64,000 nucleotides of DNA from Acidilobaceae archaeon (GTDB lineage Archaea > Thermoproteota > Thermoprotei_A > Sulfolobales > Acidilobaceae): contig JALVZQ010000005.1 of NCBI GenBank assembly GCA_027037535.1, positions 124,001 through 188,000 of the forward strand, written 5' to 3'. How positions within the stretch are numbered: position 1 is the first letter of the stretch; each line of letters begins with the position of its first letter. Made by a program: the position numbers and the translations under genes. Shown piece after piece: positions 1 to 64,000 of this stretch. Under the pieces are notes generated by a model. The model ran no database searches and was not told where the DNA came from. It was given only the letters and a program-made list of their open reading frames with translations.

Positions 1-175
1 CTTTCTGCAATACTAGTAGTCTTGCTAGTGTCGATGTGTCGAGATGACTTATCGCCGGTATTGGCAGTGTTATTATTTCGATGTCTATCTTATCGGCTAT
101 TTCTGGGTCTAGGTACTCTAATACGCTTTTTATTAGTGGCTCCGCGTTCTTACTGGTTACTATCCCTATCCTCAC
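1..175 (-). CDS. Dihydropteroate synthase-like protein, N-terminus (partial)
   Basis: A GTG-started reading frame on the minus strand runs off the left edge of the window; 58 residues are visible. They begin VRIGIVTSKNAEPLIKSVLE and continue with an alternation of hydrophobic strands and an ITLPIPAISHLDT stretch. This resembles the N-terminal domain (DUF6513 type) that precedes the TIM barrel in archaeal dihydropteroate-synthase-related proteins. The GTG is 10 bases past the deoC stop, with a GGAG ribosome-binding site just upstream, so the gene is probably co-transcribed with deoC. Only the N-terminal domain is visible, so the enzymatic assignment is an inference from this short piece. Confidence 0.5.
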   Translation of the reverse strand, partial: MRIGIVTSKNAEPLIKSVLEYLDPEIADKIDIEIITLPIPAISHLDTSTLARLLVLQK

Positions 176-185
176 GTCTGTTCTC

Positions 186-950
186 CTATGCTAACTGTTC
201 ATATAATCTCTTGTAGTCCCCGAGTATCCTAACCCCTGTACTGGTCCCTATCCTATGGGCTCCACTTGCTAAGGCTAGTATCATGTCAATTGCTGTTCTG
301 ATCCCTCCCGCGGCCTTTACTTTTAGACCATATTTCTCGGCGAGCTCTGATAATCGGAGAACCGTTCTTGGGTCTCCTCCCTTAGAATATACACCCGTAC
401 TGGTCTTGACATAGTCTGCACCAGCCTTGGCAGAAGCCTCTACAAGCATTGATAAAACTTTGTCCGATACTAGTGGCGCCATGACTATTATCTTGACAAT
501 CCCTATACCGTGTTCTTTCGCTGTTTCAACTAGTTCTCTCAACTCTTCCACTAGGTAATCGAGGTTACCTGATTCCGCCGCCCATATGGGGGCGACAATG
601 TCTATTTCTTCAACATAGCTAGAAACTGTTAGGATTTCTGCTCGTTTTGACTCGGCAGCCACCGCTCCAAGGGGAAAGCCTATAACCGTGCATAGCCGGG
701 CTCCTGAGCTCTTGGCTGCGTCATATACCCTATACACTAATGCTGAGGGGATCATTGCACAGTTGAGCCCGTATCCTGCTGTTTCTTCTATTAGTCTGAG
801 CGCATCTGGTATAGTTGTTCTAGGAGAGAGGAGAGTGTTATCAATGAGTCCTGCAGCCTCTTCTGGCGTTAGCTTTGATAGCGTTTTCTCGATAATGTCT
901 CTGAGTAAGGGGTCCTGCATACCGTATCCACCTATCATCCGAGTTTTCAT
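186..950 (-). CDS. deoC: Deoxyribose-phosphate aldolase
   Basis: 254-residue class I aldolase of the DeoC/DERA family, which splits 2-deoxyribose 5-phosphate into glyceraldehyde 3-phosphate and acetaldehyde in nucleoside catabolism. The Schiff-base lysine lies in VKTSTGV (about K182) and the second catalytic lysine in KAAGGIRT (about K212); the GFPLG loop is at about 91-95. The length is normal for the family. An internal Met at residue 11 is an alternative start. It is the first gene of a minus-strand pair with the dihydropteroate-synthase-like gene. Confidence 0.93.
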   Translation of the reverse strand: MKTRMIGGYGMQDPLLRDIIEKTLSKLTPEEAAGLIDNTLLSPRTTIPDALRLIEETAGYGLNCAMIPSALVYRVYDAAKSSGARLCTVIGFPLGAVAAESKRAEILTVSSYVEEIDIVAPIWAAESGNLDYLVEELRELVETAKEHGIGIVKIIVMAPLVSDKVLSMLVEASAKAGADYVKTSTGVYSKGGDPRTVLRLSELAEKYGLKVKAAGGIRTAIDMILALASGAHRIGTSTGVRILGDYKRLYEQLA

Positions 951-1183
951 ATTGTAGGCGTCTATTATTTTACATTATTAATCTATAACATTTGATTAGC
1001 CGGTTACCTGGTCCGCAGCGTCAAGAAAGATGTCTTTTGACGAGGAGGCTATAAGATTAGAATTAGGATATGTAGGTAGCTCCGTTGTAGGTCTCGGTAT
1101 ACGTATTTTCTCGCTGGAGCAGGGGGCTGATCTCCGGAAAAATCCTAGTATTTACTGTCGTGTTTATATTGTGTTAGAGGGTG

Positions 1184-1495
1184 TTAGGCTGCTTCCTTCT
1201 TGAGGCAGATCTCGATGCTGCTTACTCTCCTTGTCCTGGTCTGGCCTGTCTGTGGGTCTGTTATCGGTATTTCTTGGCTGCCGATCTCACAGCTTTCTAC
1301 TACTATGTTTACGCCCTTGGCGAATCTGTTTCTTACTATTTCTACTGCGTCGACTGCCTTGTTGATGTTGCGGCCTCTTGCTTTTACTACGACCTGGTTT
1401 GCGCCCTGGTCCACTAGATTCATTAGTATTGCGAGGACATAGCTCTGGATCGACTTCTTACCTATTCTTACCTCAGGTGCTCCTTCACATGCCAT
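1184..1495 (-). CDS. albA: Alba chromatin / nucleic-acid-binding protein
   Basis: 103-residue Alba-family protein, a small dimeric DNA- and RNA-binding protein that is a main chromatin component in Crenarchaeota. The diagnostic IGKKSIQSYV segment carries the lysine pair (about K13-K14) equivalent to the acetylation-regulated lysines of Sulfolobus Alba, followed by VVVKARGRNINKAVDAVE and IEICL. Length and start are typical. It is monocistronic. A 57-codon plus-strand frame (1030-1203) overlaps its 3' end and is not convincing as a gene. Confidence 0.95.
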   Translation of the reverse strand: MACEGAPEVRIGKKSIQSYVLAILMNLVDQGANQVVVKARGRNINKAVDAVEIVRNRFAKGVNIVVESCEIGSQEIPITDPQTGQTRTRRVSSIEICLKKEAA

Positions 1496-1603
1496 CTCTG
1501 TACACCTCTTTCCTGTTCTTAGCTGTTGGTTCGTTATTCATAGGGAGCTCCTTGGTGGTATTTAAGGATTTCCGGCCATATCCCAGTTGGTTGGGATAGG
1601 GAT

Positions 1604-2257
1604 ATGGGAATACTCTTAAATGTGCCGGGCACAAGTAAGGTCTTCGAGAGCCCAATAATCGTTATAGAGCACTTAGAATCTAAGCCTACACGTTGGCTCA
1701 TCGCCGAGTACATCGAATCCTATGAGGTGGCAAGAGAAAATGGACTCGAACTAGTGATATCACGAGTCCATGACCCAGTTCTGGCCTCTCTGCTCGATAA
1801 GAATGATATTCCTTACACGTATGTCTCTGCTAGAGAAATCGGTTGTTCTTCACCCTCAATAGTCATGGATCTCCGCGCGCCTAAACCACTTGAACCCTGG
1901 GAAGCTCATACGGCGGTATGTATAGTTATTGGAGGAATAATGGGGGATTATCCTCCCAGGGCTAGAGGACTATTGTTGCTCCATGATCTACCTGGTTTCT
2001 CCGCGAGGAACTTGGGGCCTGGACAGATGAGTATTCATACCTCTACGTGGGCTGTGGCGCAGGTTTATAGTGGGAAAAGAGTTCGTGATCTTGAGGTTGA
2101 TGGCCCGGCTGTGCTCTGGCTGGAGTCGCCTTTTGGACGGTATAGTGTTGAGCTTCCCTTCGTTTATCCTCTTGGCCGTAATGGTAGTCCTATTGTCCCT
2201 AAACGGATTAGGGATCTTCTCGAATCAGGTATAGTTTGGGATGAAGAGTACCTGTGA
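1604..2257 (+). CDS. SFM1/DUF431-family SPOUT methyltransferase
   Basis: 217-residue protein with the signature of the DUF431 family of SPOUT methyltransferases: IVIEHLESKPTRWLIAEY near residues 19-37, then GGIMGDYPPRARG at about 110-122 and LEVDGPAVLW. The yeast member Sfm1 methylates an arginine of ribosomal protein Rps3; archaeal members are usually annotated only as predicted SAM-dependent RNA methyltransferases. The knotted C-terminal SAM site corresponds to the GDYPP and LGPGQMS segments. It faces ilvA tail to tail, with 11 bases between the stops. The substrate in this organism is unknown. Confidence 0.8.
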   Translation: MGILLNVPGTSKVFESPIIVIEHLESKPTRWLIAEYIESYEVARENGLELVISRVHDPVLASLLDKNDIPYTYVSAREIGCSSPSIVMDLRAPKPLEPWEAHTAVCIVIGGIMGDYPPRARGLLLLHDLPGFSARNLGPGQMSIHTSTWAVAQVYSGKRVRDLEVDGPAVLWLESPFGRYSVELPFVYPLGRNGSPIVPKRIRDLLESGIVWDEEYL

Positions 2258-2268
2258 TGAAATAGTGC

Positions 2269-3495
2269 CTATTCGTACGAGTCCTCTTCCCAGAAATCGT
2301 ATCCCTCGTCTCTGAGCGTTTTAACTATTGTCTTTATTTTGTCTCTTCCAGGCGCTTCGAACGTTACGATTACCTTTGCATGCCATGCCGGTAGTCTTGG
2401 ATCTATTCTGTCATGTTGTATTCCTATCACGTTTCCTCTGTTCGAGGCTATTACTTCTAGGACTCTCCTCAGCTGGCCCGGGGCATCTGGAACGTATCCT
2501 GCTATGCGTGCAAGCCTGCCTTCGCGTCCTAAGCCTCTTAGGATTATCCTGTATATGTGGGTTAGATCTATGTTGCCTCCGCTTATTATCGCGACACTTG
2601 TTTTATCCCGTGTATCGACTCTCCCATATAGGAGTGCTGCTAGTGGAACAGCTCCTGCCCCTTCTGAGAGTACTTTTCCTCGCTCTAGGAGTAGATAGAT
2701 CGCATGGGCTATCTCGTCTTCTTCTACTGTTATCATCGAGTCTACTACTTTTGTCATTATCTTGAATGTTAGGTCGCCTAGTGTCTTTACAATTAGACCA
2801 TCTGCTATCGATACGCCTGGCCTTATTGTGACTGGTTTTCCTTCCTGTAGGGCGCGTGTTGCCTTGGGAGCTACACTTGGCTCGACTCCAATTACTTTCA
2901 CATAGGGCCTGTACTTCTTTAGAACCGATCCTATCCCCGAGATTAGTCCTCCTCCACCTACGGGTACAAGGACCTGGTCGAAGCTGTCTAATTGCTCCAT
3001 TATCTCGAAGGCTATTGTTCCTTGCCCAGCTATTACGTCTGGGTCGTTAAAAGCGTGCACCAGGTAGTATCCTTTCTCCTCTGCGATTTTTTGAGCCGCT
3101 TTAAGTGTCTCGTCAAACACTGTTCCCGCGAGCACCACTTCTGCTCCATATCCCTTTGTTGCTTCTATTTTGGCTATGGGGGCTCCTACAGGCATGACTA
3201 TTATTGATTTTAGACCAAATACAGATGCAGCATATGCTACTCCCTGAGCATGGTTTCCAGCGCTGGCGGCTACCACGCCATCATACTTGTCCTTTATCTT
3301 GTATACTTTGTAGAGGGCTCCTCTTACCTTAAATGCTCCCGTCTTCTGTAGGTTCTCGTATTTCAAGAAGACTTTTCCATTAGCCAATCGTGAGAAAGTC
3401 GATGATGCTTCTATTGGCGTTTTATGAACGTAGTCTCTTATTACTCTTAGCGCTTCTCTGCTCCGCTGAACTATATCGTTTACTAACTCGTCCAA
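2269..3495 (-). CDS. ilvA: Threonine dehydratase (threonine ammonia-lyase) with ACT domain
   Basis: 408 residues: a fold-type II PLP domain followed by a C-terminal ACT regulatory domain from about residue 330. The PLP-binding lysine is in TGAFKVRGA (about K56) and the phosphate-binding glycine loop is VGGGGLISG. It deaminates threonine (and serine) to 2-oxobutyrate, the first step of isoleucine synthesis or of threonine breakdown. It lies 33 bases downstream of ridA on the same strand. The pairing makes sense: the enamine released by this enzyme is the substrate RidA hydrolyses. Confidence 0.93.
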   Translation of the reverse strand: MDELVNDIVQRSREALRVIRDYVHKTPIEASSTFSRLANGKVFLKYENLQKTGAFKVRGALYKVYKIKDKYDGVVAASAGNHAQGVAYAASVFGLKSIIVMPVGAPIAKIEATKGYGAEVVLAGTVFDETLKAAQKIAEEKGYYLVHAFNDPDVIAGQGTIAFEIMEQLDSFDQVLVPVGGGGLISGIGSVLKKYRPYVKVIGVEPSVAPKATRALQEGKPVTIRPGVSIADGLIVKTLGDLTFKIMTKVVDSMITVEEDEIAHAIYLLLERGKVLSEGAGAVPLAALLYGRVDTRDKTSVAIISGGNIDLTHIYRIILRGLGREGRLARIAGYVPDAPGQLRRVLEVIASNRGNVIGIQHDRIDPRLPAWHAKVIVTFEAPGRDKIKTIVKTLRDEGYDFWEEDSYE

Positions 3496-3528
3496 TAGGG
3501 TAACCTCCTACACTTCTAGTATCGGCAG

Positions 3529-3939
3529 CTAATAGTGATCCTCTTGTATAGCCGGTATGTAGGCTATTGCTTCCATCTCGAGATCTGCTCCGAGCGGTAG
3601 ATTGCTTACTTCTACGACGACTCTTGCAGGTGGGACTCCTTTGAAATACTCAGAGTATACTTTGTTGAACTCCGAGAATTTACCTATGTCTTTTAGGTAC
3701 ACCGTTACCTTGACTACATCATCTAGTGTTCCTCCAGCCGCTTCGATTATTGCCTTTACGTTTTCTAGTACTCTGCGCGTCTTTTCTTCGAAGCTTCCCT
3801 CTATGAGCTCGCCTGTCGATGGATCTATTGGGATCTGTCCCGATACAAATAAGAACCCATCTACTAGGATCGCCTGGCTGTAAGGGCCGACGGGTCTAGG
3901 AGCCTGGTCCGTGTATATTGCTTGTTTTATAGAATTCAT
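3529..3939 (-). CDS. ridA: RidA-family reactive enamine/imine deaminase
   Basis: 136-residue YjgF/YER057c/UK114-family protein. Family markers are APRPVGPYSQAI, VSGQIPIDP, LENVKAIIEAAG and the PPARVVVEVSNLPLGADLEME segment, which includes the conserved arginine. The start chosen has GGAGG eight to nine bases upstream; an in-frame ATG 24 bases earlier would put the ribosome-binding site inside the coding region. RidA hydrolyses the 2-aminoacrylate and iminobutyrate made by threonine dehydratase, encoded by the next gene in the operon. Confidence 0.94.
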   Translation of the reverse strand: MNSIKQAIYTDQAPRPVGPYSQAILVDGFLFVSGQIPIDPSTGELIEGSFEEKTRRVLENVKAIIEAAGGTLDDVVKVTVYLKDIGKFSEFNKVYSEYFKGVPPARVVVEVSNLPLGADLEMEAIAYIPAIQEDHY

Positions 3940-4041
3940 CTCTTCTCCCTCCAAGAACATCAATTAAAATTATAGGATACTTATGGAGGGTTAAGAATGC
4001 TTGTATACCTCTAGGTTTGTCTCAGTGTACATGGGCTACCT

Positions 4042-4569
4042 CTAGTTCTCGTTTTCTATACTGGGACTTGTTTCTAACTGGTTATGATCCTCGTCTCTCG
4101 CCATGATCGATATCCCTATTAGGGAGCCTCCTACTATGAGGGGCGGGTATAGTAGAGCGGCGTAGCCCGTCATTATTATGGGTTGTGTGTCTATTTCCCA
4201 TAATTGTATTGTTATTTCTGAATTCATCTGTATTGAATAAACGTGGAGATAGTATTGCGATCCTTGCTTTACGGGGATCTGGACTGTTTTAGTTATTTGA
4301 CCGATAATGTTTTCTTCGTAGATAATGTTTCCTGCTTGATCTTTTATTATAAGATTCACCGATGTTCCCTGCCTTGATGTTATCTTGAGGTTGAAGGTGT
4401 TGGTTTTGGCCTCAGTAATTGAGGCTACTGCTCCTGATCCCGGTTGAAGAATATACGCGGAGTTAACGTGGAATATTATCTCGTCTGTTTTAATGATATT
4501 TCCTAGTGCCAGTACTAGGGCTATGAGTAAGACTCCAGACAGTAATAGGAGGAGCCTCCTTGAAACCAT
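4042..4569 (-). CDS. Membrane-anchored extracytoplasmic protein, unknown function
   Basis: 175 residues not recognised as a known family. An N-terminal positively charged and hydrophobic stretch (about residues 1-24) looks like a signal anchor. A beta-rich, Thr/Ser/Gln-rich extracytoplasmic middle follows, then a second hydrophobic segment (about 130-155) and a short acidic C-terminal tail. The layout of a short beta domain between two membrane segments suggests a cell-surface or envelope protein. It is followed by the small coiled-coil gene on the same strand, but the gap gives no clear operon signal. Confidence 0.6.
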   Translation of the reverse strand: MVSRRLLLLLSGVLLIALVLALGNIIKTDEIIFHVNSAYILQPGSGAVASITEAKTNTFNLKITSRQGTSVNLIIKDQAGNIIYEENIIGQITKTVQIPVKQGSQYYLHVYSIQMNSEITIQLWEIDTQPIIMTGYAALLYPPLIVGGSLIGISIMARDEDHNQLETSPSIENEN

Positions 4570-4625
4570 GTCTATTCTCCCTTATAGGCATTGTAGATAT
4601 TATTATGGAAAAACAGATAGTGAGG

Positions 4626-4799
4626 TTACTGTAGGCTTTTTGTGAATTCCTCTATTGCCTCTTGGTATTTTGAGAGTAGATCTTTTTTCTTTTCGTTGTA
4701 ATGATTCTCTAAACGTGATATTTTCTCGCTCTTGTATTTTTCGGCGTCCTCTCTTAGTTTTCTTGTTAGGTTTATCTTGAGGTCTTCTGGTAGGCTCAT
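4626..4799 (-). CDS. Small highly charged coiled-coil protein
   Basis: 57 residues starting MSLPEDLKINLTRKLREDAE and continuing as one long charged helix rich in Lys and Glu. A longer frame upstream (to 4904) overlaps the divergent gene at 4854 and looks unlikely. The helical, heptad-like composition resembles the N-terminal stalk helix of A-type ATPase E/H subunits, but it is far too short for subunit E and the similarity may be only compositional. The function is not assigned. Confidence 0.5.
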   Translation of the reverse strand: MSLPEDLKINLTRKLREDAEKYKSEKISRLENHYNEKKKDLLSKYQEAIEEFTKSLQ

Positions 4800-4853
4800 A
4801 ACTTTACACCATGTGTTCTCAATACTCGTAGCTACAATATAATTAATGTTACC

Positions 4854-5402
4854 ATGACGGGAGATATAGTGGGGAATACGTGGTTGGAGGAGAAAGTTAA
4901 TCAACCAAGCTTCAAGCTAAGGCTAAGAGTTGAGGGTATCAAGGTAGTTATCGACGAGTGCTTTGATAGGTCTTTCTGTGAGAGTCTTAGGGGTAGGGGC
5001 CTAATCATTGACGGCTTTCTAGAGGTTCTTGAAGCCGCCTATTTGGTTGCCAAGTGTATTATCTCGATAGGATCAGGGTGTGGATGGGTTGTTTCTCTCG
5101 ATTTGATATCGAGGGTTTCTCCTAGAGACATGGACTTGTTCTTCGTATATTATGATCTAAGAAAAAGAGGGCGTATTGTTATGAGAGGGTTCCGTCCTGG
5201 CACCCTGATTATGAGAAAAGGCTCTAAGGGGAGGCCTATCGAGATACTGGTGCTTAGAGAGGGTGTTCTCGTAGAGCTCGAAGATATTGTTGAGTGGAGC
5301 AGGCTTGCCTCCGGCGATGGAATGGATCCGGTTGTCGCTATTGTAGATGGTCATGGCAACGTAACCTATTATGAGGCTAGAGCTGTTAGGAGCTTCACTT
5401 AG
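4854..5402 (+). CDS. tRNA-splicing endonuclease, probable structural (non-catalytic) subunit
   Basis: 182 residues whose second half follows the EndA fold: VYYDLRKRGRIVMRGFRPG (about residues 99-117), a strand region, then DPVVAIVDGHGNVTYYEARAV. In catalytic EndA the glycine-rich segment is followed by a catalytic Tyr, then His and Lys. Here those positions read LIMRKG and EILVLREG, with no matching His. Crenarchaeal enzymes are heterotetramers of catalytic and structural subunits, so this is most likely the structural one. Its likely role is assembling the enzyme that removes introns such as that in the tRNA-Gln of this window. Confidence 0.7.
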   Translation: MTGDIVGNTWLEEKVNQPSFKLRLRVEGIKVVIDECFDRSFCESLRGRGLIIDGFLEVLEAAYLVAKCIISIGSGCGWVVSLDLISRVSPRDMDLFFVYYDLRKRGRIVMRGFRPGTLIMRKGSKGRPIEILVLREGVLVELEDIVEWSRLASGDGMDPVVAIVDGHGNVTYYEARAVRSFT

Positions 5403-5423
5403 CATTCAATATCATACATTACT

Positions 5424-6863
5424 CTATACGACAAGAAGTACGAGTACTAGTGCTATCAGTGAAGACGTGGCTGTAAAGTTTAGCCCTCTCCTATAAATGG
5501 ATGCTGCGAGAGGCGTTACCGGTGCCAGGACCATTAATGTGCCTGGATCTATGCTTGGACCCGTTATTCCTCCTAGTAGTGCGGCTGTTGAACCTATAAA
5601 GGATACTGCTTTTTCGAGCGTTACTAGTGCTATTATCGGGGCAATTATGCTTATTGCCTCGAGTAATATTGATTCGATCCATACTCTTCTGCGTATACTG
5701 TAGGCTTCGTCCAGTATTCTTGCTAGATCCGAGAGTGCTTCGCCTAGCCCTATTGAGCCTGCTATTCTACTAGCCCTTATCACTGCCTCAACTATTCCCT
5801 CGCCTACTGCTCTTGCCTCTTCGAGAGCCTCCATGTAGTCTTGCCCATATCGGGCTTTCTCCCCTGCTACCCTCAAGTTTATGAGTGCTTGTTCTTCTGA
5901 CTGCTTTATCTTGATATATGACAATTCTCCTAGGATAGATGAAAGGGCGACTGGAACAATAGCAATGTACTTGTATCCTAGCGTGATCATTATCACGCCG
6001 AGAGCGATGCCTGTTAATGTTATTAGCGGAATATGCCGTTTACGTGGTGTGTCGCCTATTCGTGGCCTCATTAATAACAAGGCGATGCCTGTCACTATTA
6101 CTGCCACGACTGGGAGGACAACGACGAATAATGCACTGTCTCCTCCTGCGAGGGGGAGTAGTGCGCCGATAGCTACTAGGCTTGTCACGGTTGCTTCGAC
6201 GCCTAGTTTACCTATTTGACTATAGTTCGCCCATGAGTCCCTTATTGCGTCAAGTGCCCTGCTGGTTATTCTCAAGGCTATCGATGCCCGGGTAGCACCT
6301 ATTGCTTGCAGGTTTAGGTATTCTGATAGGATTATCCTTAGCCTTCTTGACGGGGTGAGCTCCTGTAATTTCCTGAGGGACGATACAGGGTCTAGGCCTA
6401 GTCGTGTGAGCATCCTTAGCTTTGATGCTTCGTGTCGTGTCCATTTGAAGACGTCTCCGGGAACGTCTTCTAGGACGTCTGCTAGGTACTTTGGGTTACT
6501 CATGTATGGTATGAGGTAGAGTAAAAGGGCCGGTATCTCTGAGTCTATGCCTGATCCTTCGATGCTTCTCCATATTAATGGTAGAGCTTCAGCTATTACG
6601 TAGAATAGTAGACTTATCGCAGTTATGTAGAGCGCTGTATTTAGGTCGAGTAGGGCTATTATTGGAGCCGTTACCGATGCTATCGTAGAATAAGTTAAGA
6701 GAACTACTAGTATTATCCTGAGTTTTCCAGCGCTCATGGGACTTGTCTTTAGGGGATCTATTTTTATCGCCGTATATTCCGTTATGTGCTTATAATATTG
6801 TTCTAGTGGATAGGCTAAGCCCTCCAATATACTGAGAAGACCTGTAACTTGTTGTTTGCTCAT
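5424..6863 (-). CDS. TadC/GspF-like archaeal type IV pilus platform protein
   Basis: 479-residue polytopic membrane protein with hydrophobic clusters near residues 60-120, 215-300 and in the last 80 residues. The ends carry two type II secretion F-like cytoplasmic helical regions, for example the SRITSRALD-like and IRASRIAGSIGLGEALSDLARILDE segments. This arrangement is typical of FlaJ/TadC platform proteins. The start MSKQQVTGLL overlaps the ATPase stop (ATGA) and has a GGGGAGG ribosome-binding site. The longer frame to 7094 would lie inside the ATPase gene. It works with the adjacent ATPase to assemble the pilin encoded upstream. Confidence 0.85.
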   Translation of the reverse strand: MSKQQVTGLLSILEGLAYPLEQYYKHITEYTAIKIDPLKTSPMSAGKLRIILVVLLTYSTIASVTAPIIALLDLNTALYITAISLLFYVIAEALPLIWRSIEGSGIDSEIPALLLYLIPYMSNPKYLADVLEDVPGDVFKWTRHEASKLRMLTRLGLDPVSSLRKLQELTPSRRLRIILSEYLNLQAIGATRASIALRITSRALDAIRDSWANYSQIGKLGVEATVTSLVAIGALLPLAGGDSALFVVVLPVVAVIVTGIALLLMRPRIGDTPRKRHIPLITLTGIALGVIMITLGYKYIAIVPVALSSILGELSYIKIKQSEEQALINLRVAGEKARYGQDYMEALEEARAVGEGIVEAVIRASRIAGSIGLGEALSDLARILDEAYSIRRRVWIESILLEAISIIAPIIALVTLEKAVSFIGSTAALLGGITGPSIDPGTLMVLAPVTPLAASIYRRGLNFTATSSLIALVLVLLVV

Positions 6864-8299
6864 ATTATGCTCGCCTCCCCATACTTTGATATATAGAACT
6901 CTCTGAGCTTCGCGTAGAATGTCTCTGGAGAGGCCCCCGAGTGTATCGTTAGGAACTGTGTTCTTTCTCTTAGCTCTTGTTCCAGCATGCTCGCGGGCAT
7001 GCCTAGCTTTTCCCATGCTTCGTGGAGCCTGTGAGACAGGGTGACTAGTTCTCCGGGGTCCCGTGGTTCTGTTAGGTCTCCATGAGGAATCCACCTGAAT
7101 ATCTCTACTAGTTCTTCGTCGGCTACTTCCGCTATACCTATGAGTCTACGGATGGCTCTTCCTCCAGGTATAGGGATTCTTCTTACATGGACTATCGCTG
7201 TTATAACTTTGAGGAACAAGGACGGTAAGCTTATGGGTTCTAGTCTCAGTCTTAGAATAGCGCCTTCCGGGCTGTCCGCGTGGAACGTCGTTATTGTTCC
7301 GTGCCCGCTTGCTGCTGCCTGTGCCAGGAGTTTTGCTTCTCTTCCTCTTACTTCTCCTACTATTATATGGTCTGCTCTTCTGCGTAGGCTGAACTTTAGT
7401 AGGTCTTCCAGTGTTATTTCTGGGGCTTCTCCTCCTGGTGTTGAGGGTCTCGCTATCAGGCTGTCCCAGTGGGCGTGGGGGAGTCTTATTTCTGGAGTGT
7501 CTTCTATTGTTATTATACGATGGTATGGAGGGATTAGTCCGGCGAGTGATTGTAGGAGTGTGGTTTTCCCGGAGCCCATGTTTCCGATTATTATAATGAA
7601 GCTCCTTGCTTCTACTAGTATCCATAGATAGGCTGCTGTTAGAGGGTCTATTACCTTGGATGCTATTAGGTCAGCCATTGTTATGGGTTTGTCGGGGTAT
7701 TTTCTTATTACTGCGGTGCTCCCGAATCTGCTTATTTCTCGTGTGAACGTTACTGCGATCCTATGTCCTTCTTCTGTTAGTCCTTCAGCGTATGGGTTTG
7801 CTATGCTTATTATTCTACCTGCTTTTCTTGCTAGCTGGAGTGATAGGCTATCGGCTTCTTGCCGGGTCAGGTAGATGTCTACGTCTATCCATCTGCTTGG
7901 CTGGAATCTGTGTATAACTGCTACAGGCCTATAGGGTCCGTCGACTGCTATTTCTTCGATGTGTGGGTCTATTATGAGCGGGTATATTCTTCCATATCCG
8001 CTCTTGTATTTCTCATAGTAATATCTTTCTTCGAGGGTCTGGGGCCTGTCTAGGCCCGCTATTATTTCTTTTAGTATCTGTTCATCCGGCATCGGTGGCT
8101 CGTTTATTCTGAGTCTTGCGAGTCCTGATGCATCCTTGTACATGATATATGTTGCTGGCCCTACACTGTATTTTGCTATTATTGATTCTATGTCTGGTAT
8201 CTGTGCTTTTTGATGATGTTCGTGTATTGTATTTTGTGTTAGTGTCGTTGTATGTTTTCTTTTTGCTTTTTCTAGAAGGCGGATCATTATTTTCCTCAT
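6860..8299 (-). CDS. TadA/GspE-type secretion ATPase of the pilus operon
   Basis: 479-residue type II/IV secretion ATPase. It shows the Walker A loop GNMGSGKTTL (about residues 238-247), an Asp box ITIEDTPEIRLPH, the Walker B-like HIIVGEVRGREA and a histidine box GHGTITTFHAD. An N-terminal domain of about 130 residues precedes the RecA-like core. It powers extrusion of pilin subunits from the inner face of the membrane. It lies between the pilin gene and the platform gene in one minus-strand operon. Confidence 0.92.
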   Translation of the reverse strand: MRKIMIRLLEKAKRKHTTTLTQNTIHEHHQKAQIPDIESIIAKYSVGPATYIMYKDASGLARLRINEPPMPDEQILKEIIAGLDRPQTLEERYYYEKYKSGYGRIYPLIIDPHIEEIAVDGPYRPVAVIHRFQPSRWIDVDIYLTRQEADSLSLQLARKAGRIISIANPYAEGLTEEGHRIAVTFTREISRFGSTAVIRKYPDKPITMADLIASKVIDPLTAAYLWILVEARSFIIIIGNMGSGKTTLLQSLAGLIPPYHRIITIEDTPEIRLPHAHWDSLIARPSTPGGEAPEITLEDLLKFSLRRRADHIIVGEVRGREAKLLAQAAASGHGTITTFHADSPEGAILRLRLEPISLPSLFLKVITAIVHVRRIPIPGGRAIRRLIGIAEVADEELVEIFRWIPHGDLTEPRDPGELVTLSHRLHEAWEKLGMPASMLEQELRERTQFLTIHSGASPETFYAKLREFYISKYGEASII

Positions 8300-8382
8300 T
8301 CTGTTATCCCTCTAGAGGAGGAATGAATGATTGGAATAGTGCCAATCCGGGAAAAATATCGGGGGCTTCATAGTTTGCTTGG

Positions 8383-8817
8383 TTATCCGATCGTTATGGG
8401 TTCTGTCTGGTATTGTTGTCCATTTACTGTATACTGTACTATTACTGCTTCAGGTACTGTGGATGCTGTGAATAGGAAGGTGTTTTTCTCGCCTGAGGGT
8501 ATTGATGCTGGTAGCGTGGTGTCTTGGGTGGGTGTTATAGTCGATATTGTGCCGTTGGAATATACTGCTTTAGCCCCGGTTACTTGTATCTCTGTATCGT
8601 ATCCGTTGGAGACTGTTACATATACTAGGCTTTGTCCGTTGTCTAGTTGTATTAGGTCTGCTGTTATAGTGAGGCCTTCGGCCATGTTCTGTGCCTTGTT
8701 GATGCTGTTCTGGAAGTATTGGTAGACGAGCATTCCACCTACTATTGTTGCGCTTATTAATACTACTGTAGCTACTAGTGGGGAGAGACCTTTCCTCTTT
8801 AGCCGTGCTCTCTGCAT
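8383..8817 (-). CDS. Type IV pilin-like secreted subunit
   Basis: 144 residues with a class III signal peptide: basic RARLKRKG, then LSPLVATVVLISATIVGG as a hydrophobic helix. Cleavage by the archaeal prepilin peptidase would fall after the glycine. The remainder is beta-rich, with many Thr/Ser/Asn residues and several N-glycosylation sequons. It is the first gene of the operon with the TadA ATPase and TadC, so it is probably the main structural pilin. Confidence 0.85.
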   Translation of the reverse strand: MQRARLKRKGLSPLVATVVLISATIVGGMLVYQYFQNSINKAQNMAEGLTITADLIQLDNGQSLVYVTVSNGYDTEIQVTGAKAVYSNGTISTITPTQDTTLPASIPSGEKNTFLFTASTVPEAVIVQYTVNGQQYQTEPITIG

Positions 8818-8966
8818 TTTCTCGACCTCTGTTTTATCGTCGTTATGGGAGTATGTGGTTAGAAACTAATGTTTTTTAGAATTATTATTAGAATAAATAA
8901 TAGGGACCCTCTCCTTTCCGAGAATAATAAATCTCCAACCACACATAAACACCGCGGTGGTTCCAG

Positions 8967-9908
8967 ATGGAAAAGGTAAAAGACTATACACCCTCAGAAG
9001 ACAAGAAACTAGAAGACCTCCTAGCCTCCTATAACGATATTCATGGCTTCATGGCAGGACATCTAGCCACTGCTATAGAAATACTCTCGAAAGCCCTCCC
9101 CTCCTCACAACTAAGAATCCTCACATTCACGGGGAACCTAGTATCCACAGGCCTCCGAGGAGTATTCACAGAACTAATCAGAAGAAAACTATTCAATATA
9201 GTAATTACAACGACGGGCGCGCTAGACCACGACATAGCCAGGGCGGAAGGCGGCACGTATCTCAAAGGTTTCTTCGAAGCAGATGATGCCAGGCTTTATG
9301 AAGAAGGATACCATAGATTAGGAAATATATTCATCCCGATAGAATCATATGGGCCTAAAGTCGAAGGATTTGTGAGAAGACTACTAGAACATCTACCCGA
9401 GAACAAGAAGAAATGGGGGATACACGAACTACTATACGAGGCTGGCAAACAAATCAATGATCGAAATAGTTTCCTCAAGGCTGCGTATGAAGCAGGAGCA
9501 CTAGTGTTTGTCCCGGGATGGCCAGACGGCGCATTTGGCACCTCGCTATTCATGGAGGTACAGAGAACCGGAAGGGATCTCGTGATTGACTATTTCATCG
9601 ATATGAAGAAGCTATCAGATATATTCTTTACGTCTATGAAGGGTACTGCTACAGCACTAATAATAGGAGGAGGGATAAGCAAGCATCACGCAATATGGTG
9701 GAGCCAGTTCAGAGAAGGCCTCGACTACACAGTCTATATTACGACTGCATGCGAATATGACGGCAGCCTAAGCGGAGCCCATCCACGAGAGGCGATATCA
9801 TGGGGCAAGATAAAACCCGAGTCAAGGAAAACAGTAGTATATGGAGACGCGACTATAATAATGCCTATTCTTGCCACTGCCCTAATCAAGCGTATAGGAT
9901 CGCTATAA
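8967..9908 (+). CDS. dys: Deoxyhypusine synthase
   Basis: 313 residues. The enzyme transfers the aminobutyl group of spermidine to a lysine of aIF5A using NAD. Family segments include TGNLVSTGLRG, TTTGALDHDIAR, the VPGWPDGAFG active-site stretch, GGGISKHH and the catalytic-lysine motif GAHPREAISWGKI. Length is normal. The upstream region carries the palindrome CACCGCGGTG, whose GGTGG may also serve as ribosome-binding site, and is shared with the divergent pilus operon promoter. Confidence 0.96.
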   Translation: MEKVKDYTPSEDKKLEDLLASYNDIHGFMAGHLATAIEILSKALPSSQLRILTFTGNLVSTGLRGVFTELIRRKLFNIVITTTGALDHDIARAEGGTYLKGFFEADDARLYEEGYHRLGNIFIPIESYGPKVEGFVRRLLEHLPENKKKWGIHELLYEAGKQINDRNSFLKAAYEAGALVFVPGWPDGAFGTSLFMEVQRTGRDLVIDYFIDMKKLSDIFFTSMKGTATALIIGGGISKHHAIWWSQFREGLDYTVYITTACEYDGSLSGAHPREAISWGKIKPESRKTVVYGDATIIMPILATALIKRIGSL

Positions 9909-10489
9909 TCTCCCAGAATACCCGACAATCAAAGAAGCCCAGTGTAGCGGGCCTAGACCTATCAGCCGGAAAAGGAGAAAACTCTATAGCAATACTAGAG
10001 GAAGATACTATTCAGATCTACACTTCTAAAGACATCTACAAGATCACTAGTCTAATCAAGGAATACCCGATCAATATAGTAAGCATAGACGCACCTCTAT
10101 GTACACCATATAGGGGATTTCGAAAAGTAGAAAGAGCCCTAATGAAATGCACCGGAACAGGGCTCCTTCCAGGAGGGCTAAAAGGCATGCATAAATTGAC
10201 AAAGATCGGAAACTCACTATGCTGGCAGCTCTACGAGGCCGGAGTCATAGCATTAGAGACACACCCAGGCACAATAAAAAGAGTCTGCCGTATCTATCCA
10301 GAAAAAACTATAATGCTAAGAGGAGACGAGCTAGATGCATTTCTCGCACTACTTAACTCACTCGCATTCACAAACAATGCTTCCTTAACACTTATGGAAG
10401 ACGCACCCATCACTTTGCCTAGTTGTACAATTATAAGAATGCTACTAGATAGACTCAAACTTTATAAATTAATAATCGAGAACATATGA
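9800..10489 (+). CDS. DUF429-family predicted RNase H-fold nuclease
   Basis: The recognisable domain begins at VAGLDLSAGKGENSIAIL (DNA from about 9,945). It continues with VSIDAPLCTPYRGFRKVERAL, TGTGLLPGGLKGMHKL and ALETHPG, and ends with GDELDAFLALLNSLAF. These are the acidic active-site strands of the DUF429 family of putative RNase H-like nucleases. The start is a problem. The only ATG in frame lies 109 bases inside dys and would add about 48 unrelated residues, and no ATG, GTG or TTG lies in the 35 bases between the dys stop and the domain. Either the long overlap is real or a rare start codon (ATA or ATC at 9905-9910) is used. Confidence 0.65.
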   Translation: MGQDKTRVKENSSIWRRDYNNAYSCHCPNQAYRIAIISQNTRQSKKPSVAGLDLSAGKGENSIAILEEDTIQIYTSKDIYKITSLIKEYPINIVSIDAPLCTPYRGFRKVERALMKCTGTGLLPGGLKGMHKLTKIGNSLCWQLYEAGVIALETHPGTIKRVCRIYPEKTIMLRGDELDAFLALLNSLAFTNNASLTLMEDAPITLPSCTIIRMLLDRLKLYKLIIENI

Positions 10490-10565
10490 CTACCATTGAT
10501 CCATTTAAATTCTAAAGAATAAATTATAAGGAAAATTAAAAGTACTAGCATTAATCATGGACTAT

Positions 10566-11078
10566 TTAGTCTTCTCCGAGATTCCATAGCTTCTTTACCG
10601 TGGATTTGAAACCAGCGCTCACACTATCGACGACTTTAGGGGATAATTGCATCCTAACCCTTTCTGGCGGCGGATACACCTTGCTCAGCGCTATTGAAAC
10701 AGATAGAACGTGGCTCAATAATACGTGGGCTCCTTTATACGGGTCTTCCGATATGAATCCCTCGAACAATGGAATCCACTTTTCTGGATTTCTACTTCTA
10801 CGAAGAAGCACCAAAAATCCGCCTACCACAGGACCTATATCTTTTCTCAGCTTGAAGAACTTATAGTTCTCTGAGCCTCCTTCTTCTGTTATGTACTCGT
10901 ATTTCTTTAATACATTGATCATTGTCTCGAAAATTTCTTTCGCTTTTTGTCCTCCTATCCTGATTAGCGTCGACTCTCTTCTCTCAGGTGTAGCACTTCT
11001 AAACTGTATTACCGGGCCTCTAGCTGTTTTCCTTAGCACTAGCTTGTATGTTCTGTTTTCTAGTTCCTCTAAGCCCAT
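10566..11078 (-). CDS. Conserved crenarchaeal hypothetical protein
   Basis: 170-residue soluble protein starting MGLEELENRTYKLVLRKTAR after an AGAGGTGG ribosome-binding site. It is mixed alpha/beta, with a strand-rich first half (FRSATPERRESTLIRIGG) and a helical second half ending in KSTVKKLWNLGED. No catalytic motif or domain was recognised. It is monocistronic and followed upstream by a long AT-rich spacer. The codon use is that of a real gene. Confidence 0.6.
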   Translation of the reverse strand: MGLEELENRTYKLVLRKTARGPVIQFRSATPERRESTLIRIGGQKAKEIFETMINVLKKYEYITEEGGSENYKFFKLRKDIGPVVGGFLVLLRRSRNPEKWIPLFEGFISEDPYKGAHVLLSHVLSVSIALSKVYPPPERVRMQLSPKVVDSVSAGFKSTVKKLWNLGED

Positions 11079-11432
11079 ACATGTCCACCTCTTTTACTTT
11101 GTTAATCCTATTCTAATTTAGTTATGAATACGAGACGCAGGTTTAAAACGTTATTTTTACAGAGTAACAGAGTATTCGTAATATATCGGCTTCCTAAGCT
11201 AATACAGGTTTTTAGAGTTAGCAGGTCTCCTTGGATCGGCCTTATTATACAATTTATCCGGATAAAAATACATATATCCTTGTGCATCATCGAAATTTTA
11301 ATAATACCGTATTACAAAGACTTCGAATACTCAAATTACACCAAGTATATGCTAGTATCTAAATCCCTCTTTTTAAAGGGGAATATTTTTTAGTCATATA
11401 CTCATATTTCTCTATATTGGAATCCCCTCGGG
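11079..11432. other. 354-base AT-rich spacer without a supported gene
   Basis: No frame here has both a ribosome-binding site and a protein-like composition. The region holds the promoter of the minus-strand hypothetical gene and, near 11,370-11,400, AT-rich TATA-like stretches for the PhoU-like gene. Just before that gene is a GC-rich CCCCTCGGGG block (11424-11433). Nothing else was recognised. Confidence 0.5.
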
Positions 11433-12485
11433 GTGCATAATGTGAGAACAAAGAACTCTAAAAACGGCTCGAACCTTCTACACAGGAAAATCCAAAGGCT
11501 CGGTGCATCCTCACTAATAGTGACACTCCCAAAGGAGTGGGCCCGTAGGCATGGAATAAAGGTCGGGGATATACTCACGCTCTACGATGAGGGTGATAAA
11601 CTCGTTATAGCTCCTAACGATGAAAGCTATAAAACTAGATTAAAGTTCAACCTAGGTCATACCCATGTAGAGAGGCATGCCAAAAGACTAATCTTATGCT
11701 CCTATGTGTTTGGTTTTGACGAGGTCACGTTTTACTCGCAGAAGACGCTTAAAAAAGAATATATCCAAAAGCTGAAATCAATGGAAGAACTACTTCCTGA
11801 TATAAATATCGAAGAGGACTTTAACAAAGTTCATGTTAAAATGAAACATATAGGAAAAGAAGCAACATTAATCGACAAACTGGTAGAATACGGTAGACTA
11901 ATATCAAGACTTTACGCTGACTATATCGAATTCTTGAAGGGCAGCAGGCCACTAACACGTGAAGAACTCGAAGGAAAATACAAACACCTTATGAAGATAA
12001 ACTACATGCTTCTAAGGACAGCAAACAGCGTGAAATCCTATAATAAGGCACACGAGAGAAAATGCCGCTACATGGTATCAGCAAGCAACCTGATAGGCAT
12101 CATAGCCGACTCAGCCTACAAGCTTGGACTCGACCTAATATCAATGGCCTCGAGACTATCTGAAGATGAGAAAGAAAGATTATCCTTCCTACTACAACTC
12201 CTCGAAGTTGCGCTATCAACTACCGTATTTTCCATAAGACCTCCAAGCGTTAGGAAATCAGAAGAATCATACTACAAGGTCAGAGACATACTTAACATGG
12301 AGGGAGACCTAGAAGAAATAATAACGAAATCTTCTCCTGCATTCGCGTATTTTGTCGCAAAAATAATGGAGATCGCAAGGATCATCGAGATAGCTGAACA
12401 CATAATGCTGTGTAATGCACTTATAGAAAAATATAACGAACCAGAATTCGTAGTAGAGAACAACAGACATACAAGATACATATAA
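11433..12485 (+). CDS. AbrB-type DNA-binding domain fused to PhoU-like domains
   Basis: 350 residues starting with GTG. Residues about 15-65 form a swapped-hairpin AbrB/SpoVT domain (RKIQRLGASSLIVTLPKEWARRHGIKVGD and following). The rest is all-helical with PhoU-like repeats, including IEIAEHIMLCN at the end. Archaeal proteins of this design are annotated as phosphate uptake regulators and probably sense phosphate or metal-dependent signals. No phosphate transporter lies next to it, so the target is unknown. A second GTG nine bases downstream is an alternative start. Confidence 0.85.
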   Translation: MHNVRTKNSKNGSNLLHRKIQRLGASSLIVTLPKEWARRHGIKVGDILTLYDEGDKLVIAPNDESYKTRLKFNLGHTHVERHAKRLILCSYVFGFDEVTFYSQKTLKKEYIQKLKSMEELLPDINIEEDFNKVHVKMKHIGKEATLIDKLVEYGRLISRLYADYIEFLKGSRPLTREELEGKYKHLMKINYMLLRTANSVKSYNKAHERKCRYMVSASNLIGIIADSAYKLGLDLISMASRLSEDEKERLSFLLQLLEVALSTTVFSIRPPSVRKSEESYYKVRDILNMEGDLEEIITKSSPAFAYFVAKIMEIARIIEIAEHIMLCNALIEKYNEPEFVVENNRHTRYI

Positions 12486-12681
12486 ATTCTCCACATTCAT
12501 CTTCCATAATGTTTTATTTCTCCTATATTTTGCGGTTAATCTTTATACCCCTACAAAATTATCTCCTATAGAATGGATGACGAAGAATCCCTGAAAGGAG
12601 CCGGGGATATAAGGCTATGACCCAGCCCCGCATCGCCGACACCCTTACTTCTAAATCCCTTATAGAAGGAGGGATGCAAAA

Positions 12682-13713
12682 TTGAAGACTGTCACAATAT
12701 ACTATTCTGACGATTTTAAGAAACATGATCCTACTCCATACCATCACCCTGAAAATCCAAATAGGCTAGTTTTAGCATTGAATAGCATTCAACATCTAGA
12801 GAATATACATATAGTGGAGCCCCCTATAGGAGACGTCCAGAAATATCTTAACGTTCACTCTAATGCTTATTATAGTTTTATAATGGAAAGAATACTGGAT
12901 AGCGACAGCGTAGTATGGGTTGATCCAGATACCTATGTATCTCCCGGAACGATAGAAGCCCTAAAACGACTAGCAGGATCTGTCGAATCCTCTCTAGACA
13001 TGCTACAGGATGATAGAGGACCTATCTTAATCCTTGGAAGACCACCTGGTCATCACGCAGGATATAATGGAACAGGGCTTGGAGCTCCTACACTGGGATT
13101 CTGTATATTCAATACATCCGCTCTACTAGCAGTCATATTACATAGGTTAGGGAAAACACTCGTATTCGACTTCGATGCCCATCACGGGAATGGAACCCAA
13201 GATATATTATGGGAAAAAGATATCCTCCACATAGATATCCACCAAGACGCCTCAACAATATATCCAGGGTCAGGTCATCCTAGAGACATCGGAGGCAAAC
13301 CTGGAACAAAGATAAATATCAATATCCCTCCACGTGCGGGAGACGACTTACTAGAACATGCTGTTTCCATCGTTGACCAAATCATAGCGGGCTATGAACC
13401 CGATTATATTGTTGTGAGCGCTGGATTCGACGGATACATAAACGACAACCAATTCGTCTCTTTAAGATACTCTGAATACACATTCTACCTACTAGGGAGA
13501 ACACTATCAAAATACTCTAATAGAATAATTACGGTCTTTGAAGGAGGCTACGGACTAGGCCTTTCAAACGGCCTTCAGTGGTATATCCTAGGACTCCAAG
13601 GATATCCCCAGGGGCCTAAGCCAATTACTTCAAGCGATCCATCAACATGGAATAAATACAAGACACGACTAGAAGAACTCAAAGAACTAATAGGATTAGA
13701 TCCGGGCCTGTGA
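12682..13713 (+). CDS. Histone deacetylase-family (acetylpolyamine/acetyl-lysine) deacetylase
   Basis: 343 residues starting with TTG, with GGAGGG eight bases upstream. It has the zinc-hydrolase motifs of the arginase/HDAC fold: RPPGHHAG, the metal-binding DFDAHHGNG, HIDIHQD, SAGFDGY and EGGYGLG. All ligands (Asp, His, Asp) and the catalytic His pair are present, so it should be active. Archaeal members may remove acetyl groups from polyamines or from proteins. Alba, whose relatives are acetylated, is encoded 11 kb away, but no direct link is visible. Confidence 0.92.
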   Translation: MKTVTIYYSDDFKKHDPTPYHHPENPNRLVLALNSIQHLENIHIVEPPIGDVQKYLNVHSNAYYSFIMERILDSDSVVWVDPDTYVSPGTIEALKRLAGSVESSLDMLQDDRGPILILGRPPGHHAGYNGTGLGAPTLGFCIFNTSALLAVILHRLGKTLVFDFDAHHGNGTQDILWEKDILHIDIHQDASTIYPGSGHPRDIGGKPGTKININIPPRAGDDLLEHAVSIVDQIIAGYEPDYIVVSAGFDGYINDNQFVSLRYSEYTFYLLGRTLSKYSNRIITVFEGGYGLGLSNGLQWYILGLQGYPQGPKPITSSDPSTWNKYKTRLEELKELIGLDPGL

Positions 13714-13830
13714 CGCAACAGTATACTATAATATTCCTCGGCCAGAAAAATTCACTCGATGGGCAATGAAGAGACGACGGTCGACTGAATAAAAAGAATG
13801 ATGATCATTCCCCTTCAACGAGCCCCACGC

Positions 13831-14925
13831 CTAGTACCATGAAGGACTCCTCTTAGAGACAAATGGAGCTAACAAGAACAAGAATACTATAACATATTCG
13901 TAATCTAAGCCTAGATAATTATGAACAACGACTAGTAGAGATGTAATAACAACCATTGACATCGTGATGAAGCCCATAACCCTGCCAAGCCTCGTCGGCT
14001 CAGACTCCAATATCAGCCTCATTAATCCAACTTCAGCTAGCCCAGCGGATATAAGCAGAAACGAGAGCTCTACAAAGCCACTAGTGACTAATGAAAGCAT
14101 GCCCGCGCCTACAACAGACAAGATTATAAGTGGAGGGCTATAAGCGAGAATGCCCACTGCTGCCCCTAGACTATAGAATAATCCGTAGAGAGTTATCGTG
14201 ACAGGACTAAGTTCTAGACCCGATTCTTGTAGCGCTAGGACCCGTAGGATTCCTACCAGCGAAGTTAGATAGGCCAATACCATTAATTGTCGTCCTTGAA
14301 TAATAAGATATCCTTCCCCGAAAGCAGCGGCGTCTGCAAACTTGTCGAGGTTCTTGAGGAGACTCTCCCTAATGGCCGGTCTTCTTATCCTAAAGAAGAT
14401 TGCTAGCGATGCTATTCCAGTAGATACAAGTACTAGTTTAATCGCTGTTACTAGACTCATTATATCATATATTGAAGTGTAGCTTATCGCGAGTGTAAAT
14501 ACTATGTATAATAAGCTGGACAGTCCTCGCAGACTGAATATCGTTTTTGGCCAAGACTCATAGTCTGTTAAATTAATGAGGACAGTTGTAAGACTGGACA
14601 CTACTAGTCCTAATTGTAATGAGGCTATGAAATAAACAGTTATACCCGACCAGAACTCCGTTGAAAAATCATAATTAAAGAATTCCATCATAGCAAGAGA
14701 AATAAAAGAGACGAGTAAGAAGGGAAGCCTCCACCTGCTCTCATCAGATACGAGCTTCCCCCCAATTCTAAAGCCTAGAACATAGCCGACCCCCCATGCT
14801 AAAGCTACGAATATTGCTATTCCAGGATCAGATGCATAGTCTTCAATGAAGGCTATCTCTATCAGTGCCCATATCGTCATTGATAGAGCAACTAGCAAGG
14901 AAGACGCCAATGTATTGTGGTGCAA
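13831..14925 (-). CDS. MFS-like polytopic membrane protein
   Basis: 364 residues with about ten to eleven hydrophobic segments. A short cytoplasmic loop (RIRRPAIRESLLKNLDKFADAA) splits it into two halves, as in major facilitator transporters, though it is shorter than the usual 400 or more. No substrate signature was recognised. The last helices are followed by a basic tail. Adjacent on the same strand is the NikR-like regulator, about 50 bases from its start, so a role in metal handling is possible but not shown. Confidence 0.65.
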   Translation of the reverse strand: MHHNTLASSLLVALSMTIWALIEIAFIEDYASDPGIAIFVALAWGVGYVLGFRIGGKLVSDESRWRLPFLLVSFISLAMMEFFNYDFSTEFWSGITVYFIASLQLGLVVSSLTTVLINLTDYESWPKTIFSLRGLSSLLYIVFTLAISYTSIYDIMSLVTAIKLVLVSTGIASLAIFFRIRRPAIRESLLKNLDKFADAAAFGEGYLIIQGRQLMVLAYLTSLVGILRVLALQESGLELSPVTITLYGLFYSLGAAVGILAYSPPLIILSVVGAGMLSLVTSGFVELSFLLISAGLAEVGLMRLILESEPTRLGRVMGFITMSMVVITSLLVVVHNYLGLDYEYVIVFLFLLAPFVSKRSPSWY

Positions 14926-14974
14926 CGTCTTTGTCCCACTAACCAGAGAGTCCTTAGATCGATCCTATAAGGTG

Positions 14975-15373
14975 TCAACCGTGATAAGCCTCGAAAACTG
15001 GAAGATACCTTACTCTGCATCCTATTTTCTTTAGATCGCCGTAGAGCGATGCGATGTTTCTACTCTCACCATTAACAATAATCAAGTCAAGACAATAACC
15101 GTCGAGATGCATGTGCATGTATCCATGTATTATCCTTTTATGGGATCTAACGAGATTTGCTACCTCAACATTATTACTACAGAGCGCCACTATCACCCCA
15201 CTACATTTGTGGTCAACCATCAGGTGCCTATGATCCTCGAGATAACTTCTCACGGCTTCCTCAATTATTCTACTCCTATCAACTCTCAACATCTTGGCAA
15301 GTGTGTCTAAGTCCTCTGCAACGTCTTCACTGATACTAATACCAAATCTTCTTTTACTTGTTCTCTCCTTCAT
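14975..15373 (-). CDS. nikR: NikR-family nickel-responsive transcriptional regulator
   Basis: 132 residues: an N-terminal ribbon-helix-helix (KRRFGISISEDVAEDLDTLAKML) and a C-terminal ACT-like metal-binding domain. The segment HGYMHMHLDGYC reproduces the NikR nickel-site spacing HxHx5C plus an upstream His. It lies seven bases downstream of the ABC permease gene and is likely co-transcribed with it, so it probably regulates the importer in response to metal. Confidence 0.85.
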   Translation of the reverse strand: MKERTSKRRFGISISEDVAEDLDTLAKMLRVDRSRIIEEAVRSYLEDHRHLMVDHKCSGVIVALCSNNVEVANLVRSHKRIIHGYMHMHLDGYCLDLIIVNGESRNIASLYGDLKKIGCRVRYLPVFEAYHG

Positions 15374-15379
15374 CTTGAT

Positions 15380-16258
15380 TCATCGCCCTTTCATTATCGC
15401 AGATAATATAAATAGCAGTATTAATATTCCTCCGGAGACCGCTGACGGAGCCAGATCTAGAGATATAGAAATCAGTAAGCCAATACTAGCAGATAGTATC
15501 GATACAAGTATAGAGAAAGTAGTAGACCGTGCTACACCTCTGCACATCATTGCTGCGATAGCTCCTGGTAGCAGAAGATAAACGTGTTCTAGGACGAATC
15601 CTACGCTCTTTACCAGGCCTATAGTTGTTAAGCCTATCATTGTGTACAGGGACCAGTCATACAGCCAGATTTTCAGTCCAGCTAGTCGTGCGTCATCTGT
15701 GTCTGACCCTATATATATTATCTCGCGGCCCACAGCGTATACGTAGATGACCGATAACAATCCTATCACTATCGAGTAGGCTACGATCTCAGAGGAGGAA
15801 AGAAGAGGATCACCGATAACTATCGAGACTACACTGATCCCATAGGAGTATCTTGTCAGAACATAGTATAAGACTAAAGCTCCCATAGAACTACTGAACG
15901 CTACAAATATACTTGCTGAATCTTCAGGATCCACTCCCTTATAGATCATGTATCCAGCCGCATACACAAGAACCATACCTATAACAATGGTCCATAAGAA
16001 CCAATTGCCTCCAACCGATACAGAAGCCACGATGCCAAGTCCCGCGGCTAGAAACGCGGCGTGGGGTGAAGATGCCGCTAGATACCTTAGCCTACGAGTA
16101 TAAACGAGTATGCTTAGGCTGCCCATTGCTGTACTCGACATAACTATAGTGAAGAACCATTCAATAGGATACGAGTTACTGACAATGTATACTATACTTA
16201 ATATAATACTAATTACCGCGGCGAAAATCGTTATATTAAAGATAAGTGAACTTCTCAT
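15380..16258 (-). CDS. Metal ABC transporter permease (ZnuB/MntB type)
   Basis: 292 residues with eight or nine transmembrane segments and the family feature HAAFLAAGLGIV, the histidine-containing start of a helix seen in ZnuB-like permeases, plus LLLPGAIAAM near the end. The start MRSSLIFN has GGGAGG immediately upstream and lies 13 bases after the ATPase stop. The longer frame to 16378 would be inside the ATPase gene. It forms the membrane channel of the importer with the adjacent ATPase and binding protein. Confidence 0.88.
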   Translation of the reverse strand: MRSSLIFNITIFAAVISIILSIVYIVSNSYPIEWFFTIVMSSTAMGSLSILVYTRRLRYLAASSPHAAFLAAGLGIVASVSVGGNWFLWTIVIGMVLVYAAGYMIYKGVDPEDSASIFVAFSSSMGALVLYYVLTRYSYGISVVSIVIGDPLLSSSEIVAYSIVIGLLSVIYVYAVGREIIYIGSDTDDARLAGLKIWLYDWSLYTMIGLTTIGLVKSVGFVLEHVYLLLPGAIAAMMCRGVARSTTFSILVSILSASIGLLISISLDLAPSAVSGGILILLFILSAIMKGR

Positions 16259-16271
16259 CCTCCCATCCCCC

Positions 16272-17021
16272 CTAATAGTGCGAGTCAAATAAGTGTATGT
16301 GGTACTCGACTTCCCTGAAGCCTCTACCATACGCCCTGGAAAGAACCTCTTCTCGTAACACCTCGCTTGGCCTCCCATACGCGATCACTCTCTTGTTTAA
16401 GAGCAGAATCTTATCCGTGTATTCGAGGAGGATAATTGGGTCATGGCTTGTTACTAGTACAAGTCTTTCCTTAGAGAGCATGCTTATGATGTCTGCGAAC
16501 TCAAGTTTACTGGCTGGATCCATAGGTCCTAAAGGCTCATCTAGTAGAAGGATACTGGGAGCATACATAAGACTTCTTGCGATGTAGGTTTTCATTAATT
16601 GGCCTCCGCTGAGCTCAGTTAGTTTCCTATCTAAGATATCTTCGTGTATAATTGGTTCAATGTTATGGGGTATTTCTCGACAAGGAGGCCTAGGCCATCT
16701 TTGTCTCCTGATCATATATGAGTAGCATAGGAATTCTCTAACCGTTATTGTCGAATACTTGGAGACTTCGGGTCTCTGTGCAACGTAGCCGATACTGCGT
16801 CCTGCTAGCCGTGGATTTGCTGTCGTGTCTTTGCCATTTATGCAGATGCATCCTTTTTGGGGTTTCACGAGGCCTGCTATTGATCGGAGGAGCGTGCTTT
16901 TCCCTGCGCCGTTTGGGCCTAGTACTTGTATAAGTCCAGGTCCCTCTATTTTTAGATCGATGTTTTCTAATGCAGTTATGTCCTTGTATTTCACTGTCAG
17001 ATCTCTTATTTCGATATACAT
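16272..17021 (-). CDS. Metal ABC transporter ATP-binding protein (ZnuC/MntA type)
   Basis: 249 residues from MYIEIRDL, with Walker A GPNGAGKSTL, signature LSGGQLMKTYIARSL, Walker B ILLLDEPLGPMD and switch His in VTSHDP. The chosen ATG has GGTGA six bases upstream. An ATG 24 bases earlier is possible but sits too close to the TATA-like TTATATTTTA. The C-terminus EVEYHIHLFDSHY is histidine-rich and may bind metal. The gene heads the operon with the permease and NikR, and is divergent from the binding-protein gene. Confidence 0.9.
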   Translation of the reverse strand: MYIEIRDLTVKYKDITALENIDLKIEGPGLIQVLGPNGAGKSTLLRSIAGLVKPQKGCICINGKDTTANPRLAGRSIGYVAQRPEVSKYSTITVREFLCYSYMIRRQRWPRPPCREIPHNIEPIIHEDILDRKLTELSGGQLMKTYIARSLMYAPSILLLDEPLGPMDPASKLEFADIISMLSKERLVLVTSHDPIILLEYTDKILLLNKRVIAYGRPSEVLREEVLSRAYGRGFREVEYHIHLFDSHY

Positions 17022-17030
17022 TGTTTCACC

Positions 17031-17070
17031 GTGCACACTCGCCATTAAAATATAATAATTCTGTGCACAG
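17031..17070. promoter_or_regulatory. Paired GTGCAC palindromes between divergent metal-importer genes
   Basis: The palindrome GTGCAC occurs at 17031-17036 and again, extended to CTGTGCACAG, at 17061-17070. The two copies are 32 base pairs apart, about three helical turns, and bracket the AT-rich TATA-like segment used by the ATPase gene. Both divergent transcription units encode parts of the same importer, so this is a candidate operator for the NikR-like or another metal regulator. It does not match the bacterial GTATGA-N16-TCATAC NikR box. Confidence 0.35.
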
Positions 17071-17132
17071 TTTTTAAACGATAATGGAACTAGTCTATAG
17101 AATCACGCAAACATAACAAGGGTGTATGCAAG

Positions 17133-18017
17133 ATGCTAAATAGGATACATGCAACAATAATTACAATTATACTCATATTAGCAATAGCAGTATCACTAAT
17201 CCAGATGACGTTTACAAATAGTGAAAACAGCCAGTCTCCACTAATCTTAACAACCTTTCCGGGAATCGATAAAGATCTAGAATCACTCCTTGCCGGATGC
17301 GAAGTGAAAATAGAACACCTTGTGCCAAGCGGAGTTGACCCACATGACTACCAGCTAAAACCCTCGGACTATGAGAAAATCAACTCTGCCCTACTAATCA
17401 TATCCACAGGACACACGCCTTTCGAACACCAGATAAAAGACATAGCAGGAGATAAAGTAGTAGAAATACCAGAGATACCTAATTTAACACTATACACTCT
17501 ACCTAGCGGTGCTGTAAATCTACACATGCCAATCTACGATCCCCAAAACTACATAAAGTATATTGAATACGTCTCAAGCATAATAAAATCGAAGATCCCA
17601 GAGTGTAGTGACATCATAGATCAGAACAAAATCAATCTTTCTGAAAGGGCAGAAAAAATCTATGATGAGTACGCGAATATATTGAGAGAAAAACCCGCAA
17701 TACTATCTTCCCCAGCTTCACAATACGCTGTAGCATGGCTTGGCGTTGATATAGAGGGATTCATTCTAGTAGAGCACGGAACTAGCACTTCTCCCGAACA
17801 AGTCAGCCAAGCAGAAGAGATTTTAAGTCATGGCGGTCTTGCCGTCATAATAGTTGACGATAAAGGAGAACCAGTCGACCAGGCTAGTTCCTATCTTAAC
17901 AGTCTAGCTGAAAAGTACGGATCTCCCGTACTTAAAGTACCAGCTCCCTATCTAGATACCTCTACTCTAGACAAAATACTCTCTATCACCGCTCAAGCCG
18001 AAGAGCTTAAGAAATAG
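17133..18017 (+). CDS. Metal ABC transporter substrate-binding protein (ZnuA/cluster A-I)
   Basis: 294 residues. An N-terminal hydrophobic segment (about 8-28) acts as signal or membrane anchor. Cluster A-I markers follow: a VPSGVDPHDYQLKPSDY stretch with a metal-ligand His, STGHTPFEHQ, and LVEHGTSTSPEQVSQAEEIL in the second lobe. Such proteins bind Zn, Mn or, in some archaea, Ni. The NikR-like regulator in the neighbouring operon favours nickel but does not prove it. Confidence 0.88.
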   Translation: MLNRIHATIITIILILAIAVSLIQMTFTNSENSQSPLILTTFPGIDKDLESLLAGCEVKIEHLVPSGVDPHDYQLKPSDYEKINSALLIISTGHTPFEHQIKDIAGDKVVEIPEIPNLTLYTLPSGAVNLHMPIYDPQNYIKYIEYVSSIIKSKIPECSDIIDQNKINLSERAEKIYDEYANILREKPAILSSPASQYAVAWLGVDIEGFILVEHGTSTSPEQVSQAEEILSHGGLAVIIVDDKGEPVDQASSYLNSLAEKYGSPVLKVPAPYLDTSTLDKILSITAQAEELKK

Positions 18018-18114
18018 AACTAGTCCTAGTTTAATCCTTTTAATTCTATCATACACTCTTAAACATATTGAGTGGGGTGCGGGTCTCCCGCGTTACGCGG
18101 TTGAGGTGTAAAGT

Positions 18115-18708
18115 GTGGCATGTCCTTATGCCAAGAGCATTAAAGGTACAATCGCGTACTGTGAACTTATAAGGAAAAAAGTTAGTACATTACGCTTCCC
18201 CTGTAAAGGTAACTACAAGAGATGCCCCATCTATGCTAGGTATACTGCTCGGAGACGTGAAGCACCCGCACCCCAACCCAGCGTAGAAACTCCCACGGAA
18301 AAAACAATAGAAGCTGAAGCCCAACCTGCCAAGCAGGGATTCAGGGTCAAGCCAAGCGAGGCACTCTGCGATAGTTTAATCCTTGCAGCCCTTCTCACCA
18401 GTGGAAGCGCATCGGAAACATTTAGAGGAACCTTAAGTGATCTTGTAAAATGGCTAGAGAACGAGAAAGGAGAATCCGATTATCTCAACTTCCTAGTAGG
18501 TACAGTTGACACTTATTCTTTCAGAGGATTATACCGCAAGCTAACTCTCACCTACATGTTTGAAAAGTCAGGAAAACAGTATTGTGGAGAAGAGGCGTCC
18601 AAACTCTTTTTCCAGCTTAGCAGTTCCTCGATAGACATAATGATCTATAATATTGAGTGGGAAAGTATACCTTTATGGAAAGACTTGATACTCAAGGAAC
18701 TCGAATAA
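18115..18708 (+). CDS. Hypothetical protein with N-terminal four-cysteine cluster
   Basis: 197 residues from a GTG start with GAGGTG upstream. The N-terminus holds four cysteines at positions 3, 16, 30 and 37 (CP..C..C..CP), suitable for a zinc ion or an iron-sulfur cluster. A Pro/Glu/Ala-rich linker (about 48-78) leads to a helical C-terminal domain with two further cysteines. No family was recognised. Just before the start is the perfect hairpin CCGCG-TTA-CGCGG (18088-18100), which could sit in the 5' leader. Confidence 0.6.
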   Translation: MACPYAKSIKGTIAYCELIRKKVSTLRFPCKGNYKRCPIYARYTARRREAPAPQPSVETPTEKTIEAEAQPAKQGFRVKPSEALCDSLILAALLTSGSASETFRGTLSDLVKWLENEKGESDYLNFLVGTVDTYSFRGLYRKLTLTYMFEKSGKQYCGEEASKLFFQLSSSSIDIMIYNIEWESIPLWKDLILKELE

Positions 18709-18832
18709 ATATTCACAATATATTTATTATAGTTTAGTTTTCTACAGATTTAACTATTCGGTATAACGGTTGAATACATAAAATGTATAAGCCCATATGT
18801 AATGACTTGGATTGTATGGAGGTGCGTGGCTA

Positions 18833-19738
18833 ATGCTTCCGTCAACCCTGATATTCACAGTGGTTTCTCCTATACTAATTATGACAGCGATCGTGATAAT
18901 GGCCATAGGCCTCATGTACAGAATAAAAGAACAAATCATTGGAAGTATCGGATATCTGTTTCTGGGGCTCTCGTTTGTTACAGGTTTACTAGCACTCAAT
19001 AAGATTGACGAGACACTAATAATAGAGTACGGATGGAAATACCAATATGTGAAACTCCTAGAAGCAGGAATAATAAACCCGTTTAAAGGACCAATATCCC
19101 CTAGCTATGTACAAATCGGCAGTTGGAGCAATGCTGTCGGGCTCTTCACTCTTACTTCTATCTTCCTTGTACTAGGAGCTGCCATACTGTCATATATAGG
19201 AGTGCTAATGATCGGCTTCGATAGTAAAAAAGCAGTTGTTGCCTCTGTTATTGTTATTATCATTGGAGGAGCAGGAATCTATTATTTAAACAAGGCGGTG
19301 AACGTATTAGTTTTTAACGAGGACATAGTTAGCAGCCTCGCATATAGAGACCTAGGAAGTGTGTTAAGAGGAGCAAGCATAATTATAGCATTTGCCATTA
19401 TAACAATAGGCGCAGGTAGCATATACCTGGAGACAAAAACCCGTGATTATCTGTTATACGCAGTGTCTTCTCTGTTCGGCGGCATAGGCTGGAGTATATT
19501 CTCCGCAAGCTGGACTACGCACTTCGAAAAGCTTAGCATATTCCAGTTTATATCTACTGGACAGGTTACAACCCCGGTCACCCTATATATCGTTGCTGCA
19601 TTCTTTATCGTTATCGGATCCATTGGACTGCTACTTGCCAGCATAATAGAGATCGTGGCAAGTACTATGGCTGGTGTCGAGGGAGAAGAAGTCCTTGAAG
19701 CAACTGAGCTAGAGGAAGTCGAGATAGAAGAGGCTTAG
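18833..19738 (+). CDS. Polytopic membrane protein, unknown function
   Basis: 301 residues from MLPSTLIF, chosen because GGAGGTG lies eight bases upstream (a TTG 21 bases earlier would swallow the site). About eight transmembrane segments are visible, separated by an extracytoplasmic loop around residues 65-95. The C-terminal tail is strongly acidic (EVLEATELEEVEIEEA). No transporter or enzyme motif was recognised. The TATA-rich upstream region indicates its own promoter. Confidence 0.6.
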   Translation: MLPSTLIFTVVSPILIMTAIVIMAIGLMYRIKEQIIGSIGYLFLGLSFVTGLLALNKIDETLIIEYGWKYQYVKLLEAGIINPFKGPISPSYVQIGSWSNAVGLFTLTSIFLVLGAAILSYIGVLMIGFDSKKAVVASVIVIIIGGAGIYYLNKAVNVLVFNEDIVSSLAYRDLGSVLRGASIIIAFAIITIGAGSIYLETKTRDYLLYAVSSLFGGIGWSIFSASWTTHFEKLSIFQFISTGQVTTPVTLYIVAAFFIVIGSIGLLLASIIEIVASTMAGVEGEEVLEATELEEVEIEEA

Positions 19739-19873
19739 GTTTAAATAGTGTCTTTTTCCTAGCAAATATATACCGTTTTTAGGGCTCATGGTCTTTTCCC
19801 TGTGGCTATATATTCTACAATACGACTAAGAACGACTGTAGCTAGAAATCGTTGTAAAGGAGGAGAATGGAAA

Positions 19874-21073
19874 ATGGTATTCCCATTCCAGAGTGTGCAA
19901 GACTTCCAAATAAAAATAGACGATGAACACGAGCTCTTCAGGAAAGCAGTAAGAGAAGTAATAGAGGCAAAAGTGCTTCCAAAGTGGCAGGAAATAGAGA
20001 AAACAAACGAGATACCACAAGAAATCTTTGAAGAGTTTGCACGACAAGGATTCTTCGGAGTCGGAATACCCGAAGAATACGGTGGCCAGGGAGGAGGACA
20101 ACTACTACAAGCAATACTAACGGAGGAAGTAGCAAGAGCAGTTCCAAGCCTAGCGGTCGCTATTGGAGTAAACCACCTATTCGGCATCCCGATACTAAAG
20201 TTCGGAACAGAGGAGCAGAAGAAGAAATACATAGTCCCAATCGCCGAGGGCAGAGCCTTCGGAGCACACGCCAACACTGAGCCAGGAGCAGGAAGCGACG
20301 TCGCAGGCATACAGACCAAGGCAAAGAAAGAAAACGACCACTACATTATCACTGGCAGAAAGATATTCATTAGCGGAGCAGAAAAAGCAGACTTCTTCGT
20401 AGTATCAGCCAGAACAAGCCCACCGAAACCAGACAAGCGCTGGTGGGGAATAAGCGTATTCGTAATAGAAAAAGACACTCCCGGACTAAAGATCGGCCAG
20501 AGATTCAACGTAATAGGAATGAGAGGAGAACAGCCATACGAAGTAATCCTAGACGAGGTAAAAGTACCAGCTGAAAACCTAGTAGGCCCAGAAAACGAAG
20601 GATTCAAAGTAATAGTAACAACCTATGACTATACGAGAATAGGCATAGCCGCACAAGCAGTCGGTATAGCGCAGGCAACATTCGAAGCAGCAGTAAACTA
20701 CGCTCTACAGAGAGAAGCCTTCGGAAAGAGGCTAATAGAATTCGAAATGATAATACAGAAACTCGCCGATATGTACATGAAACTAGAAGCAGCAAGACTC
20801 CTAACATACTGGGCAGCCACACTAGCCGATGAGGGCCGCAGAGAATTCGTGATCGCAAGTAGCTTAGCTAAGGCATTCGCAACCGAATCAGCAGAATGGA
20901 TCGCGAGACAAGCAATACAGATACATGGCGGAATAGGAGTAGACGAGGAGACCGGAGTAGCCCGCTACCTAAGAGACGCAGTAATAACAACAATCTACGA
21001 AGGAACAAACGAAATACAGAGACTAACTATAGTCAGACAGCTCGTGAGACAACTCTTCGGCCTAAAGATATAA
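19874..21073 (+). CDS. Acyl-CoA dehydrogenase
   Basis: 399 residues from MVFPFQSVQ, with GGAGGAG nine bases upstream. FAD-enzyme motifs are AHANTEPGAGSDVAGI, KIFISGAEKADFFVV and the C-terminal ALQREAFGKRLIEFEMIQ-like helices, ending with IYEGTNEIQRLTIVRQL, which supplies the catalytic glutamate of the YEG motif. The enzyme introduces the alpha-beta double bond in acyl-CoA thioesters. No electron-transfer flavoprotein or other beta-oxidation gene lies nearby, so the substrate and electron acceptor are unknown. Confidence 0.93.
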   Translation: MVFPFQSVQDFQIKIDDEHELFRKAVREVIEAKVLPKWQEIEKTNEIPQEIFEEFARQGFFGVGIPEEYGGQGGGQLLQAILTEEVARAVPSLAVAIGVNHLFGIPILKFGTEEQKKKYIVPIAEGRAFGAHANTEPGAGSDVAGIQTKAKKENDHYIITGRKIFISGAEKADFFVVSARTSPPKPDKRWWGISVFVIEKDTPGLKIGQRFNVIGMRGEQPYEVILDEVKVPAENLVGPENEGFKVIVTTYDYTRIGIAAQAVGIAQATFEAAVNYALQREAFGKRLIEFEMIIQKLADMYMKLEAARLLTYWAATLADEGRREFVIASSLAKAFATESAEWIARQAIQIHGGIGVDEETGVARYLRDAVITTIYEGTNEIQRLTIVRQLVRQLFGLKI

Positions 21074-21173
21074 TTCGGAACAACGAGAACCTATTACAGA
21101 ATTTTTCCCCTTTACTCTTAGACGATATCAAAATATCTTTGGATAAGTATCAAAATATAATGGGTGTACGAAA

Positions 21174-21392
21174 GTGTTTACCATATCATTCATATTTCTG
21201 CTAGGATTCCTAGTAGGATTCCTTCTCACATATAATAAGAGGAGTCTGCCTGAAGCAATTATATGGGGATTACTGACAGGCATAGCATTTGATATAATAC
21301 TAGTCGTAATCAAGGTCCTAATATATGTAGTTCTGGTCCTTTTAGCTATTGCAATAATTGCTTCGCTGCTCAGAATATCCAAAGAGCGATAA
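21174..21392 (+). CDS. Small two-helix membrane protein
   Basis: 72 residues from GTG, with two or three hydrophobic helices (about 3-20, 27-45 and 47-65) and a basic end LLRISKER. The glycine-rich first helix and a positively charged loop (TYNKRSL) suggest a small integral membrane protein. It is preceded by an AT-rich promoter-like region. No function can be inferred. Confidence 0.5.
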   Translation: MFTISFIFLLGFLVGFLLTYNKRSLPEAIIWGLLTGIAFDIILVVIKVLIYVVLVLLAIAIIASLLRISKER

Positions 21393-21484
21393 TCTAGAGG
21401 AAAATATGCTATTGCACAATAAAGCTAATTCTTTATATAATTTAGTTATTAAAAAATAATTAATATAGGTTTAAAGAGCTTGCA

Positions 21485-23692
21485 TTAAGCCAGGCCCTTT
21501 CTAGCCAGCAGATAAGTTATTATTGAGAGTACATATGTCGCTATCACTAAGTATAGATTCGTTGTCACCGCTAGTATTCCTACCACGGATAATAATACTC
21601 TCAGCCAAGTCCTTCTAATATGGCCTCCTAGATAGCCTGCGAATCCGGCGCTTGCAGAGACTATTACCCCTATCGTTGCTATGATTGCATAGATAAGCTG
21701 TCCTACAGTTGCTTCTCCTTCCATTATTGGTATTATGAGCATAGCCGGGTTAACCGCGAATATGAATGGCAGAACATATTTGGCGAAGGCCATCCTAGTA
21801 GCGTTAACCGCGGTCTTCCAGAAGTCGGCTCTGGCCACTGTTGCACCGGCGAAAGCGGCTAGAGCTACAGGCGGTGTTACGTCGGCTAGTATACCATAGT
21901 AGAATACGAACATGTTCGCGGCTAGTAGAGCCGCTGCCGCGGGTATTCCTAGCATTGTCTGTGCAGCCGTCATAATTGCTGTAGCGCTTATTAGGCTTGT
22001 TATAACGTAGTTTGCCGTAGTAGGTACTCCCATTCCTACAAGTATGCTTATTAGTCCGGCGAATATGAGTAGGAGATAGATATTGTTGTGTGCTATTGCT
22101 ATTAGTGTCTCTCCTAGCCTAGTGCTTAGACCTGTTAACGTTAGACTTCCTTGAATTACACCTGCCATGGCTGCAGCCATGAATACAGGGATGCTATTTC
22201 TTACAGCTTGTTCTATGCTTCTTATTATTACTTGTGAGAATGGTCTTAGTGCTGGAAGTAGATAAAGCACGAATGTCAGAAGTAGTAGTGATATTCCGCC
22301 GAAATATGCTGTGGCTAAACTGTTTAGTCCAACTAGGTATCCTATAACGTATAATGCTATGCCTGTTATGGTATATGTTATTTTTGTTGATAGCTTTAGG
22401 TAGTCGGTAGCCCATACTGCTGCTATTAGTGCTAGGCTTAGGCTTGCTACAACTGCGTGTTGGGGTGGGAGTCTTATAACGAGGAGATAGACTATTAGGG
22501 CTACTGGAGATAGGAGATATAGTTTTTTGAGCATTGGTTTGACGTCTGGAACCTCTGTTAGTCCTTTCAGGCTTCTTCGTTTTGCTTCGAGGTCTACGAA
22601 ATAGTATAGGCTTGCGAAGTAGATGAATGCTGGAAGAAAGCCTGCGATTACTATGTCTCCATATGGTCTGCCTAGATAGCTTGCCATTATGAACGCTGCA
22701 GCCCCCATTATAGGAGGCATTATTTGTCCTCCAGTGCTTGCACTTGCTTCTACTGCTCCTGCGACTTCTGGTGGGAATCCGCTCTTCTTCATTAGAGGTA
22801 TTGTGAATACTCCTGTTGTGAATACATTTGCAACACTGCTTCCTGATAGCATTCCCATGAATCCGCTGCTAACGATTGATACCTTTGCGGGTCCTCCTGG
22901 CTTTTTACCGAATAGGCCTAGCATTAGCCTAGTTATGTAGTTTCCTATTCCTATTTGTTCGAGGAAGTTGCCGAAGAATAGGAATGCGAACACGTACATC
23001 GCCATGACTGTGTATGGTATGTTGAATAGTCCTTCTCTTGCATAGAACATGTCTGTTGCCCATTTCAGAGCATCAAATTTGTAGAAGTCTAGGTAGTATA
23101 GTAGGAAGACTATCATCACGAATATCATCCACGGACCTACTGCTCTTCTAGTTACCTCAATTACCATGATAAAGCCGATAATAGCCATGATTATCGATAT
23201 TCCTGTTAGGTTTTCGGGGATACTTCCCTCATTCGCGACAACATATGGTTGAAGCCATGCATTATATGCAATAGCAATGAATCCTATGACTGCGAGTATA
23301 TAGTCATATACAGGTATTTTGTCCACGTATTTTTTCATAAACTCTCTTAACTGTTCTTCGGTTGCCTTCGTCGGCGGTCTCTTGGCTGGATATATCAAGA
23401 ATCCTACTGCGACAAGTATCGCCATAACCAGTATCAGTGAAACGTTCAAGTCTAGGTAGAGATGTTTATTTATGAATTCTCCTAATGATACGAGACCTAT
23501 ACCCTCTATGAAATTAACTAGTGTTCCGTGGAAATTCATAATATAGAATATCTCTAAGAATGCCATGAATATTGCCATGGCTAAAACTATTAAGTGTACT
23601 TTTCCTTTGCGGGCTCTCCTAGCCATGACAGTGAATACAGAAATGTGCTCGGGTAACTCCTCCTCTTCCTCCATGACATTATCAGTAGCCAT
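21485..23692 (-). CDS. TRAP transporter permease, fused 4TM/12TM (DctQM)
   Basis: 735-residue fused small and large TRAP permease with about 16-18 transmembrane segments. Large-subunit features include VEVTRRAVGPWMIFVMI, GGPAKVSIVSSGFMGMLSGSSVANVFTTGVFTIPLMKKSGF, SASTGGQIMPPIMGAAAF and LVGMGVPTTANYVI, all typical of the DctM-like family found with TAXI-type binding proteins. No binding-protein gene lies next to it; the neighbour at 23915 is not one. The substrate is probably a small organic acid. Confidence 0.9.
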   Translation of the reverse strand: MATDNVMEEEEELPEHISVFTVMARRARKGKVHLIVLAMAIFMAFLEIFYIMNFHGTLVNFIEGIGLVSLGEFINKHLYLDLNVSLILVMAILVAVGFLIYPAKRPPTKATEEQLREFMKKYVDKIPVYDYILAVIGFIAIAYNAWLQPYVVANEGSIPENLTGISIIMAIIGFIMVIEVTRRAVGPWMIFVMIVFLLYYLDFYKFDALKWATDMFYAREGLFNIPYTVMAMYVFAFLFFGNFLEQIGIGNYITRLMLGLFGKKPGGPAKVSIVSSGFMGMLSGSSVANVFTTGVFTIPLMKKSGFPPEVAGAVEASASTGGQIMPPIMGAAAFIMASYLGRPYGDIVIAGFLPAFIYFASLYYFVDLEAKRRSLKGLTEVPDVKPMLKKLYLLSPVALIVYLLVIRLPPQHAVVASLSLALIAAVWATDYLKLSTKITYTITGIALYVIGYLVGLNSLATAYFGGISLLLLTFVLYLLPALRPFSQVIIRSIEQAVRNSIPVFMAAAMAGVIQGSLTLTGLSTRLGETLIAIAHNNIYLLLIFAGLISILVGMGVPTTANYVITSLISATAIMTAAQTMLGIPAAAALLAANMFVFYYGILADVTPPVALAAFAGATVARADFWKTAVNATRMAFAKYVLPFIFAVNPAMLIIPIMEGEATVGQLIYAIIATIGVIVSASAGFAGYLGGHIRRTWLRVLLSVVGILAVTTNLYLVIATYVLSIITYLLARKGLA

Positions 23693-23914
23693 ACCATATC
23701 CACCTACTCCGACCTATCTAGGTACGTTTCAGTCAAGGTGATTTTCATAAGGCAGGTTACACGAATGCTTCAAGTGGTTATTGAAACAGGTTCTTTAAAT
23801 ATCTTAATTTGAAACTGCTTTATATTAGTAGCAGATACTGAGAACCCATAGATATAGTCTAGAAACAATTATCGGTTTCCAATGGAATATAGGAGTTGAG
23901 GGGCATCCGAGGAA

Positions 23915-25246
23915 ATGAAGAAAAATATAAGTCTAATAATTATCCTACTATTATCTCTGAGTATTGCCTCACAAACAACTTTAATTGCCGACTCCCAATA
24001 TTCTCCTGTGAGTGACCTCCAATTTCCATCAATAGGCGGTATTATATCGACCATGCTTACTCCAAGTAACTATAGCGTTACATTGTACGCTGAGAATAGC
24101 TGTATAAAGACTGTGATTAGGCTCGGAATTAATCCATTCCTATTGTCAATACTAAACAATTCTTCTATCTTAGTTACATCCAGTATAGAAAATAATACCC
24201 TAATAGTTGATAGTCGTCTACTACTCAAACATGATTTTATATCAGTTCTATTAAATGACACTAATATAGAATACAATGCTAGCTATGAATTCTCGGCACA
24301 ACCGCGGTACAGAGAGGATGGCGTGATGTTTTTAAGACTCGCAAATTCCTCCTCCCACATCTTGATCGAAGGCCGATATAATATAACAGGCAGCTTGTAC
24401 GACAACGTAATCTTTCAGGGAACACTACATATTACCGGCTACGGTGGATACATTGAAATTGTAGATAAATACTTGTCAAATTCCTCGCAAATAACATTAC
24501 TTGTCGAACAGCTTGAGAATCTCTTTAATGCGAGAATCACTAGGATCGAGACTAGGAAAATTAATAATACGTATTACATTGTATCGATTAACGCGTCATT
24601 GTACGCGCGGCCCACTATACCATTAAATATAGTGGGTGGAACTGGAGAAGAAACACTAAGTCTCTCAGGAAGATCTATAATTATAGATGTTAACGCTAAA
24701 ATATATGGCGAGCTCAGGACCTTCAATGATTATCTGTCAGCTCTTAAATTTAGCGGCCATATGGTTATGCTCTCAGGAACGAGAATACCTAACCTACTGG
24801 GTTTCGAGTACAACAGGAGAGTCGAATCATCGCAGCTGGAAAAACTATTGTTATGTGGAGACAACGAACTATATATTACTAAGAACGGAAGTTATCTCGA
24901 GATACAACTTCCCAGTGTCAGCACCGAAAACCAGTCCTGTAATAATACCGTCAAGTTACTAGCGGATAATCTTCTATCACTGGGATTGCCACGTGATACT
25001 CCGGTTAGTTTAGTGTGTAGAGATTATGGCGTGACACAAAAATATACTCTATCCGAGCTAAATTGTGCCTGCAGCAAAGATTCTACCCTGAAAAACCCAG
25101 GTTTATATACATCTACTAATGACGAGTCTACAAATACCATGACCACTATAACTACTACATCAAGATCAAACAATACCCTTTATGCTGTGATCGGCATTGC
25201 TATCGTTATACTCCTAGGAATATTGTCATTCTATAAGAGACAATGA
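23915..25246 (+). CDS. Secreted, C-terminally anchored surface protein
   Basis: 443 residues. A cleavable-looking signal peptide (MKKNISLIIILLLSLSIASQ) is followed by a long beta-rich exodomain with many N-glycosylation sequons. Near the end is a Thr/Ser/Asn-rich linker (about 395-420), and a C-terminal membrane helix with LYAVIGIAIVILLGILSFY ends in a basic tail. This is the usual plan of an archaeal envelope protein. No enzyme domain was recognised. It is divergent from the TRAP permease gene. Confidence 0.7.
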   Translation: MKKNISLIIILLLSLSIASQTTLIADSQYSPVSDLQFPSIGGIISTMLTPSNYSVTLYAENSCIKTVIRLGINPFLLSILNNSSILVTSSIENNTLIVDSRLLLKHDFISVLLNDTNIEYNASYEFSAQPRYREDGVMFLRLANSSSHILIEGRYNITGSLYDNVIFQGTLHITGYGGYIEIVDKYLSNSSQITLLVEQLENLFNARITRIETRKINNTYYIVSINASLYARPTIPLNIVGGTGEETLSLSGRSIIIDVNAKIYGELRTFNDYLSALKFSGHMVMLSGTRIPNLLGFEYNRRVESSQLEKLLLCGDNELYITKNGSYLEIQLPSVSTENQSCNNTVKLLADNLLSLGLPRDTPVSLVCRDYGVTQKYTLSELNCACSKDSTLKNPGLYTSTNDESTNTMTTITTTSRSNNTLYAVIGIAIVILLGILSFYKRQ

Positions 25247-25310
25247 TCACATTATAACATAATTGTAATCCTAGTTAAAGATACCTTTTTCCCAACTCTG
25301 TATGCCATGT

Positions 25311-25478
25311 CTATGAACATGCATTCAAATATACGAGCTGTCCTCGATGTTTGTTTTCCCGGATTCGCTCTTTTGACTCATATAGTTTATCTATTACTTC
25401 TCTGAGACTAGAGGCCGAATCACTATGTTCCTTAAAAACGTAAGTCAGAGCATGCTTTCTGCATAGTTTACTATCCAT
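25311..25478 (-). CDS. Small charged protein (55 residues)
   Basis: A short frame starting MDSKLCRKHALTYVFKEHSD and continuing SASSLREVIDKLYESKERIRENKHR to LNACS. It has a GAGGT ribosome-binding site eight bases before the ATG, and the composition is that of a folded helical, Lys/Glu-rich protein with two cysteines. It sits in an otherwise empty 690-base interval. The ribosome-binding site and composition make it more likely real than chance, but no family was recognised. Confidence 0.4.
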   Translation of the reverse strand: MDSKLCRKHALTYVFKEHSDSASSLREVIDKLYESKERIRENKHRGQLVYLNACS

Positions 25479-25937
25479 AGTTTAGACCTCTTTCAAATTT
25501 CCCCGTGATATACTGTTATGACCCTAGGCAGGGAAATGCGACCGTTAGTCATAACATTATAGACCCCCGGGTAGGCTGTTGAAATTATACAGCAAGATAG
25601 AATATCTCGGGAGTTCTCCTTCCAAAAGCATCTATTAGGTTTCAATATGAGTCTATCTTGCTCCTTATATTTCTATTCCTATTGTGGAATCTTGATTTGC
25701 TGTTTCTTGTGCTAGTTTTGTAAACTTGTATCCTGTGTTTAAAGCGATAATAGAGAAGTCTTTACCACTGCTAGTTAGATAATTATACTCTTACACTATA
25801 TAGTACTTTAATCTCCCTGGACTTAAAGATCCTGTAGATTGTTCCTCGAGTAACGTGTACTTCGAGTATTTTTATCTCCCTGTATGTTCCGAGTCCTTGG
25901 AAGAGTTTGTGTTATCGTGAGCCCTATGAGGGCTGCC
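25479..25937. other. Gene-poor spacer with inverted repeat and a relic frame
   Basis: About 460 bases without a complete gene. It contains the perfect 8-bp inverted repeat GTTATGAC/GTCATAAC (25515-25522 and 25548-25555) with a 25-base loop, an AT-rich middle and a start-less protein-like frame at 25783-25911 described separately. The region may be the remains of a deleted gene. Confidence 0.4.
25783..25911 (-). pseudogene. Start-less 42-codon protein-like remnant
   Basis: Between two stops the minus strand reads HKLFQGLGTYREIKILEVHV and then TRGTIYRIFKSREIKVLYSVRV. There is no start codon. The pattern of a glycine loop, a strand, G-x-x-YRIF and a strand loosely recalls the core of RelE/HigB-type toxins. 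The similarity is too short to be certain. It lies just downstream of the YkoE-like gene. Confidence 0.25.
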
Positions 25938-26501
25938 TTATGCTACCGCCTTTACAACTCTAGCCACGATATATCCATATATTGCACCGCTTACCAATGC
26001 GGCAATTATCCAGACTAATACTACACCGGTCGTAGCAATAGCATCGAATAGTATAGCGTCTAAAGCAACGGCTGCCGGTCCCGCAGCTGCCCCTGCGAGT
26101 GCAGCTACTTTTTCATCATATCTTCTCCATCCTGTAACAGCATAGATTATCTCGCTCATCATTCCCTGGACTATTCCGTATATGAGGTTTGTGAATCCTC
26201 CTGCAGTCGGTATAAAGGACTCGATCAATGCTCCAAGAGTTTCGCCGAGAAACCCGGAAAACGGCTTTTTTATTAGGGTAGCAGCAAAGGGTGCTCCTAT
26301 AAACCATAACCCATACGAGATCACTCTCGCAAAGATTGGTCCGCCTATGGCTTTTGCGGCATCATACACGTACCATGCGGCATAGAATATTATTGCCGAG
26401 ATAACTGCTACAACCGCGAGATATGCGAAGTCTATCGGTGTCCAACTTCTAGAAGAACCAGCTCCTCTATATTCTCTAATGAGCGATTTATCTCCGCTCA
26501 T
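25938..26501 (-). CDS. YkoE-like ECF transporter substrate-binding (S) component
   Basis: 187 residues from MSGDKSLIREYRG, chosen because GGTGA precedes it at the right distance (an upstream Met would add 14 residues). About five to six membrane helices are present. LWFIGAPFAATLIKKPFSGFLGETLGALIE followed by YGIVQGMMSEIIYAVTGWRRY matches the YkoE family of S components, thought to bind thiamine or its pyrimidine precursor. The ATPase and T components are not in this window. Confidence 0.75.
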   Translation of the reverse strand: MSGDKSLIREYRGAGSSRSWTPIDFAYLAVVAVISAIIFYAAWYVYDAAKAIGGPIFARVISYGLWFIGAPFAATLIKKPFSGFLGETLGALIESFIPTAGGFTNLIYGIVQGMMSEIIYAVTGWRRYDEKVAALAGAAAGPAAVALDAILFDAIATTGVVLVWIIAALVSGAIYGYIVARVVKAVA

Positions 26502-26658
26502 TGCTAGTTCACCAATTATACAAGACAACAATCGTTTCCACACTTAAAACATTAGAGTATAATTAGCATGTATTCTCTGCAGAGACAGTGCAGTGCTCCA
26601 ACATATAATCGCGTCATTAACCTGTCATAGAATTATATAATGAATCAAGAAGAATTAG

Positions 26659-26786
26659 TGCCTGGCCCCGGCTTGGGGCCCCTGCAGGGCCTCTCGGACC
26701 CCACTGGGAACCCCAACGCGGCCGGCTTAACTTCCGGGTTCGATACGAGTCCGGGTGTTACCCGGCCGCTATGGCCGGGCCAGGCA
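26659..26786 (-). rRNA. rrf: 5S ribosomal RNA
   Basis: On the minus strand the sequence begins TGCCTGGCCCGGCCATAGCG and contains the near-universal 5S core CCCGGACTCGTATCGAACCC and GGAAGTTAAGCC. The 5' TGCCTGGCC pairs perfectly with the 3' GGCCAGGCA to form helix I. The length of about 128 bases is normal for an archaeal 5S RNA. It stands alone, not linked to 16S or 23S, as in many Crenarchaeota. The ends may be off by one to three bases. Confidence 0.93.
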
Positions 26787-26810
26787 TGTAGATTCATGTT
26801 CTTGAACAGG

Positions 26811-26818
26811 TTTATATT
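26811..26818 (-). promoter_or_regulatory. TATA box of the 5S rRNA gene
   Basis: AATATAAA on the minus strand is centred about 28 bases upstream of the 5' end of the 5S RNA, with a purine-rich BRE-like GAAAAC just before it. The spacing is what an archaeal TBP/TFB promoter requires. Confidence 0.7.
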
Positions 26819-26952
26819 GTTTTCCCCAGCTTAAGCAGTGGGTCTCTAATGGGATCCTCAAGTATTTACTAGGTGTTACGGGGGCTCACTCCCATTACCT
26901 ATATACAGCCTATAATGATATACTCGGAGGCTTTAGGAGGTGCCATATTACA

Positions 26953-27786
26953 ATGGTAGTAGACGTGATAAGAAGAATATTCTCAAAACCAGCGGCAAAG
27001 GACTGGGGCGAAGTATGGGGCGAGGTTGAAGAGCCGGGGGTCCCGAGCTTCCTAGCGCAGGACTCTCCGGCGTTCACGGAGCTTCTTACAAGACTTAAGA
27101 TGAGCCAAGAAGAGCTAGATCGTCTAAAGAGGAAGCTTGTCGATGAACTCCACAGACTAAAGGAGAGTATGATAATAGCGTTAAAGAACAATGACAAAGA
27201 CACTGCTGAGACCATAGCTGCAGATATCGTCCTCAAGAAAAAGGTACTCAAGGGAATAATAGCATATATAAAACTGCTCTCAATCATGGAGAGCAGACTA
27301 GAGACAGCAAGGACCCTCGACAACGTTACTGCCATAGCCAGATACATGGACCCGATACTCAGAGGTCTAGGAGAATACATCGAGAGCGTAAGCCCAGAAT
27401 TTGTAGCCACACTATACTCGACAAGAGACGTCGTATCACAAATCTACAGGAGCACATCAGCCCTAGCAGACACCATGCCTAGCAAGCTAAGCATAACAGA
27501 ATTTGACAGCGAGGTACGAGACCTAATCAAGCAGGCCATGGAAGAGGCCCACATAGAGAGCGAGGCTCTAGTACCCGAGGTCCCGAAAACAATAGATTAT
27601 GAAGAACTGGAAGCGAAGCTAATAGACTACATAAAGGCTAGAAACGGTATCATAAGCTTAAAAGCAGCAGCCAGAGACCTTGGCGTCTCACCAAAGGTTG
27701 TAAAGGAAGTACTCTACAGGCTGGCGTCTAAGGGTATAATAACAGTATCAAAGAATAAGGCTAATGCAGAAGCTACCCCGGCCTAA
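26953..27786 (+). CDS. cdvB: CdvB, ESCRT-III-like cell division protein
   Basis: 277 residues. An N-terminal basic amphipathic stretch leads to the helical ESCRT-III core (about 40-190), followed by a proline-containing LVPEVPKTI segment matching the MIM2 motif that docks onto the MIT domain of CdvC. A C-terminal winged helix (about 205-265, IDYIKARNGIISLKAAARDLGV) would be the CdvA-binding domain of other archaea. GGAGGTG lies upstream of the ATG. It forms an operon with cdvC. No cdvA precedes it; the 5S rRNA gene is there instead. Confidence 0.95.
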   Translation: MVVDVIRRIFSKPAAKDWGEVWGEVEEPGVPSFLAQDSPAFTELLTRLKMSQEELDRLKRKLVDELHRLKESMIIALKNNDKDTAETIAADIVLKKKVLKGIIAYIKLLSIMESRLETARTLDNVTAIARYMDPILRGLGEYIESVSPEFVATLYSTRDVVSQIYRSTSALADTMPSKLSITEFDSEVRDLIKQAMEEAHIESEALVPEVPKTIDYEELEAKLIDYIKARNGIISLKAAARDLGVSPKVVKEVLYRLASKGIITVSKNKANAEATPA

Positions 27787-27827
27787 CACAAAGACAAACA
27801 ATACTAGGCGGGCCGGGGTGAAGAACG

Positions 27828-28994
27828 ATGAACCACGCGGTAAACGAGCTCAGCAAGAATTATAGAAAGTGCATGAGGGCACACCTACAAGCAGAAAACA
27901 ACGGCGACTACGATATAGCATATAAAAAACTCAAGGAAGCAATAGAAATACTAGAAGATATCGTTAAGAACTTCCCAGACTATCCAATGATCCATATTTA
28001 TAGGAGGGAACTTCAGCGACTCTACGCTAAGAAAAAGAAAATGGAGAAACGAATGGTAATGATCAGTGCACAAGACGATGAAGAATACAGAGTGGAATTT
28101 AAGCCAGGGCCAGCTCCCTCCAGCAACAACGATAACCCGGAGCTACCGGATTTCGTAGAGGTAGGAGCAAATGCATCAATAAGATTCGAAGATATAGCAG
28201 GACTAGAACATGCTAAAGAAGCCATAAGAGAATCAATAATATACCCTATAAAGGAACCAGACCTATTCCCACTAGGATGGCCTAGAGGAATACTACTCTA
28301 CGGACCTCCAGGAACAGGCAAGACAATGTTAGCTGCTGCAGTCGCAAACGAGGTAGACGGAGAGTTCCTATATGTCGATGCCGCGGGGATCATGAGTAAA
28401 TGGCTAGGAGAAGGAGAGAAAAACGTGAAAAAACTCTTCAGATACGCCAGAAAAAAGGCCAGTGAAGGTACTCCTGTAATAATATTCATCGACGAAATAG
28501 ACGCTCTACTCGGAGTACACTCGACCGAAGTAGGAGGAGAAGTGAGAGTAAGGAACCAGTTCCTAAAAGAAATGGATGGTCTCCAAGACAAGGGATCAAA
28601 AATACACGTATATGTTATAGGAGCAACCAATAAGCCATGGAAACTGGACGAACCATTCATTAGAAGATTCCAGAAAAGAATATACGTCCCGCTACCCGAC
28701 AAGGAGGCAAGAATACAACTACTCAAAATGCTCACAAGTAAACTCCACTTAGCGGATGATGTAGACATAGAGAAACTAGCCGAAGAACTAGAAGGCTATA
28801 GTGCCAGCGACATAAAGGACATCGTAACCGATGCCCATCTCAGAACAATAAGAGAATACTTCAAAACAGGCAATGGTCCAAGACCCGTATCCATGAAAGA
28901 CTTCGAAGAAGTACTGAAGAAGCGGAAACCCAGCGTAGACAAGAACATGCTAAGACTCTACGAGGAATGGACCAAGCAACATGGAGCCTACTAA
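27828..28994 (+). CDS. cdvC: CdvC, Vps4-like AAA ATPase
   Basis: 388 residues: an N-terminal MIT three-helix bundle (about 1-75), a linker, then the AAA domain. The Walker A motif is GPPGTGKT, Walker B IIFIDEID, sensor 1 VIGATNKPW and the arginine finger region RRFQKRIYVPLP. It disassembles CdvB-type filaments during cell division. GGGGTG stands before the ATG, 41 bases after the cdvB stop. Confidence 0.96.
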   Translation: MNHAVNELSKNYRKCMRAHLQAENNGDYDIAYKKLKEAIEILEDIVKNFPDYPMIHIYRRELQRLYAKKKKMEKRMVMISAQDDEEYRVEFKPGPAPSSNNDNPELPDFVEVGANASIRFEDIAGLEHAKEAIRESIIYPIKEPDLFPLGWPRGILLYGPPGTGKTMLAAAVANEVDGEFLYVDAAGIMSKWLGEGEKNVKKLFRYARKKASEGTPVIIFIDEIDALLGVHSTEVGGEVRVRNQFLKEMDGLQDKGSKIHVYVIGATNKPWKLDEPFIRRFQKRIYVPLPDKEARIQLLKMLTSKLHLADDVDIEKLAEELEGYSASDIKDIVTDAHLRTIREYFKTGNGPRPVSMKDFEEVLKKRKPSVDKNMLRLYEEWTKQHGAY

Positions 28995-29017
28995 AACCTA
29001 CCACCATCCCCCTCCAT

Positions 29018-29923
29018 TTACTCCTTAAATGCAACTACCCCCAACACCTCCTCCACCCTATTCAGAACCTTTGAAAAACCCACGCTCTTTAACCTCGACG
29101 CTACTCGGCCCGGGAAGTTCCCTTTCCTCTTTTTCCCAGGGTTCCCCGTATAATGGAACAAAACGCCTCCTGGTTTCAGTACCCTGTACAACTCTCGGTA
29201 GAATTTGCTACCGTATAGGTCTCCTGTCTCTGTAGATATTCTTGGAGGATCGTGGATAATTTTATCAAAGAAATTATCTGGAAACCCGCGTATAATCCTC
29301 GTAACATCGCCTTTAATAGTCGTGATACTGTCCCGATCCAGCTCCCAGCTCCAGGGATTCTGTTCAGCGATATCTATAACGTTTGGATCTATCTCCACTG
29401 TATAAACACGAAGAGCTCCTCGCTTAGCGCTCCAAATCGCCGTGTATCCAAGCCCCATACAAGTATCGAGTACTATGTCGCCTCTCCTTATCCTAGCAGC
29501 CCGTATTTTCTGTATGGTGTCTTGCCTTGGATCCGAATTCCATATCCTATGCATGTGTATGCCTGATATCTCTAGGGAAGGATAGCTCGTTGGAACAGTA
29601 GGCAGTAGTTTATAATATTTCTCAGACCTGATCTCAACAGTAGAGACGCCCTCGTCTGAGACAACATACATTTTCTCCCAGTCGATCTCAGTTTTGTCGA
29701 AAACACCGGGATCTATTCTAACAAAATAGCCTCTACATATCCCATCTAGGATTCTTGCCTCTATGTATTTGTCAGCCCTCTTTATTCCTATTTTCATGCG
29801 TCCGTGTCCTGCCTTCAAAGCTGCTTCAGATTTATCGACCATGTATATGAAACGTTCTAACTCCCAAGGAGCCATAACGATAGCGCATCGTGGCTTGAAA
29901 TCGTAAATGTATTCTTCTATCAT
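29018..29923 (-). CDS. SAM-dependent methyltransferase
   Basis: 301 residues. A class I Rossmann methyltransferase core occupies about residues 135-300, with motif I VLDTCMGLGYTAI, an acidic residue after strand beta-2 (YTVEIDPNVI), DVTRI and motif IV HDPPR. The N-terminal 130 residues form a separate beta-rich domain. DPP(R) resembles the DPPY-type motif of enzymes that act on exocyclic amines or RNA bases, but the substrate is unknown. Its start region overlaps an AT-rich divergent promoter shared with the acidic-protein gene. Confidence 0.8.
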   Translation of the reverse strand: MIEEYIYDFKPRCAIVMAPWELERFIYMVDKSEAALKAGHGRMKIGIKRADKYIEARILDGICRGYFVRIDPGVFDKTEIDWEKMYVVSDEGVSTVEIRSEKYYKLLPTVPTSYPSLEISGIHMHRIWNSDPRQDTIQKIRAARIRRGDIVLDTCMGLGYTAIWSAKRGALRVYTVEIDPNVIDIAEQNPWSWELDRDSITTIKGDVTRIIRGFPDNFFDKIIHDPPRISTETGDLYGSKFYRELYRVLKPGGVLFHYTGNPGKKRKGNFPGRVASRLKSVGFSKVLNRVEEVLGVVAFKE

Positions 29924-30013
29924 GGCGTTTTACGCCTCTATCTTTTTAACCTCTCCAGTATGATAGATGGTATCTGGAGACAGGAGAAATATAGTTGTAT
30001 AAGGGTGATAATA

Positions 30014-30193
30014 ATGATAGTATTCTGGGAAGAGGAAGAGGAACTAGAACTCGAAGAGGAAGAATTCTGGGAAGAAGATGATTACGAAGAAGAACTTTTA
30101 GAGGAAATAGACGAGGAAGAACTTGAAGAAATAGAGGAAGAAGAGCTCTGGGAAGAGGAAGAAGAGATAGATGAGTGGGAGGAAGAAGAGTAG
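30014..30193 (+). CDS. Extremely acidic Glu-rich small protein
   Basis: 59 residues from MIVFWEEEEELELEEEEFW, with 36 Glu and 4 Asp, no Lys, Arg or His, and aromatic or aliphatic residues spaced among the acids (four Trp). AGGGTGA lies upstream of the ATG, and an AT-rich promoter is present. The other two frames lack the regularity, and GAA and GAG codons are mixed rather than forming a pure DNA repeat, which argues for selection on the protein. It could act as a nucleic-acid mimic or bind metals or basic proteins. It ends five bases before the convergent methylthiotransferase gene. Confidence 0.6.
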   Translation: MIVFWEEEEELELEEEEFWEEDDYEEELLEEIDEEELEEIEEEELWEEEEEIDEWEEEE

Positions 30194-30198
30194 TGTAC

Positions 30199-31488
30199 TC
30201 ATAATATTTTTCCGCGTAAATCGAAGAACGAATTATCTATTATCTCTACTTTAACAGGCTTCCTTGGCGGTTCTCCATTATTATAGTCGACCATCACTGG
30301 GAAATAATTATGTATACGAGCAGTATATTTATCTCCTCTAAAAGACTTTGATACTATAACTGCATAGACGATCCTTCCTACATAGCTACCATAAATCTCT
30401 TCTCCTATAGCTTCAATTAGCTTAGTCAAAACCTTGCTTCTCTCTTTCTTTACTCGATCGGATATTTGTCTCATGGACGCAGCCTTGGTATGCGGCCTTA
30501 TACTATACTGGGCTAAATGTACTCTTTCAAACCTAAGCTTCCTGACTAGTTCTATTGTTTCCTGGAAGTCCTCGTTAGTTTCTCCTGGATGACCAACTAT
30601 TATGTCTGTAGCGAACAGCGAATCAGGATAATGCTTCTTAATAGATCCATGGAGATCCTCGTACTCTTCCCTCGTATACCTCCTTCCCATTATACGGAGA
30701 ACCCTATTGGATCCCGACTGAACCGGTATATGGAAGAACTTGAACACACGATTATCATTATAGGCTTCTATAAGATCGTCAATTATCCTCATCGCTTCTT
30801 CTGGAGTCATCATACCTATTCTGATAAAATACTCGCCGGGAACTTTGTCGAGAATCATATGCACCAGATCCGCAACGTTAATCTTGCCCGGCAAATCTAC
30901 ACCATATGCCCCTGTATCAGTGCCGGTGAGCCTGATCTCTAATGCTCCTTTCTCGACCGATCTTTTAACTTGCTCTATTATTACCCTAGGAGGATAACTC
31001 TTTGGAGCCCCCCTGGCTAGCTTTGTTATACAATAGGAGCACTTGTTTCTACATCCCTCCTGGATCATTATGGTTGCAATTCTACCTTTGACTGGCATAT
31101 AGGCGTGGATTCTAGTATCCCTTTCTCTAGATAAGTATGTGACAGAATCCCTTGATTCTACTGCTTCAAGTATCCTGGGAGAGTTTTGAGGCGAAAGTAA
31201 TGAGGCTTTCCCCGCAACACGCTTAATTAGACCTGGTCTAGCCGACGCTAGGCATCCCGCAACTACTAATTTTGCTCTCGGATTAATCTTCTGGAGTCGT
31301 ACTAGACGCTCGGCTATTTTCTGCTCTGTGTCTAGTCTCACGGCACAAGTATTCACAATTATTACTTCTGCGCTTGAAGGATCGTTTAGATTCTGGAAAC
31401 CTCTATTTCTAAGTATTTCTTCCATCATTAGGCTCTCGTACTGGGCTAGAGCGCATCCATACGTCTCCATATAGTAGGTTTTCTTCAT
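30199..31488 (-). CDS. tRNA t6A37 methylthiotransferase (archaeal/CDKAL1-type MtaB)
   Basis: 429 residues of the MiaB/RimO/MtaB radical-SAM family. The N-terminal UPF0004 domain carries the cluster-binding cysteines (in YGCALAQYES, VNTCAVR and AGCLAS), the radical-SAM motif is CRNKCSYCITK, and the end is a TRAM RNA-binding domain (about 370-429). The archaeal/eukaryotic branch converts t6A37 to ms2t6A in tRNAs reading ANN codons. It is monocistronic and divergent from the aIF2-beta gene. Confidence 0.9.
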   Translation of the reverse strand: MKKTYYMETYGCALAQYESLMMEEILRNRGFQNLNDPSSAEVIIVNTCAVRLDTEQKIAERLVRLQKINPRAKLVVAGCLASARPGLIKRVAGKASLLSPQNSPRILEAVESRDSVTYLSRERDTRIHAYMPVKGRIATIMIQEGCRNKCSYCITKLARGAPKSYPPRVIIEQVKRSVEKGALEIRLTGTDTGAYGVDLPGKINVADLVHMILDKVPGEYFIRIGMMTPEEAMRIIDDLIEAYNDNRVFKFFHIPVQSGSNRVLRIMGRRYTREEYEDLHGSIKKHYPDSLFATDIIVGHPGETNEDFQETIELVRKLRFERVHLAQYSIRPHTKAASMRQISDRVKKERSKVLTKLIEAIGEEIYGSYVGRIVYAVIVSKSFRGDKYTARIHNYFPVMVDYNNGEPPRKPVKVEIIDNSFFDLRGKIL

Positions 31489-31614
31489 AGAGCGTGCTCC
31501 CCTTCCCCCACTGGTACTCTGGTCTGTTTTCCAGCGCCATCTATTCTAGTGAGGCCTATATCAACGGATATGTTATTATTCTTTAAACTATACAGAGACA
31601 AAAAGGTGAAGAAA

Positions 31615-32046
31615 GTGAGCGACGAGAAAAAAATACTTTACAATTATGAAGCGCTACTCGAGAGACTTTATAAAAAGGTTCCTCCAAAAAGCGGCACTGC
31701 CGACTATACTCTTCCAACCCCCCAGATTATACGTCTAGGAAACCAGACAATAGTAAGGAACTTCCGAGAGATCAGTATGAAGCTTAAACGGGACCCGACG
31801 CTTGTTGCAAGATATCTTCAAAAAGAACTAGCCGCGGCGGGAAGCTATGACCCCAATAGTGGCCAACTCATACTCAACGTAAAGGTGTCGAGAAAAGTAA
31901 TTGCCAAGTTCCTAGACCTGTTCCTAAAGAACTACGTAAGATGCCCAACGTGTGGTAGTATAGATACAAGGTTAGAGAAACGGGGCAAGGCCTGGATACT
32001 AGTATGCGAGGCCTGTGGAGCAGAGCAACCTGTAAAATCATTCTAG
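31615..32046 (+). CDS. Translation initiation factor aIF2 subunit beta
   Basis: 143 residues from a GTG start (VSDEKKILYNYEALLERLY) with AAGGTGA upstream. The TATA box (about 31,580-31,590) places the transcript start just before it, so the longer ATG frame from 31549 is unlikely. The alpha-beta core contains LGNQTIVRNFREI, and the C-terminal C4 zinc ribbon is CPTCG..CEACG. It is part of the heterotrimer that delivers initiator tRNA. Confidence 0.95.
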   Translation: MSDEKKILYNYEALLERLYKKVPPKSGTADYTLPTPQIIRLGNQTIVRNFREISMKLKRDPTLVARYLQKELAAAGSYDPNSGQLILNVKVSRKVIAKFLDLFLKNYVRCPTCGSIDTRLEKRGKAWILVCEACGAEQPVKSF

Positions 32047-32067
32047 GCCCTGGAAGGGGGCTTCCTA

Positions 32068-32391
32068 TTGGATACACCCAAGAAACTCCATTATTTGCTT
32101 AAATTAACAAAACAGTTACTACTTCTCATTCCTCCCGGGAAGGTCACAACTTATAAAGCCCTAGCGGAAATCTTAGGGGTTCATCCCAGAGTCGCCGGTA
32201 TGCTTGTAAAGATGAACGACGAACCAATAGTCGTCCCATGCCACAGAGTGGTTCGGAGCAACGGTGAACTAGGAGGTTATAGTCTTGGAGGAGCATATTT
32301 TAAGCGAAGACTACTCGAGCTTGAGGGCGTCAAATTCTGCGACACTACCAATAGAGTCTGTGAAGAATTCATCCTCAAGAGATTACTATAG
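32068..32391 (+). CDS. ogt: O6-alkylguanine-DNA alkyltransferase, C-terminal domain only
   Basis: 107 residues from TTG, 21 bases after the aIF2-beta stop. The active-site motif PCHRVVRSNGELGGY is intact, preceded by the DNA-binding helix PPGKVTTYKALAEILGVHPR. Full-length alkyltransferases have an additional N-terminal domain of 60 or more residues, absent here. The length is that of the catalytic domain alone, so the protein is either a minimal enzyme or a single-domain variant. A Cys pair near the end may be structural. Confidence 0.88.
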   Translation: MDTPKKLHYLLKLTKQLLLLIPPGKVTTYKALAEILGVHPRVAGMLVKMNDEPIVVPCHRVVRSNGELGGYSLGGAYFKRRLLELEGVKFCDTTNRVCEEFILKRLL

Positions 32392-32508
32392 GCAAAGATA
32401 ATACAAGACGAGTATTTATTCAATCCCATAGTCGAGCATGTTGAGTAATTACATAACATTATAAATATCCATTCATAAACAATTAGGCCATGGGACGGTG
32501 AAAGGGCA

Positions 32509-32781
32509 ATGAGCCAGCAACACAGACCAAACCCCCTAGGATATCTCAGGAGACACATGAAGAAACAAATATACGTTAGGCTAAAAGACGGAAGCGAATA
32601 CATGGGCACTCTACTAGCAACAGACAGCACAATGAACCTCGTCCTCGACGACACAGTACTGCTAGAGGACGATGGAAAAACAATAAGGGCACGTATCGGA
32701 AAAGCACTAATCAGGGGAAGCATGATAGAATACATCAGCTTCAACCCAGAAGTTGCAGCAGAAGAAGCACTCCTAAAATAA
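32509..32781 (+). CDS. Lsm/Sm-like archaeal protein (SmAP)
   Basis: 90 residues. Sm1 motif: QIYVRLKDGSEYMGTLLATDSTMNLVLDD; Sm2 motif: ARIGKALIRGSMIEYI. It should form a heptameric ring that binds U-rich RNA. The N-terminal MSQQHRPNPLGYLRRHM is the usual lead-in. It has its own promoter, and GGTGAAAGG lies upstream of the ATG. Confidence 0.93.
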   Translation: MSQQHRPNPLGYLRRHMKKQIYVRLKDGSEYMGTLLATDSTMNLVLDDTVLLEDDGKTIRARIGKALIRGSMIEYISFNPEVAAEEALLK

Positions 32782-32858
32782 TAATTTCACACACCGCACA
32801 GCCTAGACCCCTAATCCCCAACTCCTACAAAGATACGAGTACACGTGGAGATGATACA

Positions 32859-33158
32859 TTGGACAAATGTGCTAAACTAGTCAGAGACAAAATACCTGGA
32901 ATCGTCTCTAGAGGCGAAATCAAACTCCTCCGCGACAAAAACGAGATAGAAGATTTCCTGCTACAGAAAATAGTAGAAGAAGCAAACGAGCTCTTAGAGG
33001 CAAGAAATATAGAAGAAGCAGTCGATTTATACGAAGCTCTCAGAACATGGTTGAAACTAAAGGGACTCACTATTAAAGAACTCGAGGAGTACGCTGAGGC
33101 GAAAAAAGAAAAACGTGGAGGCTTCGATAAGTTTTACGCCTGGATATACGAGTGTTAA
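32859..33158 (+). CDS. MazG/phosphoribosyl-ATP pyrophosphohydrolase-like protein
   Basis: 99 residues from TTG. KLVRDKIPGIV at the N-terminus, then an all-helical EEANEL...EEAVDLYEAL arrangement that supplies the four acidic metal ligands, are typical of small archaeal MazG-like house-cleaning NTP pyrophosphohydrolases. The end GGFDKFYAWIYEC is also family-like. The exact nucleotide substrate cannot be read from the sequence. Confidence 0.78.
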   Translation: MDKCAKLVRDKIPGIVSRGEIKLLRDKNEIEDFLLQKIVEEANELLEARNIEEAVDLYEALRTWLKLKGLTIKELEEYAEAKKEKRGGFDKFYAWIYEC

Positions 33159-33175
33159 TCCACTTCCCAAACTAT

Positions 33176-33943
33176 CTAGAAATAGTCTGTCAACCTACGC
33201 CTACGCAAGTCTCTCCTAGATAGTCTTTTCCGGATCTCTAAAGGATCAATTGGCACAAGCTTTATTCTTGCTCTATACGCCTCCTTTATAGCGGATTCCG
33301 TGAATCCCGGAGCGACAAGTATGCCTCTTGCCTTGACACCATGTTTCTCTAAAGCCAATATATATTTCTCAAGCTGTTTCACTGCCTCTACACTTGCCTT
33401 CACGCGTTTTATCTCGACTACTACAGGGACCCCCGAAGAATCCATACCGTATATGTCTATGAATCCTGGCTCAACCGGCTTTTCCTTCTTGACTGGACGA
33501 AAGCCTTGCTCGATTATCTCTGGGTTCTTTATCAGGTAGTCCCTTATCTCGTGCTCGTCTACATACATTACGAATTCTCCTGTCTCAAACTCTTCAAGAG
33601 CCATTAACCCATGTATCTTTCTGCATATCACGTTAAGCGTCTCTCTTGGTTTCTTCCTTATGCTTTTGATAACTAAGTATTCTCTTGTCTCTACCGTGAA
33701 TACGCTGTTATCCGGCTGCCAGTTTTCTGGCCTGAACCCTTTATAGCCGTGTATAATTATACTTCCTGAGGGCTTGATCATTATGTGTTTGTCTCCCCAA
33801 GTGCTTTTACTATAGCCTCTACCCTCGTATTCAACCATACAACTACCGTATAACGATATCCAGGCTCCTCTATCAAGTAGCTCCTGCAAGGTCTTTCCTG
33901 CTTCTTCAAGATCAGGCTCGTTGAGGATAACGGTCCTAGCCAT
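33176..33943 (-). CDS. nucS: EndoMS/NucS mismatch endonuclease
   Basis: 255 residues: an N-terminal dimerisation and DNA-binding beta domain (about 1-115) and a C-terminal PD-(D/E)xK nuclease with GFIDIYGMDSSGVPVVVEIKRVK (catalytic Asp, Glu and Lys) and QLEKYILALE. It cuts both strands at mismatches in archaea. The C-terminal RRLTDYF has the form of a PCNA-interacting peptide, as in other NucS proteins. Confidence 0.93.
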   Translation of the reverse strand: MARTVILNEPDLEEAGKTLQELLDRGAWISLYGSCMVEYEGRGYSKSTWGDKHIMIKPSGSIIIHGYKGFRPENWQPDNSVFTVETREYLVIKSIRKKPRETLNVICRKIHGLMALEEFETGEFVMYVDEHEIRDYLIKNPEIIEQGFRPVKKEKPVEPGFIDIYGMDSSGVPVVVEIKRVKASVEAVKQLEKYILALEKHGVKARGILVAPGFTESAIKEAYRARIKLVPIDPLEIRKRLSRRDLRRRRLTDYF

Positions 33944-33955
33944 TTAGGCCTGCAC

Positions 33956-34648
33956 CTATTCCCTTTTTAGAGCATCTATTATTACACTAGCTATACGTCT
34001 AGCAACCTCTTCTAGGCTTACAGGTTGGCTTTCCTCTTCGACGACTAGCTTTACACCACATGGATCGGTTCCCGCGGCCGTGAACCTAGTGTATCCTTTT
34101 CCTAGATCGATTCTCTTAGTACAGCCGCAGTCGATATCCTTCCCTAATGCCTCTCTTAAGAAGAATGACTCGAGTTCGTCGCAGTGGCCTAGTCTAAGCC
34201 CGGCGGGCCTCCAATAATCTATAACGAGCAAAGTTATATTGTGGAGGTATGCTGAGAATTCCCTAGCAATAGCATCTAATAATCCGGAGTTACCTCCGTG
34301 ACCATTTAGTAAGACTATTTTCTTGAACCCGGCGGAAACTAGGGAGTATAGTATGTCTTCTACAAGCATTTTGAAAGTTTCTGCCCTTAGGGATATTGTG
34401 CCTGGGCAGTTGATCCATTCGGGGCTATGGCCATAATAGATTGTTGGCGCAACCAGGCACTTGTGGCTGTATTCGTTCATTATATGGCTACAGACGAGCT
34501 TGGCGATTTGTTCTATTATTATAGAATCTGTGCCTAGAGGTGCCTCACAATGTTGTTCTATGCTGCCGAGCGGTATGACGATTAACGAGTCTTCTTTTGC
34601 ATGTTTTATTATATCTTTATATGATTGGAGCTTGTAGTCTTGCGTCAT
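33956..34648 (-). CDS. Creatininase-family amidohydrolase (ArfB-like)
   Basis: 230 residues with the family metal motifs PLGSIEQHCEAPLGTD, HGGNSG and a C-terminal LGHCDELES (His and Glu). In archaea the characterised members include ArfB, a formamide hydrolase of riboflavin/F420 biosynthesis, but creatininase-fold proteins act on various cyclic amides. It is separated by four bases from the upstream hexulose-phosphate synthase gene, so the two are co-transcribed. Confidence 0.78.
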   Translation of the reverse strand: MTQDYKLQSYKDIIKHAKEDSLIVIPLGSIEQHCEAPLGTDSIIIEQIAKLVCSHIMNEYSHKCLVAPTIYYGHSPEWINCPGTISLRAETFKMLVEDILYSLVSAGFKKIVLLNGHGGNSGLLDAIAREFSAYLHNITLLVIDYWRPAGLRLGHCDELESFFLREALGKDIDCGCTKRIDLGKGYTRFTAAGTDPCGVKLVVEEESQPVSLEEVARRIASVIIDALKRE

Positions 34649-34652
34649 CCCT

Positions 34653-35393
34653 TTATGAGCACCTCGATCCTAGACGCTGGTAGGCTTCGAGTGCAGCTTT
34701 CCTCGGATTCTCTGCTCTAGTTATTGCTCCTCCTATAATGATTATGTCGGCACCTGCCTCAGAGAGATCTGAGACTTCTCCCGGTTTTATTCCTCCCGCT
34801 ACCGCTATTGGCCCTGGGAAAACTTCTTTGAGTTTTTTCACCGTTTCTATTCTTTCTCCTGCAGAGAGACCTAGTTTCTCCTGGAGATCGATACCGATAT
34901 GGAAGAGGGCCACGTGTACTCCCAGCTCCCAGAGTTGTTCAGCTCTCTTGATAGGTTCTGGGTGCCCGATTAGGTCTCCGTAGACAGCTACGCCCAAGTC
35001 TTCTCCGGTCTTAACCATGGACCTGATAGTTTCGTCCGGTGCTACTGAGAGTACGGTGACAACGTCTGCTCCATATGACGCGGCTAGTTCTGTTTCTAGT
35101 TTTCCTGTATCCATTGTCTTCGTGTCGGCGACTACTGCGTTTACACCTGGTATGCTTGCAAGCATCTTTACGCTCTGCATGCCATATGATTTTATCAGCG
35201 GTGTTCCTGCCTCGAGTATCACTGGTTTTCCCACTAATGATATAATTCCTGTTTCTAGTGCTTTCCAAGGATCTATGAAGTCGAGTGCGACCTGTAGTAG
35301 TCTTCCGCATTCGTTTAGAAGGTTTCCTAGTCTACCCGGGATCTTCAAGGCATATTCACCAAAGAGCCTCCACTTAGGGTCTATTTGGTCCAC
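34653..35393 (-). CDS. 3-Hexulose-6-phosphate synthase / orotidine-decarboxylase-family aldolase
   Basis: 246 residues. The C-terminal 210 form a TIM barrel with the family motif VVADTKTMD (metal- and substrate-binding Asp, Lys and Asp), YGDLIGHP, and the phosphate-binding VAGGIKPG and IIIGGAITRA. In archaea the ribulose-monophosphate enzyme makes pentoses from hexoses in reverse. There is an N-terminal extension of about 35 residues. No 6-phospho-3-hexuloisomerase gene is adjacent. Confidence 0.85.
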   Translation of the reverse strand: MDQIDPKWRLFGEYALKIPGRLGNLLNECGRLLQVALDFIDPWKALETGIISLVGKPVILEAGTPLIKSYGMQSVKMLASIPGVNAVVADTKTMDTGKLETELAASYGADVVTVLSVAPDETIRSMVKTGEDLGVAVYGDLIGHPEPIKRAEQLWELGVHVALFHIGIDLQEKLGLSAGERIETVKKLKEVFPGPIAVAGGIKPGEVSDLSEAGADIIIIGGAITRAENPRKAALEAYQRLGSRCS

Positions 35394-35475
35394 AGAATAT
35401 TATTATTTCGAGAAATATCATATTACAAAATTCCCGGGGATACTACTTAGTATGAACAAGTTCGTGGGTGAGAGA

Positions 35476-36066
35476 ATGAATCCTAAAGATATAGGCAGGA
35501 AGCTATGCTTTCTAGGGTTCATTGCTGTAATAGCTGCTTGGATTGTTATCATTTCGTCATGGATCCTTAACAGCTCATGGTTTGTCTTTACCAGGGATGC
35601 ATTCAGTGATTTCGGAGGGGCTAATAGTTGTTGCCCTGAACTATATAATTATGGACTTATTATAGTGGGAGCTATGATAATATTGTTTAGCCTAGGATGC
35701 ATGAGTTGTACACTAAACAATATTGAGCTCATTGGCTGGTCCTATATGGTGCTTGCCGGCGTCTTCCTAGCACTAATAGGAATATATCCCTCAGGGACGC
35801 GTCCTCACGTGTTCGTGTCTACATGGTTCTTTATCCAATCGGATATATCGTTGATAATTGTATTGTCCGGGATATATAGGAAGATAAAGGATAATTTAGT
35901 CAGGTCCGCATTATGGGCTAGTATATTGGCGTTCCCAGTAGCGTTCCTCATAGAAATCCTTGTGGGATGGCCTAGTGCAGCAGTCATAGAGACCTATGGA
36001 ATTCTAATAATAGACTATGCAGTAATCATAGCGCTCTACGCAAAATCCAGGCTTAGAGAATGCTAG
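35476..36066 (+). CDS. DUF998-family membrane protein
   Basis: 196 residues from MNPKDIGRK with GGGTGAG upstream; the longer frame from 35017 is mostly antisense to the aldolase. About six transmembrane helices are present. The first loop, RDAFSDFGGANSCCPELYNYGLIIVGAMI, matches the layout of DUF998 proteins. The function is unknown. The last codons overlap those of the convergent acetyltransferase in the 14-base palindrome GAATGCTAGCATTC. Confidence 0.65.
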   Translation: MNPKDIGRKLCFLGFIAVIAAWIVIISSWILNSSWFVFTRDAFSDFGGANSCCPELYNYGLIIVGAMIILFSLGCMSCTLNNIELIGWSYMVLAGVFLALIGIYPSGTRPHVFVSTWFFIQSDISLIIVLSGIYRKIKDNLVRSALWASILAFPVAFLIEILVGWPSAAVIETYGILIIDYAVIIALYAKSRLREC

Positions 36067-36941
36067 CATTCTCTCCAGGGCTCTTCTCCACTTAGTATAT
36101 CCTGCAGATCCGCACGCCATAAAATATTATAGACTATTCCTGATTTCTCTGATCTTATAGAATCGACTAGCACGTAGCCTTCTTCTATAAGAGTCTTATA
36201 GACTTCTCTAGTGGCCATTCTCCATTTTGACGGCAGTTCTCTAGAGTACTCTCTTAGGGATGAGACGTTTCTTGGTATAGGTACTATAACGATATCTCTT
36301 TCTAGCAGCTTTGAAACAGGCATGATATCATCTGGTATAGGTATGCTGTCTATAAACGAGTACTTTATTGAAATAACTGGCTCCATATCATTGAGTCTCC
36401 TTAGGGATGGCTTGCATCGTTTTTCGAGTCTTGAGACTACTCTACGGCTTGTCAAGTACCATTCTATCTTAACCCGGTCTGTTCCAAGACCGATGTTTAT
36501 TGAATCACGTATCTCGCCATAATAGTCGATCAAGTATATACGGGCTATTGCTCCTAGTTTTGCTAGGTTGAAAACAGAGTTTAGTCCCTGTAATGGGTCA
36601 AACGTCCACATCGCTTTTTCGAGGCCATATTTTTTGAGGATTCTTTCACGTTGGGCGGCTTTCAGTTCGAAACCCACACCCTTATACTTTACGTTAGACG
36701 CTACGCCAGTTGCATGACTGTAAAAATATCCTTTATATACTGGCCACCCATATGAGACACCTACAAGTCTACTATCGAGAAATGCGCCGAGGACCAGTCC
36801 TCCATTGTCTGCAAGAGCCCGGAGTAAATGTGCTGGAGCTGCCTCCCTATAATCATTCATTCTCCAAGCGCTTTTCTGAACTTCTACCGCCTCTATAAAC
36901 TCGTACGGATCCGAGAGCTCCCTGATAACTAGTCTCGACAA
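36063..36941 (-). CDS. GNAT-superfamily acetyltransferase (COG3375 type)
   Basis: 292 residues. The first 150 form a GNAT domain with YFYSHATGVASNVKYKGVGFELKAAQRERIL (beta-4 and the acetyl-CoA pyrophosphate loop, here VKYKGVGF) and WTFDPLQGLNSVFNLAKLGAI. The second half is specific to this archaeal and bacterial subfamily. The acceptor substrate is unknown. It ends tail to tail with the DUF998 gene. Confidence 0.82.
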   Translation of the reverse strand: MSRLVIRELSDPYEFIEAVEVQKSAWRMNDYREAAPAHLLRALADNGGLVLGAFLDSRLVGVSYGWPVYKGYFYSHATGVASNVKYKGVGFELKAAQRERILKKYGLEKAMWTFDPLQGLNSVFNLAKLGAIARIYLIDYYGEIRDSINIGLGTDRVKIEWYLTSRRVVSRLEKRCKPSLRRLNDMEPVISIKYSFIDSIPIPDDIMPVSKLLERDIVIVPIPRNVSSLREYSRELPSKWRMATREVYKTLIEEGYVLVDSIRSEKSGIVYNILWRADLQDILSGEEPWREC

Positions 36942-37106
36942 TCTCCTACGCCCTTGACTATATTCATCTTATTCGCTCTGTTTTAATTTTGCATGTTCTT
37001 TTTATTATAACTCATTTTATACTACTGTTTTGAACGTAGAAAAGTAAAATCTTAATTGTGAACGCTTAGACTAGTTAAATGTGGCGTTTAATGGAGGGAT
37101 AATGAA

Positions 37107-37382
37107 ATGAGCGCACAAGCACCATTGGACAATGAGGCAAAGATAAGAATGGCGATGGCAGTTCTTGCAAGCATCGTTAACGATACGGGCGTTCCCAGGA
37201 ATATACGCAGAGCCGCTGCCAATGCATTAACGTATCTCAGAGATCTTAGCCTCTCGCCAGCTGTGAGGGCGGCAAACGCGATAAGCGCTTTAGACGAGGT
37301 AAGCCAAGACCCTAATATGCCGTTCCATGCCAGAACTAAGATCTGGCAAGCTATAAGCATCCTTGAAACAGTTAGAGACTAA
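37107..37382 (+). CDS. UPF0147-family protein
   Basis: 91-residue, all-helical protein ([53 protein letters not shown]) matching the widely conserved archaeal UPF0147 family. No function is established. It has its own promoter, and GGAGGGATAATGA lies before the ATG. Confidence 0.88.
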
Positions 37383-37518
37383 AAACACCGAGTCTAATAT
37401 CCCATTATTTTATTCATCGTAGAAATATCAATTAGATACCTATGAACATCCAGGTTTATGCAAATGGCCTCTGCAGGCTACATGTATTGTGACATTTATC
37501 CGGAGACTATAAATAAAT

Positions 37519-38958
37519 ATGGTGTTTGAAGAGATGAGCGTATACAGGGTCCGGATTAGAGGAATCTATGCAACGGCCCTAACAGTAATGCTACATAGGA
37601 AAGGATACATTATTGTAGACATGAGCAAGGTGCTACAGCAAAAACTTGATATTCCAGCAGTAGAAGCCCCCGCACATGTCACTGTCAAGAGTCTGGGGGA
37701 TAAGCCAGACACTATACTTGTATTCGGTTATCCTTGGGAAGCCGGGGAATCCGTATTCAACACGTTGATTAATGAGCTAAAGTATGTTACACTGCAAAAA
37801 AGCAAATACGGTAACAACACCATAGTGTCAGCACTACTCCAAGAACTGAAAGACAATACATGCGTCTATCTACTACCCGATAATAGGAAGACGATAATTA
37901 GAAGCGACCAGTGTAGTGACCTGACTCCTGGAAACTACTATTACCTAAGCATTGTACATGATAGTCCAGACGGGAAAGTCGTCGCGAAGCCAGGCATAAG
38001 ACTGGTAGGAGACTATGTAATAGTCTCCTATCCAGGGAGCGGTGTGAGCTTTAGCGAACATATCAAAAACCCAGATCTAAAAGCAGATCTCCTCATGACT
38101 GCAGGATTCTCTACCGACCTTGACAAATACCATGTTCATTTCAGGAGCAATAGCAGGCTAGGAAAACTACCAGAAATAGAAGACGAAATAAAGAGACTAG
38201 CAAGAGAAATAGAAAAACTCGTTGAAAACACACCCACACAGCCAAGCATTGTAAAACAAGGAGAATTCCTAGGATTTATAACTCTTCCAAGCGTTGCAAA
38301 GCAAATCCTAGACAAATACAGGAAACAAGCAAGACCAACAATTACTTACCACCACTCGTTAAAAAGTTTCGGAGACACCGAGAGCCTTCTAGTGGACTGC
38401 GCTGAGAACGCTAGCAAGCTTTATAGCGAGCCCTCTCCGGATAATGGCCTTACAATATCATACTTCCTCCTCGAGAGGTCGCATAGAGGTATATTATTCG
38501 ACCATATCAAGCCGAATGGTAAAACAATTAGACTAGGACCCTTCAACCTAGTGTCTGCACGGGTAACTAATGATTCAATCGAGGTAGAGCTAGATCGGGT
38601 ATTCACAAAGCCAGGCATCCTAGACGGATTAGGCCTCGAGAAAGAACCTGGCGACAGGGCAGTAACCAGGCTAAACACAAGAGACTGGTACCTTATCCAC
38701 GAATACTATACAAAGGACGGTGACCTTCTGGGAGTCTATGCAAACATTAACACTCCACCCGAGGTAGGCCATGGAAGGATTAAATACATCGATCTACTTG
38801 TTGATGTCGTAAAGAAAGTTGGAAAGCCTGCAAAAATAATAGATAGAGAAGAACTCGACAACGTATATAATGAGGGCCTTATATCAGAGAAATTGTATCA
38901 TGTGGCGATAAAAACTGCCGAGAAACTAGTGAATAAGCTAAACAGCGAATATGACTGA
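37519..38958 (+). CDS. FAU-1-like RNA-binding protein (RNase E/G-like with DUF402)
   Basis: 479 residues. The N-terminal MSVYRVRIRGIYATALTVMLHRKGYIIVD resembles the S1-like start of archaeal FAU-1, the AU-rich RNA-binding protein related to RNase E/G. A central region with helices follows, then a C-terminal DUF402 domain: HRGILFDHIKPNGKTIRLGP, RDWYLIHEYYTKDGDLLGVYANINTPPEV and YIDLLVDVV. A role in rRNA maturation is described for the family. Confidence 0.85.
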   Translation: MVFEEMSVYRVRIRGIYATALTVMLHRKGYIIVDMSKVLQQKLDIPAVEAPAHVTVKSLGDKPDTILVFGYPWEAGESVFNTLINELKYVTLQKSKYGNNTIVSALLQELKDNTCVYLLPDNRKTIIRSDQCSDLTPGNYYYLSIVHDSPDGKVVAKPGIRLVGDYVIVSYPGSGVSFSEHIKNPDLKADLLMTAGFSTDLDKYHVHFRSNSRLGKLPEIEDEIKRLAREIEKLVENTPTQPSIVKQGEFLGFITLPSVAKQILDKYRKQARPTITYHHSLKSFGDTESLLVDCAENASKLYSEPSPDNGLTISYFLLERSHRGILFDHIKPNGKTIRLGPFNLVSARVTNDSIEVELDRVFTKPGILDGLGLEKEPGDRAVTRLNTRDWYLIHEYYTKDGDLLGVYANINTPPEVGHGRIKYIDLLVDVVKKVGKPAKIIDREELDNVYNEGLISEKLYHVAIKTAEKLVNKLNSEYD

Positions 38959-39045
38959 TTACGCTACAAACGTATTTACGAGAGGATTGTACCTCTATTC
39001 TTCACGGCGCCGTGAGTGATTTTAGTATAAGGTGTTGTAGGGATA

Positions 39046-39777
39046 ATGACCAGGATTTGTCCAAGCTGTGGCCGCGAGACTAGGATCGTGGTTAGAGGAC
39101 TCTGTCCAGAATGCTATGTAAGGCATTACGGGATCCTGTCTATCGAAGAAAAACACGAGTATGAGATATGTAGATACTGTGGAAGTATTAGGATTAAGGG
39201 TAGATGGATACAGGTAAACTCATTCCAAGAAGCCATTAACAATATTGTCCATTACATAGTTAAACGAAGCATTGAACATGCAATGAGAACAGGTAGTTAC
39301 GCGAAGAATATAAAACTGGAAAGAATCGAGTACGAGACCATGCCCAACTGGTCCACAAAAATAAGCCTACACATAAAAGCAGTCATAGACGATGTACCAG
39401 TCAGAGAGATAAAGACTATAACGGTTAGATTAAGACCGAGTATATGCCCTCTGTGTAAAGTGCGAGTCAGTGGCGAATATGATACTGTACTACAAATAAG
39501 AGGCAGATACGACCCGGACCAACTCGAGAACAACATCTATATGGAAATCTTGAAGCTCGGCCTGACAAGATCGTTCGTGGATCTCGTGCGAATAAAGAAA
39601 CAGATAAACATATACTTCTCAGATAAGGGATCAGCACTAAAACTCGCTAAGAGCCTATCCAAGTACTATAAGTCGAAGATTTCGGGAATCGAGCACGAGG
39701 AAGTAACAATTACATCAAGTGGAAAGAAGAGGACTAGGAAGACTGTAACGCTCCATCTCGACGATAAAACATCATAA
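39046..39777 (+). CDS. NMD3-family 60S/50S ribosome biogenesis protein
   Basis: 243 residues with the zinc-binding N-terminus CPSCGRET..GLCPECY and a second knuckle CRYCGSIRIKGRW, plus an inner CPLCKVRVSGEYD. Eukaryotic NMD3 is the nuclear export adaptor of the large subunit. The archaeal version lacks the export signals and is thought to act in large-subunit assembly. It is monocistronic with its own TATA-rich upstream region. Confidence 0.9.
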   Translation: MTRICPSCGRETRIVVRGLCPECYVRHYGILSIEEKHEYEICRYCGSIRIKGRWIQVNSFQEAINNIVHYIVKRSIEHAMRTGSYAKNIKLERIEYETMPNWSTKISLHIKAVIDDVPVREIKTITVRLRPSICPLCKVRVSGEYDTVLQIRGRYDPDQLENNIYMEILKLGLTRSFVDLVRIKKQINIYFSDKGSALKLAKSLSKYYKSKISGIEHEEVTITSSGKKRTRKTVTLHLDDKTS

Positions 39778-39848
39778 TACAATGTTCAGAAATACTAGAA
39801 ATAATTAGGTCCTGTTACTAACTTATAATAAATGGCCAGGGCACACTA

Positions 39849-39930
39849 GCCCCGCTATATGAGCCGGCGCGATATAAGGGTCCGAGGAGCCCTCGGCAAT
39901 ATGAGCGCCGGTGTCAGGGGCGGGGCACAC
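39849..39930 (+). ncRNA. Probable H/ACA box pseudouridylation guide RNA
   Basis: The plus strand folds as one arm. The outer stem is GCCCCGC (39849-39855) with GCGGGGC (39920-39926). The pseudouridylation pocket has 8 bases on each side. The inner stem is CCGGCGC (39864-39870) with GCGCCGG (39905-39911). A kink-turn-like internal loop containing ATATGA follows, and the apical hairpin is CCGAGG/CCTCGG. ACA follows the outer stem directly (39927-39929), 15 bases after the pocket edge, which is the rule for archaeal guides. A TATA box (TTATAAT, about 39,823-39,829) is correctly placed upstream. The target was not determined. Confidence 0.65.
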
Positions 39931-39935
39931 TATAA

Positions 39936-40577
39936 TTATCTCTCCTTATATTGTCTAAGAGATCCGCAGAGTACTGTTAGTATCTTAGCATAGAATCTAG
40001 CTTTCCTGAATGTTGCCTTAGGAATTAGTCCCTGCTCCTTTAACTTATAGAGGACTCGAGCCGATTCTTCCAGGGATAGGCCTAGTTTCTCTGCGAAGTC
40101 CTTGAAATTGCTTGAACCTGCCAGTTTTGTTAATATGTCGATTTGACTTGTAGCATTCTTACAGTCAACGTGTTCAACGAATTCCTCGATGAAATCATAT
40201 ATTGCTTCTTTGACTGCATGCTTGAGATCGTCGAATCCAGCATATAGGATATCTGGTAGGACTATGACCTCTACGCCGAGTTTATCAGATATAATATGTG
40301 CTTTTTCATCTATGCCTCTCGCTATGACCATAGGCTTGTATCCGGCAAGGTCAGCATTTACTTTTGCTTGCCTAATAGTGTTAACATCGGCTAGTCCAGC
40401 TTTAACTTCAACTGCGTAGACCACGCCGTCTTTTTCAGCGACTATATCTATGTCGGATATCTCTATGTCATTGATTCTGAGGGGCCTGTTTATGTCTAGA
40501 ACAGAGTATCCGTTCTCCTCCAGGAACCATACTGCGTAGGATTCGCTAGCTCTCCTCAGCTTTTTGTGTCTAGCCAA
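39936..40577 (-). CDS. RecB/YraN-like PD-(D/E)xK nuclease with winged helix
   Basis: 213 residues. The nuclease core is DIDIVAEKDGVVYAVEVKAG (D, E and K catalytic residues) followed by TIRQAKVNADLAGYKPMVIA. The C-terminal 70 residues form a winged helix-turn-helix (QIDILTKLAGSSNFKDFAEKLGLSLEES). Archaeal members are annotated as predicted RecB-family nucleases, of unknown role. Eight bases overlap the upstream gene, so the two are one operon. Confidence 0.75.
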   Translation of the reverse strand: MARHKKLRRASESYAVWFLEENGYSVLDINRPLRINDIEISDIDIVAEKDGVVYAVEVKAGLADVNTIRQAKVNADLAGYKPMVIARGIDEKAHIISDKLGVEVIVLPDILYAGFDDLKHAVKEAIYDFIEEFVEHVDCKNATSQIDILTKLAGSSNFKDFAEKLGLSLEESARVLYKLKEQGLIPKATFRKARFYAKILTVLCGSLRQYKER

Positions 40578-41016
40578 TACTTTCTCCCTCCTGGAGGTTT
40601 AGTTCGACCCATATGGGAGCAAGCCTTAGGGGTTTGTCTTCTATCAAGACTATTTTAGAGCTCCTAGCTATGCTTTCTACACTAGTATATTCTCCTAGTG
40701 CTTCCAGCTTTAGGGGATCCGATACGAGTGCCACTCTGTATATGTTATCGACGACACCGGAAAATATTCTATTAGATTCTATGTGCCGGTATTCTAGGGG
40801 CCATTCTGTTTCAACGGCTCTTATTCTCAGTGCTTTCAATGATCTCTCCACGTTATCGTGTTTATCGGATACCATTACAATGTATATGGGCTGGGGATTC
40901 CTCAATATCCCCCTAGCCCATAGGTTTACTGGGCCTGCGATCACGAAATCTACCTGCACAGCATACATCCTGTCAGTAATTAGCTTTAATCCTGTCAGTA
41001 CATCTACTAGGCCCAC
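40570..41016 (-). CDS. Conserved hypothetical protein, possibly nucleotidyltransferase-like fold
   Basis: 148 residues. VDFVIAGPVNLWARGILRNPQPIYIVMVSD has the order of strand, glycine-containing loop, helix and strand seen in degenerate nucleotidyltransferase-like proteins, but the GS..DxD metal motif is absent. The assignment is therefore only a suggestion. The gene overlaps the start of the downstream nuclease gene and probably functions with it. Confidence 0.55.
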   Translation of the reverse strand: MGLVDVLTGLKLITDRMYAVQVDFVIAGPVNLWARGILRNPQPIYIVMVSDKHDNVERSLKALRIRAVETEWPLEYRHIESNRIFSGVVDNIYRVALVSDPLKLEALGEYTSVESIARSSKIVLIEDKPLRLAPIWVELNLQEGESIG

Positions 41017-41174
41017 TATGAATCCTCCATATTATCTTATTGAATTATAGACTAAGGGATTTATCCCCATATATAGAATTCCATGCTTTCGACTATAGAT
41101 AATATAGAGAAAACATCCCGGGGAAATGGCCTGGAGACTGATTCTATAATTTATATCCTCCTATTATTGTGTTC

Positions 41175-41462
41175 CTAGAGTTCGAATCTCTTGGGCTTTC
41201 TTTCTTTTTCGGGCCTTATCTTTATTATACCATAGTGTATTGCGCATGATACACAGTAGCATTTTGTCACTGGGTATCTTGTTATTATTGCGCCTCTCTT
41301 CTCTAGTTCTTCTGCTAGTGCCCTATCAACAGGGCTGTACATTCGGGTCACGCATATTGCTTTATCAGCAGGTACAAGTCTGCCACAGTTATCGCATTGT
41401 ATAGTGCCTGTTTTTCCCTTTGCACCTTTCCTCCTTCCTCTGCTCTCCCTCTTCTTTGGCAT
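41175..41462 (-). CDS. rps26e: Ribosomal protein S26e
   Basis: 95 residues: a basic N-terminus MPKKRESRGRRKGAKGKTG, then the zinc-binding IQCDNCGRLVPADKAI and KCYCVSCAIHYGIIKIR. This is the standard archaeal/eukaryotic S26e layout. It lies 62 bases downstream of the proS start on the same strand. Confidence 0.95.
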   Translation of the reverse strand: MPKKRESRGRRKGAKGKTGTIQCDNCGRLVPADKAICVTRMYSPVDRALAEELEKRGAIITRYPVTKCYCVSCAIHYGIIKIRPEKERKPKRFEL

Positions 41463-41524
41463 CTTTCCTACCCATTCTACGCTATTATGGATATTAGTTA
41501 TTAAATCCTAGCTTTCAGTGGTTG

Positions 41525-42982
41525 TTAGTAGCTCTTAGCATATCTCATCCATGTTATGGCCTTTCTACCGCATAGGGGGCATTTAGCAGTTTCTGGAGCA
41601 GATTCGAGTGGCCAGGGTGTGCCGAGTGCTTTTCCTTCTAGTTCTTCTTCTAGTTTTAGAGCGCATTCCTCGTGACCGCACCATGGTAGTTCGACTACGC
41701 CTTTCTTGTCTTTTATCCAGTCTTTTGCTTCTTGGATACTGTCTGTTCTCTTGATACGTTGTCTTAGATAGTTCCATGCCCTTTTATAGAGGTTGTTGTA
41801 GATCTCGTCGAATAGTTTGCGGACTTCGACTACTACGTTTTCTGCGTCGATTGTTTTCTTCTCAAGGGTGTCTCTCCTCACTAGTGTGAGTTTCGACTCT
41901 TTTGCCTCCTTTGCGCCGATCTCTATTCTTACTGGTACGCCTCTCGTCTCCCAGTAGAAGAATTTGGCTCCCGGGCGCATCTCTTCTCTATCGTCTACTT
42001 TTACTCGTATACCAGCTCCCTTCAGAGCCTTAACTACTTGGCTTAGCAGTGTATCAATTTGTCTTTTTGATTCCTCGTCCTTGGCAGGTATAGGGATTAT
42101 TACTACTTGTATCGGGGCTATGTTTGGTGGTAGAACTGTTCCTCTATCGTCTCCGTGGATCGAGACTACTGTGGCTACCACTCTATCACTTATTCCGTAG
42201 CTTGTCTGCCATGGATAGTCTAGGCTCTCGTCTTGTAGCTGTATTTTGAAATCGAATGCCTTTGTAAAGTTCTGTCCTAGGTTGTGTGCTGTTCCTATTT
42301 GGAGTGTTCTTCCGTCGGGCATTATGGTGTCTATCGCTATTGTATAGAGGGCTCCTGCGAACTTGTCCCATTCCGGTCTTCTAGAGACAATGTATGGTAT
42401 AGCTAGGCGATCAAAGAACTCGAGGTATATTTCCAGGGCTTCTCTTACTTGTCTCTCCGCGTCTTCGAAGCTGTCGTGTACCGTGTGTGCTTCCTTGAAG
42501 GTCGTGACTTCTCTAAGCCGTATCATTGGCCTCGTGGCCTTGGTCTCGTATCTAAAGATGCTTACTATCTGGTAGTATTTCTTTGGTAGCTGCTTGTAGC
42601 TCTTTATCCAGAAAGTTTCCATGTACGTGATACTCGTCTCGCTTGTTGGTCGGAGAGCTAGTTTTACGTCAAGGGGCTTGAGCCCGCCGTGAGTTACCCA
42701 GTATACCTCGTCTTCGAAGCCCTTTACGTGCTCTGTCTCACGCCTTAGAAGTATCTCGGGTATAAGCATAGGGAACAGTACTTCCTCGTGTCCCCTAGCG
42801 TCTAGTAGGTCTCTGATTAGTTCGATTATTCTTCTTCTTATCTGGAATCCGTATGGCATCCATACGCCCATGCCTTTAACCGGGTATCGGCCATAATCAT
42901 AGATCTCGGCTTCTTCTATTATCCAATCGAACCATCGTGGATACTCATTGGTCCATTTTTCTCTGGACGGCTCGGAGACCAC
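41525..42982 (-). CDS. proS: Prolyl-tRNA synthetase (archaeal/eukaryotic type)
   Basis: 485 residues. Class II motifs are [20 protein letters not shown], motif 2 [25 protein letters not shown] and motif 3 [19 protein letters not shown]. An anticodon-binding domain and the zinc-containing C-terminal domain ([30 protein letters not shown]) complete the archaeal form. Its length is normal. Confidence 0.97.
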
Positions 42983-43169
42983 TCTTTACACCACTAGTTT
43001 ATTAAGTCTATCGGGTTCAAATATGCTTAGTAATTTTGGGATTGTTCTTGAAAAACATGCCAGCGTTAACGAGATATCCATATGGGTCTAAACGTTTGTT
43101 TTCTTCAATTGTTTAATCTATGAGAAAAACAATGACCTTCCCCAGAGATATTGTTGGGGGATTGATAGA

Positions 43170-43520
43170 TTAGAGGACGAATATTATCATTAGCGCTACT
43201 AGTAGACCGTAGATAGCGATTCCTTCTCCTAGAGCCACGTAGAGTAGGACTGTACCCGAGATTTCTCTGTTCTCGGCAACTGCACTCACAGCTGCTGCTC
43301 CAGCTACACCGACTGCGTATCCTCCTCCGATACCTGCTAGACCGACTGCTAGGGCACTACCTAGTGCTTTTGCATATATGTCTGAAGTGGCTGTTGCAGT
43401 CTCTGTCTGTGCACTGGCCACGTATGAGACAGTCATAAAAGCGAATACAAAGGCTAGAGCCGCTGCTAGAAGCGTGATGGCCTTGAATCTTCTATCCTTC
43501 CAGAGCACCTTGAATATCAT
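43170..43520 (-). CDS. atpK: A-type ATP synthase proteolipid subunit K/c
   Basis: 116 residues: an N-terminal signal-like hydrophobic segment (about 17-38), then a two-helix hairpin, ALGSALAVGLAGIGGGYAVGVAGAAAVSAV and VLLYVALGEGIAIYGLLVALMIIFVL. The ion-binding glutamate is in LGEGIAIYG. It is monocistronic, not with the other ATPase subunits. A CCCCA/TGGGG hairpin lies directly downstream. Confidence 0.92.
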   Translation of the reverse strand: MIFKVLWKDRRFKAITLLAAALAFVFAFMTVSYVASAQTETATATSDIYAKALGSALAVGLAGIGGGYAVGVAGAAAVSAVAENREISGTVLLYVALGEGIAIYGLLVALMIIFVL

Positions 43521-43639
43521 CTATTTATCACCGTCTCCTATTGACGCCTTGAACTGTTTAAAATAGTTATCCTCTTTAGACGCATTAATAGAAGACTTCT
43601 TATTCCGACAATGTCTAATGCTAGTATCGGTGCAGGATC

Positions 43640-44170
43640 TTGATCCTAAGCGATAACGAGATAAGGATCCTACTTAGGGCAGGAGAACTCGGCATCGAAC
43701 CATTAGACGAGGAGATAATACGTGAAAATGGACTCGACCTAAGACTTGGCTCCTCTTACTGCATCATGAAGGATACTGATAAGATACTTGATCCTCGTAA
43801 TCCAGGAGATCCAAACGACTACTACGACTGTCGTGAAGCCAACGAAATAATAATCCCTCCGCGAACACATGTCCTCTTACATACACTAGAATACATCAGA
43901 CTACCCTCTTATATAGCAGGACTGGTAAACCTCAGGAGCACATGGGCTCGCACCGGTATATACGTTCCTGCAACAGTTGTCGATGCAGGATTTGAAGGAG
44001 AGCTTACAATAGAAGTTATAGGATCACAGTTCCCAGTAAAACTCTATCAAGGCGAAAGATTCCTACACCTCGTACTAGTCAAGATGGGTATACCGGCCTC
44101 GCCCTATAGTGGCACCTATAAGGGACAACGAGGCGTCAGGCTACCTAAGTTTTTTGTCAGACCAGGCTAA
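43640..44170 (+). CDS. dcd: dCTP deaminase
   Basis: 176 residues from TTG. Family motifs are MILSDNEIRILL, ENGLDLRLG, LVNLRSTWARTGIYVPATVVDAGFEGELTIEV (active-site Ser, Arg, Asp and Glu) and the C-terminal YKGQRGVRLPKFF. It supplies dUTP for thymidylate synthesis. Confidence 0.94.
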   Translation: MILSDNEIRILLRAGELGIEPLDEEIIRENGLDLRLGSSYCIMKDTDKILDPRNPGDPNDYYDCREANEIIIPPRTHVLLHTLEYIRLPSYIAGLVNLRSTWARTGIYVPATVVDAGFEGELTIEVIGSQFPVKLYQGERFLHLVLVKMGIPASPYSGTYKGQRGVRLPKFFVRPG

Positions 44171-44232
44171 CATAGTGGAGGACTCGCATCCTATCTCGTT
44201 CTTGTAGGATAGCTGGGGGAGGATGATAAAGT

Positions 44233-45651
44233 ATGCAGTTACTTCTCACTGAGTGTGGTCTATCTCGTAGAGACATAGTTGATATAGCTTTATCAAAGAA
44301 GGGCTTGAAGATAAGTGGATCTCTTATCGCGAAATTCGAGGATTCGCGTAGAACATATATGGAGGAGGCGAGAAAGCGGTATATCTATGGATACTGTACA
44401 GGCCTTGGCGAGCTCTACTCTAAGTCGAGCGAATGCCCTAGTAACTGGGAGGAGATAGTGCTTGAAGAGCATGCGACGGGTGTCGGTCCATATATTGCTA
44501 GTAGAGAACTTGTCCGTGCTTTTTATGCTGTTAGACTCGTTCAACTTGCTAAGGGGCCTGCTCCTGTAAGAGGCCTAGTTGCAGAAAGGATCGTGGAGGC
44601 ATTAGAGCACAATATTATACCCGTGGTTCACATCTCTGGGAGCGTCGGTGCTAGCGGTGATCTCGCACCCTCAGCCGAGGCATTCAGATGCATATTCTAT
44701 GGTAAGGGAGAGGCACTAGTGAACGGTAATAGGATCTCCTGTAATAGAATATTGAAGGATCTAGACCTACCAAGAATAGATCTAGAGCCTGGTGAGGCCT
44801 TAGCACTGATTAACAATACAGCTTTCAGCACGTCATACTGTATGCTAGCTTTACACTCGCTGGAAAGAATCTACGAATCATTACTCGATACAGTTACCAG
44901 AGCAGTTAAGGTTATATCAGTAAACCCTGAGCACTTCTATCCAGAAGTTCTTGTATTAAAACATTGCGAAAATGGAAAAAAGATAGCAGAAAAACTCTAT
45001 AATGCTTCAATACATCACAAGGATTATCTGCTCCAAGCACCCTATAGCATTAGATGTATCCCACAGATACTAGGTACAGTTAGGAACCTAATGGATTATT
45101 CTGACGAGTTACTTAATAGAGAGCTATGTGGATCTACAGAAAATCCTATCGTTGTAAACAATAGAGTCTATCATGCATGCAACTTCCATTCTATTAGAGC
45201 AGGAATAGCCTGTGACGTTGCAGCGCTTGCCGGAGCCCACATGGCTAATTTAATTGACAGATTCACGGCACAGATTATGAGGAAAGAAATAAACCAAACG
45301 GCGGATTTCCTCAGTGGCGAAAACAGTAGTGTTGGCCTGATGATTCTCCAATACACGACAGCATCACTTGCCTCGAAGATAAGGAGTCTTGCTACGCCCT
45401 TCTCTATACAGAATAGTATAACTAGCGGACTACAAGAAGACATAGTACCCATGAGTCCTAACTCAGCCAAGAGACTAGAAGAAATAGTTGAATCCCTCGC
45501 GGGAATGTTGGCTAGCCTCGGAATAGTTGTAGACGCCTTAGAGAAAATGGATAGAGGACCATTTATCGGGATTAAAGAGAAGATCTCTGAAAAACTCGCG
45601 GATATAAGGAGGAGCCTTATTCTACCATTATCTCTTCCCGAGTATAGATAA
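44233..45651 (+). CDS. MIO-dependent aromatic amino acid (histidine) ammonia-lyase
   Basis: 472 residues. The MIO prosthetic group forms from the Ala-Ser-Gly of SGSVGASGDLAPSAEAF. Other family residues are YGYCTGLGELYS near the N-terminus, the ALINNTAF segment and SGLQEDIVPMSPNSAKRLEE. It removes ammonia from an aromatic amino acid, most likely histidine, but no other hut genes are present, so specificity is uncertain. Its last 24 bases overlap the convergent tRNA-binding-domain gene. Confidence 0.88.
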   Translation: MQLLLTECGLSRRDIVDIALSKKGLKISGSLIAKFEDSRRTYMEEARKRYIYGYCTGLGELYSKSSECPSNWEEIVLEEHATGVGPYIASRELVRAFYAVRLVQLAKGPAPVRGLVAERIVEALEHNIIPVVHISGSVGASGDLAPSAEAFRCIFYGKGEALVNGNRISCNRILKDLDLPRIDLEPGEALALINNTAFSTSYCMLALHSLERIYESLLDTVTRAVKVISVNPEHFYPEVLVLKHCENGKKIAEKLYNASIHHKDYLLQAPYSIRCIPQILGTVRNLMDYSDELLNRELCGSTENPIVVNNRVYHACNFHSIRAGIACDVAALAGAHMANLIDRFTAQIMRKEINQTADFLSGENSSVGLMILQYTTASLASKIRSLATPFSIQNSITSGLQEDIVPMSPNSAKRLEEIVESLAGMLASLGIVVDALEKMDRGPFIGIKEKISEKLADIRRSLILPLSLPEYR

Positions 45652-46305
45652 TATTTTACCTGATAATTCGCCGCTCAGATATTTTCTCGGCACTCTTTTT
45701 CCTATCAGTTCTCTTGGTAGAGGATCGCTCGAGTACATGGCTTCGCTTATAACTCCGTGGAACTCGACGGGTGGAAGTAGTGCAGCTGCCCTTACTTCTC
45801 CGGGTTTTATGTCTTGTATGTTTGTTACTATTGTGAAAACTATGCTTCCTGTAGAGGCCCTCGTGACTTTCAGGTTATCTGTTCCTTCGAGCGGAGTAAC
45901 CCTTGTGACTTCTACTCCTACGACGTCTACTGCATAAACTGGGTGGTTCGCTGCCCCCAACTTTATCCTGTTGTGTAAGCCGATGAGGATTGATAAAGCC
46001 CATTTTATCTCGGATAGTGCGAGTCGGTGTTTTTGCTCCATTTTTACCTGTTGTTTTGGGAGGACTAGTGTTGCTAGTTCTTTGCTCTTAGAGGTCAGTT
46101 CTTTCAGTGTTTCTGATTCTAGGAGGAGTTCTGGGGGAAGATAACTATATCTTAGCTTCTTCACGTCTCTTTCCAGGGATTCTATGATTTCAAGGGCTTT
46201 TGACTTGTTTAGAGGCCACGGCATTCCCCACTGTCTTACTCTTTGCTTTAGTCTAGATACAGCGTACTCTGCCATGATAAATCTATAATCGTTTCCTGTA
46301 TCCAT
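45628..46305 (-). CDS. Protein with C-terminal EMAP/Trbp111-type tRNA-binding OB domain
   Basis: 225 residues. The last 110 match the tRNA-binding OB fold: VYAVDVVGVEVTRVTPLEGTDNLKVTRAS, VTNIQDIKPGEVRAAALLPPVEFHGVISEAMYSS and RVPRKYLSG. The first 110 are helical and charged. Free-standing proteins of this type bind tRNA as chaperones or synthetase cofactors; the N-terminal partner domain is not recognised. It overlaps the ammonia-lyase gene at the 3' end by 24 bases. Confidence 0.78.
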   Translation of the reverse strand: MDTGNDYRFIMAEYAVSRLKQRVRQWGMPWPLNKSKALEIIESLERDVKKLRYSYLPPELLLESETLKELTSKSKELATLVLPKQQVKMEQKHRLALSEIKWALSILIGLHNRIKLGAANHPVYAVDVVGVEVTRVTPLEGTDNLKVTRASTGSIVFTIVTNIQDIKPGEVRAAALLPPVEFHGVISEAMYSSDPLPRELIGKRVPRKYLSGELSGKILSILGKR

Positions 46306-46316
46306 TTATTATCGCC

Positions 46317-46796
46317 TCAATTCTCCAAGCACTCAACTCTATATGTATTGACCTTTAGTATCTTACCTTCTGGATCTACTACTCTTTCTCTGAGTTTCTT
46401 TAATAGTCCCCTCGTGGAGACAGTTAGATCTAGGCTCTCCGCTTCCTCAAGCGTAAAGAATCCGGCGTCGAGCGCGTCGCTACCTGGGTCGACATCATAT
46501 GTGAGTGACTTGAGAAGTACAGTTATTAATACGTAGTGATAACGTATTCCTCTTTCATCGTATGCTATGTAGTCGTCCACGTTTACCACTCCAAGCGGTA
46601 TAGCCTCTACTCCTGTTTCTTCTTTTAGCTCTCTCCTCGCCGTCTCAAGGATGCTTTCTCCGAGCTCGACATGCCCCCCTGGAATACTCCATTTTCCCCG
46701 AGAAGGAGGATATTTCCTCTTTACAAGAAGTATCTTTCCGGACTCTATTACTAGTGCTCCGACCCCTACTCTTGGCTCAGAGGGTCTACTATTCAT
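46317..46796 (-). CDS. Nudix hydrolase
   Basis: 159 residues with an intact Nudix box GGHVELGESILETARRELKEETGVEA (G-x5-E-x7-REL-x2-EE-x-G). The N-terminus RVGVGALVIESGKILLVKRKYPPSRGKWSIPGGH is like ADP-ribose or 8-oxo-nucleotide pyrophosphatases. The substrate cannot be read. It lies 11 bases upstream of the tRNA-binding-domain gene and is likely in the same operon. Confidence 0.9.
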   Translation of the reverse strand: MNSRPSEPRVGVGALVIESGKILLVKRKYPPSRGKWSIPGGHVELGESILETARRELKEETGVEAIPLGVVNVDDYIAYDERGIRYHYVLITVLLKSLTYDVDPGSDALDAGFFTLEEAESLDLTVSTRGLLKKLRERVVDPEGKILKVNTYRVECLEN

Positions 46797-46970
46797 TATT
46801 GTTGCACCCTTTACAACGAGTTGTTCGCTCCTGTATTATTTTGGATATAATGCATGTATAGTTTTCCGAAACATATATGTCGATGAACAGTATATTGTCA
46901 TTGATACTTATATACAGTTTTAAAATCTAGGCCTCCACAATTAACAAGTGGAGGGAGATGTTTCCTCTTG

Positions 46971-47513
46971 ATGATTGAGATAAGATTCCATGGTAGAGGA
47001 GGACAAGGAGCTGTCACAGCGGCGAATCTCCTAGTAGACGCCGCTATCCTAGAAGGGAAATATGCACAAGCATTCCCCCACTTCGGAGCAGAAAGAAGAG
47101 GAGCCCCCGTAGTAGCATTCGCAAGAATAAGCGACAAGCCTATACAGGTACATAGCCAGATTACTAATCCTGACATCGTCGTGGTTTTGGACCCAAAAAT
47201 ATTCGAGCTAGTAAACGTTGTTGAAGGATTAAAGAATAATGGAATACTAGTAGCCAATTCAAGGGATAAGCCAATAGAAGTCAATGTAAAAACATATTGT
47301 GTTAACGCAACAAAGATCGCCAAAGACTTGAACCTTGTAATCAGCGGATGGCCAGTCGTAAACACCACTATGCTCGGAGCACTAGTAAAAGCCTCCGAAA
47401 TAGTAAGTCTAGATTCCATAATCGAGGCAATAAAAAGGAGCTTCAGCGGCAAACTCGGTGAAGCCAACGCGGAAGCTGCACGGAGAGCATATATGGAAAC
47501 GAGAGAATGCTAA
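46971..47513 (+). CDS. 2-Oxoacid:ferredoxin oxidoreductase, gamma subunit
   Basis: 180 residues: [45 protein letters not shown] and the C-terminal RRAYMETRE. These are typical of the gamma chain of pyruvate or 2-ketoisovalerate ferredoxin oxidoreductase. It heads a gamma-delta-alpha-beta operon, transcribed from a TATA box (CTTATATA near 46,910). A TTG three bases earlier is an equal alternative start. Confidence 0.92.
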
Positions 47514-47584
47514 TGCTGGCTCCATCTATTTTCTCAGATTATCATGTTACGCTTGGATAGTTAAGTGTTGGAGGGTGAAAGAAT

Positions 47585-47872
47585 ATGGGTCAAGGCCCTA
47601 TACTCCAGGCCCCGGAGACTTTTTTCATAGCGCCTCTAAGCAGGCCGGCTCCAGGGTCAGTGGGAAAAACAGGTTCATGGAGAACAAGCAAACCCGTGGT
47701 TTACGAAGATAAGTGCACAGGCTGTATGTTGTGCTGGTTGTACTGCCCCGAGAACACGATATTGAAGACAAGTAATGGTAAGGTAGCTATCGATTATGAC
47801 TATTGTAAGGGATGCGGTATTTGCGCTGCCGTCTGCCCGTTCAAGGCTATAGATATGGTTTCAGAGGTGTGA
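47585..47872 (+). CDS. 2-Oxoacid:ferredoxin oxidoreductase, delta (ferredoxin-like) subunit
   Basis: 95 residues with two [4Fe-4S] motifs, CTGCMLCWLYCP and CKGCGICAAVCP. It passes electrons from the catalytic subunits to ferredoxin. A GGAGGGTG site lies upstream of the ATG. Confidence 0.94.
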   Translation: MGQGPILQAPETFFIAPLSRPAPGSVGKTGSWRTSKPVVYEDKCTGCMLCWLYCPENTILKTSNGKVAIDYDYCKGCGICAAVCPFKAIDMVSEV

Positions 47873-47876
47873 TGAT

Positions 47877-49100
47877 ATGCCGTTGATGAGCTTGACAGGA
47901 AATTACGCGGTGGCCCATGCTGTTCGGCTCGCACGTGTAAAGGTAATATCAGCGTATCCCATAACTCCCCAGACAACGATAGTTGAGAAGCTCTCAGCTA
48001 TGGTGGAGAACGGTGAGCTCGATGCTAAAATGGTTAGGGTTGAGAGCGAGCATTCCGCTCTAGCCACTGTATTCGGGGCAGCTAGTGCAGGGGCAAGAGC
48101 ATTCACTGCTACAAGTAGCCATGGACTACTCTACATGCATGAAGTAGTATGGTGGGCTGCAGGCTCAAGGATACCGCTCGTCATGGCAGTCGTCACGAGA
48201 GCTATCGGTCCACCTTGGAACATACATGTAGACCACCAAGACATCTTCGACCAAAGAGATACTGGCTGGATCATAGGGATAGCACAGGAAAACCAAGAAG
48301 TTCTAGACATGACATTACAGGCCTTCAAGCTAAGCGAGGATCCAAGAGTATATCTACCTGTAATGGTCGGCCTTGACGGCTTCATCCTATCACATACTCG
48401 GGCTCCAGTAGACGTCCCCGAACAGGAACTAGTTGACGAGTGGCTGCCTCCGAGGAGGCAGCCATACGTGATTAGTCCCGAATCAAACTATGTAATGGGT
48501 AATATCGCTCCCGACGAGGTTCACTTCCTTATGAGATATAGCATGCACGAGGCCATGGAGGCGGCCAAGACAGTAATAAAGGAAATTGACAAAGAGTATG
48601 GTGAAGTCTTCGGAAGAAGCTATGGAGGACTCATAGAATGCCATAATTGCGACGACGCAGACTATATCGTTGTGATAACGGGAAGCTGGAGTGGAGACGC
48701 AAAAGTCGCCTCAGATATGCTGAGAGAGAACGGATACAAGGTAGGCGTAGCAAGGATACGATACATTAGGCCGTGGCCAAAAGAGGAGCTAGAAGAGCTG
48801 GGCTCTCGTGCGAAGGGAATCATAGTCTTTGACCGAGCAATATCAATGGGAGGCTACGGACCCCTATACAGTGATGTCGCTGGGACACTCTATAGTAATG
48901 GAGGCAAAACAAGCCTTGTAGGAGTAATAGCTGGTCTAGCAGGAGTCGATGTTGGAGCAGAAACATTTAAGGAGACAATTACATCGATAATCCATAAAAT
49001 AGAGGAAAACGGCTTTTTCTTCGAACCACGACTATGGCTCCTACCCAAAGATTATAGCAGTAGAGAAAAGATGCTGGAGGTGGCTAAGAGATGGTTATAA
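47877..49100 (+). CDS. 2-Oxoacid:ferredoxin oxidoreductase, alpha subunit
   Basis: 407 residues: LTGNYAVAHAVRLARVKVISAYPITPQT at the N-terminus, VESEHSALATVFGAASAGAR, then the transketolase-like C-terminal domain with GSWSGDAKVASDMLRENGYKVGVARIRYIRPWP. It lies four bases after the delta gene with GAGGTG upstream, and overlaps the beta gene by 10 bases. Confidence 0.94.
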   Translation: MPLMSLTGNYAVAHAVRLARVKVISAYPITPQTTIVEKLSAMVENGELDAKMVRVESEHSALATVFGAASAGARAFTATSSHGLLYMHEVVWWAAGSRIPLVMAVVTRAIGPPWNIHVDHQDIFDQRDTGWIIGIAQENQEVLDMTLQAFKLSEDPRVYLPVMVGLDGFILSHTRAPVDVPEQELVDEWLPPRRQPYVISPESNYVMGNIAPDEVHFLMRYSMHEAMEAAKTVIKEIDKEYGEVFGRSYGGLIECHNCDDADYIVVITGSWSGDAKVASDMLRENGYKVGVARIRYIRPWPKEELEELGSRAKGIIVFDRAISMGGYGPLYSDVAGTLYSNGGKTSLVGVIAGLAGVDVGAETFKETITSIIHKIEENGFFFEPRLWLLPKDYSSREKMLEVAKRWL

Positions 49101-50038
49101 ACCTTAGAAAACTACCGGACAAGAAATACATTATGCCTGGAAACGCTGCATGCCCAGGCTGCCCCGAGACCATGGGCCTAAGATATGTGAAAATGGCTCT
49201 CGGAGACAACGTAGTACTAGTTATACCAGCTGGATGCAGCAGCGTTATACAAGGCATCTCACCATACTCCGGAATAAACGCACCTATACTCAACATAGTA
49301 TTCGCTGCGGCGGCAAGTGCTGCCACAGGAATGAAAGCGGCCTTCGAGACTATGGGCCGAGACGATGTCCACGTAGTCGTATGGGCCGGAGACGGTGGAA
49401 CAGGAGACATAGGATTCCAGGCCCTCAGCGGAGCAGCAGAAAGAGACGAAGACATCATCTATATCTGTGTAGACAACGAGGCATACATGAACACCGGTAT
49501 ACAGAGAAGTAGTCTGACCCCATACGGAGCCTGGACTACAACTACCTGGAAAGGGAAGAAGGAACACAAGAAAAACATACCCATGATCCTAATAAGCCAC
49601 GGGGTAAAATACGTTGCAACAGCCAGCGTAGGCTACCCAACAGATTTTATAGAAAAACTCCAAAGAGCCTCCAAGATAAAAGGATTCCGCTACATTCACC
49701 TTCTAGCACCCTGCCCCGTAGGCTGGAGATTCGACCCAGCCCTCACAGCAAAAGTAGCACAACTAGCAGTCGAGACAGGACTCTTCCCACTCTACGAATA
49801 CATAAACGGAGAATTCAAGCTAAGCCCAATAGCAAAACGATACAAGGATCCATCAAAACGGAGACCAATTATAGAATACCTAAAGCTCCAAGGACGATAC
49901 AGGCATCTCCTAGACAAGCCCGAAGAAATCAAGAAAATAGAAGAATACATAGAAAACACGTGGAAACTAATAGAGACTCTAGAGGAAAGCTTCGCTCCAG
50001 GAAAAGACCGAGGCAAAAAGATATTCGACGCATTATAG
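49091..50038 (+). CDS. 2-Oxoacid:ferredoxin oxidoreductase, beta (TPP-binding) subunit
   Basis: 315 residues. The [4Fe-4S]-ligating cysteines start with GNAACPGCPET, the thiamine pyrophosphate motif is WAGDGGTGDIGFQALSGAAERDEDIIYICVDNEAYMNTG, and LLAPCPVGWRFDP follows. It is the last gene of the operon. Whether the complex prefers pyruvate or branched-chain oxoacids cannot be told from the sequence. Confidence 0.94.
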   Translation: MVINLRKLPDKKYIMPGNAACPGCPETMGLRYVKMALGDNVVLVIPAGCSSVIQGISPYSGINAPILNIVFAAAASAATGMKAAFETMGRDDVHVVVWAGDGGTGDIGFQALSGAAERDEDIIYICVDNEAYMNTGIQRSSLTPYGAWTTTTWKGKKEHKKNIPMILISHGVKYVATASVGYPTDFIEKLQRASKIKGFRYIHLLAPCPVGWRFDPALTAKVAQLAVETGLFPLYEYINGEFKLSPIAKRYKDPSKRRPIIEYLKLQGRYRHLLDKPEEIKKIEEYIENTWKLIETLEESFAPGKDRGKKIFDAL

Positions 50039-50175
50039 TATCTTACTGCCCAACACTAGTACCCAATAATTTCTATTCCTTCCAATAATTCTCCTAAGAA
50101 ACAATACACTATTCTAACCTCTATTATCCTAGCCACAAATCTGGATGACCAGGAATCGCTTATCTAGAGAAATGG

Positions 50176-50277
50176 TAGCCGGGCGGGGATTCGAACCCCG
50201 GTCACGGGGGCTCTCCTAGCGGTCCCTAGGGACCGCTATCCAAAGCCCCGCATCCTGGGCCGCTAGACGACCCGGCT
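50176..50277 (-). tRNA. tRNA-Gln (UUG) with a 29-base intron
   Basis: Acceptor AGCCGGG/CCCGGCT plus A73, with CCA encoded (50173-50175). D arm GTCT..GGAT, anticodon stem CGGGG/CCCCG, loop CTTTGG|C with anticodon TTG, T arm CGGGG-TTCGAAT-CCCCG. The intron (50239-50211) lies at the canonical 37/38 position. It forms a perfect bulge-helix-bulge: exon stem, 4-bp helix CTTT/GGAG, three-base bulges GGA and AGC, then a 10-bp intron hairpin TAGCGGTCCC/GGGACCGCTA. Cutting in both bulges gives a 73-base tRNA. Confidence 0.92.
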
Positions 50278-50379
50278 CCGCCACTCTGCTTTCCTGTATT
50301 TTTGTTTTTGACGAGTGTTATAAAAGGATTCCTCCTATTAATCATCGTGGTCACACATTTAATCACGGTGCTGTAGTGT

Positions 50380-50853
50380 ATGAATGAACGTAATAGATTG
50401 TGGTCAAAAGTTGTACATGTATGTGAGCGGAACTATGAGGAGTGTAGGGAGGCTCTTGAGACTTTTCTATCGAGTATGTGTCCTGATAGAAGCGAATGTG
50501 AGGAGAAAATAGCAGTACCTGGGAGGAGAGCTCGCTATACGTGGATTGAGCGAATAATAGAGAGTGGTGTTCCTGATGGGAGAGCCAGGCTTATACTATA
50601 TGTGATTTCTAGGTACTTGGTCAACGTCAAGGGGTTAAGTGTAGAAGAAGCACATGAAACCATCAAGCTCTTTATCCAGGCAAGCTGCGAAAAACATAAC
50701 CAATGCAGCAAAATCTACGATTCCTGGATAAGAAACGTACTCGTCCACGTAAAAGAAGGAGGATGGAAGCCCTGGAGCCTAGAACGAATAAAAACCAACG
50801 ACCCAGAACTCTACCAAATAATAACAAGCATACTCGATACAAGAAAATCCTAA
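50380..50853 (+). CDS. PriX-like non-catalytic primase subunit
   Basis: 157 residues. The central and C-terminal part, RYTWIERIIESGVPDGRARLILYVISRYLVNVKGLS followed by GGWKPWSLERIKTNDPELYQII, follows the plan of PriX. PriX is a crenarchaeal third primase subunit related to the C-terminal domain of PriL without its iron-sulfur cluster. Four cysteines in the N-terminal half (C14, C22, C34 and C39) might bind a metal. It is the last core-type gene before the accessory island. Confidence 0.7.
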   Translation: MNERNRLWSKVVHVCERNYEECREALETFLSSMCPDRSECEEKIAVPGRRARYTWIERIIESGVPDGRARLILYVISRYLVNVKGLSVEEAHETIKLFIQASCEKHNQCSKIYDSWIRNVLVHVKEGGWKPWSLERIKTNDPELYQIITSILDTRKS

Positions 50854-50939
50854 CACGAATAAAAACACGTCAACGCAATCAACAATTTCTAAGGTCCCAC
50901 AACCAATATCGTAGAAGAATCCGTAGCTTAACTAGATAA

Positions 50940-50993
50940 TTAATAAAGAATCTCCAAAACCTCCATCTCGATCGTTATCTTCTTAGTTTTCAT
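50940..50993 (-). pseudogene. Truncated antitoxin (VapB-type) N-terminus at island left edge
   Basis: 17 codons reading MKTKKITIEMEVLEILY then stop. The first 12 residues are the constant N-terminal strand of all VapB-like antitoxins in this island (TKKITIEVEVPEG). After that the homology ends and the frame closes at once. This marks the left border of the TA array, 86 bases beyond the PriX stop. Confidence 0.6.
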
Positions 50994-51064
50994 CCTGCCC
51001 TTCCTTAACCTGATATGCTTTTATAGATTCACTATAGAAATATTAATGCAGGAGGTGTGGGATG

Positions 51065-51088
51065 ATGGGCGACTTCGACCAGGGTTAG
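51065..51088 (+). CDS. Mini-ORF copy 1, peptide MGDFDQG
   Basis: Seven codons and a TAG. Upstream, in order, are a TATA box (TTTTATAG, 51019-51026), the conserved leader ATAGAAATATTAATGCA, and a perfect GGAGGTG (51051-51057) seven bases before the ATG. Downstream the plus strand becomes pyrimidine-rich. Unlike the other copies, its left neighbour is only a 17-codon antitoxin remnant. Four further copies (51498, 52460, 53082, 59940) share leader, ribosome-binding site and a similar acidic peptide. An in-frame ATG three bases earlier is possible but too near the ribosome-binding site. Confidence 0.5.
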   Translation: MGDFDQG

Positions 51089-51125
51089 GACATCTCCTTA
51101 TCTTTTGACCCAATAATACCCCGAT

Positions 51126-51398
51126 CTAATGTTCTCCATAAGGTTCCTTATACATTCCCTTGGTTCCATCCTTTGCCCTCTTCTCTGCTCTCTTTGCTAT
51201 ACCACGTTTTATTTCTTGGAGGAGCGCCAAATCTTCCCTTGTCAAGGAAGGCTTGGGCTCAACCTTCACAACCCTTGCAAGAATCTCCATTTTTCTAGCA
51301 GCCTCCTCAAGAAAACGAGCTACCGCTCCCTCCTCCAACCCCTCCGGCACCTCTACTTCTATCGTTATCTTCTTCGTCCTTGCCAACCCTCCCACCAT
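51126..51398 (-). CDS. VapB-like antitoxin, orphan
   Basis: 90 residues. The N-terminus MVGGLARTKKITIEVEVPEG is the constant antitoxin beta strand, probably the DNA-binding ribbon of a ribbon-helix-helix dimer. The helical C-terminus is specific to this copy. The TATA box (GATATAAA, centre about 51,424) is 26 bases before the ATG, so the transcript is leaderless. No toxin gene follows; mini-ORF copy 1 and the antitoxin remnant lie downstream. It may be an orphan antitoxin left after toxin loss. Confidence 0.7.
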   Translation of the reverse strand: MVGGLARTKKITIEVEVPEGLEEGAVARFLEEAARKMEILARVVKVEPKPSLTREDLALLQEIKRGIAKRAEKRAKDGTKGMYKEPYGEH

Positions 51399-51497
51399 GA
51401 AGTAGTAATTGTTAGGGAGTGTTTATATCGGGACCCTATGTCTGGAACATTTTTATACATCCCTCATAGAAATATTATGTAAAGGAGGTAGATAAGG

Positions 51498-51518
51498 ATG
51501 GACGAACTCGATCCTTGA
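51498..51518 (+). CDS. Mini-ORF copy 2, peptide MDELDP
   Basis: Six codons and TGA. The upstream parts match the other copies: TGGAACATTTTTATAC promoter, ATAGAAATATTATGTA leader and GGAGGT (51484-51489) eight bases before the ATG. It is divergent from the orphan antitoxin promoter. The peptide differs from MGDYDQG but keeps the acidic character. Confidence 0.45.
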   Translation: MDELDP

Positions 51519-51712
51519 TTGATCCTATCCCATTCTTTACCTTATTACCATTCATTATTTGCCCTTATGATAATGAAGTAGGATTTTCCTATATGTTCTA
51601 GTCCTACTGTTTCCTTCCTGAGCAGCTCGGTTGTTCTATGAACCAACGTTTATATTCCAGTCCTTTCCCTACTTGGAACATTTTTATTCCAATCATCATG
51701 GGACAAGGATCC
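51519..51712. other. Spacer with a relic divergent promoter pair
   Basis: The array's promoter boxes recur here without intact genes: ACGTTTATATTCC (about 51,647-51,659) for the minus strand and TTGGAACATTTTTATT (about 51,673-51,688) for the plus strand. The latter is followed by a possible degenerate mini-ORF, MGQGSL (51698-51718), lacking a ribosome-binding site. A 33-codon minus-strand frame (51545-51646, TTG start) ends FIIIRANNEW and may be the remnant of a TA gene. Confidence 0.35.
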
Positions 51713-52133
51713 CTATAGCTTCTGGAGGCGTGACCCCACTATTTCATTTCTCCCCAGTCTCTTCTGATCATAGTCCTTTTTGTTCCATGTGAGTATTATG
51801 ACCCTATGATAGTTTTCTCTTAATTTAAGGGCGAGGGCAGCGAAGTCCACGTCTCCCAGGTCTAATACCATTCTCTGCGCTTCATCTACGTATTTCCTAA
51901 ACGCCTCAAGACCTGCTATTTCAATACTGCTTATTACGAGTTCAAGGAGAACTCTCAACTTCTCCCAGGACAGGCCCTTCCTCCTTGAGAGAGTTTGAGT
52001 ATGCCTCTTTATCTCTTCAAGTGCATATTCAGTTGTGTAGGTAGGATAGAGTTCTGAGAAGAGGATAAGAGTCCTCCTCGTATACCCGGTTTTCCTTAAG
52101 GAGAGAGCTTATTATGATGTTCGTGTCTACCAC
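51713..52133 (-). pseudogene. VapC-type PIN toxin broken by a frameshift
   Basis: The start IVVDTNIIISSLLKEN (first PIN Asp) is in one frame. The rest continues in another: RRTLILFSELYPTYTTEYAL, EEIKRH, then DVDFAALALKL and IILTWNKKDYDQKR with the C-terminal PIN acids. The break lies at about 52,066-52,082. All three parts together would make a normal PIN protein of about 140 residues, so the damage looks recent. It lies downstream of an equally damaged antitoxin. Confidence 0.7.
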
Positions 52134-52359
52134 TATGGCCCTCTTTTCTCTCTGCCAGGCCTTTCTTCACCTGCTCCTCCATCCATACCGCTTCCTCCGC
52201 TGTGAGACCTGCCTCCCGGGCGAGCAAGTCAGCTATAAACGCTTTCACAGCTGCCCTCGCCAGCATGGGCTCCCAGCCTCTACCCACGAGGGCCTCCAGC
52301 TTCTCCGGCACCTACACCTCTATCGTTATCTTCTTAGTTTTCATCGCAGTCTCCGCTAT
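52096..52359 (-). pseudogene. VapB-like antitoxin with lost start and nonsense codon
   Basis: The frame reads IAETAMKTKKITIEV-stop-VPEKLEALVGRG. At the position where intact copies have ATG (26 bases after the TATA box) there is ATA (52357-52359), and the Glu of EVEVPE has become TAG (52312-52314). The remaining frame is a helical antitoxin-like C-terminus that overlaps the PIN start. An internal ATG could still express only 9 codons. Confidence 0.65.
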
Positions 52360-52459
52360 TCTACTATCACGACTACCGATGCTTATATCCCGGTCCCCTA
52401 TGCGTGGATCGTTTTAATATATCCACTACAGAAATATTATTAAGAGGAGGTGCGAGATA

Positions 52460-52495
52460 ATGGGTGACAAGGGAAACGGAAGCGACGACTTCTAA
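52460..52495 (+). CDS. Mini-ORF copy 3, 11 residues
   Basis: Eleven codons (MGDKGNGSDDF) and TAA. The promoter is GTTTTAATATATC, the leader CAGAAATATTATTAAGA, and GGAGGTG (52446-52452) stands seven bases before the ATG. A C/T-rich stretch follows the stop. It is longer and diverged but keeps the MGD start and acidic, Gly-rich composition. Confidence 0.45.
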   Translation: MGDKGNGSDDF

Positions 52496-52541
52496 GTACC
52501 TTTCTTTTAGACTTCTATTCTATTGGCCCTCTTATTTGCTT

Positions 52542-52643
52542 TCACTCCAAGTATTTGAGGAACTCTTCGTGTTCCTCTTCCAGTATTAACTCGCCGTGGT
52601 GCTTAGAGAGGATCCTGTTCGCTTTCTTCCCTATGTGTGACAT
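52542..52643 (-). CDS. Small helical ORF, 33 residues
   Basis: Reads MSHIGKKANRILSKHHGELI and ends LEEEHEEFLKYLE. The composition is a charged amphipathic helix, as in short antitoxins. No clear ribosome-binding site or promoter was found, and it lies within a mosaic of VapC fragments, so it may be a gene fragment. Confidence 0.25.
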   Translation of the reverse strand: MSHIGKKANRILSKHHGELILEEEHEEFLKYLE

Positions 52644-52670
52644 CATATAGCAAGGAGTTTACTCCTCTTA

Positions 52671-52790
52671 TCAAAGATCTTCGTCCTCCTCAAATGCAGC
52701 CAGCAGTTTATAGGGCCTGTAGTTTGGGTTGCCTCGAAGCATCTCTATGAGGGCGTAGGTGTCAGCATAGTAGAGGCATATTAGCCCTCC
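52671..52790 (-). pseudogene. VapC (PIN) N-terminal fragment fused to another VapC start
   Basis: Reads LYYADTYALIEMLRGNPNYRPYKLLAAFEED: the first PIN strand with its Asp, then a helix. It stops abruptly at a sequence identical to the junction upstream of the VapC at 55728 (GAGGAGGACGAAGATCT followed by TGATAAGAGGAGTA). The fragment thus ends in a piece of a second cassette, showing recombination between TA units. It has no start codon of its own. Confidence 0.55.
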
Positions 52791-52978
52791 CTTAACTCGT
52801 CCTTAAGCCTCTGAGGATCAACCTTCCAACCCTTTAGGAGACCAAAGATCTCCTCCCCCTCTTCCTTGGAAAGAAGCCTCCACAAAACCTCCCCAGAAAC
52901 CTCCACCCTAACACCAACTTTACCAACCCCCACACCTGCCTGTCTACCCGTCCCCATCTTAGCCAACACTTCCACCAT
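52781..52978 (-). CDS. VapB-like antitoxin next to a broken toxin
   Basis: 65 residues, MVEVLAKMGTGRQAGVGVGK followed by VGVRVEVSGEVLWRLLSKEE and a helical end. The N-terminal constant strand is diverged here. TATA (TTTATAT complement, centre 53,003) is 25 bases before the ATG, so it is leaderless. The cognate toxin directly downstream is only a fragment. Confidence 0.6.
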   Translation of the reverse strand: MVEVLAKMGTGRQAGVGVGKVGVRVEVSGEVLWRLLSKEEGEEIFGLLKGWKVDPQRLKDELREG

Positions 52979-53081
52979 ACTACTATCATATCTACTAACG
53001 TTTATATCCCGGGGCTCTTCCCCTGCCTGGAACGCTTTTATAGATTCACTATAGAAATATTAATGCAGGAGGTAGATAAAG

Positions 53082-53105
53082 ATGGGCGACTATGACCAGG
53101 GTTAG
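53082..53105 (+). CDS. Mini-ORF copy 4, peptide MGDYDQG
   Basis: Seven codons and TAG. Promoter CCTGGAACGCTTTTATAG, leader ATTCACTATAGAAATATTAA, GGAGGT (53068-53073) eight bases before the ATG. The promoter and leader are almost identical to copy 1. The stop overlaps, in antisense, the stop of a giant-gene remnant, exactly as in copy 5. A C/T-rich tract follows. Confidence 0.5.
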   Translation: MGDYDQG

Positions 53106-53155
53106 AGTCTTTCCCTCGTTCTCTTTGTTCCAGAGAACGTTCCCTACCATTATAG
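53102..53155 (-). pseudogene. Remnant of the 3' end of the giant gene
   Basis: In the minus frame ending at TAA (53102-53104) the last codons read GTFSGTKRTRERL. The giant gene at 59960 ends GTFPRIKRIREKP, and the DNA around both ends is clearly related. Here the sequence is fused directly to the end of a truncated HEPN gene, so the giant gene was probably deleted from this unit. Confidence 0.5.
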
Positions 53156-53168
53156 TGTTGTGTGGAAC

Positions 53169-53381
53169 TCAACAATTCACCCCCAGGCGAGACAACTGTT
53201 CTCTGACCCATCTCACAACCAACTCACCAAGCTCTAATGCCTCCTTTGCCTCATCCAGAGTTACTATTTCCTCAAAGCCCGGATACCTCGCCTCCACCGC
53301 GTACTCAGTTAATATCCGGGCCTCATTGATTAAGCCCGTGTCAAATCCACGGCTCCCCACCAAATCCATCAATAAGCCCAT
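53169..53381 (-). pseudogene. HEPN toxin 1, internally deleted
   Basis: Retains only the C-terminal half of a HEPN domain: GLLMDLVGSRGFDT, LTEYAVEARYPGFEE and the constant end QLSRLGVNC. Just upstream are traces of the normal start (CRW) followed by a stop, so about 50 codons including the N-terminal helices and the HAQQAAEKALK segment are deleted. The partner MNT gene upstream is intact. Confidence 0.7.
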
Positions 53382-53396
53382 CTACACGCTACTTCT

Positions 53397-53744
53397 TCAC
53401 GCAATAGGCACTCCCTCCCTCACGGCCTCATAGGCAATTGTCCCCGGGCTCTCCCTATACTTTATCCAGTAGCTTCTCCTCACCGTTATGACGTCCACCG
53501 GGATACTTAGCCTGAGATAGAGACTCCTCCTGAGCTGTTTAAGGGCCTGGGGAGAAGCGTCCTCAGACACGACTATGAGTATATCCCAGTCACTATCCTC
53601 CCGGGCATCTCCCCTCGCCCGGCTCCCAAAAAGAATAATCCTCTCAACCGTTACGCCGAGCTTCTCCGCCTCCTCCAGGACGACCCGCCTAATGAGATCC
53701 AAAGTCTCTCTATCCACACTAGCCTTAACCACCGATCTCCCCAT
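53397..53744 (-). CDS. MNT-type nucleotidyltransferase antitoxin 1
   Basis: 115 residues. The minimal nucleotidyltransferase motif is ILFGSRARGDAREDSDWDILIVV (GSx10DxD). The N-terminus MGRSVVKASVDRETLDLIRR is shared by all four MNTs of the island; the C-terminal half is copy-specific. MNT proteins neutralise HEPN RNases, in studied cases by adenylylating them. TATA lies 26 bases before the ATG (leaderless). Its HEPN partner is deleted internally. Confidence 0.88.
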   Translation of the reverse strand: MGRSVVKASVDRETLDLIRRVVLEEAEKLGVTVERIILFGSRARGDAREDSDWDILIVVSEDASPQALKQLRRSLYLRLSIPVDVITVRRSYWIKYRESPGTIAYEAVREGVPIA

Positions 53745-53767
53745 ACTAGAATAATATGATCAAGTGT

Positions 53768-54268
53768 TTATATCACGGACTCCCAATACCTCTCCCTCAT
53801 CCCCTCCTCTACCTCTTCTATCTTCTTCCCCTCGAGGAGCATCTCCACACCCTCGGTGTCGACAGCTACAAAATACTTGAAACCGGTCTCCACAGATAAC
53901 CTCAACAACTCCTTATCACCAGTCCAAAGAGGAACACCAAGAAACATAGCCAAACCAACAAAGGGCCAGTCATCCGGATCCACATCTCTCACTAGCTCCT
54001 TGGCCTTCTCCCTCACCTGATCCGGTATTTCTCTTTCGTCCCGAACTATTAGATAGGGCTTTATGAGTATTCTGAAGATCTCATATATCAGCTCTGGACT
54101 CGTCCCGACATAGCGGGCTGCTTTTGGTAAGAGTTTCTCCACCTCCTCTATTATAGCCGCCGGAACCTGAAACTCTACGCTCTCCCTCATTATCAAGAAT
54201 AATTGTCTCAGTTTCCTTCCTCCTATGAGGATAGAGAAAAGAATGTTCGTGTCTACGACTAGCCTCAT
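53768..54268 (-). CDS. VapC-type PIN-domain toxin
   Basis: 166 residues: N-terminal LVVDTNILFSILIGG with the first catalytic Asp, Glu in the EEVEKLL helix, DVDPDDWPFVGLAMFLGVPLWTGDKELL with the later acids. It ends in about 60 residues almost identical to the VapCs at 55910 and 58232; 47 bases (53913-53959) are the same in all three. It probably cuts RNA. It overlaps its antitoxin by ATGA. Confidence 0.88.
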   Translation of the reverse strand: MRLVVDTNILFSILIGGRKLRQLFLIMRESVEFQVPAAIIEEVEKLLPKAARYVGTSPELIYEIFRILIKPYLIVRDEREIPDQVREKAKELVRDVDPDDWPFVGLAMFLGVPLWTGDKELLRLSVETGFKYFVAVDTEGVEMLLEGKKIEEVEEGMRERYWESVI

Positions 54269-54495
54269 TTTATCTTCTCCGCCGCTCCCCTCTTTGCCTC
54301 CTTCGCTAACTCATCCACGATCTTGTTAGGGGCCTCAGGAAGCTGGAGCCATCTATAGGTTAAGTAAAGCTCCCATACCTTCGTGCGGAGGGTTTCGATA
54401 AAGTCCTCGCCCAAGCCTTCCGGTACTTCTACCTCAATCGTTATCTTCTTTCTTGCCCCTGTTCTTACTCTTGTTTCAACCACAGTCTCCACCAT
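54265..54495 (-). CDS. VapB-like antitoxin
   Basis: 76 residues from MVETVVETRVRTGARKKITI; the longer frame to 54585 would pass through the promoter. TATA (centre about 54,521) is 26 bases before this ATG. The constant EVEVPEGL strand is followed by a copy-specific helical region. Its stop overlaps the toxin start by four bases, giving translational coupling. Confidence 0.82.
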   Translation of the reverse strand: MVETVVETRVRTGARKKITIEVEVPEGLGEDFIETLRTKVWELYLTYRWLQLPEAPNKIVDELAKEAKRGAAEKIK

Positions 54496-54559
54496 ACTAC
54501 TATCATATCTACTAACGTTTATATCCCGGGGCTCTTCCCCTGCCTGGAACGCTTTTATA

Positions 54560-54944
54560 TCAACACCTGAGTCCTTTTTCTTCAAGTAGCCTCTTCGTAT
54601 ACTCTACGGCTTTCTCTGCCATCCTCAAGGCTTCGGCCGCCTCATCATATGATATTGGAGGGGCCGGGTACCGCGTCTCAACTGCGTAATATGTTAGCGC
54701 GGGAAGGTCCTCTTCATAGGCCCATGAGACGTCCACCTTTGACCGGAGGAGAGATAACAACCGCGCTATGTTATGGGTCCTCGGCGGCTCGATCCGATAG
54801 GCTATCAAGAGGACCTTCAAGGCCTTCTCAGCCGCCTGCTGAGCATGGAAGGCAGACTCGTCTTAAAGATCCTCCCACCAGTAGTAATTTAGCTGCTTTG
54901 AGGTCGTTCCGGGCCTTTCCCAGCCATTCACACGCCAAGCTCAA
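54560..54944 (-). pseudogene. HEPN toxin 2, disrupted by a +1 frameshift
   Basis: The gene starts with TTG overlapping the MNT stop (TTGA): LSLACEWLGKARNDLKAAKL in one frame. Around 54,860-54,868 the frame shifts by one base and continues DESAFHAQQAAEKALKVLL, RTHNIARLLSLLRSK, then LTYYAVETRYPAPP to the end. The two halves together make a normal HEPN protein of about 128 residues. The MNT partner is intact. Confidence 0.75.
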
Positions 54945-55297
54945 ACAACTACCCCCTCCCGCTCCGCCGCGTACTCAAGGCTTCCCCAAAGACCCCTTCT
55001 CTCCCGCAGCCTTTCAGCGTCCATAATTATAACGTCCACATCGCCGCCAAGCAACTCGTAAAGTCTCATGTAGAGCTTAGACCAAAACCTCATCCTCGTC
55101 CTCCAGCCCACCTCTCCCCTCACAACGATGAGTATATCCCAGTCACTATCCTCCCGGGCATCTCCCCTCGCCCGGCTCCCAAAAAGAATAATCCTCTCAA
55201 CCGTTACGCCGAGACCCCCAGCCTCCTCCAAGACGACCCGCCTAATAAGATCCAAAATCTCCCTATCCACACCAACCTTAACCATCGACTCCCCCAT
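54941..55297 (-). CDS. MNT-type nucleotidyltransferase antitoxin 2
   Basis: 118 residues with ILFGSRARGDAREDSDWDILIVV. Shared N-terminus (MGESMVKVGVDREILDLIRR), copy-specific C-terminus. The upstream TATA is weak (TAATAAA, centre about 55,323) but at the usual 26-base distance. The C-terminal codons overlap the HEPN 2 start. Confidence 0.88.
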   Translation of the reverse strand: MGESMVKVGVDREILDLIRRVVLEEAGGLGVTVERIILFGSRARGDAREDSDWDILIVVRGEVGWRTRMRFWSKLYMRLYELLGGDVDVIIMDAERLRERRGLWGSLEYAAEREGVVV

Positions 55298-55323
55298 ACA
55301 AGAATAATGTCGCCGAGTGTTTA

Positions 55324-55728
55324 TTATGGTTCCTTGAACGGATTCTCTACTCTCAGCACGCCTCTATACGGTCTCCCATCCTCCGTCACAATAACCTCTA
55401 CTCCATTATTCAGATAGGTGTAGGCAAGCAGCCTGTCCCAGAAGTAGCGTTTCGGGGAACCAGATGCTTGGAGTACCTCAGCATGCGTGTAATAAACAAT
55501 CGGAACCCTTTTTGAAAGGGATAGGATTAGGAGCTGGGCTAACGGGGTAGCAGACGGGTTCTTTCTCTTGACAACGTAGAGAGTCTCCGCGAGAACCTGG
55601 GCCGAGATCCGATAATTCTCCGGGCTCTTGAGGATCTTCTCCACCACCTCCACTGCCCTCTCATGCTTCCAACCAGCCCCACTATCCAGCGCATAGATAA
55701 GAACGTTAGTATCTACTCCTCTTATCAT
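55324..55728 (-). CDS. VapC-type PIN-domain toxin (distinct subfamily)
   Basis: 134 residues: MIRGVDTNVLIYALDS, then AETLYVVKRKN, the acidic FWDRLLAYTYLNNGVEVIVTEDGRPYRGV. It lacks the VPLWTGDKELL-type C-terminus of the other VapCs and so represents another PIN subfamily. Its start overlaps the antitoxin end by 23 bases. Confidence 0.87.
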   Translation of the reverse strand: MIRGVDTNVLIYALDSGAGWKHERAVEVVEKILKSPENYRISAQVLAETLYVVKRKNPSATPLAQLLILSLSKRVPIVYYTHAEVLQASGSPKRYFWDRLLAYTYLNNGVEVIVTEDGRPYRGVLRVENPFKEP

Positions 55729-55885
55729 AGATCTTCGTCCTCCTCAGGTCCTTCTTGTCCACGTGAAGAGGAACCCCCTTCCTGAGGAGCTCCAGCAACC
55801 TATCGACTTCTATATCCGCCCCCTTTCCAACGGGCACCTCCACCTCGATCGTTATCTTCTTAGTCCTTGCCACAGTCCCCACCAT
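55706..55885 (-). CDS. VapB-like antitoxin, 59 residues
   Basis: A short gene: MVGTVARTKKITIEVEVPVG, then DIEVDRLLELLRKG and a basic C-terminus (KDLRRTKIYDKRSRY). TATA (TATAAG, centre about 55,912) is 26 bases before the ATG, so leaderless. It ends inside the following VapC. The constant strand is present; the rest is copy-specific, matching the different VapC subfamily it is paired with. Confidence 0.82.
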   Translation of the reverse strand: MVGTVARTKKITIEVEVPVGKGADIEVDRLLELLRKGVPLHVDKKDLRRTKIYDKRSRY

Positions 55886-55909
55886 GAAGAAGTATCTGTT
55901 AGGGAATGC

Positions 55910-56410
55910 TTATATCCCCCTTACCCAACCATACTTCTCCCTCATCCCCTCCTCTACCTCTTCTATCTTCTTCCCCTCTAACAACATCTCCACACCCTCG
56001 GTGTCGACAGCTACAAAGTGTTCAAACCCAGTCCCAACCGACAACACCAACAACTCCTTATCACCAGTCCAAAGAGGAACACCAAGAAACATAGCCAAAC
56101 CAACGAAAGGTGCATCGGCGATATCCACTTCTGCTAAGAGTTGCTCTGCGAGAGCAAGCATCTCTCGATACTCTTCCCTTTCATGTAACTCTATGGTCTC
56201 GGAGACGAAGGTATCTATGGCTTCGTGTAGTTCTTCCCGTGGAAGCCTTATATACCTCTGCAGCTTAGGGGCGAGTCTGTGGAGTTCCTCGTATAGCTCC
56301 TGTGGCGCGTGCAGTTTTATGCCTTCGCCGAGCAGGACGATCTTTCTTATTTTGCCCTTTTTCAGGAGCGCGGAGAAAATGATGTTGGTGTCCGCTACCA
56401 GGTCCAGCAT
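55910..56410 (-). CDS. VapC-type PIN-domain toxin
   Basis: 166 residues: LVADTNIIFSALLKKG, a central helical region, then AEVDIADAPFVGLAMFLGVPLWTGDKELL and the constant C-terminus. The N-terminal two-thirds differ strongly from the VapC at 53768 while the C-terminal third is nearly identical. The first base overlaps the antitoxin stop. Confidence 0.88.
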   Translation of the reverse strand: MLDLVADTNIIFSALLKKGKIRKIVLLGEGIKLHAPQELYEELHRLAPKLQRYIRLPREELHEAIDTFVSETIELHEREEYREMLALAEQLLAEVDIADAPFVGLAMFLGVPLWTGDKELLVLSVGTGFEHFVAVDTEGVEMLLEGKKIEEVEEGMREKYGWVRGI

Positions 56411-56637
56411 CAGGGCTCCTCCTTGATCCTCCTGTATATGTTTCTCTTAGCCTCCCGTGCCAGTTCTTCCAGCTCCCTTTCGGCGGGCTCCCTCTCCTGG
56501 GACTTCTCCAGTATGAGGTAGAGGACTGCTCTTTTTGCTCCTGAGCGGGCTGCTCTCTCGGCCTCCTCTGGAGGCAGCCAGGAGGGGACCTCTATCTCTA
56601 CGTTCAACCTCCTCGTTTCAGCCACAGTCTCCACCAT
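56410..56637 (-). CDS. VapB-like antitoxin
   Basis: 75 residues: MVETVAETRRLNVEIEVPSW, then a Glu/Arg-rich helical C-terminus. TATA (centre about 56,663) is 26 bases before the ATG. The strand LNVEIEVPSWL is a diverged form of KKITIEVEVPEGL. Confidence 0.82.
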   Translation of the reverse strand: MVETVAETRRLNVEIEVPSWLPPEEAERAARSGAKRAVLYLILEKSQEREPAERELEELAREAKRNIYRRIKEEP

Positions 56638-56700
56638 ACTACTATCATAGTTACCAACGTTTATATCATGGCCTCTCTCCCTGCCTGGGACACTTTTATA

Positions 56701-56808
56701 TCAACACAGGAGCCCGCTCCTCACCAGCTCCCTGGCCTCCTCGTCACTGGCGGTGGGTGGTACGATGAGGGGGCGGACCCTGCTGTTGTAGCCGTGGGCG
56801 AAACTCAA
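56701..56808 (-). CDS. 35-codon ORF related to the giant protein N-terminus, copy A
   Basis: Starts with TTG overlapping the HEPN 3 stop. The core YNSRVRPLIVPPTASDEEA followed by RELV and a final LLC matches the giant protein near the right edge (YNARVHPVIVPPNAGDREA and DLVESALLSC). The second copy at 58997 has the same length and 30 of 35 residues identical. It may be a small coupled protein or a remnant left by recombination with the giant gene. Confidence 0.4.
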   Translation of the reverse strand: MSFAHGYNSRVRPLIVPPTASDEEARELVRSGLLC

Positions 56809-57184
56809 CAATTCACCCCCAGACGAGACAACTGGTTCTTGGCCCAATCCACCACCCTTCGTGCAGTCTCCAGAGCCTCCAATGCCTCCTCCTCGCTCGG
56901 CTCGTCTTCGAAGTCCGGGTACCTCGCCTCCACCGCGTAGTCCGTGAGCCTTGACGCCTCCATTACGGGCCCCACATCTACTTCCTTCCCCCGTAGAAGC
57001 ATTAAGAGGTGCTCTATGATATGCGTCTTGGGTGGCTGGACCCCTACAGCTGGTAAAACTGCTTTCAAGGCCTTCTCAGCTGCTTGTTGGCTGTGGAAGA
57101 CGCTCGCCCAGGTTATCCTATTGACCACGCCTCCGCCACGACAAGGTCTTCCCGAGCCTTCTTCAACCACATACAGGGAATCAA
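56805..57184 (-). pseudogene. HEPN toxin 3, disrupted by a frameshift
   Basis: The N-terminal part, from a TTG overlapping the MNT stop, reads LIPCMWLKKAREDLVVAEAW and stops after SIG. The rest, in another frame, reads TWASVFHSQQAAEKALKAVL and then KTHIIEHLLMLLRGKEVD, LTDYAVEARYPDFED and QLSRLGVNC. The break (about 57,113-57,125) is close to the site broken in HEPN 2 but shifts in the other direction. A GTG- or ATG-started remnant protein would lack the first helix. Confidence 0.7.
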
Positions 57185-57537
57185 ACCATTACTCCCTCCC
57201 TCTTCACAGCATAGTAAAGGTGGCCGACAGCATCCTGGTAGCTCCTCCACCTCTCCTCCGACGCCACCACAACATCCACAGGGGCCTTCAACAACTCCAC
57301 CGCCCTCCACCGTACGCGACGAGACAACTCCCTCCTAAGCCTCCTCTCCACCTCTCCCCTCACAACGACGAGTATATCCCAGTCACTATCCTCCCGGGCA
57401 TCTCCCCTCGCCCGGCTCCCAAAGAGAATAATCCTCTCAACCCCAATCCCGAGCCTGCTCGCTTCCTCTAGAATAATTTGCCTGATGAGATCCAAGACCT
57501 CCCTATCAACACCAGCCTTAACCACCGATCTCCCCAT
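57181..57537 (-). CDS. MNT-type nucleotidyltransferase antitoxin 3
   Basis: 118 residues, MGRSVVKAGVDREVLDLIRQ, ILFGSRARGDAREDSDWDIL and a copy-specific C-terminus with DVVVASEERWRSYQDA. TATA (centre about 57,563) is 26 bases before the ATG. Its reading frame is intact although HEPN 3 is not. Confidence 0.88.
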   Translation of the reverse strand: MGRSVVKAGVDREVLDLIRQIILEEASRLGIGVERIILFGSRARGDAREDSDWDILVVVRGEVERRLRRELSRRVRWRAVELLKAPVDVVVASEERWRSYQDAVGHLYYAVKREGVMV

Positions 57538-57560
57538 ACAAGAATAATGTCGCCGAGTGT

Positions 57561-58022
57561 TTATATCCCAAGTCGCTTGAACAAGTCTGCCGGTGATAAC
57601 ACCGTTATTCCCATACTTTCAAGCTCGCTGGTCAAGTAGTCCTTCTTGTTATAGGTTAGTATGATAACGTCGCTGAACATCGTGAGCAGATAGAGCGCCA
57701 GCGCGACGTAGGGACTGTCTCTGGCGTCCCGGACCAGTTTCACCGCCTTCTTCATAAACTTCTTATAACGATCTTCCTCCACTACTCTGAACACCGAGAT
57801 TAATGCTCTGAGAACCCCCTCCAACCTATCCCCGGGAATCCCCTTCCTCTCCGAGATCTCCATTATTTTGGGTCGAACCTCTTGGGTGAGGTATCTCGGT
57901 ATAAATAGCTCCGTCCCGGGGTCGAGCAGGAGTGTGAGGAGCAGTCTGTGAGTCGGTCCACCGGGTCTTATCGCTGAAGAGAGGAGCACGTTGGCATCGA
58001 TCACGACTGCAGTCTTCCCCAT
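57561..58022 (-). CDS. VapC-type PIN-domain toxin
   Basis: 153 residues: AVVIDANVLLSSAIRPGG, the helix TQEVRPKIMEISERKG, DARDSPYVALALYLLTMFSDVIILTYNKKDY. PIN acids are in place. The C-terminus (SPADLFKRLG) differs from the VPLWTGDK group, and is closer to the broken VapC at 51713 (IILTWNKKDYD). It overlaps the antitoxin by 22 bases. Confidence 0.87.
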   Translation of the reverse strand: MGKTAVVIDANVLLSSAIRPGGPTHRLLLTLLLDPGTELFIPRYLTQEVRPKIMEISERKGIPGDRLEGVLRALISVFRVVEEDRYKKFMKKAVKLVRDARDSPYVALALYLLTMFSDVIILTYNKKDYLTSELESMGITVLSPADLFKRLGI

Positions 58023-58207
58023 AGAGCCTCCTCCATCGCCTCGGCCAGCTCCTTGGCGTCCTCCTCAGTGAGCAATTTAGACAGCTCCCGGGAGGCAAGC
58101 AAGAACACGACTGCCTTGTACGCTCTCTTCAAGAACTCTTCACTAATGCCCTCTGGCACTTCTACCTCTATGGTTATCTTCTTCGTCCTTGTCACTGCCC
58201 CCACCAT
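58001..58207 (-). CDS. VapB-like antitoxin
   Basis: 68 residues from MVGAVTRTKKITIEVEVPEG, then a helical C-terminus ending EALWGRLQS. TATA (centre about 58,233) is 26 bases before this ATG; the frame extending to 58228 would lie within the promoter. The 3' end overlaps the toxin start. Confidence 0.82.
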   Translation of the reverse strand: MVGAVTRTKKITIEVEVPEGISEEFLKRAYKAVVFLLASRELSKLLTEEDAKELAEAMEEALWGRLQS

Positions 58208-58231
58208 ATCTACTATCATAGTTATCAACGT

Positions 58232-58726
58232 TTATATCACGGACTCCCCATACTTCTCCCTCATCCTCCCCTTCACTTCTCTTAGACTCTTCCCCTCGAG
58301 GAGCATCTCCACACCCTCGGCGTCGACAGCTACAAAGTGTTTAAACCCAGTCCCAACCGACAACTCTATTATCCCTTTATCACCAGTCCAAAGAGGAACA
58401 CCAAGAAACATAGCCAAACCAACAAAGGGCGCATCCTTCGGGTCTACGTCCTTGAGTAGCGTGTATGCTTTCTTGGCCGATTCAAGGTAATCTTTCCGAG
58501 GCACGATGGTAACGATATGGGAAAGTATAGTCTCCCTTACCATTCTTACCTCAGCGGGAGAAAGCTTGGTGTACCTTAGTATCTTTGGTTCAAGGATCTC
58601 CAGCTCCAGAGCGAGTTCCTCTGGAGCATAGAGGTCGAGAGAAGACCGGAAGAGAATCTCCCTTATTCTGCCAGGCTTTATAATGGCCGAGAAAACTATG
58701 TTTGTGTCAACCACCAGCGTAAGCAT
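58232..58726 (-). CDS. VapC-type PIN-domain toxin
   Basis: 164 residues: LVVDTNIVFSAIIKPG, helix LALELEILEPKILRY, KDVDPKDAPFVGLAMFLGVPLWTGDKG and the constant C-terminus with FVAVDAEGVEMLLEG. Shares the 47-base identical block with the VapCs at 53768 and 55910. It overlaps the antitoxin by 20 bases. Confidence 0.88.
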   Translation of the reverse strand: MLTLVVDTNIVFSAIIKPGRIREILFRSSLDLYAPEELALELEILEPKILRYTKLSPAEVRMVRETILSHIVTIVPRKDYLESAKKAYTLLKDVDPKDAPFVGLAMFLGVPLWTGDKGIIELSVGTGFKHFVAVDAEGVEMLLEGKSLREVKGRMREKYGESVI

Positions 58727-58937
58727 GCTTTACCCGCTCCCACACCCTGGCCTTGGCTTCTTCCACTGCCCTAGTCAGCTCTTCCTCATCTACCTTGCCC
58801 GACGCCTTCGCTTGTAGCAGAGCGTAGGCCACGAGCCTTCTAACGAATTCTTCGGCCATGCCCCCCAGCCACTCCAGTCCTTCTGGCACTTCCACCTCTA
58901 TGGTTATCTTCTTAGTCCTTGTCACTGCCCCCACCAT
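58707..58937 (-). CDS. VapB-like antitoxin
   Basis: 76 residues from MVGAVTRTKKITIEVEVPEG, then EWLGGMAEEFVRRLVAYALL and an alanine-rich helix. The first 20 residues are identical to the antitoxin at 58001; the rest is unrelated. TATA (centre about 58,963) is 26 bases before the ATG. Confidence 0.82.
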   Translation of the reverse strand: MVGAVTRTKKITIEVEVPEGLEWLGGMAEEFVRRLVAYALLQAKASGKVDEEELTRAVEEAKARVWERVKHAYAGG

Positions 58938-58996
58938 ATCTACTATCTTACCTCCCAACGTTTATATCCCGGCCCCCTGCCTGGGACACTTTTATA

Positions 58997-59104
58997 TCAA
59001 CACAGGAGCCTGCTCCCCACCAGCTCCCTGGCCTCCTCGTCACTGGCGGTGGGTGGTACGATGAGGGGGTGGACTTTGCTGTTGTAGTCGTGGGCGAGAC
59101 TCAA
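58997..59104 (-). CDS. 35-codon ORF related to the giant protein N-terminus, copy B
   Basis: TTG start overlapping the HEPN 4 stop; LSLAHDYNSKVHPLIVPPTA then SDEEARELVGSRLLC. It is 30/35 identical to copy A at 56701 and similar to the start of the giant protein. Translational coupling to HEPN through the overlapping TTGA is possible. Confidence 0.4.
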   Translation of the reverse strand: MSLAHDYNSKVHPLIVPPTASDEEARELVGSRLLC

Positions 59105-59493
59105 CAATTCACCCCCAAGCGAGACAGATGTTGCTTCACCCAGTCGACTACCTTGTTTGCCTTATCCAAAGCGTACTCCGCCTCCTCCCTTATTATGGGA
59201 GGGCCCGGATACCTGGGTTCCACGGCATAATAAGTCAACTCCTCCGCATCTATTCCCCTCAGATAAGAGACATCCGTCTTCCTACCTAACAGATCAATCA
59301 GCTCCCATAAATCATGAGTCCTCGGAGCAGGAACACCGTATGCTACAAGAAGAGCCTTCAAGGCCTTCTCAGCCGCCTGTTGAGCATGGAAGGCCGCAAG
59401 CCCCGGATCCACCCCAATATCCATAGCAGCCTCAGCAAGCCTAAGATCGTCCAACGCCTTCCGTAGCCATCTACAAGCAAGTGGCTCAGGCAT
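59101..59493 (-). CDS. HEPN toxin 4 (only intact copy)
   Basis: 130 residues from MPEPLACRWLRKALDDLRLA; a longer start at 59523 is possible. Central AAFHAQQAAEKALKALLVAYG, PRTHDLWELIDLLG, LTYYAVEPRYPGPP and the end HLSRLGVNC. HEPN proteins of MNT-HEPN pairs are RNase toxins. Its start lies eight bases inside the MNT gene. Confidence 0.85.
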   Translation of the reverse strand: MPEPLACRWLRKALDDLRLAEAAMDIGVDPGLAAFHAQQAAEKALKALLVAYGVPAPRTHDLWELIDLLGRKTDVSYLRGIDAEELTYYAVEPRYPGPPIIREEAEYALDKANKVVDWVKQHLSRLGVNC

Positions 59494-59842
59494 GCACCCC
59501 TTCACCCGTGATGACCGATTCAAAGGAAACCCGCTCTCCCACCATCATCCTATAGTACTGCTCCGGTTCGATGATCAAGTCCAAGGGCTTACCCAGCAAC
59601 GGGCGAAGACGCCTATAGACGTTCCTCCAGAACCTCATCCTCGTCCTCCAGCCCACCTCTCCCCTCACAACGATGAGTATATCCCAGTCGCTGTCCTCCC
59701 GATAATCTCCCCGGGCCCGGCTCCCAAAGAGAATAATCCTCTCAACCCCAATCCCGAGCCTGCTCGCTTCCTCCAGAATAATTTGCCTAATGAGATCCAA
59801 GACCTCCCTATCAACACTAGCCCCGGCCATCGACTTCCCCAT
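59486..59842 (-). CDS. MNT-type nucleotidyltransferase antitoxin 4
   Basis: 118 residues: MGKSMAGASVDREVLDLIRQ, ILFGSRARGDYREDSDWDIL, a C-terminal part with GWRTRMRFWRNVYRRLRPLL related to MNT 2. TATA (59865-59870) centred 25 bases before the ATG. This is the only pair with both members intact. Confidence 0.88.
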   Translation of the reverse strand: MGKSMAGASVDREVLDLIRQIILEEASRLGIGVERIILFGSRARGDYREDSDWDILIVVRGEVGWRTRMRFWRNVYRRLRPLLGKPLDLIIEPEQYYRMMVGERVSFESVITGEGVHA

Positions 59843-59864
59843 ACAAGAATAATGTCGCCGAGTG

Positions 59865-59870
59865 TTTATA
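59865..59870 (-). promoter_or_regulatory. Leaderless TA promoter (type example of eleven)
   Basis: TATAAA followed by about 26 bases and then the first codon. The same ATATAAAC-like box at the same distance precedes the TA operons starting at 51398, 52978, 53744, 54495, 55297 (weaker), 55885, 56637, 57537, 58207 and 58937. Since archaeal transcription starts 24-26 bases after the TATA centre, these mRNAs should begin at or next to the start codon. Each TA pair therefore has an independent promoter despite the tandem arrangement. Confidence 0.7.
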
Positions 59871-59939
59871 TCCCGGGCCCCTGCCTGGAACGTTTTTATA
59901 CATCCTCTGCAGAAATATTAATGCAGGAGGTGTGGGATG

Positions 59940-59963
59940 ATGGGTGACTATGACCAGGTTTAA
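59940..59963 (+). CDS. Mini-ORF copy 5, peptide MGDYDQV
   Basis: Seven codons and TAA. Promoter CCTGGAACGTTTTTATAC, leader CAGAAATATTAATGCA, GGAGGTG (59926-59932) seven bases before the ATG. Its stop overlaps in antisense the stop of the giant gene (59960-59962). A T/C-rich stretch follows. It is divergent from MNT 4. Confidence 0.5.
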   Translation: MGDYDQV

Positions 59964-62011
59964 GGTTTTTCCCTTATCCTCTTTATTCTGGGGAAGGTTC
60001 CCTCTATGAGCCTTCTCTTGACATTGAACAGGTCCATCGCCACCCTGTGGCTGAGCATTCCTTCCCTTCCGGGCCCTGGCTCCACGGCGAAGTTCTCCGC
60101 GTTTAGGAGTGGCCTGTACATGTTGTAGGCGAGCCTCGTGACGTTGCCCATCGCGTTCACGGCCCCCCTTATCCTCTCCACCGCCTCGAGCATGGCCCTC
60201 CTGGGGTCTTCTGCCCCCTCCGCTGACTTCCTTATCCTCATCCACATCATGTGGAGGTCCGCTGCCACCGGTGCTATGCTGTGCTTCTCTGCTTCCCTCT
60301 CGTAGTACCTGAGTAGTGCGGCGGCTATCCGCTTCTTTTCGTCCAGTGGGAGGTACTGTACCGTGGGGTGTCTTGCGGCGGCTATTATTGGGGCGTCGAG
60401 GAGTATGTTCCTGAGGAGGTTTGTGGCCCAGCTCCTCAGCTGGGGGTCTTCTATTCCTTCCCGTCGGAGCGTTTCCTCTGCTCTCCTCGTTATCTCCGCC
60501 ACGGTCTGGGTGAGGGGTTCTCCGGTGGTGATGACCTGGTCGAGGTTTTCCCTGAGGATTTTTTCGAGGGTGTTGAGGGTTTTCTCCTGTTCTTCTCTGC
60601 CGAGCTGGGTCTCTGCGAGGACCTGGTTCTTTATCTCCTGGTATACGTTGAGGATGTTTTGTTTTCCTTCGAGGATGATCCTCCTTATGTAGGGGTGGGG
60701 CTCCTTGTTGTCTGCGAGGGGCCTGAGCTGGTGGTATCTTAGGGCCGCTTCCTTCTCGGCGTCGAGGAGGTGTGGGTCTTTCCCGTTCTTGAGTTCTTGG
60801 AGGTCTCGGAGCAGCTCGGCGAGTACTCTCTGGAGGGTCTTGGGCGTTATGTTCTGGGGTAGTCCGAGGCTCTGGGCTATTCTCCTCGCTTCCTCCTCCG
60901 TTAGCTCCCTGGTGGGGTCTGTTGTGGCGAGGTGTCTTATGGCTTCGTGGGGGTGGCTGGGCTGTTTCCCGCTTGTTATTTCTCTCTCCCACTCGGAGAG
61001 TACTGTGGTTATGAGGCCGTGGAGGAGGGTCCCCTTCGGGTCCGCGGGGTCTGCTCTCTGGACGTGGTATTTTACTATGCTGGGGTGTATTCCTTCCTGG
61101 GAGGTGTAGAGGGGGATTTTTGCCTGGTCGAGGGCTGTTTTTATGACCCATCCCGGGAGCTGTTCGGCTATGGCCATCCTGAGGAGTTCCCTCGCGCCCG
61201 TGTGCTCTGGGACGCCGGGTCCTTCGAGTTCTTCGGGTTTTATTCCGAGGAATTCTTCGGGTTTCTTGAGGGCTTCTGCGTGGGGTGTTCCTCTTATCCG
61301 TGAGAGGAGGGTTGCGTAGGCGAGGTTGGGGTTTTGTGACCAGTTCTTTATTCCTGTTTTCTTTAGAACGCGGTATAGGGTGTTCACAAGCTCGTTCCAG
61401 TGCCTGTAGTACTGTTTTATTTCTGGTTGTTTTTCTGCTATTTTTTCGAGGGGGCTCGATAGGAACCACTGGAGTGCCCTGGCTGGGTCTGCGAGTGCTA
61501 CGAAGGTGCGTCTCAGCTCATCTCCGTGTTTTTCTTTTATGTAGTCTGCTGTTAGGTGGGGGAAGTACTTTGATAGTTCGTGGGCGGTGTGGATTAGGGT
61601 GGAGGCTATGTAGTTGAAGAACTTTTTCCTGTCCTTGTGGAGGCCTTTTTCTACGGCGAGCTTTATGGCCTTGTAGAGGAGGGTTGCGGTGGGCTTGTAG
61701 GCAGGAGAGAGGTCATCTTTTCGGATTATTTCTTCTATGTACCGTTTTATGAGGGGGTCTTCTACTTGTTCTTTTATCTTTTCGATTTCTTCTCTTTCCT
61801 TGGGGTTTTCTTCTGCTATGGCTTCTATGGTTGCCCGGAGTTTTTCTATTTCCTTGTAGCGTGCTTTTTCTTCCTCTGGTAGGGGGCCTCTCGCCTCTTC
61901 TTCTCGCCTTATTATTTGTTCTGCGTGTTTTTCTGCTTGTTCGGCCCTTTTCTTCAGCTGGTAGTATTTTATTATCCAGCCAAGGACCGTGCTTTCATCC
62001 CCCTTCTTTTC
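59960..62011 (-). CDS. Giant coiled-coil protein, C-terminal part (frameshifted)
   Basis: Open for 683 codons, but the first ATG, GTG or TTG is at 61387. The 208 codons upstream of that are protein-like (DESTVLGWIIKYYQLKKRAE and following) yet have no usable start. The natural reading is continuation of the frame at 61995 by a +1 shift at the GGGGG run 61999-62003. The protein is helical and Glu/Arg/Lys-rich with coiled-coil stretches, and ends GTFPRIKRIREKP. No domain was recognised. Confidence 0.6.
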   Translation of the reverse strand, partial: EKKGDESTVLGWIIKYYQLKKRAEQAEKHAEQIIRREEEARGPLPEEEKARYKEIEKLRATIEAIAEENPKEREEIEKIKEQVEDPLIKRYIEEIIRKDDLSPAYKPTATLLYKAIKLAVEKGLHKDRKKFFNYIASTLIHTAHELSKYFPHLTADYIKEKHGDELRRTFVALADPARALQWFLSSPLEKIAEKQPEIKQYYRHWNELVNTLYRVLKKTGIKNWSQNPNLAYATLLSRIRGTPHAEALKKPEEFLGIKPEELEGPGVPEHTGARELLRMAIAEQLPGWVIKTALDQAKIPLYTSQEGIHPSIVKYHVQRADPADPKGTLLHGLITTVLSEWEREITSGKQPSHPHEAIRHLATTDPTRELTEEEARRIAQSLGLPQNITPKTLQRVLAELLRDLQELKNGKDPHLLDAEKEAALRYHQLRPLADNKEPHPYIRRIILEGKQNILNVYQEIKNQVLAETQLGREEQEKTLNTLEKILRENLDQVITTGEPLTQTVAEITRRAEETLRREGIEDPQLRSWATNLLRNILLDAPIIAAARHPTVQYLPLDEKKRIAAALLRYYEREAEKHSIAPVAADLHMMWMRIRKSAEGAEDPRRAMLEAVERIRGAVNAMGNVTRLAYNMYRPLLNAENFAVEPGPGREGMLSHRVAMDLFNVKRRLIEGTFPRIKRIREKP

Positions 62012-64000
62012 CTATGGTTAGGTTTCCGATCCTTATATACGATGCGTTCTCTCCCAGGGTGAGGGTGAGTGTCTGGACGGCGGGTGTGCCTACGGTGTGG
62101 TAGGCGGCCAGGGTCCCTGTGAGGTATCCTGCTACTACGCAGGGGAAGGTCTTGAATACGTCTTTCCCGAACTCCTTCAGCCTTTCTACCTTGGTGAGCG
62201 CCTTTCCTTCCTTGAGGAGTTTTGCTGCTTCGTCCGCTTCCTTGGCTGCCTCGTCTACTACGCTCTTGGCCTCCTCTGCCGACTCTGTGATGGTCTTCCT
62301 TGCCTCTTCTTCCACATCCGTGGGCGTCACCGTTCCTTGCTTTCTCTCTTTCAGCTCGTCCAACTTCTCCATGAATTTATCTGGTTTTGGTAGTTTCTCT
62401 CCGAGGGTTGTCTTGAGCTTCTCTATCTCCCTTGTGAGGACCTGCTTTATGTTCTTGAACCGGGTGTAGGAGTCCCGGAAGCTCTTGTTGAAGAGCCTGA
62501 GTTCTTCCTCGGAGAGTTCCTCTCCTCTCTGTGCCTTGAGCAGGATGTCCGTGATCTTCGAATAGCCTGCCTCCTTCGCCGAGGTTATCTTGTTGGCGAG
62601 GAGGGTCTTCAGGTCGGGGTATGTTTGTAAGAGCTTCGAGTACCTCTTATCACTCTTGGCTACCTCTTCTATTATGGCTACGGGATCCTTTTCAAGGACA
62701 TCCGGATCTTTCGCAACGTATTCTTTCAGTTCGGTGATGAACGAGCTGAGATCCCTGTTACACGTCGTTCCCGTGGCCCCAACACCAGTACAGAGGCTCC
62801 GTGATAGCTCAACGGAGCCGAGCTGTTTCAAGCTCTTAGCCGTCTCTTCGCGGACAAGCCTGATTCCCTCATCGCTCAGGTACTTTTCCGGCTCCCTGAG
62901 CGCCTCGCCGGTCATCTTGAGGAACGAACGGTAAATCCTCTCGCTCTCGGCCCCTATCTTCTTCAGGGCCTCCTCGGTCAAGACCCTCTCGCGGAGCGCC
63001 TGGTAGTAGTGGAGCGCGTACTTGTCCACGAAGACATCGTCCCCGGAGTCGAGCACGTCGGCCACGAGGGTGCTCCATTTGGTGCTACAGTATGTGGGCG
63101 AGATGTGGCAGATCTTTGCCAGGGCACTGACCCGGTCCGCCGGCTTCGAGAGTATCTTTGCCTGTTCGAGGGCGTCCCTGACCGGGGCATCGGGGAAGAG
63201 GGCCCTGAACTGCTCAGCTATCACCCTCTCGTACTGCCACCGGGATATGAAGGGAGAAAGCCGGGAGATCTTCCCCTGAGACGCCAAGTACTGCTGGACG
63301 GCGCGGTCGGCCAGATACCTCTGGGCAACGGACCGGGACGTGGCGAGAACCGTGCCACCATAGGCGAGCGACCCGACGAACGTGGCGGCCGTCTGCTCCA
63401 GCCCCATCCAGGGGACGGTATAGGAGTAGAGGCCCACGCTACCAGTATCGGCGAGACTCTCCCTCATCTTGTCCTCCACCGTGGCCTTCGCCAAATAGGG
63501 AGGAAGCCAGCAGGTAGCACCAGCCTCGAGGACAGCGGCGAGACCACCCACGAACATCTTGGAGGCCATCTCGCAGGCGAACAGGCCGGCGGTACAGGCC
63601 ACGCCAAAGGTGTTGAGGGTGTGGGTACCCAAAACCTCATCCGTTATCCTCGTATCAATATACTTCCCATAACAGGTGTTCTCCAGGCCCAGCGCCTCTT
63701 TGGTATCCTTGTCGACGCACAGGGCGAAGTGCTGTTCCTCGAAGGGCTTCTGGCCCAGGTCAAACTCCGTGACGAGGAGCCTGAGGGTATCCTCGAGCGT
63801 GTTGTACCGGTCGAGTATCCTTACCGGTATATTGTTGTCGCCGCCGCAGGAGAGTAGAGCGCTTTCCACCAGGTCTTTGGCTTCCCTGTCGCCGGCGTTG
63901 GGCGGAACGATGACTGGGTGGACTCTGGCGTTGTAGTTCTGGGTGAGGGCTTGGAGGAGGTTCTTTTCGAAGGCCTGCTGGGCCGACTGGGGGCTGTCCT
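61995..64000 (-). CDS. Giant protein, N-terminal part (partial, runs off the window)
   Basis: Open to the right edge, so the start is outside; 667 residues visible. The visible N-terminus SAQQAFEKNLLQALTQNYN resembles the HEPN helix HAQQAAEKALK, and YNARVHPVIVPPNAGDREA matches the 35-codon ORFs. Then come a cysteine-containing region with hydrophobic segments (LCVDKDTKEAL, VACTAGLFACEMASKMFVGG), long helical coiled-coil stretches, and a hydrophobic segment FPCVVAGYLTGTLAAYHTVG before the TGA. No known family was recognised. GC content is higher than in the core genome. Confidence 0.6.
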   Translation of the reverse strand, partial: DSPQSAQQAFEKNLLQALTQNYNARVHPVIVPPNAGDREAKDLVESALLSCGGDNNIPVRILDRYNTLEDTLRLLVTEFDLGQKPFEEQHFALCVDKDTKEALGLENTCYGKYIDTRITDEVLGTHTLNTFGVACTAGLFACEMASKMFVGGLAAVLEAGATCWLPPYLAKATVEDKMRESLADTGSVGLYSYTVPWMGLEQTAATFVGSLAYGGTVLATSRSVAQRYLADRAVQQYLASQGKISRLSPFISRWQYERVIAEQFRALFPDAPVRDALEQAKILSKPADRVSALAKICHISPTYCSTKWSTLVADVLDSGDDVFVDKYALHYYQALRERVLTEEALKKIGAESERIYRSFLKMTGEALREPEKYLSDEGIRLVREETAKSLKQLGSVELSRSLCTGVGATGTTCNRDLSSFITELKEYVAKDPDVLEKDPVAIIEEVAKSDKRYSKLLQTYPDLKTLLANKITSAKEAGYSKITDILLKAQRGEELSEEELRLFNKSFRDSYTRFKNIKQVLTREIEKLKTTLGEKLPKPDKFMEKLDELKERKQGTVTPTDVEEEARKTITESAEEAKSVVDEAAKEADEAAKLLKEGKALTKVERLKEFGKDVFKTFPCVVAGYLTGTLAAYHTVGTPAVQTLTLTLGENASYIRIGNLTIGKEGG

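Follow-up and report, generated by a model that had tools for sequence, protein, structure and literature searches.

A candidate family of archaeal glutamate/tryptophan microproteins repeatedly encoded just upstream of the ribosome-recycling ATPase ABCE1

ABCE1, the ATPase that splits and recycles ribosomes, is highly conserved in archaea and eukaryotes. To our knowledge, it is still open which factor loads Fe-S clusters onto the archaeal enzyme. The trigger that releases ABCE1 is treated as unresolved in the accessible text of a study on the archaeal 30S-ABCE1 complex (PMC7196836). An acidic accessory element of a nucleic-acid enzyme has been described in Sulfolobus, where PBP1 (SSO0150), a small subunit of the PolB1 holoenzyme, has an acidic tail in which 12 of 19 residues are Glu; according to the available part of the report, this tail lets the enzyme recycle faster and restrains strand displacement, post-burst synthesis being 25- to 30-fold faster (PMC5418573). 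Here, we describe a small Glu/Trp-rich open reading frame (ORF), recognized by ORF calling, composition and relatives, at positions 30014–30193 (+) of a 64,000-nucleotide stretch of DNA from an Acidilobaceae archaeon (the window), and compare it with these and other systems.

Read from its ATG to its TAG codon, the ORF encodes a protein of 59 residues (MIVFWEEEEELELEEEEFWEEDDYEEELLEEIDEEELEEIEEEELWEEEEEIDEWEEEE), composed of 36 Glu, 4 Asp, 4 Trp, 2 Phe, 1 Tyr, 6 Leu, 4 Ile, 1 Met and 1 Val, with the Trp, Phe, Tyr, Leu and Ile residues spaced between acidic runs; Lys, Arg and His are absent from all 59 residues. The 40 acidic and zero basic residues reported in an initial annotation of this DNA were thus confirmed, and the ribosome-binding site it had claimed corresponds to a Shine-Dalgarno-like GGTGAT (30004–30009, +), located by eye 4 nt 5' of the ATG. 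A putative TATA-box-like element, GAAATATAG (29986–29994, +), likewise read by eye, may provide the gene with a promoter of its own within the divergent intergenic region. The frame is open as far upstream as 29960 (77 aa). Initiation at 30014 or very near it is supported by a relative from the same genus (genome G038), whose open frame begins VIIMIIFWEEEEE. GAA and GAG codons are intermixed in the ORF, as had been noted earlier in arguing against a simple DNA repeat; TRF detected only a weak 24-nt period with 2.4 copies, so that the ORF is no clean tandem repeat, and third-position changes dominate among its relatives.

The G038 relative shares 95% identity with the window protein over all 59 residues in a protein search. 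The outcome expected of an unstable repeat, namely no homologue and variable length in close strains, did therefore not occur, and the view of the ORF as a genuine conserved protein held. The proposed search for homologues succeeded in part: BLAST yielded one same-genus relative of equal length, whereas the open frames vary from 44 to 89 aa between genera of the window's family (f1). Bacterial loci were dropped, and 28 independent pairs of close relatives were compared among the archaeal members of the family; of their 181 nucleotide differences, 159 fell at codon position 3, and positions 1 and 2 accounted for 16 and 6, respectively. In GAA/GAG codons, 127 changes were synonymous and 7 non-synonymous, and none of the changes in these pairs converted a Glu codon to Lys or Gly. 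As an unconstrained purine tract would yield Lys and Gly changes as easily as GAA/GAG swaps, selection acts at the protein level; the gene is coding and under strong purifying selection. A tandem-repeat origin, for which the TRF signal was weak, is contradicted by the substitution pattern in these pairs.

The microprotein gene is widespread in the phylum. BLAST over 48 f1 genomes matched only the window's own copy (G000) and G038, and degenerate DNA patterns were used in place of sequence search for distant relatives. A W-E4-[DE] pattern matched 19 of the 48 f1 genomes and 130 of 214 genomes of the window's order, the reversed control matching about 32 by our reading of the table. With the stricter W[DE]3-gap-W[DE]3 pattern, 164 of 397 phylum genomes matched versus about 10 for its reversal (our count from the table); none of the matching genomes belonged to families f15 and f30. 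A scan of GTDB contigs gave at least 117 matching stretches, most with archaeal and some with bacterial titles, the archaeal ones listed comprising Desulfurococcales, Sulfolobales, Bathyarchaeota, Thermofilum, Brockarchaeota, Calditenuaceae and others as well as one Asgard record, and 14 stretches of a viral contig collection matched the double pattern.

The proteins begin with a short hydrophobic segment, followed by Glu/Asp runs punctuated by Trp (or Phe/Leu/Tyr), and in most lineages they end in a free acidic-acidic-Trp/Phe C-terminus; typical members are MIWLEEEWWEEEEEEEWEEEEEWWEEEEEW (locus L114), MIFEEEEDLWEEEEDWDEEEEDLWEEEEEEW (L140) and MFEEEWEEEWEEEWEEEEWEEEW (L373). Being a small ORF with punctuated Glu/Asp runs and almost no Lys/Arg in its tail, the window ORF is probably a member of what appears to be a cryptic family of archaeal Glu/Trp (E/W) microproteins; for sequences of such low complexity, alignment cannot prove homology. 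The window protein belongs to no Pfam, NCBIfam or PHROGs family, and a PDB profile search with it gave 0 matches. No description of such a protein was found in the literature searched, which lies outside subscription papers and preprints, where literal Glu/Trp strings matched no paper either, and the accessible text of a paper on the S. solfataricus 30S subunit mentions none (PMC11698992). Tryptic proteomics would hardly detect these proteins, since their tails have almost no Lys/Arg.

E/W tails were also seen fused to N-terminal Cys-rich domains (L234:5622-5843, L235:2676-2960, L211:1258-1512 and L450:2220-2450), some of them weakly LysW-like, and the tail therefore looks like a reusable module. 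Bacterial proteins of about 75 aa (L188 and L196, titled Anaerolineales; L224, titled Chloroflexi; and L242) combine a Cys-containing N-terminal domain with a W/E acidic tail ending in DEF. Three further bacterial pattern matches (L155, L203 and L241), two of them titled Martelella, share a short, apparently repeated WEEEE..HRPI..G.LGGGG element.

In the window, the gene lies between a divergent class I methyltransferase gene (29018–29923, −; TRM5/TYW2-type and Methyltransf_11/25 Pfam matches), conserved beside the microprotein in f1, and a convergent gene for an e-MtaB-like radical SAM methylthiotransferase (30199–31488, −; TIGR01578 above cut-off), which is 5 nt away from the microprotein stop codon. 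Via this neighbourhood, acidic Glu/Trp/Phe ORFs were found at the same site in other f1 genera. Across 21 f1 loci from 20 genomes, a count that omits G026 (L041; a pattern match with no clear ORF), the convergent e-MtaB gene is present in 16 and the divergent methyltransferase gene in 17; at least one of the two adjoins the gene in 20, the locus in G033 being the sole exception with neither. In G035, the microprotein and e-MtaB occur together on two different contigs (L046 and L059), as duplication or a mixed assembly would explain. Immediately upstream of the methyltransferase gene, the window encodes, at 26953–28994 (+), a CdvB/ESCRT-III-like ORF (our reading) and a Vps4-like AAA ATPase. A link to Cdv cell division based on these CdvB/CdvC-like genes was considered and rejected, as the microprotein gene sits elsewhere outside f1.

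The microprotein is repeatedly encoded just upstream of ABCE1. When its neighbours were clustered, ABCE1, identified by its Fer4_RLI and ABC domains, came out on top. In five families of the window's order (f6, f7, f8, f9 and f11), the microprotein gene is found upstream of ABCE1 on the same strand, with gaps of about 20–50 nt in f9 among the matches listed; in f3, again among the matches listed, it mostly occupies the strand opposite ABCE1, with a gene for a TFS-like Zn-ribbon protein in between. Outside the order, 36 of 76 genomes carry an E/W block that shares its strand with ABCE1 and precedes the ABCE1 Fe-S motif by 109–440 nt, these 76 being the non-order genomes among the matches listed rather than all that match. 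The pattern search behind these 76 genomes ignores ABCE1, two pattern matches without Glu runs (G479 and G422) were removed before positions were compared, and in any one genome this placement would arise by chance with a probability of about 2 in 10,000. Because related genomes are not independent, a count by family is fairer, and 15 of the 25 families represented by these listed genomes include at least one with the linkage. Of the remaining listed genomes, 35 show no block beside ABCE1, some of them being drafts with the two on different contigs, and 5 yielded no ABCE1.

Two samples drawn from ABCE1 outwards, both rich in lineages without the microprotein, contained it in 9 of 30 loci, including a few short Tsr3-like matches, and in 4 of 40 upstream regions. 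From this rarity, and from its absence in f15 and f30, it follows that ABCE1 has no general need for the microprotein. In the Thermoproteaceae-like family f21, the microprotein precedes a SAM-decarboxylase gene, and at other loci it is found near AbrB/PhoU-type regulators, an aminoacyl-tRNA synthetase and others. In six Thermoproteaceae-like loci (L384, L390, L392, L395, L401 and L407), it lies near one of two SAM-decarboxylase paralogues. A TFS-like Zn-ribbon protein of about 95–110 aa, scoring below the TFS cut-off, is often encoded between the microprotein and ABCE1 (e.g. L114:3528-3854, −; L190:5812-6105, +) and is possibly a second ABCE1-linked factor.

The window's family departs from this arrangement. 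In the window's genome, ABCE1 resides on another contig (C8), and the 2 kb upstream of it hold no E/W ORF; none was found upstream of ABCE1 in any of the eight f1 regions examined, and in five of these eight genomes (G000, G031, G039, G007 and G024) the gene is located at the f1 site instead. We treat the f1 gene as belonging, by inferred descent, to the same family as the ABCE1-linked microproteins, alignment alone being no proof for such sequences, because the f1 site and the ABCE1 site exclude each other, the composition is shared and a genome usually has just one locus. Being located away from ABCE1 and next to a convergent neighbour, the f1 gene would have to act in trans there.

The C-terminus is conserved in a manner that depends on lineage. 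Among 100 non-redundant tails, 62 end in Trp and 15 in Phe, compared with 13.5% Trp at internal positions (binomial p ~3e-29 for terminal Trp, relatedness ignored). Positions −2 to −4 are almost always Glu/Asp, position −3 being Glu in 91 tails, Asp in 8 and Trp in 1. A terminal Trp is present in 36 of 44 ABCE1-linked members and in 35 of 47 unlinked members outside f1; near-identical tails were dropped from the 100-tail set and from this comparison, and bacterial loci from the latter. In f1, 0 of 13 tails end in Trp and 10 end in Glu, and the window protein itself ends EEEE. A conserved free terminal residue suggests that the finished peptide may be what is recognized, and thereby speaks against a pure leader-peptide role.

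We tentatively propose that E/W microproteins are acidic-aromatic accessory peptides of ABCE1 and ribosome recycling and probably mimic RNA, a partner and a mechanism that we infer. Acting in trans on the ABCE1 recycling pathway, the peptide would most likely imitate an RNA backbone with its Glu runs, while the Trp residues would supply affinity; it would bind ABCE1 or the site of ABCE1 on the 30S subunit and assist either the loading of ABCE1 onto the small subunit or its release, by analogy to the acidic tail of PBP1 that speeds PolB1 recycling. In f1, where the gene lies away from ABCE1 and the terminal Trp is missing, such a role would follow from descent. Action in trans is favoured because the next downstream gene is convergent in f1 and f3, and because the microprotein gene is missing upstream of ABCE1 in the five f1 genomes in which it occupies the f1 site. 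An RNA-mimicking competitor is favoured because the PBP1 tail speeds a nucleic-acid enzyme in the same archaea, and because release of ABCE1 from 30S has no known archaeal trigger. Among the roles suggested in the initial annotation (nucleic-acid mimicry, chaperoning of basic proteins or cation binding), the first would fit the ABCE1 linkage best. We count against our proposal that the E/W block is not beside ABCE1 in 35 of the 76 genomes among the matches listed, that it precedes a SAM-decarboxylase gene in f21 and has other neighbours elsewhere, that sampling from ABCE1 outwards recovers it rarely, and that the window's own gene is not beside ABCE1 and encodes no terminal Trp. AlphaFold2 modeled the window protein alone, from one sequence, as helices with a mean pLDDT of 70.1, an output that we distrust for poly-Glu; a read-through fusion of microprotein and ABCE1 showed no docking, with residues 1–53 below a pLDDT of 50 and most of ABCE1 above 90.

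A more far-reaching version, which we consider rather unlikely, is that the phylum possesses a dedicated ABCE1 assistant, a Glu/Trp microprotein of 20–60 aa that uses its free C-terminal Trp to recruit the machinery of Fe-S assembly or of ribosome release. It would be a minimal equivalent, independent in origin, of eukaryotic Yae1-Lto1 (or eIF3j), and would have been overlooked because its small size and low complexity put it out of reach of gene finders, BLAST and tryptic proteomics.

The chief rival to RNA mimicry is a role as Fe-S targeting adaptor for ABCE1, akin to Yae1-Lto1, in which the conserved C-terminal Trp would dock on a factor of archaeal Fe-S assembly and the acidic body would keep hold of apo-ABCE1 until it has received its two 4Fe-4S clusters. 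The genomic coupling to ABCE1 would fit such an adaptor, as would the Trp/Phe end of 77 of the 100 tails behind acidic residues, and in f1 the neighbouring gene encodes e-MtaB, a radical SAM enzyme in its own right. In the accessible text on the eukaryotic system, Lto1 depends on its C-terminal Trp for binding to the CIA targeting complex, and Rli1/ABCE1 is the client that the adaptor specifically serves (PMC4523923). However, the eukaryotic [LIM]-[DES]-[WF] motif is missing, position −3 being Glu, Asp or Trp in all 100 tails; archaeal orthologues of several CIA clients lack the motif according to the available part of another report (PMC10623007); and no f1 tail ends in Trp although f1 ABCE1 also needs clusters. 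Overall, we regard an adaptor role as unlikely.

Quite unlikely, too, is a general polyanion that is not specifically tied to ABCE1 and instead buffers cations or polyamines or chaperones basic proteins. The amino-acid composition, the patchy distribution and the SAM-decarboxylase neighbour in f21 would agree with it, but it leaves both the recurrent adjacency to ABCE1 (15 of 25 families among the matches listed) and the conserved aromatic C-terminus unexplained.

We consider it doubtful that the ORF serves in cis as a leader peptide, whose Glu runs would pause or destabilize the translating ribosome, sense recycling capacity or ribosome stability (Mg2+, polyamines) and thereby set the expression of the downstream gene, which is that of ABCE1 or, in Thermoproteaceae, of SAM decarboxylase. 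Early acidic runs pause or destabilize bacterial ribosomes and are used by the MgtL leader, as stated in the accessible text (PMC11282234), and the same-strand position just upstream of ABCE1 in 36 of 76 genomes among the matches listed, as well as that before SpeD paralogues in f21, would suit such a device. This placement is found in ABCE1-linked lineages but not in the window, where the next gene is the convergent e-MtaB gene; in f1 and f3 generally, a convergent next gene leaves nothing to lead. Moreover, a close convergent gene adjoins 27 of the 47 unlinked members outside f1, yet Trp-ended peptides persist, and all three stop codons are used among E/W members. That the ORF is not a gene but an unstable purine-rich repeat open by chance, as its purine-rich sequence, 24-nt periodicity over 2.4 copies and differing length among genera might hint, is exceedingly improbable given the excess of third-position changes, the lack of Glu-to-Lys/Gly changes and the retention of the gene beside the methyltransferase or e-MtaB gene in 20 of 21 f1 loci.

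If coupled to ABCE1, the conserved microprotein would offer a direct genetic handle in Sulfolobus. The case further illustrates that a protein family written in nearly two letters can hide from annotation, as it offers no Lys/Arg to trypsin, little score to BLAST and no family model.

Compared by description, the window protein and PBP1 come from the same archaea and share a Glu-rich stretch (36 Glu of 59 residues in the former). In PBP1, however, an N-terminal metal-binding domain (Zn-finger Cys) does the binding, whereas the window protein is free-standing, with no Cys in 59 residues. With Lto1 of Yae1-Lto1, the E/W microproteins share the link to ABCE1 and a conserved C-terminal Trp/Phe in most archaeal members; they differ in that E/W tails lack a hydrophobic −3 residue, and the window protein has neither a terminal aromatic residue nor glycine, and hence no deca-GX3 motif. 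The N-terminus of eIF3j/Hcr1 is acidic and contains Trp. Like the role proposed here, that of eIF3j/Hcr1 is to assist ABCE1 in recycling, as covered in the available text of PMC7196836, but it is a larger protein and was compared by description. A likeness to the amino-group carriers LysW/ArgW lies in the few E/W tails (L211, L234 and L235) fused to LysW-like Zn ribbons, all below the curated LysW cut-offs; the window protein, in contrast, has no Zn ribbon (0 Pfam and 0 NCBIfam families). LysW/ArgW proteins carry an EDWGE-type end, which the window protein lacks. The eukaryotic DSS1/SEM1, a very small, acidic and disordered protein with conserved aromatic residues, is an accessory peptide of larger machines, its composition being less extreme. 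We rate the E/W microproteins as new as a protein family, while the principle of an acidic-aromatic tail has precedents.

What the first reader, a model, noticed from the sequence alone, without database searches (positions are those of the whole stretch)
61990..62015. Giant gene split at a G5 run: +1 frameshift or sequencing error
The frame from the right edge ends at TGA (61995-61997) right after GAAGGGGGATGA. The next frame, one base shifted, is open and protein-like for 208 codons upstream of its first ATG, GTG or TTG. Skipping one G joins them into a protein of more than 1,300 residues. Programmed +1 shifting at a G run is possible, but a recent mutation or an assembly error in a homopolymer is as likely.
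Basis: partly seen in the sequence, partly recalled or inferred. Interest (0 to 1): 0.6.

Follow-up and report, generated by a model that had tools for sequence, protein, structure and literature searches.

The report
Two abutting genes, second lacks start
What looked like one giant archaeal gene cut by a frameshift is a pair of neighbouring genes, as in its relatives, and the second copy here has lost a usable start codon through a tiny change, so it is most likely an ordinary decaying accessory gene (or a sequence error).

Summary
Codon usage switches from A to B exactly there. The giant-gene reading is not supported. In all four relatives with an intact junction (G001, G012, G016, G017) these are two separate genes: the upstream one ends in ...IGG-stop or ...IGGTGG-stop, and the downstream one has its own ATG one base after the stop (three cases) or overlapping it as ATGA (G017). 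The window keeps the G017 layout (same 12-nt spacing, TGA/ATG overlap at 61998-61995), but its ATG runs into TAA after eight codons; frame B is one base off. The parsimonious reading is a one-base lesion within about 24 nt after the start, a true recent mutation or a sequence error. The downstream gene is also broken in five of eight assessable relatives. No relative is fused, and the G run has no plausible slip at the stop. Less likely: initiation at the near-cognate ACG (61990-61988). Both proteins lack known-family matches and lie in a GC-rich, toxin-antitoxin-rich island. Ordinary; interest low. A second conserved startless gene, shared with a sister species, was noted.

The parts
61995..64000 (-). 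Upstream gene (frame A), 3' part; continues outside the window to C5:188743. Ends ...TLTLTLGENASYIRIGNLTIGKEGG*
   Evidence: homologues G016, G012, G066, G017, G001
61995..61997 (-). TGA, normal end of the upstream gene (relatives stop at the equivalent ...IGG-stop)
61999..62003 (-). G5 run; in relatives this place is GGNGG or GGAGG just before the start, probably a Shine-Dalgarno-like element
   Evidence: role inferred
61996..61998 (-). ATG overlapping the TGA (ATGA, -4 overlap), same position as the start codon in G017; out of frame with frame B by one base
61972..61998 (-). Abortive frame from that ATG: MKARSLAG then TAA (61974-61972); the inferred one-base lesion lies between 61995 and about 61975
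   Evidence: site of lesion inferred
61988..61990 (-). ACG, near-cognate codon in frame B, 8 nt after the G5 run; rival start site
   Evidence: use as start not shown
59960..62011 (-). Downstream gene body (frame B, stop to stop); homology to relatives from about 61993 to 59963
61385..61387 (-). First canonical start codon (GTG) in frame B, inside the conserved protein

Best explanation
This is a conserved two-gene unit of one archaeal family (Acidilobaceae/Desulfurococcales relatives): a membrane-associated upstream protein ending at the TGA and a separate, largely helical downstream protein whose start sits at the upstream stop, so that ribosomes terminate and reinitiate there. In this genome the stop/start overlap (ATGA) is still present, but a one-base length change within the first few codons puts that ATG out of frame with the intact remainder of the downstream gene. 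The lesion is either a real, recent mutation in a mobile, often-decaying accessory gene (favoured) or a sequence error. Shown: the two-gene layout in four relatives, the retained ATG, the frame mismatch, and frequent breakage in relatives. Inferred: termination-reinitiation, the exact lesion, and loss of expression.
For: G001, G012 and G016 all read ...(ATAGGNGGA)-TAA-1 nt-ATG with separate downstream proteins. G017 reads ACCATAGG-12 nt-ATGA with the downstream gene starting at that ATG; the window has ACCATAGG-12 nt-ATGA. The coding switch is exactly at the junction. The downstream HMM starts at the junction in own, G001, G012, G016 and G017. The downstream gene is broken or truncated inside contigs in G001 (in-frame TGA), G011, G025, G155 and G032, and intact in G012, G016 and G017. 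The locus is a 50-58% GC island in a 43% GC contig with repeated toxin-antitoxin modules. The -4 overlap (ATGA) is the commonest tightly coupled layout in Haloferax volcanii (PMC10666635).
Against: Frame B has 683 codons without a stop, so if it is a pseudogene the lesion must be very recent. The lesion cannot be located by alignment because the first residues diverge between relatives. No copy of the downstream gene from the same species was available; G003's contig ends inside the upstream gene. A one-base lesion and a natural non-AUG start are not separable from this sequence alone.
Confidence: 0.66

Rival explanations
1. The downstream gene is intact and starts at a non-canonical codon, most likely ACG 61990-61988, with the G5 run as Shine-Dalgarno element and ribosomes delivered by termination at the TGA.
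For: Frame B is in the same register as the TAA-N-ATG layout of three relatives. ACG differs from ATG by one base and gives an N-terminus MVLGWIIKYYQ resembling G012 MPTWIRKIIQ. The ORF is fully open. Another conserved gene on this contig (C5:337411) also lacks ATG/GTG/TTG in frame, as does its counterpart in sister species G003.
Against: The closest junction layout (G017) starts at the ATG overlapping the stop. Archaeal aIF1 discriminates against non-canonical starts (PMC8211752). Even ATT, the seventh best start codon in a test of all 64, gave about 0.3% of ATG (Hecht et al. 2017 as quoted in PMC10666635). A paper search found no archaeal ACG start.
Confidence: 0.18
2. Programmed +1 ribosomal frameshifting at the G run makes one fused protein of about 1,550 residues.
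For: The two frames abut and are both coding; skipping one G would join them.
Against: No relative is fused; four have stop plus own start here. P-site tRNA for GGA cannot re-pair with GAU when the TGA is in the A site, and a slip at GGG GGA would have no stop to stall on. The review used knew only one confirmed programmed frameshift in cellular archaea, a -1 event in fucA1, plus a putative +1 in a haloarchaeal virus (PMC8211752).
Confidence: 0.04
3. Programmed -1 frameshifting after initiation at ATG 61998, within the eight-codon frame MKARSLAG.
For: The shift from the ATG frame to frame B is by -1.
Against: ATGAAAGCACGGTCCTTGGCTGGATAA contains no X-XXY-YYZ heptamer in frame, and relatives need no shift.
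Confidence: 0.03
4. Pure sequencing or assembly error; the real genome has an intact start (a sub-case of the best explanation, listed because the remedy is resequencing).
For: An otherwise fully open ORF with a lesion at one spot. In S. solfataricus an apparent frameshift in aIF1 vanished on resequencing (PMC8211752).
Against: Only two other startless coding stretches were found on 387 kb, the stronger one shared with an independent assembly, so indel errors look rare; G5 and AAA are short homopolymers.
Confidence: 0.25

Closest known systems
Translationally coupled gene pairs with -4 nt (ATGA) or very short spacing, as in Haloferax volcanii (PMC10666635)
   Same: Stop and start overlap or lie 1 nt apart in every relative with an intact junction; same strand; Shine-Dalgarno-like G-rich element inside the upstream 3' end
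   Different: In the window the overlapping ATG is out of frame with the downstream gene
Sulfolobus solfataricus fucA1 (-1 programmed frameshift, PMC8211752)
   Same: Two adjacent coding frames in a thermophilic archaeon of the same order-level group
   Different: fucA1 relatives are full-length single ORFs and the site is an A-AAA-AAT heptamer; here relatives are two genes and no slippery heptamer exists
Bacterial RF2 (prfB) +1 frameshift (from general knowledge)
   Same: G-rich SD-like stretch just before a TGA
   Different: No CUU-type shifty codon before the TGA, different spacing, no conservation, no fused homologues
Frameshifted or decaying genes of mobile islands
   Same: Sporadic distribution, GC shift, many broken relatives, toxin-antitoxin neighbours
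   Different: The body of the gene is still entirely open

Membership tests
Programmed +1 frameshift gene | Homologues encode one continuous protein or conserve the shift site | tested here: not met
   Two separate genes in G001, G012, G016, G017
Programmed +1 frameshift gene | P-site tRNA can re-pair in the +1 frame at the stop | tested here: not met
   GGA-UGA to GAU: second-position mismatch (sequence)
Programmed +1 frameshift gene | Trans-frame product exists | not testable with these tools
   needs proteomics
Coupled gene pair (termination-reinitiation) | Stop and downstream start overlap or lie within a few nt | tested here: met
   All four relatives; ATGA present in the window
Coupled gene pair (termination-reinitiation) | Start codon in frame with the downstream gene | tested here: not met
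   In the window ATG reads MKARSLAG*; frame B has no ATG/GTG/TTG for 208 codons
-1 programmed frameshift (fucA1 type) | In-frame X-XXY-YYZ slippery heptamer before the zero-frame stop | tested here: not met
   none in 61998-61972
Decaying accessory gene | Patchy distribution and broken copies in relatives | tested here: met
   12 of 214 genomes of the order match; 5 of 8 assessable relatives broken
Decaying accessory gene | Relaxed selection on this copy | tested here: inconclusive
   No close orthologue of the downstream gene; the upstream gene vs G003 has dN/dS 0.36 over 197 codons
Non-canonical (ACG) start | Initiation demonstrated at that codon | not testable with these tools
   needs N-terminomics or ribosome profiling

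The most novel reading that the evidence does not exclude
The archaeon really translates the downstream gene from a non-AUG/GUG/UUG codon (ACG) by termination-reinitiation. Together with the second startless gene shared with G003, this would mean that the lineage tolerates non-canonical initiation in some genes.
Probability: 0.13. Interest if true: 0.5.

Novelty: new member of a known kind. Interest (0 to 1): 0.17.

Why it matters
Mainly as annotation hygiene: two adjacent genes should not be fused in silico because a homopolymer happens to lie between them. If the start were truly non-canonical, it would be a testable case of archaeal initiation without ATG, GTG or TTG. The pair itself has no matches in the protein libraries searched, so the neighbourhood (HerA-like ATPase, ubiquitin-like E1-E2-JAB operon, toxin-antitoxin modules) may be of more interest than the junction.

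Tried and rejected
Giant fused gene: rejected on comparison with relatives. First idea that the register matched TAA-N-ATG so that no indel was needed: kept only as a rival after G017 showed the ATGA layout. Searches of viral contigs with P0002, A2 and A3, of plasmids and of Pfam and PADLOC for both proteins gave no relatives or only insignificant or marginal hits. AlphaFold models of both proteins from 3-4 sequences were poor (mean pLDDT 52 and 49), so no fold search was run.

Full report
OBSERVATION. The bases are as described. On the minus strand the sequence reads ...ACC ATA GGA AAA GAA GGG GGA TGA AAGCACGGTCCTTGGCTGGATAATAAAATAC: G5 at 62003-61999, TGA at 61997-61995. The second frame (59960-62011, 683 codons) has no ATG/GTG/TTG for 208 codons. 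On contig C5 (386,789 bases, fetched as stretches), a codon-usage scan finds this to be the strongest startless coding stretch (86 bits; next 26 and 12.5). In 20-codon blocks the coding signal moves from frame A to frame B exactly at the junction. So the anomaly is real.

RELATIVES. The window is G000:C5:124001-188000. Homologues of the downstream protein occur in a few genomes of the same family and order, and of the upstream protein likewise. At the junction, G001 reads ATAGGTGGA TAA g ATG, G016 ATAGGGGGA TAA c ATG and G012 ATAGGTGGA TAA a ATG, each with a separate downstream protein. G017 reads ACCATAGGGGGGACGGGAGG ATGA, the downstream ATG overlapping the upstream TGA. No relative has the two fused. 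The TGA in the window is therefore the normal end of the upstream gene, whose C-terminal ...IGG (or IGxxGG) is conserved.

WHAT IS WRONG IN THIS COPY. The window shares with G017 both the two-residue insertion before GG-stop and the 12-nt spacing between ATAGG and ATGA. So ATG 61998-61996 is most likely the ancestral start. It reads MKARSLAG and hits TAA at 61974-61972, whereas the homologous protein continues in frame B, one base away. A profile of the downstream family begins at this place in own, G001, G012, G016 and G017. The simplest account is a one-base length change between about 61995 and 61975. An alternative without any length change is initiation at ACG 61990-61988, which lies in frame B, 8 nt after the G5 run; this register equals TAA-N-ATG plus one codon. 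I rate it lower because the nearest layout uses the ATG, because archaeal aIF1 discriminates against non-canonical starts (PMC8211752), and because start codons other than the usual ones were very weak where measured (ATT about 0.3% of ATG, as quoted in PMC10666635).

FRAMESHIFTING. A +1 slip at the stop would move the glycyl-tRNA from GGA to GAU, which it cannot pair with at the second position. A slip earlier, at GGG-GGA, would occur without the stop codon in the A site. There is no in-frame slippery heptamer in the short ATG frame. The archaeal review I could read lists one confirmed programmed frameshift in cellular archaea, fucA1 (-1), and also an apparent frameshift in S. solfataricus aIF1 that vanished on resequencing (PMC8211752).

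DECAY CONTEXT. The locus is an island of 50-58% GC in a contig of about 43% GC, next to repeated PIN-domain (VapC-like) and HEPN/nucleotidyltransferase modules (names from sequence inspection; repeats). In relatives the downstream gene is intact in G012, G016 and G017, but carries an in-frame TGA in G001 and is frameshifted or truncated in G011, G025, G155 and G032; G029 and G037 are cut by contig ends. In G001 and G017 the upstream gene is reduced to its C-terminal part. A lesion in this copy is therefore unremarkable. A sequence error remains possible. The low number of similar cases on C5, and the fact that the next strongest (C5:337411) also lacks a canonical start in the independent genome G003, argue that errors are not common.

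UPSTREAM GENE. Its frame also lacks ATG/GTG/TTG for the first 83 codons, with coding resemblance starting near codon 57, at the GC boundary. G003 shares this: the AT-rich 156 nt before are 99% identical between the two genomes, whereas over codons 56-253 dS is 0.21 and dN/dS 0.36. This suggests that the island edge cut the gene, or that its start is unusual; not resolved.

FUNCTION. Pfam and PADLOC gave no significant match for either protein. AlphaFold models were poor. The downstream protein is predicted largely helical; the upstream one has hydrophobic segments (by eye), including one near the C-terminus. Homologues of the upstream gene lie near a HerA-like ATPase gene in G016, G037, G066 and G003, so a membrane-associated system of an accessory element is a reasonable guess, no more.

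VERDICT. Observation confirmed; one giant gene or programmed +1 shift not supported; two abutting genes with a damaged (or, less likely, non-canonical) start of the second. Low interest.

Noticed in passing
G000:C5:337411-336599 (L073); G003 counterpart L074: A gene present in all 13 genomes searched has no in-frame ATG/GTG/TTG near its start here and in sister species G003 (97% identical). In own genome a GTG frame reading MPRRRR... sits one base off, like homologues that start MPRR; possible non-canonical start, frameshift or slippage at an A-rich tract.
   Followed up: partly
L004 5733-7960 minus (G000:C5:188732-190959, just right of the window): Operon with a ubiquitin-like/E1 (ThiF) fusion-like protein, an E2-like (UQ_con, weak) and a JAB-like protein; the JAB protein was found only in own and G003 among 31 genomes, 100% identical.
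   Followed up: partly
window 52000-60000: Toxin-antitoxin-like island: four copies of a 278-nt nucleotidyltransferase segment, three of a 244-nt PIN-domain segment and HEPN genes in repeated modules, 74-86% identical.
   Followed up: partly
window 56716-56802, 59012-59098 and 63861-63947: Pieces of the upstream gene (RVHPVIVPPNAGDREAKDLV region) recur just downstream of HEPN genes, suggesting recombination between the modules and this gene.
   Followed up: no
L005 6758-7100 (G001): The start of a PIN-domain gene (MKLELVVDT) runs directly into the C-terminal part of the upstream gene, looking like a deletion junction.
   Followed up: no
L014 2637-4454, L015 8872-10626, L017 2009-3787, L018 4618-6000: HerA/FtsK-like ATPase genes with an N-terminal zinc-ribbon-like stretch lie near the upstream-gene family in several genomes, on the opposite strand.
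   Followed up: no
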